DNA from: a virus
DNA: 20,542 nucleotides
IMG/VR virus record: IMGVR_UViG_3300032287_004411
Span: 1 to 20,542 of that record
Direction: 5' to 3' (one strand)
Position 1 is the stretch's first letter. The number at the start of each line of letters is the position of its first letter. Below the pieces are notes generated by a model, which saw only the letters and a list, made by a program, of their open reading frames with translations, searched no databases and was not told the DNA's origin. Below, one piece after another: positions 1-20,542 of this stretch. Position numbers and translations under genes: made by a program.

Positions 1-854
1 CCCTGTGCCCAGGTAGCCACGGCTCCAAGATCGCAGACATATTCATAGGTTCCAACGTGCACAGTCTTGGTCCAGGGTGCCAGGAATACCTGTCCACCCA
101 GCTGGCGCCAGCGTTTACAGAAGGTAAAGTCTTCGCTGGTATAGGCACGAGTCTTCTGGTCAATGCTGACATCAAAGAATGCATGTGCCTTGCGATGTGA
201 ATCAGTGATGCGAGTCATGGTCTTGGGGTCCATGGTTTCGGATCCGCCACTGATGATTTCAATCTCAGGCAATTCTGCGGCCATCTTCTCAAACACTTCG
301 CGCTTGACCAACATTAAACCAGTGGCAATGCTTTCTACTTCAACAGGCTCATTGATGTTGAAGGTCAGGCTATCGCCAATGGGCTTGAAGGTGCTCTCGG
401 CAACCACGGCATTGATCATGGGACCTGGAATCTCTGGTCGGGTAGCAACCACACCTTTAACAACATCCCAGTTAATCTTCTTCTTGGCATACTGTCCGCC
501 AATGATGTCTTTATCGGCAGCAATCATGCGAACAACATCGTCGGCCTGGAAGCCCAGATCGGCATCTAAAAACAGTAAATGTGTGGCCTGACTCTTTAAA
601 AATCCTTCTACCAGGATATTACGGGCCTTGGTAATCAAACTCTCGTTGGCAGCAATCTCAAATGCTGCCGGAATGCCCGATTGTCCTAGTTTGGTCAGCA
701 GATTGATAAGGCTGATCATGTACATGTAATTGCACTGTCCACCAAACATGGGAGTCGCAATAAAGATGGATACTGGTTTGCGTTCCTGTGGTTTGTTGAT
801 AAAAAGCGGATTAAGCTTTTGCTGATTGCGCTGAGGCGGTTTAAATTTTGACAA
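1..854 (-). CDS. GT-A-like glycosyltransferase, 3' end beyond window
   Basis: About 284 codons are visible and the C-terminus lies off the left edge. The N-terminal region reads as a nucleotide-sugar transferase fold: beta-strand SIFIATPMFGG (residues 29-39), an NESLITKARN segment (70-79), then LLFLDADLGF with the metal-binding DxD-type motif D97-A98-D99. Such enzymes transfer sugars from activated donors; the acceptor is unknown and could be host surface glycan, virion protein or DNA. I start it at a TTG because GGAG sits 7 nt upstream and the first in-frame ATG (about residue 35) would remove the first strand. It follows a sigma70 promoter and a near-late motif in the preceding gap, so it may be expressed separately from the lysis genes upstream. 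The family call is fairly sure; substrate is not. Confidence 0.75.
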   Translation of the reverse strand, partial: MSKFKPPQRNQQKLNPLFINKPQERKPVSIFIATPMFGGQCNYMYMISLINLLTKLGQSGIPAAFEIAANESLITKARNILVEGFLKSQATHLLFLDADLGFQADDVVRMIAADKDIIGGQYAKKKINWDVVKGVVATRPEIPGPMINAVVAESTFKPIGDSLTFNINEPVEVESIATGLMLVKREVFEKMAAELPEIEIISGGSETMDPKTMTRITDSHRKAHAFFDVSIDQKTRAYTSEDFTFCKRWRQLGGQVFLAPWTKTVHVGTYEYVCDLGAVATWAQ

Positions 855-904
855 TTATATTCTCCAAGTCAAGTTTTTATATAGACAGCATGAACATCAC
901 GCTA

Positions 905-912
905 CATTTATA
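905..912 (-). promoter_or_regulatory. near-match late promoter motif TATAAATG
   Basis: The minus strand reads TATAAATG, one base from the T4-type late -10 TATAAATA found exactly three times elsewhere in the window. It lies 50 nt upstream of the glycosyltransferase start. Weak evidence taken alone. Confidence 0.3.
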
Positions 913-918
913 TATCTA

Positions 919-947
919 ATTCTATGTGATAATTTGGTAAATGTCAA
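919..947 (-). promoter_or_regulatory. sigma70 promoter for the left-edge glycosyltransferase
   Basis: On the minus strand TTGACA (947-942) is followed after exactly 17 nt by TAGAAT (924-919), five of six matches to the -10 consensus. It lies in the gap just after the holin-like gene and about 65 nt upstream of the TTG start at 854. A TATAAATG octamer at 912-905, one mismatch from the T4-type late motif, lies just downstream, so the gene could be read both early and late. Confidence 0.65.
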
Positions 948-951
948 TGGC

Positions 952-1242
952 TTACTTGAAAACAATCATGGCAAGCAAGAGACTTTGACTAAACCAACCC
1001 AGGCCATGCAGGACAGATCCAATGCCGTCCTTGATTATGACCGAACGAATAAAGCTGATCATGAGCGCAGCCTGCACCAGAATGACTATGTCCAGCCCCG
1101 GTGTACGATCAGTCAATCCAGTTAAAATTGCCAGGGCACTGGGAATGAATACGCTGTGCCCAATAATAATACCAATCCAGTTCAGGGTATCAATACCAAT
1201 ACCAGTCAATTTATTGCTGATTGTTTCGAATAATTCTTTCAT
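952..1242 (-). CDS. holin-like small membrane protein
   Basis: A 96-residue protein with about three hydrophobic segments (roughly residues 20-42, 48-70 and 76-95), a short charged N-terminus (MKELFETISNK) and a final lysine. That size and topology fit a class I holin, the protein that permeabilises the inner membrane at lysis. It begins 1 nt after the stop of the SleB-type hydrolase at 1244, so the two are translationally coupled, as holin/endolysin pairs often are. The start at 1242 is chosen for its Shine-Dalgarno (AGAGGATAAC then ATG) rather than the in-frame start at 1281, which lies inside the hydrolase. No sequence motif proves holin function; another small membrane protein is possible. 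Confidence 0.6.
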   Translation of the reverse strand: MKELFETISNKLTGIGIDTLNWIGIIIGHSVFIPSALAILTGLTDRTPGLDIVILVQAALMISFIRSVIIKDGIGSVLHGLGWFSQSLLLAMIVFK

Positions 1243-1243
1243 G

Positions 1244-1774
1244 TTATCCTCTGTAAAAGATGTGACGACCGATTTTAGCAACCTTTTCTTTACGCCAGCC
1301 AGGGTTTACATAGTCGGCATGGTAGTACATGGCATCCTTGAGACCAGGTAATCTAAATCCTTCCAACAGAACCTTTTTAGCAACTTCATAGCTTTCATTG
1401 TATAGCTGTGGTGCCTTTACTCTTAATGTGGCTGGTGATTCACAGTACCAGCTGAACTGACAAACCACTCGATCATAGAACACGTTCTTTTGATAAACAA
1501 CTCCACAGACGCTGCTGGCAAAATTGCCACTGGCTACTCTGTTCATGGTTACCTGTGCTACGGCTACCTTACCTTCAAAGGGCTCACTGGCCGATTCAAA
1601 GTAAATATTGCGTGCCAGGCAATCTAATTCTTTCATGCGAACATCGGCAGTTATTGGGTTGGCCAGATATTCGACTCGATAATTTTGCAATTGATTCGTT
1701 GTAATCAGAGTTACAAAGAACAAGGCCAAGATACTTCCTACTACAGGTACTAGATATTTAATTTTGTCTAGCAT
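1244..1774 (-). CDS. SleB-type cell wall hydrolase with N-terminal signal anchor
   Basis: A 176-residue protein. Residues 8-26 form an uncleaved-looking hydrophobic anchor. Residues about 47-176 match the Hydrolase_2/SleB peptidoglycan hydrolase family: LARNIYFESASEPFEGKVAV contains the expected catalytic glutamate (E60), followed by the family pattern VTMNRV, FS(W) and a DAMYYHADYVNPGW segment. These enzymes cleave the glycan strands of peptidoglycan. The weakly hydrophobic, Gly/Ser/Thr-containing anchor without a clear cleavage site suggests a signal-arrest-release endolysin exported by the host Sec system (inference). GGAG sits 6 nt before the ATG. It lies directly upstream of the holin-like gene and downstream of a terminator. 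The window also encodes a second lysin at 5898-6527. Confidence 0.8.
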   Translation of the reverse strand: MLDKIKYLVPVVGSILALFFVTLITTNQLQNYRVEYLANPITADVRMKELDCLARNIYFESASEPFEGKVAVAQVTMNRVASGNFASSVCGVVYQKNVFYDRVVCQFSWYCESPATLRVKAPQLYNESYEVAKKVLLEGFRLPGLKDAMYYHADYVNPGWRKEKVAKIGRHIFYRG

Positions 1775-1789
1775 AATTTTCTCCGTGGT

Positions 1790-1823
1790 TAAAGAATAAA
1801 CAGCGGCACAAAATGTACCGCTG
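1790..1823 (-). terminator. intrinsic terminator after the 91-aa gene
   Basis: On the minus strand CAGCGGTAC and GTGCCGCTG form a 9-bp stem (one G-U pair) around an ATTTT loop (1823-1815 and 1809-1801), followed by the T-rich run TTTATTCTTT. It lies just after the stop at 1833 and before the lysis gene at 1774, so it separates the two transcription units. Confidence 0.75.
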
Positions 1824-1832
1824 CCTCCCTTA

Positions 1833-2108
1833 TCAGGCAGACTTTTTGCTTGTGGCTTTAGGATCTACGGTTATGTTGGAAACGAAGCCATTCAAGACCT
1901 GGGCCTTGGCTATGATATCGTTTTCTGAGGGATAGGCTGGGAAGCCTGGATGGTCGGGGATGGTCCCGCCATTGAGTTTAGCAGATTCGACCTTGGTTTG
2001 CCAGTCGTTGCTAACTTGTTCACGCTTACCGAAATAATCATCGGCCAGCATGTCTTTCGCCATTTTTAATAGTTCAAGGCGAATCTCGAACGGTGTCATG
2101 TTTGACAT
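1833..2108 (-). CDS. small phage protein of unknown function
   Basis: A 91-residue soluble protein starting MSNMTPFEIRLELLKMAKDML, with a helical N-terminal half and a proline-rich stretch (GGTIPDHPGFPAYPSEND, about 47-64), ending in Lys/Ser/Ala. I recognise the general look of a small protein common in T4-like phages but cannot name a function. The start at 2108 is preferred over the in-frame start at 2168 because GGAGAAG lies 4 nt before it. An exact late motif TATAAATA at 2181-2174 precedes it and a terminator follows it, so it can form a single-gene late transcript with a leader of about 60 nt. Confidence 0.75.
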   Translation of the reverse strand: MSNMTPFEIRLELLKMAKDMLADDYFGKREQVSNDWQTKVESAKLNGGTIPDHPGFPAYPSENDIIAKAQVLNGFVSNITVDPKATSKKSA

Positions 2109-2173
2109 TTTACTTCTCCTGTGTTGTGTAAAGTGTGTGGCAGTTTTATTGGGATCTGCCAACCCCATGCGAT

Positions 2174-2181
2174 TATTTATA
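2174..2181 (-). promoter_or_regulatory. T4-type late promoter TATAAATA
   Basis: The minus strand reads TATAAATA at 2181-2174, 3 nt after the pqqA stop codon and 66 nt upstream of the ATG at 2108. T4-like phages use this octamer as the late -10 element read by gp55-type sigma factors. The expected transcript start is near 2168. The leader contains a short TGGCAG/CTGCCA hairpin. Confidence 0.7.
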
Positions 2182-2183
2182 TA

Positions 2184-2255
2184 TCAGCGATTTGCGATAT
2201 ACATGGTAATTTCAAAGCCAAAACGCATATCTGTTGCTGCTGGTGTTGTCCACAT
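2184..2255 (-). CDS. pqqA: PqqA, pyrroloquinoline quinone precursor peptide
   Basis: A 23-residue peptide: [12 protein letters not shown], then G13-F14-E15-I16-T17-M18-Y19-I20-A21-N22-R23. This has the full pattern of gammaproteobacterial and betaproteobacterial PqqA: the MWT-P start, the GFE-T-Y core and the NR end. PqqA is the ribosomal substrate of PQQ biosynthesis. PqqE (with PqqD) cross-links the conserved Glu and Tyr, which sit exactly at positions 15 and 19 here, and the cross-linked pair becomes the cofactor. GGAG lies 6 nt before the ATG. No pqqB, C, D or E is present in the window, so the peptide would feed a host pathway. It follows the outer-membrane barrel gene and precedes an exact late promoter. 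A TATAGATA motif 40 nt upstream may serve as its own promoter. The alternative, a chance short frame, is very unlikely given the match across the whole peptide. Confidence 0.93.
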
Positions 2256-2294
2256 AGTATTCTCCAAGGTTATACAAGCAAATCGCCTGTCATA

Positions 2295-2302
2295 TATCTA
2301 TA
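2295..2302 (-). promoter_or_regulatory. possible late promoter variant TATAGATA upstream of pqqA
   Basis: The minus strand reads TATAGATA, one base away from TATAAATA, 40 nt upstream of the pqqA ATG and just past the end of the beta-barrel gene. No convincing -35/-10 pair was found in this gap. Read-through from the barrel gene is an equally good explanation. Confidence 0.3.
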
Positions 2303-2331
2303 CCAATCACTGATACAGAAAATCATTGTTT

Positions 2332-2886
2332 TTAGAACTTAAAACCAACACTGGCATTGATGGCATTGTAGTTGCTGTCGCCACGTACCTGATCATAGCC
2401 CACACCAACAAAATAGTTCTTGGTGAAGGCATATTCAGCACCGGTGCGCCAGGCACGAGTTGTATCGGCATTGCCACCATCCAAGGCGCTGCGATAACGA
2501 TAACCCAGTTTAACCGACAGGGCCGGAGTTACTGCATACTTGATGCCTGGTTCGGCACTGTAGTAGCTATAATTGGTAGAGCTCTTGAATTTTTCACCAA
2601 CGCCAATGCGGCCATAGGTGCTCAAACCACCGGCTACTGGCACGGTACCAGTAAGACCAGCTTCCAGACGATTGTCGCTCAAATCATTGTCGGTGTTGGT
2701 CTTTTGACGCAGACTGAAATCAGCTTTGAAGGTCTGATTTAAGTCTGTACCCATGGTTACCTTGGTGGCACGAGCATCTGCTGTACCATCAACACCATCA
2801 CGGCTGCTATATTCAACGCTACCAAAACCACCGGCATGGACTGCACCGGCCAACATCATTGCAAAAATTAAAATATACTTCTTCAT
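2332..2886 (-). CDS. outer-membrane beta-barrel protein
   Basis: A 184-residue precursor. Residues 1-18 (MKKYILIFAMMLAGAVHA) are a classical signal peptide with an AHA cleavage site. The rest consists of alternating polar/aromatic strands such as TYGRIGVGEKF, SVKLGYRYRS, WRTGAEYAF and YFVGVGYDQV, ending NASVGFKF with the terminal Phe recognised by the BAM machinery. The length suits an 8-10-stranded OmpW/OmpA-like barrel that would sit in the host outer membrane. Its job in a phage is not evident: porin-like uptake, superinfection exclusion and surface remodelling are all possible. The start at 2886 has AGGAG 5 nt upstream; the in-frame GTG at 2892 does not. It is flanked by a secreted Lys/Ala-rich protein and pqqA. 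Confidence 0.8.
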   Translation of the reverse strand: MKKYILIFAMMLAGAVHAGGFGSVEYSSRDGVDGTADARATKVTMGTDLNQTFKADFSLRQKTNTDNDLSDNRLEAGLTGTVPVAGGLSTYGRIGVGEKFKSSTNYSYYSAEPGIKYAVTPALSVKLGYRYRSALDGGNADTTRAWRTGAEYAFTKNYFVGVGYDQVRGDSNYNAINASVGFKF

Positions 2887-2898
2887 AAACACTCCTGG

Positions 2899-3150
2899 TT
2901 ACTTTTTAACGGGTTTCTTTTTGGCTTCCGCCGCTTTCTCCTTTGCCGCTGCCTTTTCTGCGTCCTTCTTTTTCTTTTCTGCTACAGGATCGCGTTTAGG
3001 CTTTGGTACAGGTTTCTTTTCTGCCGCAGGTTTGGCTGCGTCAGCTTTGGTTACTGCTGGTGTGGCTACAGGTGCTTTCTTGGCTGGCTCTGCTGCCAAG
3101 ACATTCAAGGACAGGGCTGTAATTACTGCTGCAATAAAAATTGATCTCAT
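2899..3150 (-). CDS. secreted Ala/Lys/Pro-rich protein
   Basis: An 83-residue protein. Residues 1-20 (MRSIFIAAVITALSLNVLAA) are a signal peptide. The remainder is almost only Ala, Lys, Pro, Glu and Val (for example AEPAKKAPVATPAVTK and VAEKKKKDAEKAAAKEK), a low-complexity basic region resembling TolA-like or histone-H1-like linkers. After export it would be a disordered, positively charged periplasmic protein; binding to peptidoglycan, LPS or a barrel partner is conceivable but unproven. Two adjacent ATGs exist: the second (3150) has AGGAG at 6 nt, the first (3153) only 3 nt. It begins about 20 nt after the tmRNA 3' hairpin and ends 12 nt before the barrel gene. Confidence 0.65.
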   Translation of the reverse strand: MRSIFIAAVITALSLNVLAAEPAKKAPVATPAVTKADAAKPAAEKKPVPKPKRDPVAEKKKKDAEKAAAKEKAAEAKKKPVKK

Positions 3151-3173
3151 CATGATCTCCTAGTTAGTAAAAT

Positions 3174-3204
3174 GGTAGGTTATTCTGTTACGAGGAAACC
3201 TACC
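3174..3204 (-). terminator. hairpin at the 3' end of the tmRNA gene
   Basis: The minus strand has GGTAGGTT (3204-3197) and AACCTACC (3181-3174), a perfect 8-bp stem with a 15-nt loop, followed by ATTTTA. It could be the 3'-terminal helix of the coding piece, a weak terminator, or both. The T-run is short, so termination is uncertain. Confidence 0.45.
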
Positions 3205-3221
3205 GAAACCCTAGGCAGTGT

Positions 3222-3254
3222 TTAGGCTGCCAATGCGAACTGTTCGTCGTTTGC
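3222..3254 (-). other. tmRNA proteolysis tag frame, ANDEQFALAA plus stop
   Basis: The tag reading frame encodes A-N-D-E-Q-F-A-L-A-A followed by TAA. The first four codons, GCA AAC GAC GAA, equal those of the Escherichia coli tag, and the LAA end is the classic ClpXP/ClpAP degron. The frame is not a free-standing CDS: translation resumes on its first alanine codon after trans-translation. Confidence 0.9.
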
Positions 3255-3390
3255 GTTTACGTGTTTGCTTGATTTACGGTCATCGCCTACCGTGTTGCCG
3301 TCGCCACTATCTAACCCCGTCGAAACCATGTCAGGCCCATCAAAAGAAAACTTGAATCCTTTCACGGTAGCGTCCATTGCTGGTTGTGCT

Positions 3391-3404
3391 GTAGATGCAT
3401 CTAC
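3391..3404. repeat. perfect palindrome in the tmRNA intervening segment
   Basis: GTAGATGCATCTAC is its own reverse complement. It lies in the segment that must be removed between the CCA end of the acceptor piece and the 5' end of the coding piece. As RNA it would form a short hairpin, and a processing signal is a plausible role. Confidence 0.5.
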
Positions 3405-3486
3405 TCAAATTTTCTTATGGTGGACCTGGCGGGAGTCGAACCCGCGTCCGAGATTCCTTCGTCTTGAAGGGATTACAACAATTCAG

Positions 3487-3885
3487 TTATTTAGCCATGT
3501 CTGCCAGTTCACGATAGCCATTGTATGTTGGATGTATGCGATCTGTCGATAGCATTCTCTCCGATATCAGTATAATTGTATCATCATATTCTCGGGCTAT
3601 TTCTCTGACAATGGCCTGCTTCATGGGCTTGATTGGAGGAATAATCCAGTATACTCGGGTACCTTTGACAATCTTTTCCCGCAGTTTAATCAACTCAGCT
3701 TCGGTGTTAAGGCCGGCAAAGTCATTGGTGCCCAGACTAATAATGGTGGTGCGGGCCGGCATGATGGCGAATCTGCGATTCCAATCCTGACTATTGATGC
3801 CACTCTTTACCTGGGCCACACATTCGTGTCGTATATTGCTGACACCATAGGCTATGCTGTCGCCAACAATTAAACAATCAATCAT
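3487..3885 (-). CDS. SGNH/GDSL hydrolase-like protein
   Basis: A 132-residue protein with the SGNH blocks in order: block I IVGDSIAYG with nucleophile S10; block III GTND with N54; and block V DRIHP with the D115/H118 pair. SGNH hydrolases remove acyl groups from lipids, polysaccharides or peptidoglycan. At 132 residues it is shorter than most members, so it is a minimal domain; the block II oxyanion glycine is not obvious. The start at 3885 is inferred because the catalytic fold begins there (MIDCLIVGDS) and it overlaps the upstream oxygenase stop (AATGATTGA). The longer in-frame start at 3960 would lie well inside that gene. With a nearby glycan cassette, deacylation of a surface glycan is a reasonable guess. 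Confidence 0.75.
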   Translation of the reverse strand: MIDCLIVGDSIAYGVSNIRHECVAQVKSGINSQDWNRRFAIMPARTTIISLGTNDFAGLNTEAELIKLREKIVKGTRVYWIIPPIKPMKQAIVREIAREYDDTIILISERMLSTDRIHPTYNGYRELADMAK

Positions 3886-4474
3886 TTTGAATAGGCTCTT
3901 TGTAGTGAAAAAAGGTCTGTATGGAATATCGGTCATTGCTGGTGGTGGGCAACTCAGCACGCAACGTCATCCAATTGGTGGGGAACATGATCAGCTGACC
4001 AGCCTGGGGGCGAATCTCTATGCGTTTCTCTGCCCGATAAAATACCAGCTCGCCGCCCTCGGCCACATCATTGAGATTCCAGATACAGCCCAGGAAACGC
4101 TTGGCTGACAGATGACTCATGACATCGCAGTGTGGAACATGACGATCGCCACTGACCTGATGATAGCAGCGCATTCTAAATTCTTCAAAGTCATGTGCAG
4201 GAATCTGATCCACTCCAATGTAGCAATCTTCCCAGTAACGATCTTTATGAGTCAATACACTTTGAAAGACGTCGGCAATGTCCCAGTCATTCTTGCTTAC
4301 ATTGATTTCTGTGCAGTGATGATATTCGTTTTCCTGACGATACTGCTGCTCTGTGGCCGCATCAAAGCTGTTGATCAATGACTGACATTGATCCGCAGTC
4401 AATGCATTGTCATATACTCTGATATAGTCCGACAAGTTTAGTTGTTTATTTAATACGTCGTATTCTTTAATCAT
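3878..4474 (-). CDS. 2OG-Fe(II) oxygenase-like protein lacking the distal His
   Basis: A 198-residue protein with the prolyl-4-hydroxylase-like double-stranded beta-helix common in T4-like phages. RMRCYHQVSGDRHVPHCDVMSH carries the proximal iron ligands H115 and D117. LGCIWNLNDVAEGGELVF follows, then a C-terminal core around FPTNWMTLRAELP and NDRYSIQTFF, where R182 would bind 2-oxoglutarate. The expected second iron histidine, at the position nine residues into FPxNxxxxH, is R172 here (CGT, one base from CAT). The protein may therefore be inactive, bind metal differently, or have a non-enzymatic role. GAAGGG precedes the ATG and a sigma70-type promoter lies 28 nt upstream. The family is clear; activity is uncertain. 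Confidence 0.8.
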   Translation of the reverse strand: MIKEYDVLNKQLNLSDYIRVYDNALTADQCQSLINSFDAATEQQYRQENEYHHCTEINVSKNDWDIADVFQSVLTHKDRYWEDCYIGVDQIPAHDFEEFRMRCYHQVSGDRHVPHCDVMSHLSAKRFLGCIWNLNDVAEGGELVFYRAEKRIEIRPQAGQLIMFPTNWMTLRAELPTTSNDRYSIQTFFHYKEPIQND

Positions 4475-4501
4475 ATAACCCTTCTTAACTGGCCACCCAC
4501 C

Positions 4502-4530
4502 ATTGTATATTAGGTTGTGGCTTCTGTCAA
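4502..4530 (-). promoter_or_regulatory. sigma70 promoter for the 2OG oxygenase-like gene
   Basis: TTGACA (4530-4525), a 17-nt spacer, then TACAAT (4507-4502), five of six matches at -10. The -35 overlaps the end of the exonuclease gene. The predicted start near 4495 gives a leader of about 20 nt before the ATG at 4474. Downstream genes are the SGNH hydrolase and the tmRNA, which could share this transcript. Confidence 0.65.
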
Positions 4531-5262
4531 TGACTGGTTCTCCATTTCGTACTGTTCACGTACTTTTAACAGAGGCTTGGTCCAGACATCTCTATGTTGT
4601 TTAAATACCTGCACCGTGCAGTCTTCTTCTACCGCCACCAGAACCACCAGCTGAGTAATGGGGATGAAGGTTATTTCTTCATACATGATGGCATAGGCTG
4701 CGCACTGCATGAAGTAACTGTGAATCCATTCTTCCTGTTTGGGCTTGGTTGACGTCTTGAAGTCAATGACACTCAATTTACCATCATACTCACCAATGCA
4801 GTCCACTGTACCGGCCATGCGCAGATGATGGCTAAACATACGAGTCTCCTGACAATGTATGTTGTTGATTCGATTTAACTCAGGTCGAATGCTGCCAAAC
4901 ATTTCCTGCACCAGGGGGCTGTAGTTGCCGATCTTGCCCCGTGCCGGCACTGCCGTGGGGGAGTTGTTTAGATAGGCTTCGATGCGATTGTGTACACCGG
5001 TACCACGACCAGCAGCCACTCGAGCAATCGTGTTGGCGTTTTCAGCACCAACACGTTTACGCCAATTGGCTATGGCTTCACGCCCCAGGATGCTGAGCAC
5101 AGTTGTGACACTGGGATACTTCTCTCCCGTGGGTGTGTTGTAGAAACGCACACCGTTGGGAGCAGTATACTGTTCAATTACTGGTAATCGTTTTTTCCCT
5201 AAACCAAAACCTACGTGATTAAATATAGGGGATAATGTATTGTCGCCAGGGTTTAATGTCAT
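4510..5262 (-). CDS. RecB/Cas4-like PD-(D/E)XK exonuclease
   Basis: A 250-residue nuclease. The core motifs are GTGVHNRIEAYL (H91, E95), a mid-protein acidic residue near HCQETRMF (E139), GTVDCIGEYDGKLSVIDFKTSTK with D154 and the D167-x-K169 pair, and QCAAYAIMYEE with the Q/Y motif. This is the RecB-family arrangement used by phage exonucleases in recombination or host DNA degradation. The N-terminal block with TGEKYPSVTTVL and W-K-R-V-G is also typical of T4-like phage members. The start at 5262 overlaps the upstream methyltransferase by 44 nt and has no good Shine-Dalgarno, so the exact start is uncertain; the longer in-frame start at 5361 would overlap even further. Confidence 0.8.
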   Translation of the reverse strand: MTLNPGDNTLSPIFNHVGFGLGKKRLPVIEQYTAPNGVRFYNTPTGEKYPSVTTVLSILGREAIANWRKRVGAENANTIARVAAGRGTGVHNRIEAYLNNSPTAVPARGKIGNYSPLVQEMFGSIRPELNRINNIHCQETRMFSHHLRMAGTVDCIGEYDGKLSVIDFKTSTKPKQEEWIHSYFMQCAAYAIMYEEITFIPITQLVVLVAVEEDCTVQVFKQHRDVWTKPLLKVREQYEMENQSLTEATT

Positions 5263-5896
5263 CGCCGTCTGCTTTAAATAATTCAATAAATGAAGGATCA
5301 ACCAATTCAGGATGAACCCACCAGTCTTCAAAATTCTGATTGTCCAGATTGGGAGATGCACTGATGTTGGACACTACCAGTTCATATCCCTGTGCACGTA
5401 AATACTCACGACTGGCATCTCGGATCTCTGGTCCATGAGCATAGCAGTCATGTTCAAAGGTAATGATGCCAAATCGCAGTCCCTGACCAATGACTCGTTG
5501 CAGAGCAGCAAAGGTTACTGTGGGTGGTTCACAATCACAGCTCAGATAATCGATGTCTGTGGATTCAATGCCTGCGTCCCTCAACATCTTGACATAGTCG
5601 GCCTGCAGGGCATCGCCCAGCACTGCTTTACTGATTCTATTGGCATTATAGTCGGCAACAAACTCTCTGTCAATATCAATACCTGTACCTCGCCAACCAA
5701 AATTGCGTTCCAAGATACAGGTATTGTTCAGGTCCTCACCAAAGCAGCTACCAATCTCAAGATAAGTGCCTTCGCGCATACCATTAAACATACTCAATAC
5801 GAAAATATCCTGCCCCGCCTGACTCCAGTTGTGTTCAATGGTTTCACAGTCTGGAAAACGATATCTAAGTTGTGCTGCTTGGTGTTTTGTGTACAT
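5219..5896 (-). CDS. FkbM-like SAM methyltransferase
   Basis: A 225-residue protein. SQAGQDIFVLSMF then GTYLEIGSCFGED (about 43-55) is the SAM-binding motif I of the FkbM-like class, with GIDIDREFV as the acidic motif II and DIDYLSCDCEPP as the motif IV region. The C-terminal half ends in NFEDWWVHPELV. FkbM-type enzymes O-methylate sugars or small molecules; the target is unknown. It starts 1 nt after the GH19 stop and overlaps the exonuclease start. A perfect consensus sigma70 promoter is embedded at 5645-5673. It sits apart from the main glycan cassette, separated from it by the lysin gene. Confidence 0.72.
   Translation of the reverse strand: MYTKHQAAQLRYRFPDCETIEHNWSQAGQDIFVLSMFNGMREGTYLEIGSCFGEDLNNTCILERNFGWRGTGIDIDREFVADYNANRISKAVLGDALQADYVKMLRDAGIESTDIDYLSCDCEPPTVTFAALQRVIGQGLRFGIITFEHDCYAHGPEIRDASREYLRAQGYELVVSNISASPNLDNQNFEDWWVHPELVDPSFIELFKADGDDIKPWRQYIIPYI
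5645..5673 (-). promoter_or_regulatory. perfect sigma70 consensus inside the methyltransferase gene
   Basis: TTGACA (5673-5668), exactly 17 nt, then TATAAT (5650-5645), with all 12 consensus bases matched. It lies inside the coding sequence for residues IDREFVADYN, about 380 nt upstream of the exonuclease start. If active it would serve the exonuclease and downstream genes, or make an internal transcript. Confidence 0.55.
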
Positions 5897-5897
5897 A

Positions 5898-6527
5898 TTA
5901 AGAACTCAATACCTGAATGTTATGATTAAAGTGATCGGTGCGTTCCTTCAAACCCAGTGTACCACCATTGATTTTCTTGGTCAATGTGGTCATGTCCTGT
6001 TTGTCGGCCCACTGGTTTAAGTTGTTTTTCCACCAGAACCAGGCCGCACTTTCAACAGCACCCTCCAGAGACTCCAGATAAAGTATGGCGTCTTCCATGG
6101 TATCAAACCCCAGATCAGTCTGGAAAGCTGCATAGTTGTCATGACCGGTAAGCTGGATGGCACCGCGGCCGCGATATTTCCAACCATCGCCACTGGCCTC
6201 AGGACCATTGCCCATGCGATCCGAATATACCTTGTTGGCTATGGCTTCGGGATTGCGGTTATAGGGCGCAGCCGCTGCTTCTGATGGAAAGCGTTTAGGC
6301 CAGGTTGATGCCAGACCCTTGGCTGAGTAGTTTAAATTTTCCTGCAGCACAGTAAAGTCTGCACTCTCATGACCACATTGTGCCAAAAAAGCTGCCACGC
6401 GTTCCGGAGTAGTAATCTCATAGCGTGGTAATACGGCTTCTAGAGCTGCTGCCAATGCTGCGGGATTTTTGTGACGTGGGCTGCACTCACGCACCTTGTC
6501 TGCGGTTAGTTCGAAGTCGAAAGACAT
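5898..6527 (-). CDS. GH19 chitinase-like endolysin
   Basis: A 209-residue single-domain glycoside hydrolase family 19 protein. RVAAFLAQCGHESADFTVLQENLNYSAKGL holds the two catalytic glutamates (E54 in HES, E63 in QEN). WPKRF, RNPEAIANKVYSDRMGNG, GDGWKYRGRGAIQLTGHDNY and the late AAWFWW segment are all standard for phage GH19 lysins. In phages this fold usually cleaves peptidoglycan rather than chitin. There is no signal peptide, so it needs a holin or is part of the virion. AAGGAT lies 7 nt before the ATG. It sits between the glycan cassette and an FkbM-like methyltransferase, away from the SleB/holin pair, so it may be the main endolysin or a structural lysin. Confidence 0.88.
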   Translation of the reverse strand: MSFDFELTADKVRECSPRHKNPAALAAALEAVLPRYEITTPERVAAFLAQCGHESADFTVLQENLNYSAKGLASTWPKRFPSEAAAAPYNRNPEAIANKVYSDRMGNGPEASGDGWKYRGRGAIQLTGHDNYAAFQTDLGFDTMEDAILYLESLEGAVESAAWFWWKNNLNQWADKQDMTTLTKKINGGTLGLKERTDHFNHNIQVLSS

Positions 6528-6539
6528 TGTTGTTATCCT

Positions 6540-7328
6540 TTACAAATAAAGTTTGTTATAATGTTCAATCAGGTTTGGATGACGATCCCATTGATGTATA
6601 ACGGCTGGAGTCTTACCATAGACGCTTACGCGACCATCGGCAAGAACCTTGATTTGGTTGGGATGGGTCAGACAAATTGTGGCAACGCCATCGGCATTTT
6701 CCTGCTTGGTGTGCGGTAATTTATCTTTGTGGAACAGGTAGTTGTGCGGAGCCTGCTCGTCGGGAATACCACCCACCTGCATCATCTTTTCCAGACTACG
6801 CTCATTCATTAGAGCAACAATGTAGTCCTGAATAGCCTGTGCTGTTCCCAGAGTGGTGCCCGAACAGATGATGCGCTTGTCTTTGAATTCAGCGGCAACT
6901 GCTGCACCATAGTTATTGGTTAGAATAGATTTATTGAATCGTTCATCGCAGGTCCAGTCTGGATCTTCCATGAAGCAGTGCAGTTCACCGTCGGCAAGCT
7001 CGTCAAAAATATTGCCCTGCAGAGCCACATCACGTATGTCGGTCAAAAAGACACGGTTAAAGTGACCCCGATGTTCCATGAGTATGTCGAGATATTTAAA
7101 ATAACGTGTGTTGTGAATTGCTGAAGGTATAAAATACCCGGCTGTAAAGAATCTAAGATCAACACCGCTGTCAATCAGGTAGTTAAATTTTTCTTCGGAT
7201 ACATCGGGCTCAACCAGTAAAATAAGTCTGACATCAGAACAATACTTCTTCCAGCTCTCGACAAAAACTTTGATCTGGTCTGCTTTATACCCCCAGGCAG
7301 TACCAAGTATTACATTTTCTTTTTCCAT
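6540..7328 (-). CDS. putative glycosyltransferase with TDxRD motif
   Basis: A 262-residue protein: VILGTAWGY at the N-terminus, then VRLILLVEPD, and NRVFLTDIRDVALQGNIFD (about 91-109), where the T-D-x-R-D motif takes the place of DxD in a GT-A-like fold. Later segments (CSGTTLGTAQAIQDYI, GGIPDEQAPHNYL, and the histidine-containing end AVIHQWDRHPNL) match the general pattern of phage and capsule-cluster glycosyltransferases of this type. Donor and acceptor are unknown. GAGGAAATT precedes the ATG. It is the last gene of the glycan cassette before the GH19 lysin. Confidence 0.65.
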   Translation of the reverse strand: MEKENVILGTAWGYKADQIKVFVESWKKYCSDVRLILLVEPDVSEEKFNYLIDSGVDLRFFTAGYFIPSAIHNTRYFKYLDILMEHRGHFNRVFLTDIRDVALQGNIFDELADGELHCFMEDPDWTCDERFNKSILTNNYGAAVAAEFKDKRIICSGTTLGTAQAIQDYIVALMNERSLEKMMQVGGIPDEQAPHNYLFHKDKLPHTKQENADGVATICLTHPNQIKVLADGRVSVYGKTPAVIHQWDRHPNLIEHYNKLYL

Positions 7329-7335
7329 AATTTCC

Positions 7336-8076
7336 TCAATCGTAAATCATTAAACTGTTGGGACCAATTGCGCCATAAAGATGTGTATTCTTCAACTCAA
7401 CGGTCTTGTCGGGTCCAATGTGTTTGTATAGCAGATGCTCAAGGTCTATATACTTGCCTTCATCGGCAATGGCATGAACATCTTCTAGCATGTCCGTGTA
7501 TTTATCCCTGGTCGTCTCCAGCAGAGTTGGACACACACTCCACAATCGACTGGAATAGAAATATGGAATGCCACCCTCGGTATTCCAGGTAGGATCACGC
7601 TGACGGAACACCCAATGATCATGATGATAGTGTTCGGCTGGATCAAACAATGGGCTTAGCTGATAGCGTCCACTGATCTTGAATATACGATCGGTGTTGC
7701 GGGCAATCTCCAACTCTGGATGAGATATCAGCCCATTCAACACCGATTGAGTCAGAGTCAGCTCGGCAATGGTCTTGGCCACACCATTGGTACCACCCAT
7801 TTCAGTACGGTTGGGATTGCCATTCATGATCTCATGCAGATATAGAATCTGTTCATCCTTGGTCATGTCAATGAAAGCATTGCTGCGCTGCTTCAAGGCC
7901 TGGAAGGCTGGCGAGTCATCCACATGAGTTCCACCTTCAACAATGATGGTAATGGCATCAGGAAAGAATTTACGAATGGAGTCAATGGTAGACAGTGTCT
8001 GCATTACTCGAATTTCTGCAGGGAAAATTCCTGCACCAGTATGAATTGCGCTGGTAATTATAAAGGTAGTTTTCAT
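7336..8076 (-). CDS. unknown protein of the glycan cassette
   Basis: A 246-residue protein opening with an alternating hydrophobic segment (TTFIITSAIHTGAG) and continuing with TIDSIRKFFPDAITIIVEGGTH, a Rossmann-like beginning that resembles capsule-cluster transferases. Mid-protein features include MGGTNGVAKTIAELTL and an aromatic/His-rich HYHHDHWVFRQRD stretch. I do not recognise a firm family. It overlaps the upstream gene by 4 nt (ATGA), so it is translationally coupled and presumably acts on the same glycan. A GT-A-like transferase is the leading guess, but no clear DxD is evident. Confidence 0.65.
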   Translation of the reverse strand: MKTTFIITSAIHTGAGIFPAEIRVMQTLSTIDSIRKFFPDAITIIVEGGTHVDDSPAFQALKQRSNAFIDMTKDEQILYLHEIMNGNPNRTEMGGTNGVAKTIAELTLTQSVLNGLISHPELEIARNTDRIFKISGRYQLSPLFDPAEHYHHDHWVFRQRDPTWNTEGGIPYFYSSRLWSVCPTLLETTRDKYTDMLEDVHAIADEGKYIDLEHLLYKHIGPDKTVELKNTHLYGAIGPNSLMIYD

Positions 8077-8987
8077 ACGTAGATGTGTTGGATTCCTGTT
8101 GTATAACCTGGATCAGCTGAACGAATATGACGATGCAGCTGACTGCATACCAGATCCACCTGTGATTGATCACTGAACTTAAATCGAGCCGGGAACTCTA
8201 ATCCAGCTGTCAGACAATCTGTCAGTGTACGATTAAAAGAATAGAAGGTAACATTGTCACGATTCAGATTCTCTTTGTACTGGCAATAGCTAAATGGACC
8301 GCTGTTCTTACCAACAATCAATTTAGCACCTTTGCTCAGATAGGCAATCTGATTCAAATCGCTGCCTATGCCATGAATGTCTCCGGTATAGAACATATTC
8401 TTGGCTCTTAGACCAAAGTCATAGGTACAGACAAAGGTTTGTTCTGGAAAATCCAGCAGTAGTTTTTTTACAATGGGTTTAAAGTCGCCAACCGCACTCT
8501 GTCCGCTCAGGGCACTGCCATTGCAGATTAGATTAAATTTGTCATGGCTATCAATAAATTCCTGTGATTTAGAAACATCGTATTTGCTAAAATCAATCTC
8601 CGGCAAATAATCATGAGGATTGGTGGACTGCGTAATGGCATGACCTAAAATGCCCGACAATTTTTCACAGTACAGTTCATACATTCTGTGCTGGATTACA
8701 TAGTTGCTGTGATAGCCATGACCAAATAATTCGCCTTGAAAGGCACCACACCAGGTATTGATAAAGATGTCGCCGTCGTCGTTCTGTGCAATGCGAACCA
8801 TTTTATCAATTTCTGGAATGTCGCTGAGATGTACATACTCGGCAGGCAGGTCCTGAACAATGCTGGGGTCATTGCGATGTGCATAATAAAAGGTGGCTTC
8901 GGGAATCTGATCGATGATATTTTTCACCCATCCTTTGCCTACAAAGCAATCACCATTGTGGAATTGATTGAAGAATACTATGTTCAT
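8073..8987 (-). CDS. GT-B-like glycosyltransferase, heptosyltransferase-like
   Basis: A 304-residue protein. The N-terminal half starts MNIVFFNQFHNGDCFVGKG and includes DIFINTWCGAF. The second half has NLICNGSALSGQSAVGDFKPIVKKLLLDFPEQTFVCTYD, then GSDLNQIAYLSKGAKLIVGKNSGPFSYC, which resembles the donor-binding part of GT9/GT-B enzymes (D-L-x-x-x-A-Y-L-S, then an N-SGP-x-S signature). It likely adds a sugar to a surface glycan. Both ends are in ATGA overlaps with neighbours, giving tight coupling. The fold assignment is moderately sure; a pseudaminic-acid or heptose pathway protein is possible. Confidence 0.65.
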   Translation of the reverse strand: MNIVFFNQFHNGDCFVGKGWVKNIIDQIPEATFYYAHRNDPSIVQDLPAEYVHLSDIPEIDKMVRIAQNDDGDIFINTWCGAFQGELFGHGYHSNYVIQHRMYELYCEKLSGILGHAITQSTNPHDYLPEIDFSKYDVSKSQEFIDSHDKFNLICNGSALSGQSAVGDFKPIVKKLLLDFPEQTFVCTYDFGLRAKNMFYTGDIHGIGSDLNQIAYLSKGAKLIVGKNSGPFSYCQYKENLNRDNVTFYSFNRTLTDCLTAGLEFPARFKFSDQSQVDLVCSQLHRHIRSADPGYTTGIQHIYV

Positions 8988-9784
8988 GCTGGTCCTATTA
9001 AATAATTACTTTCAACGCTGGAAATAACTTTATAGCCTATGCTTTCTGTAAATACAAAATATGCGTCCAGAATCTGATCTGGGTAAATTTTGGTAAAATA
9101 ACTATCAAATTCAAAGATGATGTAGGGCTTGCATCGTTTAATTGTTTCAATGGCTCCCATCATACCATGTAGATCCGAACCTTGAATATCAAATTTCATT
9201 ACATCGACACGCTCAAGATTCAAATCATCAATCGTCATTGACTGAACTTTAATGGGTACCAGTTCAGGATCAATGCCCAGATTATTGTCTACAACGACCA
9301 CACCCCAGCTGGCCGCTGTTGTTGGCAGTGGCTGATGTTTGCCCGGCGGCAGCAGCAGCGTTTCTCCACTGCAGTGCCAAACCGCATCGGCATGAGAAAC
9401 AATGTTTGTAAATCCATTCTCTGCAAATGTTCTGTTCATGCATTCGTAGATCAATGGATTGACTTCAAATGCGTGTACGGTTCCATCGTATGCCATTTCA
9501 GCAAATGCCATGGCCATCTGTCCATAGTTACTGCCGACATCTAAAACCACGGAGTCTGGTTTGATGTAGTCTCTTAGTAGTTTCACTACATGATTGTCAA
9601 ACATGTTTCCACCCATGATTTGTCGAATGACATGGTCGTCTTCAACCATGTCAGATTCAAACCAAAATTTCTTGCCAGTGGGTATTTCAAACAGGGAACA
9701 GGTTGTACCCAGCACTTTAGTTGATGTCATTAATTTTCCTTGCATAGGGGGAAGATGGTATACAACCTGATCCCATACTGGCAT
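8984..9784 (-). CDS. FkbM family methyltransferase
   Basis: A 266-residue protein. VVLDVGSNYGQMAMAFAEM (about 79-97) is the SAM motif I, VHAFEVNPLIYECMNRTF the motif II region with its acidic residue, and VDVMKFDIQGSDLHGMMGA the FkbM-typical DI(E/Q)G segment. Members methylate hydroxyl groups of sugars in capsular or O-antigen-like glycans. It starts in a TAATG overlap with the gene upstream and ends in an ATGA overlap with the gene downstream. An internal ATG at about residue 19 is another possible start, but FkbM proteins commonly carry such an N-terminal extension. Confidence 0.82.
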   Translation of the reverse strand: MPVWDQVVYHLPPMQGKLMTSTKVLGTTCSLFEIPTGKKFWFESDMVEDDHVIRQIMGGNMFDNHVVKLLRDYIKPDSVVLDVGSNYGQMAMAFAEMAYDGTVHAFEVNPLIYECMNRTFAENGFTNIVSHADAVWHCSGETLLLPPGKHQPLPTTAASWGVVVVDNNLGIDPELVPIKVQSMTIDDLNLERVDVMKFDIQGSDLHGMMGAIETIKRCKPYIIFEFDSYFTKIYPDQILDAYFVFTESIGYKVISSVESNYLIGPA

Positions 9785-10989
9785 TAACCAAGTACCTTGA
9801 AAGATGGGCAGGGAACTATCATCTTACCACCCCGAGCAAAGAACTCGCTCTCGCGACTTTCAAACTCGTCGATAAAATGCCAGGGCAGCACCAGCAGATA
9901 GTCTGGTTTGGCGGCGCGCATTTCTTCTTCACTGACAATGGGGATGTTGGTACCAACAGTCTTTAGTCCAAACTTATAGGGTGAGCGTTCCGCAATGGCA
10001 ACAATGTCTTCATTGGTCAGACCAAAGTATTGCAGCAGAGTATTGCCCTTGGTGCTGGCGCCATAACCATAGATTGTTTTTCCTTCAGCTCTGGCCTGGC
10101 GAACGAAATTAACAACATCATTTTTAAGCTTGTTGAGACGGGCATTAAATTCTGACCAAGTGTTGGCGCTATCAATTGGTCGTTTGCTTTCATATTCATA
10201 GACCTGACCTACGCGCATGCGACAGACATCGCGCAGGGGAGCTGAACCAAAACTTGATTCCGCAGCAATCACCTTCTGCAGACTAATACGGAAACTACCA
10301 CCATTGGTATCGTTCAGGGAACAATCCACAATTTTAAATCCATGCTGGCTAAACAACTTGTTGATGCTGGTCAGGTCATAGTAGTAGACGTGCTCATGAC
10401 AGATATTGTCAAAGGCCAGTTGATTAATCATCAGTGGGGTATAACTCATCTGCAGTACCAGCAATCCATTGTCGTCCAGTACTTCATACAGGTCCTGAAC
10501 AAATGGATGTGGATCAGCCAGGTCATAGAACATGGCGATGCAGGTAATTACCTTGGGTTTTTTCTTGGTCATTTCCCAGTAGGCCTCTGATGTGAAGTAT
10601 GTCTGGTTGACTGTAGCGAACTTTTTAGACTCGGCATAGTAACTGTCATCGCAGGGATCAATACCAAACTTTTGAATGTTGTGAGGGATCGCCTTCAACA
10701 GCGTGCCATCATTGCAGGCAATATCCAGCCAGGCATCACCGTCTTTTAGTTTAACCCGGCTGGTAATTTCAGCGACAATGCCCTGCAATTCCTTGGTCAT
10801 GCTGGCATTAATTCCTGAACGATACCAATACTGTCCCCACATAGAGGAATGTGGTGGTTGTTCTTTGAGACGCGGAGCACCCAGAGCAGGATCAACGTAT
10901 AGATCTAAACTATACTTTTTGCGGTCCAGGTTGTCTTCTTTAATAAAATCACTGACATAATGATTTCCCAATTCGAGTACTTTTTTCAT
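9784..10989 (-). CDS. SAM-dependent sugar C-methyltransferase, N-terminally short
   Basis: A 401-residue protein of the TylC3/NovU-type sugar C-methyltransferase architecture. AWLDIACNDGTLLKAI (about 86-101) binds SAM, and ICHEHVYYYDLTSINKLFSQHGF is the central signature with the active-site His residues. The C-terminal domain (EGKTIYGYGASTKGNTLLQYFGL onward) closes the fold. These enzymes methylate carbon 3 of keto-deoxy sugars, which fits the 4-keto-6-deoxy sugar made by the dehydratase two genes upstream. The usual N-terminal zinc-binding CxxC segment is missing: the protein begins at the equivalent of VLELGNHYVSDF, and an in-frame TAA lies 9 nt before the ATG, so no longer start exists. 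AAGGAAATAGT precedes the ATG, which overlaps the previous stop (ATGA). Confidence 0.82.
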   Translation of the reverse strand: MKKVLELGNHYVSDFIKEDNLDRKKYSLDLYVDPALGAPRLKEQPPHSSMWGQYWYRSGINASMTKELQGIVAEITSRVKLKDGDAWLDIACNDGTLLKAIPHNIQKFGIDPCDDSYYAESKKFATVNQTYFTSEAYWEMTKKKPKVITCIAMFYDLADPHPFVQDLYEVLDDNGLLVLQMSYTPLMINQLAFDNICHEHVYYYDLTSINKLFSQHGFKIVDCSLNDTNGGSFRISLQKVIAAESSFGSAPLRDVCRMRVGQVYEYESKRPIDSANTWSEFNARLNKLKNDVVNFVRQARAEGKTIYGYGASTKGNTLLQYFGLTNEDIVAIAERSPYKFGLKTVGTNIPIVSEEEMRAAKPDYLLVLPWHFIDEFESRESEFFARGGKMIVPCPSFKVLG

Positions 10990-11375
10990 ACTATTTCCTT
11001 ATAAGATTTTTCTTCAATAATTGCTGAGCCATACGATCTATTTATCCGCAGTTTGTGCTTGGCACGTTTGTCATTGTTGTCGTGTATGCTAAATGCAGTA
11101 TCAATAAATTCCTGATCGGTTCTGGGATTGCGCATCAGCTCACGAATTTTATCTTCCAGATCCCAACCAGCCTTGTTGATCTCATACATGATACGATACA
11201 AGTCATCAAACTCGGCATTGCCAATCAGATTCTTTTCCATGATCTCATTGAGAATACGAAGTTCGTTGCTCACATTGACTAATTTGGCTGGGTCGTTCAG
11301 CGAGTTTTGTTTGATCAGCAGTATGGTTATTTTATCCAACAATTCTGCTACACTGATGGGGATGTAAAGAATCAT
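10986..11375 (-). CDS. DUF6165-like small protein
   Basis: A 129-residue helical, charged protein. [19 protein letters not shown] at the N-terminus followed by [13 protein letters not shown] is the recognisable pattern of the DUF6165 family, found in surface-glycan gene clusters of bacteria. I recall no established biochemical role. It is coupled on both sides by ATGA overlaps, between the GDP-mannose dehydratase and the C-methyltransferase, and so belongs to the same pathway. Family assignment is from memory and moderately sure. Confidence 0.68.
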
Positions 11376-12409
11376 GCCAGTTGCTCCGCTTCAAATTCAG
11401 CAAGTTTAAGGTCACTGTCAATCATATCCTTGACCAGAGATTCAAAGGTATGATTGGGTTGCCATCCAAGTTCGGTACGAGCCTTGGTACTGTCTCCCAG
11501 CAGCAGATCTACTTCGGCTGGACGATAGAAAGCAGGATTGATCTTGACAATAATTCTACCAGTATATAGGTCTGTTCCTACTTCGTCAATACCTTCACCG
11601 GTCCATACTATCTTCATGTCCAGATGGGCAGCAGCAATTTCAATGAAATCACGCACACTATGAGTCTCATTCATGCTAATGACATAGTCATCGGGACTGC
11701 CCTGCTGCAGCATCAACCACATGGCTTCGATATAATCCTTGGCGTGACCCCAGTCACGTTTGGAATCTAGATTGCCTAATTCAAGCACACCCTTGCCAGT
11801 GGTCTTGATGGTGGTCAGCGCTCGGGTAATTTTGCGAGTAACAAACCCTTCGCCACGACGTGGACTCTCATGATTGAATAAAATACCTGCGCACGCATAG
11901 ATGTTGTAGCTCTCACGATAGTTGGTGGTAATCCAGTGTGCAAATAATTTGCTGCAACCATAGGGGGAGCGGGGATAGAATGGTGTGCGTTCAGTCTGAG
12001 GTGTCTCCTGCACCTTGCCAAAGAGCTCGCTGGTGCTGGCCTGGTAGTATCGGATCTTCTTGGTTAGTCCCAGATCTCGTATGGTGTCCAGGATGCGCAG
12101 AGCACCCAGAGCGTCAACGTCTGCAGTATATTCCGGCAATTCAAAACTCACCATGACATGACTCTGTGCTGCCAGATTGTAGATCTCATCGGGTTGAATC
12201 TTGCCAATGATATTTCTCAGATTGGTGGAGTCAGTCAAGTCTCCATAGTGCAGAGTAACTTTATTTTTGGTATTGCGGAGATTGGGGTGGTCGACAAAAC
12301 TGCTATTTCGTCTGATCAGGCCATGTACCTCATAGCCTTTTTCAAGCAGCAGTTCGGCGAGATAACTTCCATCCTGGCCGCTGATGCCAGTAATTAATGC
12401 TTTTTTCAT
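11372..12409 (-). CDS. gmd: GDP-mannose 4,6-dehydratase
   Basis: A 345-residue short-chain dehydrogenase converting GDP-D-mannose to GDP-4-keto-6-deoxy-D-mannose, the precursor of GDP-fucose, rhamnose, perosamine and related sugars. [19 protein letters not shown] (8-26) binds NADP; STSELFG (125-131) and Y150-x3-K154 in SPYGCSK are the catalytic residues. [22 protein letters not shown] and [19 protein letters not shown] are Gmd hallmarks. The length equals that of bacterial Gmd. GAAGGAATACA precedes the ATG. It heads the glycan cassette and lies just after the phoH terminator. No reductase or epimerase for the next step is seen here, so the keto sugar may go directly to the C-methyltransferase or to host enzymes. 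Confidence 0.95.
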
Positions 12410-12423
12410 TGTATTCCTTCATC

Positions 12424-12450
12424 AAAACAATTGGGGCGGTTGCCCGCCCC
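12424..12450 (-). terminator. intrinsic terminator after phoH
   Basis: On the minus strand GGGGCGG and CCGCCCC form a 7-bp all-GC stem closed by a GCAA tetraloop (12450-12444 and 12439-12433), followed by AATTGTTTT. It separates phoH from the gmd cassette. No clear promoter for gmd follows it, so cassette expression may need read-through. Confidence 0.82.
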
Positions 12451-12455
12451 ATAAT

Positions 12456-13208
12456 TTAGGCTATGTGTTTACTTTCGTACTCCATGCGTGCTAATATATA
12501 TTCCTTCACGATCGCGCTGCGTACAATGTCGTCAACTTCAAATTCCACTGTCTTGAAGCTGGGCATTGAGTCAGCAATGGCCATGAACTTTCTTAACCCA
12601 CTCAGATCGGTCTTCTTATACAGATCGGTCTGACGGAAATCTCCACAGAAGATAATCTTGCTACCATCACCAACACGAGTCATGATTGAGTTTAACTCCA
12701 TGTCGGTCATGTTCTGACATTCATCCACAATAACAATGCTATTGTCCAGAGTAATGCCACGAACAAAACTGGTGATCATGAAATTGACGTGCTTCTGTTC
12801 CATGAGTCTTTGCCAGGCATCGTGACGATTATAAAATAGACGACTGCAGATGTCAATATAGGGAGCCTGATAAACTTCGGTTTTTTCCTTTTCATCACCG
12901 GGCAGGTGACCAATTTCACGGCTAGGCACGGCACTGCGAACAATCACAACCTGATCATACCGATTTGATTTATTCAGAACTTCTTCCAGTGCCTTGTACA
13001 ATGCAATGAAAGATTTGCCAGTTCCAGCTACTCCATGCAACAGTATACACTCTGCTCCATGTTTATAAATGTCGAAAAATTTGTGCTGATTCTCCGTTAA
13101 CGGTTGGATGGTTGATAGATCATCTAGTGTTACCTTTAACTTTTGATGATTGCTTTTTAATGTAACAGCTGGCGCCAATTGCAGAGCTTGTTGAGATTTG
13201 CGTGCCAT
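12456..13208 (-). CDS. phoH: PhoH-family P-loop ATPase
   Basis: A 250-residue ATPase of the PhoH family. It has Walker A GVAGTGKS (59-66), the family segment VIVRSAVPSREIGHLPGD (about 88-105) and Walker B IVIVDECQNM (158-167), followed by sensor-like MTRVGDGSKIIFCGDFRQTDL. PhoH proteins are widespread in phages; proposed roles in RNA metabolism or phosphate stress are not settled. The start at 13208 has AAGGG upstream; the longer in-frame start at 13367 would run through a terminator and into the gene upstream. The gene lies between two intrinsic terminators and carries a perfect sigma70 consensus inside it (12828-12856). Confidence 0.92.
   Translation of the reverse strand: MARKSQQALQLAPAVTLKSNHQKLKVTLDDLSTIQPLTENQHKFFDIYKHGAECILLHGVAGTGKSFIALYKALEEVLNKSNRYDQVVIVRSAVPSREIGHLPGDEKEKTEVYQAPYIDICSRLFYNRHDAWQRLMEQKHVNFMITSFVRGITLDNSIVIVDECQNMTDMELNSIMTRVGDGSKIIFCGDFRQTDLYKKTDLSGLRKFMAIADSMPSFKTVEFEVDDIVRSAIVKEYILARMEYESKHIA
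12828..12856 (-). promoter_or_regulatory. perfect sigma70 consensus inside phoH
   Basis: TTGACA (12856-12851), exactly 17 nt, then TATAAT (12833-12828): all 12 consensus bases match. It overlaps codons for IDICSRLFYN of PhoH. Downstream lie the rest of phoH, its terminator and the gmd cassette, so it could supply the cassette if the terminator leaks, or give a 3' phoH transcript. Confidence 0.55.
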
Positions 13209-13240
13209 GGTTGCCCTTTTTTTCGTGGTTGATGTTTCAG

Positions 13241-13286
13241 AAAAGAAAAACCCAGACGTACGAGATACTTCCCGCAGAGGTCTGGG
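13241..13286 (-). terminator. intrinsic terminator between the zinc-ribbon gene and phoH
   Basis: CCCAGAC (13286-13280) and GTCTGGG (13257-13251) form a 7-bp stem with a 22-nt loop, followed by TTTTTCTTTT (13250-13241). It sits 33 nt before the phoH start. No promoter is visible between it and phoH, so it may be a partial terminator or attenuator controlling phoH. Confidence 0.7.
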
Positions 13287-13323
13287 CCGTGTTATTCTTT
13301 TTCTGGCTGTCAATGTAATACCA

Positions 13324-13587
13324 TTAAAATTTTGAGTTGAGTGTCGATGCTGAACCGTTGGCAGCATGGATACGTTGCAGGACCTCCTTAAATCCTCCGT
13401 CTATTTTTCTCAGACCCAATCTTACAGGATCACCAATACTGGGAGCACCGCCGATAGTTTTTATAACTGTTCCTGCGTCCTGACAACTAGGACAAGGCTG
13501 GTTCGTAGGTAGGTGCATGTTAGCAATGGAATGAAACTGCTCAAAATTGTGATCACATTTTTCGCATTTGTATGAATAGGTTGGCAT
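13324..13587 (-). CDS. FmdB-type zinc-ribbon protein
   Basis: An 87-residue protein. MPTYSYKCEKCDHNFE is the standard opening of the FmdB zinc-ribbon family, with cysteine pairs C8/C11 and C32/C35 (PCPSC). The C-terminal half (KIDGGFKEVLQRIHAANG) is helical and phage-specific. Zinc ribbons of this type occur as small nucleic-acid or protein-binding factors; the role here is unknown. The start is fixed by the conserved MPTY opening. There is no Shine-Dalgarno; instead TATAAATA ends 5 nt before the ATG, which predicts a leaderless late transcript. Confidence 0.8.
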   Translation of the reverse strand: MPTYSYKCEKCDHNFEQFHSIANMHLPTNQPCPSCQDAGTVIKTIGGAPSIGDPVRLGLRKIDGGFKEVLQRIHAANGSASTLNSKF

Positions 13588-13592
13588 ATTGT

Positions 13593-13600
13593 TATTTATA
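13593..13600 (-). promoter_or_regulatory. T4-type late promoter TATAAATA, leaderless spacing
   Basis: TATAAATA at 13600-13593, then AACAA-T spacing of 5 nt to the ATG at 13587. In T4-like phages transcription starts about 6 nt after this octamer, so the first transcribed base would be the A of the start codon. Confidence 0.65.
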
Positions 13601-13612
13601 TTTTTTAGACTG

Positions 13613-13891
13613 CTACATCTGCTGTCTGGTGTTTATTCGCTCAATAGTACCGATAATATGAATAGCCAGACGACGAGCTCTAGATGAAAGTAATTCATTG
13701 ATGCTAGCCTGAAGCAGGCATCGTTCCACACTCTCAGCATCCATGCTTGAAAGTTCGTCTGCTGTAATCTTATACGGTCCATGTAGGTTGATAGCGGCGA
13801 CTGTGACATTGATTTCCTCGTCGGTGTATAGGCTAATAACCGTACTTTGTTGAATACGGGGTTTGCGGGGAAATACAAGTATGTCGGCCAT
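13613..13891 (-). CDS. small phage protein of unknown function
   Basis: A 92-residue soluble protein opening MADILVFPRKPRIQ, with a strand-rich first half (VISLYTDEEINVTVAAINL) and a helical second half (SSMDAESVERCLLQASINELL, ARRLAIHIIGTIERIN). I do not recognise the family. An exact TATAAATA ends 5 nt before the ATG, and there is no Shine-Dalgarno, the same arrangement as the next gene. An overlapping frame at 13633-13878 is rejected because it lacks a ribosome-binding site and has poorer amino-acid composition. Confidence 0.68.
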   Translation of the reverse strand: MADILVFPRKPRIQQSTVISLYTDEEINVTVAAINLHGPYKITADELSSMDAESVERCLLQASINELLSSRARRLAIHIIGTIERINTRQQM

Positions 13892-13896
13892 ACTTG

Positions 13897-13904
13897 TATT
13901 TATA
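13897..13904 (-). promoter_or_regulatory. T4-type late promoter TATAAATA, leaderless spacing
   Basis: TATAAATA at 13904-13897 followed by CAAGT and the ATG at 13891. The motif begins 1 nt past the TAA stop of the UV endonuclease gene. The 5-nt spacing to the ATG is the same as for the motif at 13593-13600. Confidence 0.68.
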
Positions 13905-14912
13905 TTACAGGGCAGTTATTAGTTTGTCTCTGGCCAGGTTCTTGGCTTTACTTTCACATTGAATATCAAAGTCTGGGGCAAAGCTCAGCGCCCAGGTATT
14001 GACTGCGTCGTTCCAATAGTAGTCACTGTGTGCTCGCAGGTTGCCCCGTTTGACCCCGGACTGAAGCAGACCTGCAAGGTCGGGACGGGTGCGGGTATCG
14101 TGTCCAACAAGTACATCTTCTCGGCTAATGCTATAATGCATAGCAGGGCGCACGCCGCGCCAGCTGTCTTTAATACGTGTAACGCGTTCGTCATCTGGTT
14201 CAATGTATTCTCCTGTGCGTACCCAATGGTGGTGGATGTCTAGAACCAATGCGACGTCATCCTGGAGTTCGAGGCTGGCGTCCAGGCCGTGCTTGGTTTC
14301 GTCGTTTTCAATGGTGATACAATTGCGGGCTTCGGGACTGAGCCGACCCAACACGTCTTTGATGCCCTGTGCGCCACGCTGTCCGCTGATGTGGACGTTG
14401 ATTTTAAAGTCCTGGAATTTCTGGCCGTAGCCCATCCATCTAGCCATATCTGCATGATATTCAAACTCCTCTATGCTGCGTTCAACAATGCTTTCATGAT
14501 GACTTGCCAGTACACAAAACTGACCAGGATGAAAGCTGAGCCGAACACCAGCCCTTCGAGCACGGTCGCCCACAGCAGCGAAATGCTTTTCGGCATAACT
14601 GCGTACATCAGCCTGACGCCAGAAATAGCTCCAAGTAGACTCAGTATAAACTGGAAGCAGATCACTGCCAAGCCGTACCATGCGACGTTGTTCATCTAAA
14701 CTGCCCACCCTTTCAATCAGTCTATCAATGCTGTCAATATTATGCACCATTAAATCCCAGAGCCGCTGTTCGGCCACTTTCTTTTCCTGACGGTTAAGCC
14801 AGGCTACTGTGGTGCAGCGGGTGTTCAGGGCCTTGGCAGCATCGTCTTTACCAAAACCATTGATCTGGTCCGGCGTGTCGATCCATTTACAACAAAAACC
14901 AATTTTGCTCAT
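13905..14912 (-). CDS. uvsE: UV damage endonuclease UvdE/UvsE
   Basis: A 335-residue TIM-barrel endonuclease that nicks DNA 5' to UV photoproducts, starting excision repair. Metal-site segments are visible: RLSFHPGQFCVL (H128), FEYHADMARWMG (H153), KINVHISG (H174), CITIENDE (E202), LVLDIHHHW (D225/H227-228), PAMHYSIS (H259), RAHSDYYW (H295) and DIQCESKAKNLA (E320, lysine after it). The length matches bacterial UvsE. A sigma70-type promoter directly upstream gives it independent early expression with a leader of about 20 nt. A weak CGAG is the only ribosome-binding candidate. It is a plausible repair gene for a phage of sunlit water. Confidence 0.93.
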   Translation of the reverse strand: MSKIGFCCKWIDTPDQINGFGKDDAAKALNTRCTTVAWLNRQEKKVAEQRLWDLMVHNIDSIDRLIERVGSLDEQRRMVRLGSDLLPVYTESTWSYFWRQADVRSYAEKHFAAVGDRARRAGVRLSFHPGQFCVLASHHESIVERSIEEFEYHADMARWMGYGQKFQDFKINVHISGQRGAQGIKDVLGRLSPEARNCITIENDETKHGLDASLELQDDVALVLDIHHHWVRTGEYIEPDDERVTRIKDSWRGVRPAMHYSISREDVLVGHDTRTRPDLAGLLQSGVKRGNLRAHSDYYWNDAVNTWALSFAPDFDIQCESKAKNLARDKLITAL

Positions 14913-14939
14913 GATATACTCGATAGTGGATTATAGTCA

Positions 14940-14968
14940 ATTATAGTATGAATTGCTGTTACAGTCAA
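14940..14968 (-). promoter_or_regulatory. sigma70 promoter for the UV endonuclease
   Basis: TTGACT (14968-14963), exactly 17 nt, then TATAAT (14945-14940); only the last -35 base departs from consensus. A second TATAAT at 14935-14930 follows and may be a spare -10. The start codon at 14912 lies about 20 nt past the predicted start site. Confidence 0.72.
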
Positions 14969-14975
14969 ATGCTAT

Positions 14976-15308
14976 TCACCGTTTGTGGACTCGCAAAATT
15001 TTGACCTGATCCTTGGGCGCTAGATAGCAGCGGGCAGCAATTGTCTGGCGGCCGGTGCCGGGATCTTGGAATGTAGTGGTCTCCATGAGATCCTGATCCA
15101 GCATGGCGGTTGCCAGCTGAGTAGCCAGTTTGTGGCGCATCAATTTTCGCCATTCCTCATCGTTCATAACAAGCTCATTGACAGCGTCAACCTCTATCCT
15201 GGCCATTATCATTCGACCACCAATGGCATAATCTTGGCTGCTGAACTCTATGGCGGGATCAAAAAGATCTGGAGTTGGGTAACCCAAAGGGCCCGGCGGC
15301 TTACTCAT
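14976..15308 (-). CDS. small phage protein of unknown function
   Basis: A 110-residue protein beginning MSKPPGPLGYPTPDLF with a proline-rich start, then IMARIEVDAVNELVMNDEEWRKLMRHKLATQLATAMLDQDLMETTTFQD. No family is recognised. The start at 15308 overlaps the previous stop (ATGA); an in-frame GTG at 15314 is also possible. It is the last gene of the six-gene coupled chain that follows the ligase, and the UV endonuclease promoter begins just after its stop. Confidence 0.65.
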   Translation of the reverse strand: MSKPPGPLGYPTPDLFDPAIEFSSQDYAIGGRMIMARIEVDAVNELVMNDEEWRKLMRHKLATQLATAMLDQDLMETTTFQDPGTGRQTIAARCYLAPKDQVKILRVHKR

Positions 15309-15655
15309 CTGCACACACTCAATTCTGAGTCTGGGTTATCCCAACAGGCATTGCGATACCGGTAGACAAAGTCGCACAATCCCTCATAGCTTCCCCAGCC
15401 ATTTTCCGGATTAAACTTCTGAAATTTTTCTGGGTCTGATAGCAGTATATTCCATCCTTCATCCAGTAAGTCTGCAATTTCTCGGGCTTTGGTGAACTGC
15501 AGTTCTTCTGGTCGCCAAAGGATGGTGTACAATGTCACTGTTCCAGCCATGTAAGGTATCTTAACCTCTGCGGCCATCTTGCCCAGGTTGTGTGTAATGT
15601 TGGCACTATAAACTGAAGTTGGTTTAGTCACCATTAAATCAACATCAAGACTCAT
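15305..15655 (-). CDS. small phage protein of unknown function
   Basis: A 116-residue protein: MSLDVDLMVTKPTSVYSANITHNLGKMA, a middle YTILWRPEELQFTKAREIADLLDEGWNILL, and NPENGWGSYEGLCDFVYRYRNACWDNPD near the end. The many aromatic residues and YSANITHN segment recall proteins seen in many tailed phages, but I cannot name a function. It starts 3 nt after the upstream stop with only a weak GAG-type ribosome-binding site, suggesting coupling. Confidence 0.68.
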   Translation of the reverse strand: MSLDVDLMVTKPTSVYSANITHNLGKMAAEVKIPYMAGTVTLYTILWRPEELQFTKAREIADLLDEGWNILLSDPEKFQKFNPENGWGSYEGLCDFVYRYRNACWDNPDSELSVCR

Positions 15656-15658
15656 TTT

Positions 15659-15940
15659 TTATTCTCGCTTCAAATCATTGTCATATTCCTTGCCCACTTC
15701 TGGATCATAGTCTTCCAGATACTGTTTGATGTAGGTCATGGCCTCCAGAGCCTCGGCTTCAGTACACTTGTATACTTCCATGAAGAATAGGGGAATCTTG
15801 GCCGGATCCTGGCTCATGATATCAATCAATTCGCCAAACTCCCAATCAATGGTGTGCTCCATGTCAAGCCACAGACTCAGTTTACCATTGACATTATAGA
15901 AGCTGTACCAGCTGCTGTTGCTCCAACGACTATAACTCAT
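15659..15940 (-). CDS. small acidic phage protein
   Basis: A 93-residue acidic protein with an aromatic N-terminus (MSYSRWSNSSWYSFYNVNGKLSLWLDMEH) and an acidic end (QYLEDYDPEVGKEYDNDLKRE). No family is recognised. The ATG overlaps the previous stop by 4 nt (ATGA). Confidence 0.62.
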   Translation of the reverse strand: MSYSRWSNSSWYSFYNVNGKLSLWLDMEHTIDWEFGELIDIMSQDPAKIPLFFMEVYKCTEAEALEAMTYIKQYLEDYDPEVGKEYDNDLKRE

Positions 15941-16164
15941 AAAGATACCATTTTACCATTTTTAATTTCAACATCAACACAGGTGCCTTCTAATGTTTCA
16001 ATCCTGCCCTGTCCTGCTTGTTTGACCAGATCTCTCATGCGTTGTTTTTGTTTTTCTAGATCGGCCATGCACAGTTCTTCAGTTATATAAAATCCAGTTG
16101 ACTGCATGAACTGACAGTTGGCATTGATACAGATAAACAATAGAGGAATAAAGATAGTCATCAT
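15937..16164 (-). CDS. small exported or membrane-anchored protein
   Basis: A 75-residue protein. Residues 1-16 (MMTIFIPLLFICINAN) form a short hydrophobic segment, consistent with a signal peptide or anchor, followed by a soluble, charged part (ELCMADLEKQKQRMRDLVKQAGQG). It may act in the periplasm. AGGAAG lies 6 nt before the ATG at 16164, and the start abuts the stop of the 34-aa gene with no gap. Confidence 0.58.
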   Translation of the reverse strand: MMTIFIPLLFICINANCQFMQSTGFYITEELCMADLEKQKQRMRDLVKQAGQGRIETLEGTCVDVEIKNGKMVSL

Positions 16165-16269
16165 TCACATCTTCCTGTATGTAAAGTACATCAACATTCC
16201 AAAGAATGCTACAATGCAGATTGGTACAACAATAAACACACCTATGGCCTGAATTATTTCAACTGTCAT
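16165..16269 (-). CDS. 34-residue single-span membrane protein
   Basis: A short gene: MTVEIIQAIGVFIVVPICIV followed by AFFGMLMYFTYRKM. One transmembrane helix (about residues 5-29) is followed by a positively charged tail YRKM. GGAG lies 7 nt before the ATG. The start overlaps the stop of the upstream gene (ATGA) and the stop abuts the next start (TGA-ATG), which is strong evidence for a real coupled gene. Function unknown; such micro-membrane proteins may act in lysis timing or host membrane takeover. Confidence 0.72.
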   Translation of the reverse strand: MTVEIIQAIGVFIVVPICIVAFFGMLMYFTYRKM

Positions 16270-16499
16270 TCTATAACTCCAAAATGCTTGAGTATGGTTT
16301 TGTCAATCCTGCGCTGGTACTGCTCGTCGGTAAATGTGCCGGGAAACTGTGCTGCACATTCTCTCACAATCAACTCGGCGAACTTTTCTTGAAAGTCATC
16401 ATCAAATGAATAGTCATAATCTTCATCATTACCTTCATTGGCTTTATCCAACGCATATTGTTCAGCCTGTTTGACAAGTTCTTTAATTCGTTCGTTCAT
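16266..16499 (-). CDS. small phage protein with acidic middle
   Basis: A 77-residue protein: MNERIKELVKQAEQYALDKANEG, a run of acidic and aromatic residues (NDEDYDYSFDDDF), then QEKFAELIVRECAAQFPGTF and a basic end. The KFAELIVREC segment is a pattern I associate with small proteins common in T4-like phages of aquatic bacteria; no function known. The ATG overlaps the ligase stop by 4 nt. Confidence 0.7.
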   Translation of the reverse strand: MNERIKELVKQAEQYALDKANEGNDEDYDYSFDDDFQEKFAELIVRECAAQFPGTFTDEQYQRRIDKTILKHFGVIE

Positions 16500-17830
16500 T
16501 TCACCGCCTTGGCATCATCGGCCTGTGTCTTGTCGTCTCTGAACTCTACGAACACTGGTAAGAACAGACTCTCTACGTCTGAATTCTTGTCCTGGATGCG
16601 GGCATTGTATTTGATGGCCACGACTCTACCAACACTGTTCCCTGCAGTAATGCTATCGCGATCACGATCGCTAAAGCCCGTACCCACATTGACTCGGATA
16701 CCACCACAAGCAGACTCAAGAACCAAAGCACCAAGACGACCCACATTTTTTCCTGTCCCTTCTTCCCAATCAACGACCAGCAGGTCGCATTCCAGCTCGC
16801 CCTTGAATTTAATCAGGCTCTTGCTGCGCTTATTTTCCCAGATGCCAGTACGCGTCTTGAGAATGATACCTTCCTGACCTTCGGCCAAGAATTGATTGAA
16901 CAACTTCTGTGCACTCAATAAGTCGTCTACCTGTCGGCTATACACCATGTCCACATAATGACCCAGATGTGCCTTGGCACCCTTCATGTCACTAACGGCA
17001 TTGCACAACTTGGCCAATCTGATATGGTAGAGTTCGTTTTCTCGACCAGCCTGGAAACCATCCAGGCAAATAGCATCCCAGAGGGTAGCGCGCACATTCA
17101 CTGCTTCTTGCACACTCATGGTACCTTTGACTGCCTTGTTCAGGATGCCATTGCCGGTCTTGCGATCGCAGATCTTGCCTGCTGCATCCACCACGACCAG
17201 CTCACCATCAAACACCATGTCTACGCCATAGTAGTTGGCCATGTGAATGAAAGGCAGGGCAATGCTGGGGTCAGGTATGTTGACCTCTTTGCCATTGCGG
17301 CTTCGGAATTCACAGGCACCATTCTTGACCACAGCATTGAAACGCATGCCATCCATTTTAAGCTGGGCAATGGCTGGAAATACAACCTTGTCCACCAGCT
17401 TCTGGTCATAGGCTGAAGCCAGCATGCAGGGATATTCCGGAATCAGACCAGGCCAGATTTTATTGACTGTGGCATCGCTCACACCACATTTTAGGTCCTT
17501 GGCAATGATGCGTTCAATTACCTGGGCATCCTCGGCGCTGACACTGCTAAGAACAATGCGCAGATGGTCAATGCCGGCATTGCCGGTTACTGTTCGACTA
17601 CTTAGAAGTTTGAGACGCAAGATGGCCTTGTATAAAGGATCCTGCTTCTTTTCTGGGACAGTATCATATTCGGGAATCTTGCGAATATAAAACTGAGTAA
17701 ATGGATCCAGCGCTAGCTTGATCACATCCTTGAGCAACTGATTATCCCGATTGGCGGTCAGGATGGCTTCCTTGGCCAGGCGGCTATTGTCTGCCGCTAG
17801 GTTGGTCAAAATACCAAGAATATTATTCAC
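16496..17830 (-). CDS. ATP-dependent DNA ligase, T4 gp30 type
   Basis: A 444-residue ligase that seals nicks in DNA during phage replication and repair. Motif I LKMDGMRF supplies the AMP-accepting lysine K158. FRSRNGKE is motif Ia, MVFDGELVV (205-213) motif III, GQEGIILK motif IV, and SLIKFKGELECDLLVV motif V. An N-terminal helical domain (1-150) and C-terminal OB fold complete it. The length is close to T4 gp30 (487). The start is GTG at 17830 with GGGAG 6 nt upstream; it overlaps the 47-aa gene by 8 nt. The perfect promoter at 17997-18025 drives it. Confidence 0.93.
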   Translation of the reverse strand: MNNILGILTNLAADNSRLAKEAILTANRDNQLLKDVIKLALDPFTQFYIRKIPEYDTVPEKKQDPLYKAILRLKLLSSRTVTGNAGIDHLRIVLSSVSAEDAQVIERIIAKDLKCGVSDATVNKIWPGLIPEYPCMLASAYDQKLVDKVVFPAIAQLKMDGMRFNAVVKNGACEFRSRNGKEVNIPDPSIALPFIHMANYYGVDMVFDGELVVVDAAGKICDRKTGNGILNKAVKGTMSVQEAVNVRATLWDAICLDGFQAGRENELYHIRLAKLCNAVSDMKGAKAHLGHYVDMVYSRQVDDLLSAQKLFNQFLAEGQEGIILKTRTGIWENKRSKSLIKFKGELECDLLVVDWEEGTGKNVGRLGALVLESACGGIRVNVGTGFSDRDRDSITAGNSVGRVVAIKYNARIQDKNSDVESLFLPVFVEFRDDKTQADDAKAVK

Positions 17831-17966
17831 ACTTGACTCCCAGTTGCTGCAATTGACGCTTGAAATAACTCAATACTTCGCTCCAGTGTTGCTTGGCCCA
17901 TTCACTGCGAGCATTGGCCAGCACTGCCTCCACCCTTTCCATTCTAGTCATTGTCAATTCAATCAT
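17823..17966 (-). CDS. 47-residue charged protein ahead of the ligase
   Basis: A short helical, charged protein (MIELTMTRMERVEAVLANAR then SEWAKQHWSEVLSYFKRQLQ and so on) of unknown function. AGGAG lies 5 nt before the ATG at 17966. An in-frame ATG at 17990 coincides with the predicted transcript start of the promoter upstream, so that longer form would be leaderless and is less likely. It overlaps the ligase GTG start by 8 nt, implying coupled translation. Confidence 0.62.
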   Translation of the reverse strand: MIELTMTRMERVEAVLANARSEWAKQHWSEVLSYFKRQLQQLGVKCE

Positions 17967-17996
17967 ATAGTCTCCTACTGGTTGGTTCATGACTTG

Positions 17997-18025
17997 ATTA
18001 TAGCAGAAGTCTGATTTTTTGTCAA
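17997..18025 (-). promoter_or_regulatory. perfect sigma70 promoter for the ligase operon
   Basis: TTGACA (18025-18020), 17 nt, TATAAT (18002-17997), with TGC directly before the -10 (extended -10). Predicted transcription starts near 17990. It serves the 47-aa gene, DNA ligase and the chain of small genes down to 14976. Confidence 0.85.
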
Positions 18026-18231
18026 GCATTTTTTCCGTGCGCATGGCTATAACGGTGCGACCGAAATGATATCTTCTTGCCCTTCTTGTCCCATTGCTCG
18101 GCCAGCTCTTTCATGCGAGCTGTAACTGCGTCTTCGGTCTTAGCTACACCAGCATACAACCAGGCCTTGCCACGGCCCAGTTTATCTATGGGCTGATATT
18201 CCATGATGTGGAATACGGATTGATCAATCAT
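18022..18231 (-). CDS. small basic phage protein
   Basis: A 69-residue protein: MIDQSVFHIMEYQPIDKLG, then WLYAGVAKTEDAVTARMKELAEQWDKKGKKISFRSHRYSHAHGKNA, with a strongly basic, His-containing C-terminus that suggests nucleic-acid binding (inference). Its ATG overlaps the end of the DsbA-like gene by 8 nt. An in-frame GTG at 18240 is an alternative start. Its stop overlaps the -35 region of the ligase promoter. Confidence 0.65.
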   Translation of the reverse strand: MIDQSVFHIMEYQPIDKLGRGKAWLYAGVAKTEDAVTARMKELAEQWDKKGKKISFRSHRYSHAHGKNA

Positions 18232-18559
18232 GGCTCCCACCTTCGGTTTCTACTTCTTCAGGGTCATAGGCATAGCTGGTTGTGCTGGCCTTGACCGTCC
18301 CTGTGGCTGTATTGGTGATATTCTCATACAGCAGCTCAAACTGTTCATGCTCGGCAACTTCTTCGCTGTAATTGCGGCGATGGTAAACCTTGGCCATGCG
18401 GCGAAAGATCTTTTTATCTAACTCAAACTTGTCGCAGGTTTCCTTGATAATGTCTTTGATTAGATCTCGTTCGGCTTCAGTTCTTGTCAGACTGTTTGAT
18501 ATTTCCTGCAGGGATTGCTCGATTTTCTTGCGGTCCGCTGGATTGCTTGGTACGTTCAT
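18224..18559 (-). CDS. DsbA-like late-transcription DNA-binding protein
   Basis: A 111-residue protein. Residues about 9-80 form a helical, charged core (KKIEQSLQEISNSLTRTEAE, then LIKDIIKETCDKFELDKKIF and RRMAKVYHRRNYSEE) resembling the T4 DsbA family of double-stranded DNA-binding proteins associated with late promoters. A disordered acidic tail follows (about 81-111). The presence of TATAAATA late promoters in the window supports the role. T4 DsbA is shorter (about 89 residues), the extra length being the tail. GGAG sits 7 nt before the ATG. The assignment rests on remembered family pattern; moderate confidence. Its 5' end overlaps the preceding membrane-protein gene by 83 nt. Confidence 0.65.
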   Translation of the reverse strand: MNVPSNPADRKKIEQSLQEISNSLTRTEAERDLIKDIIKETCDKFELDKKIFRRMAKVYHRRNYSEEVAEHEQFELLYENITNTATGTVKASTTSYAYDPEEVETEGGSHD

Positions 18560-18722
18560 CACGAAACTCCTCTATTGAATGATAAGGCCAAAAAATACGT
18601 ACTGGGCTCCAGTACTTAGAAAAAATATTGTTGATTACTACTGCACCGGCTGCTATGACTATCAGACCAAGCATAAACAATATGGAACCAACAAAAAAGA
18701 TAGCTGCCTGATCCAGTGTCAT
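18477..18722 (-). CDS. small membrane protein, long overlap with DsbA-like gene
   Basis: An 81-residue protein. Residues 6-33 (AAIFFVGSILFMLGLIVIAA and following) form one transmembrane helix; after it come KYWSPVRIFWPYHSIEEFRDERT and a hydrophilic tail. No function known. GGAG lies 5 nt before the ATG, and the start overlaps the preceding stop by 4 nt (ATGA). The last 83 nt overlap the 5' end of the DsbA-like gene in another frame, unusual in this window. Confidence 0.68.
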   Translation of the reverse strand: MTLDQAAIFFVGSILFMLGLIVIAAGAVVINNIFSKYWSPVRIFWPYHSIEEFRDERTKQSSGPQENRAIPAGNIKQSDKN

Positions 18723-18898
18723 GTGGTCTCCAGATCAGGTTGATTGCGGTTTTTCTTCTCCCTTGGTCGGATTTCACTGGCCAATTGGGCATCAATCATG
18801 GATCGCTTGATGACTCCACGCTGATGTGCATCGTGAATACCACTAAAGGTCCACTTGAGATGCTTGCGCATTTTAAAACTTGCTGTTGGTTTCAACAT
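18719..18898 (-). CDS. 59-residue basic phage protein
   Basis: A short gene: MLKPTASFKMRKHLKWTFSG, then IHDAHQRGVIKRSMIDAQLA and SEIRPREKKNRNQPDLETT. It is very basic, with no membrane segment, and so a candidate nucleic-acid-binding protein. GAGGGTGAT precedes the ATG. It starts 1 nt after the stop of the 126-aa gene and overlaps the next start by 4 nt (ATGA). Function unknown. Confidence 0.75.
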   Translation of the reverse strand: MLKPTASFKMRKHLKWTFSGIHDAHQRGVIKRSMIDAQLASEIRPREKKNRNQPDLETT

Positions 18899-18899
18899 A

Positions 18900-19280
18900 T
18901 CACCCTCTTCGCATTTTGCTGATATCCTCAGCTTCTTGGTTACTAAAAATCGGCACCATGTTGCTTTTGTGCATGGTACCTATACCCTTCATCTTATCGC
19001 CTGTGTATACCTTGGTAGGCTGTGGCGCAGTCGAACCGCCACCAGTATCCACGCTCTTATAGATGCGGCTGGACCGGCCTTCAGGCACAGTAAGACGATA
19101 TACATCCTTCAGAGTCTTTTTCTCAGTCTTTAATTTCATGGGAGGATATTTCTTCATGAGCTCATTCCATCCAGCGTCAAGCTCACGCGCGCGGGCAGCT
19201 TCTGTGGAATTGCGGAACTTGTGTCGGCCTTTTTTCTTGCCAGCCATGCTGAGCCAGGGACCTTCAAGATGCATTGTCAT
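18900..19280 (-). CDS. conserved-type phage protein of unknown function
   Basis: A 126-residue basic protein: MTMHLEGPWLSMAGKKKGRHKFRNSTEAARARELDAGWNELMKKY at the start (GPWLS then basic GKKKGRHKFRN), and KVYTGDKMKGIGTMHKSNMVPIFSNQEAEDISKMRRG at the end. I associate both ends with a hypothetical protein common in tailed phages of aquatic bacteria. AGGAG lies 5 nt before the ATG at 19280, favouring it over the in-frame start at 19307. A possible promoter lies at 19346-19374. Confidence 0.75.
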   Translation of the reverse strand: MTMHLEGPWLSMAGKKKGRHKFRNSTEAARARELDAGWNELMKKYPPMKLKTEKKTLKDVYRLTVPEGRSSRIYKSVDTGGGSTAPQPTKVYTGDKMKGIGTMHKSNMVPIFSNQEAEDISKMRRG

Positions 19281-19437
19281 GACGACTCCTTTGATAACGA
19301 TACTCACGCTTGAGCCAATACTTGTAGCGAGCCCAGTACTCTTGCATTGTATAGGGATTCTGCGACAATGTCAAGTATTCTTCCTTGTTTTCTATCCAGA
19401 TGTTCTGCACCCAGATGCGAAACATCGACGATTTCAT
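19264..19437 (-). CDS. 57-residue aromatic, basic protein
   Basis: A short protein rich in Tyr, Trp and Arg: MKSSMFRIWVQNIWIENKEE, YLTLSQNPYTMQEYWARYKY, then WLKREYRYQRSRHDNAS. Function unknown; the composition suggests binding to nucleic acid or a partner. The start at 19437 overlaps the previous stop (ATGA), preferred over the in-frame start at 19551. It overlaps the next gene by 17 nt and contains a promoter-like element. Confidence 0.6.
   Translation of the reverse strand: MKSSMFRIWVQNIWIENKEEYLTLSQNPYTMQEYWARYKYWLKREYRYQRSRHDNAS
19346..19374 (-). promoter_or_regulatory. sigma70-type promoter inside the 57-aa gene
   Basis: TTGACA (19374-19369), 17 nt, TACAAT (19351-19346), identical -35 and -10 boxes to those at 4502-4530. 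The predicted start near 19339 is about 60 nt before the 126-aa gene start at 19280. Confidence 0.55.
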
Positions 19438-19649
19438 TTTGTCTTGATCATGCCGTGAAAGAAACCATTGATGATGGTCACCGCCACCCAGGTATCGAAT
19501 GTATATCCAATGCTGAGGTTGAACAGATGATTTAAACTCCAGGCCACACACAATGGAAAGAAGACGAAGTATATAACAATCAGCAGCAACATGATGCCCA
19601 TGATGCCCATGCCCAACTTCAATTCAAAAATTTCATTCAATTTAATCAT
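19434..19649 (-). CDS. small membrane protein
   Basis: A 71-residue protein with one long or two short hydrophobic helices: GIMGIMLLLIVIYFVFFPLCVAW (about 16-38) and TWVAVTIINGFFHGM (about 53-67). AGGAAGTGGTT precedes the ATG at 19649; the longer in-frame start at 19790 would lie in the upstream exported-protein gene. Function unknown. Confidence 0.65.
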   Translation of the reverse strand: MIKLNEIFELKLGMGIMGIMLLLIVIYFVFFPLCVAWSLNHLFNLSIGYTFDTWVAVTIINGFFHGMIKTK

Positions 19650-19662
19650 AACCACTTCCTGG

Positions 19663-19983
19663 TTAGTTACAGATTTGTTGCTGGCCCAGATACTGGCCAT
19701 ACACATTGTACACTGACTCGACGCGACACTGACGTTGCAGTGCAAAGGGGTCGCCCTGCGGTGGGCCGAAGTCGCGATCGCGATACACAATCACTGGCGG
19801 TGCCTGATGATATACTGTAGGCGGTGGAGCATAGATGGGGTACGCAGGCTGCACATAGACAGTGCGCGGCTGTGTGAGTATGTTGCCAATGATTAGGCCA
19901 CCAATAAATGCACCAGCGTCGGCATGCGCAGGCGCAGTGGCGAGCAAGGAAACAGTGGCAAGAGCCAATACAATCTTTTTCAT
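19663..19983 (-). CDS. exported proline/tyrosine-rich protein
   Basis: A 106-residue precursor. Residues 1-21 (MKKIVLALATVSLLATAPAHA) are a signal peptide. A short glycine-rich helix (AGAFIGGLIIGNIL) follows, then a Pro/Tyr/Val-rich stretch (YVQPAYPIYAPPPTVY and on) and a terminal region with two cysteines that could form a disulfide. It resembles small bacterial envelope proteins and would sit in the periplasm. AAGGAG lies 5 nt before the ATG. Role unknown. Confidence 0.75.
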   Translation of the reverse strand: MKKIVLALATVSLLATAPAHADAGAFIGGLIIGNILTQPRTVYVQPAYPIYAPPPTVYHQAPPVIVYRDRDFGPPQGDPFALQRQCRVESVYNVYGQYLGQQQICN

Positions 19984-19992
19984 GTCTACTCC

Positions 19993-20178
19993 TTAGAATG
20001 TAGTTACAATCACTGGACTGGGTTTGCGCACACTATTGCGCGCACGACCCAGACCGCGGCCAACCTTGGCCTTGCGCTCACGCTGCACAGCGGCCTTGCT
20101 GACTTTCTTCACGGGTTCGGCCTCCCGACGGAAGATATAACAACGGGTATTCTCAACAACTTCAATGGTTACATTCAT
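19993..20178 (-). CDS. 61-residue strongly basic protein
   Basis: MNVTIEVVENTRCYIFRREAE then KKVSKAAVQRERKAKVGRGLGRARNSVRK: a short strand-forming start and a highly basic, arginine/lysine-rich second half, suggesting nucleic-acid binding (inference). AGGG precedes the ATG. It is the first gene after a perfect extended -10 promoter at 20211-20239, so it is probably early expressed. Confidence 0.68.
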   Translation of the reverse strand: MNVTIEVVENTRCYIFRREAEPVKKVSKAAVQRERKAKVGRGLGRARNSVRKPSPVIVTTF

Positions 20179-20210
20179 TTTCTAGGCCCTTTCTCATTTA
20201 ACGTACCATT

Positions 20211-20239
20211 ATTATAGCACCTTTTCACTGGTTTGTCAA
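20211..20239 (-). promoter_or_regulatory. perfect sigma70 promoter for the basic-protein operon
   Basis: TTGACA (20239-20234), 17 nt, TATAAT (20216-20211), with TGC immediately before the -10, as in the ligase promoter. GC precedes the -35 in both. The start near 20204 gives a leader of about 26 nt to the ATG at 20178. Confidence 0.88.
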
Positions 20240-20268
20240 GCCCAGAAAACATCAATGAAATCAATGGG

Positions 20269-20541
20269 TTATACAGTCTCTTTGGCGGCAGGTGCCTGTT
20301 TTTCAGGCAGAATACCTGGAAAAGCCTTGCGAACCATGCCTTCAGTCAAGCCTTTGTACTTCTTCTGCAGAGCCTTGTCTTTAAGCGCCACCAACATCTC
20401 GGCTTCAATGGCATTCACGCCCTCCAGCATTTGGATGTAGATGTTTTCTATCTGCAGGCGTTTGAGATTTTTAGGACGGCGTGGATGATCTTTGATAATC
20501 AAATACAGGCGACGGCTCTCGGCATAGAAGTTACTCTCAGC
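20269..20541 (-). CDS. phage protein of unknown function, 5' end beyond window
   Basis: The C-terminal 90 codons of a gene whose start lies off the right edge: the frame is open to the last base. It reads SNFYAESRRLYLIIKDHP, then RLQIENIYIQMLEGVNAIEAEML, then KKYKGLTEGMVRKAFPGILPE. The AESRRLY, LEG(V/L)-EAE-L and KYKGLT-x-AFPG segments resemble a small protein family shared by T4-like phages (possibly DUF6433-like, from memory). Function unknown. The consensus promoter for the next gene lies just after its stop. Confidence 0.65.
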   Translation of the reverse strand, partial: AESNFYAESRRLYLIIKDHPRRPKNLKRLQIENIYIQMLEGVNAIEAEMLVALKDKALQKKYKGLTEGMVRKAFPGILPEKQAPAAKETV

Positions 20542-20542
20542 C

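Follow-up and report, generated by a model that had tools for sequence, protein, structure and literature searches.

A fragment of a T4-like phage carries a complete gene for PqqA, which is quite likely a working auxiliary metabolic gene that supplies the precursor peptide only, for PqqBCDE of the host, under host-type control. The fragment is an IMG/VR virus record of 20,542 bases, and the whole of this stretch is called the window below. The gene recurs among viruses, is under selection there, and lies behind an upstream element that is specific to pqqA, while a higher PQQ output is what we infer from these features. What is new in this account is the control by an element of host type; as to the gene itself, the account adds to an earlier report.

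Identification of the phage pqqA gene

The pqqA gene is located on the minus strand at positions 2184–2255 and consists of 23 codons plus the stop codon, with the ATG at 2255–2253 and the stop at 2186–2184. The peptide matched the Pfam family PqqA (PF08042) with about 38–40 bits (40.3 in one search; E = 5.9e-11 in the record search) compared to the curated cut-off of 21.1, and the alignment covered model positions 1–19 of 19. It also matched the NCBIfam equivalog TIGR02107 with 41.2 bits compared to the cut-off of 20, over model positions 1–21 of 21. The cross-link residues Glu15 and Tyr19, which are three residues apart and become PQQ, were both present. A Shine-Dalgarno sequence (GGAG; 2262–2265, minus strand) was read 7–10 bases 5' of the ATG, and an SD-like motif was found in 177 of 180 distinct viral pqqA upstream regions. 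The initial annotation, which described a complete 23-codon PqqA with a ribosome-binding site, Glu15 and Tyr19, was thus borne out, the gene being on the minus strand.

The surroundings of the gene were also read on the minus strand. A possible −10 region (TATAGATATATG; 2291–2302) was recognized in the sequence, its assignment being uncertain. A small hairpin in the leader (ACAGGC-GATTT-GCTTGT; 2274–2290) can be folded both in the window and, with different stem sequences, in relatives; its z-scores are weak. Directly 3' of pqqA and 5' of the neighbour gene, an exact match to the T4 late promoter sequence TATAAATA was found at 2174–2181.

Phage context and gene order

According to profile searches, the window also codes for PhoH, an ATP-dependent DNA ligase, UvdE, an exonuclease of phrog_298 and a cell wall hydrolase. 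A search for pqqBCDE in the window found none, and pqqA was the sole pqq gene in its 20,542 bases. The claim that pqqA sits amid phage genes with no pqqBCDE in view therefore held, since phage hallmark genes were present and no further pqq gene was.

Two genes downstream of pqqA belong to a conserved arrangement on the minus strand. The small neighbour gene (MSNMTPFEIRLELLKMAKD...; 1833–2108) keeps a fixed position relative to pqqA in the relatives, and the aligned proteins were 62–89% identical to that of the window. The cell wall hydrolase (endolysin-like; 1244–1774) was assigned by PF07486, phrog_938 and synteny. In eight relatives (L021, L061, L073, L009, L060, L034, L089 and L120), pqqA was on the same strand as in the window, the middle of the small neighbour protein lay 250–320 bases downstream of pqqA, and the cell wall hydrolase came farther on. 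The possibility that the contig is a chimera with host DNA had been named as a refutation; a chimera is unlikely because L021, L061 and L073 keep the window's gene order around pqqA. Among 80 loci picked by the neighbour gene, seven had pqqA within the fetched stretch. Within this phage group, pqqA is therefore accessory, and it is presumably kept where the host produces PQQ.

Two other features of the window were observed. A permuted tmRNA of betaproteobacterial type with the tag ANDEQFALAA is encoded at 3153–3526 (minus strand), and several pqqA-bearing relatives have a tmRNA with other tags. A gene run of surface-sugar type was found at 5219–12409 (minus strand), including FkbM methyltransferases, a GDP-mannose 4,6-dehydratase (above the curated cut-off) and other putative transferases.

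Distribution of pqqA among viruses

Two pattern scans of IMG/VR yielded at least about 220 viral pqqA genes. The first pattern (GFExTMYxA) gave at least 120 loci; all of them were PqqA except L024, which was rejected as a false pattern match, and a few were cut by contig ends. The second pattern was the N-terminal half of PqqA with residues 14–23 left free. Both patterns together gave at least 218 peptide hits, including one or more chance matches. The search that had been proposed against the PqqA families and viral metagenomes thus returned a full-length PqqA that recurs in related and unrelated phages. By shared genes, the pqqA-bearing loci clustered into 13 groups of at least three loci, plus pairs and singletons, under a stricter rule than single-linkage, which had lumped unrelated phages. 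Hallmark genes of both T4-like and podovirus type occurred among these clusters.

In GenBank, 12 phage records matched pqqA, comprising nine isolated Methylophilales phages (P19250A, Venkman, MEP301, MEP401, MEP402 and four Melnitz strains), one environmental podovirus and two 'Acinetobacter phage' contigs. The longer of the latter, 'Acinetobacter phage MD-2021a' (CAKLQF020000010.1), was set aside as host DNA with a full pqqABCDE. This contig (L350) also has polyphosphate kinase and fur at the place of pqqABCDE and looks like host DNA. The GenBank phage records left the pqqA site either unannotated or under a hypothetical protein, which was on the opposite strand in the regions read, and none of the nine Methylophilales records annotated it as PqqA. 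At 23 codons the gene is missed by gene finders, as the initial annotation had expected.

Two side features were observed in other pqqA-bearing viral contigs. A radical-SAM protein is encoded about 1.7 kb from the phage pqqA in L091 (5519–6643), and two tandem glutamine riboswitches are located in L038 (3696–3808).

Selection on viral pqqA and absence of other PQQ genes

Viral pqqA is under purifying selection. Among the copies found by the second pattern, in which both residues were free to vary, Glu15 and Tyr19 were kept in all 101 complete copies, and two further copies ended at contig ends. Over residues 14–23 (ten codons), pS was 0.79 compared to a pN of 0.08, with synonymous sites near saturation. 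Conservation in related phages, the lack of which would have spoken against the gene, was thus found in its kept place, its invariant cross-link residues and its low pN, yet the gene is accessory. The pqqA of the window accordingly has what is expected of an auxiliary metabolic gene, namely a conserved place amid phage genes and purifying selection in phages.

In 46 pqqA-bearing viral records longer than 30 kb, no PqqE was found above the cut-off, the radical-SAM matches being weak and below it. The same 46 records contained no PQQ alcohol or methanol dehydrogenase (quinoprotein dehydrogenase). Neither the window nor these long records held a complete pqqABCDE operon.

A palindromic element upstream of pqqA

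The initial annotation was right about the gene and its phage context and overlooked a control element upstream of pqqA. This palindromic 'PQQ box' (CAATGATTTTCTGTA; consensus TMATGAWWWTCATKA) is located at 2314–2328 on the minus strand, with a PWM score of 15.9 compared to 10.2 for the next best site in the window. The box of the window has a C as its first base, and its distance to the possible −10 region is shorter than usual.

The motif TAATGATTTTCatTA was found de novo by EM in about 82% of 160 non-redundant viral pqqA upstream regions, with a log-likelihood of 643 compared to 40 for shuffled sequences, and it outranked the Shine-Dalgarno motif. Scores above 16 were reached in 71 of the 160 viral leaders and at two sites in 1.27 Mb of surrounding DNA. 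At a threshold of 1% false positives, the box was present in 110 of the 160 (about 70%), including the window.

As the motif was trained on the viral pqqA leaders, the host genomes served as the independent test. There, 52 sites of TMATGAWWWTCATKA were found in 19 genomes, whereas the reversed pattern gave a single one; a hand count placed 43 of these 52 sites upstream of a pqqA copy. Among the sites not before pqqA, one precedes a PQQ-dependent dehydrogenase of the methanol/ethanol family, one is at pqqB, and three precede TonB receptors. In other Burkholderiales, a box with at most two mismatches was found in 35 of 119 pqqA upstream regions, compared to none in shuffles.

In the viral set, the −10-like hexamer, where present, peaks 21–25 bases after the box; the spacing in the window is shorter and not clear. 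This peak would put the centre of the box near −43, where a class II activator would bind. As the phage gene keeps a host-type palindromic element upstream, it probably answers to the same predicted host regulator as the host's pqqA.

A structured leader RNA at other pqqA genes

A second element, absent from the window, was found in some viral pqqA leaders and in streamlined methylotroph hosts. It is a structured RNA of about 55 bases with the layout P1, CUCAA, P2, a variable P3, P2', GAnCUG and P1'. Significant hits, one copy each and adjoining pqqA, were obtained at 26 viral loci (L011, L015, L019, L038, L039, L053, L063, L068, L079, L086, L104, L133, L135, L136, L149, L151, L157, L174, L184, L201, L222, L447, L448, L450, L452 and L477) and in 14 of 120 methylotroph-family genomes (L520–L533), all of 1.2–1.4 Mb. 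In the window's own pqqA leader, the model R2 gave chance-level scores only (at most 7.7 bits with filters off).

In alignment A3, which was fitted to the RNA model, 94% of pair cells were paired, and 80 double-change cells were counted compared to 21 in shuffles. The covariation of A2, which was aligned by MAFFT without structure, agreed with this (28 compared to 9 in shuffles), and RNAalifold recovered P1 and P2 from A2 by itself. Rfam 15 had no significant family on this RNA. Full-text searches of open-access papers found no riboswitch at pqqA besides a c-di-GMP one in Methylophaga. In the hosts, the 3' strand of P1 can alternatively pair, across 8–11 bases, with the sequence immediately 5' of the ribosome site. 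This pairing, which resembles an expression platform, is convincing only in the hosts and in some of the phages. The leader RNA is a strong candidate for a new class of riboswitches. The T4 late sequence was located just upstream of it in at least seven viral leaders. Among the 160 viral leaders with the box in 110, the RNA occurred in 16, and six of these had both elements.

Hosts and pqqA copy number

All 120 Methylophilaceae genomes searched contained pqqA, with a median of 4 and up to 12 copies; this set was reached via genomes with hexulose-phosphate synthase, so the family assignment is presumptive. It has been reported that Methylophilaceae carry 3–12 copies of pqqA and a single set of the remaining pqq genes (PMC4109929). 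Because this family multiplies pqqA beside one set of the other genes, the dosage of the PqqA peptide is a plausible bottleneck.

The viral peptide types follow those of the possible hosts. Peptides of Methylophilaceae mostly end in YV[MC]N[KR], as do those of most isolated Methylophilales phages. The peptide of the window matches the type of Burkholderiales outside Methylophilaceae, and for this reason its host is probably a betaproteobacterium outside that family. On the same grounds, methanol, which the initial annotation had named, is not an obvious substrate in this case. Naming the host via the tmRNA gave a weak best match of 80% over about 120 bases, and the genomes matched gave no pqqA match.

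Proposed role of phage pqqA

During infection, the 23-residue phage PqqA would be made, its Glu15 and Tyr19 would be joined by PqqD/PqqE of the host, and PqqB/PqqC of the host would then finish PQQ. As one PqqA is consumed per PQQ, more of the peptide could by itself increase PQQ, or keep it up, for the quinoprotein dehydrogenases of the host. A host regulator may bind the PQQ box of the phage gene. More broadly, and with slightly less than an even chance in our estimate, a control system dedicated to the PQQ precursor is common to phages and their betaproteobacterial hosts. It would consist of a pqqA-specific operator, the form present in the window, and, in other phages and in the streamlined methylotroph hosts, of a new riboswitch-like leader RNA occurring only at pqqA, maybe sensing PQQ, its pathway or a lanthanide.

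Other roles of the gene were considered. The locus could act mainly as a decoy, in which the box on many phage genome copies would titrate the host regulator or a surplus of PqqA would occupy PqqD/PqqE, and the box upstream of most viral pqqA genes would fit this. However, a titration site needs no intact gene, whereas purifying selection on the peptide is strong and has preserved both cross-link residues, and the conserved features are those of a substrate rather than an inhibitor, so we regard a decoy as improbable. A raised PQQ level might instead block superinfection or alter outer-membrane PQQ receptors rather than feed dehydrogenases, given that the receptor PqqU of E. coli closes on binding PQQ, so that a phage dependent on it is blocked (PMC12124388), and that a few host box sites precede TonB receptors. 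Nothing indicates the use of a PQQ receptor by the pqqA-bearing phages, however, and their many unrelated groups are unlikely to share one; this role appears marginally less probable still. Least credible of all is a functionless passenger recently taken from a host. Its accessory distribution and the tracking of host peptide types would suit such a gene, but the synonymous sites are near saturation while the protein is conserved, a refuting result. Furthermore, phages with neighbour proteins of no more than 62–73% identity have it in the same place, and the ribosome site and box are retained.

A further alternative concerns the control element only. The box might be an ordinary Fur site, with phage and host pqqA answering to iron instead of a PQQ-specific regulator; its core TAATGATAATCATTA resembles the centre of the Fur box, and the three TonB receptor sites agree with this. 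Nevertheless, Fur-type sequences were mostly elsewhere in the same host genomes, the two sets of sites being largely separate when one pattern was used for each. Among the matches listed, two overlapped box sites, one of these at pqqA. The centre of the box is mostly AAA/TTT, and its outer position is often C/G, which likewise speaks against Fur. We regard a Fur site as unlikely, though less so than the alternative roles of the gene.

Supply of the consumed precursor under the host's own signal remains the preferred reading, and it would be an unusually economical way for a virus to steer metabolism. Quinoprotein dehydrogenases of abundant aquatic bacteria, those for methanol among them, depend on PQQ, and the shared box offers a handle on the pqqA regulator in betaproteobacteria.

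Comparison with known systems

Phage pqqA has already been reported, once with its context. In 2020, Lake Baikal phage VP_266, a proposed Methylophilaceae phage, was described with pqqA and methanol dehydrogenase, and a PQQ boost was proposed (PMC7678222). Both that phage and the window carry pqqA, whereas the window has no dehydrogenase and another host type, and its control element is described here. A list of viral genes from reservoir sediments also includes pqqA (PMC13188868), and the Melnitz paper mentions PQQ solely as a medium component (PMC9004378).

Each of P19250A, Venkman, Melnitz, MEP301, MEP401 and MEP402 has an unannotated pqqA with a peptide of Methylophilaceae type, unlike that of the window. 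In Melnitz, P19250A, Venkman and MEP301, the best box hit of the locus is just upstream of pqqA, as in the window. Melnitz is T4-like, whereas the other Methylophilales phages with pqqA are much smaller (35–44 kb). The multiple pqqA copies of Methylophilaceae (PMC4109929) are likewise a precursor gene multiplied without pqqBCDE, with the box before many of them, but they are chromosomal, not viral. Bacterial PqqA (TIGR02107, PF08042) has the same full length, Glu15, Tyr19 and G-F-E-x-T-M-Y core as the phage peptide. The nearest host form seen is the peptide of several Burkholderiales. The phage gene differs in standing alone amid phage genes, without pqqBCDE.
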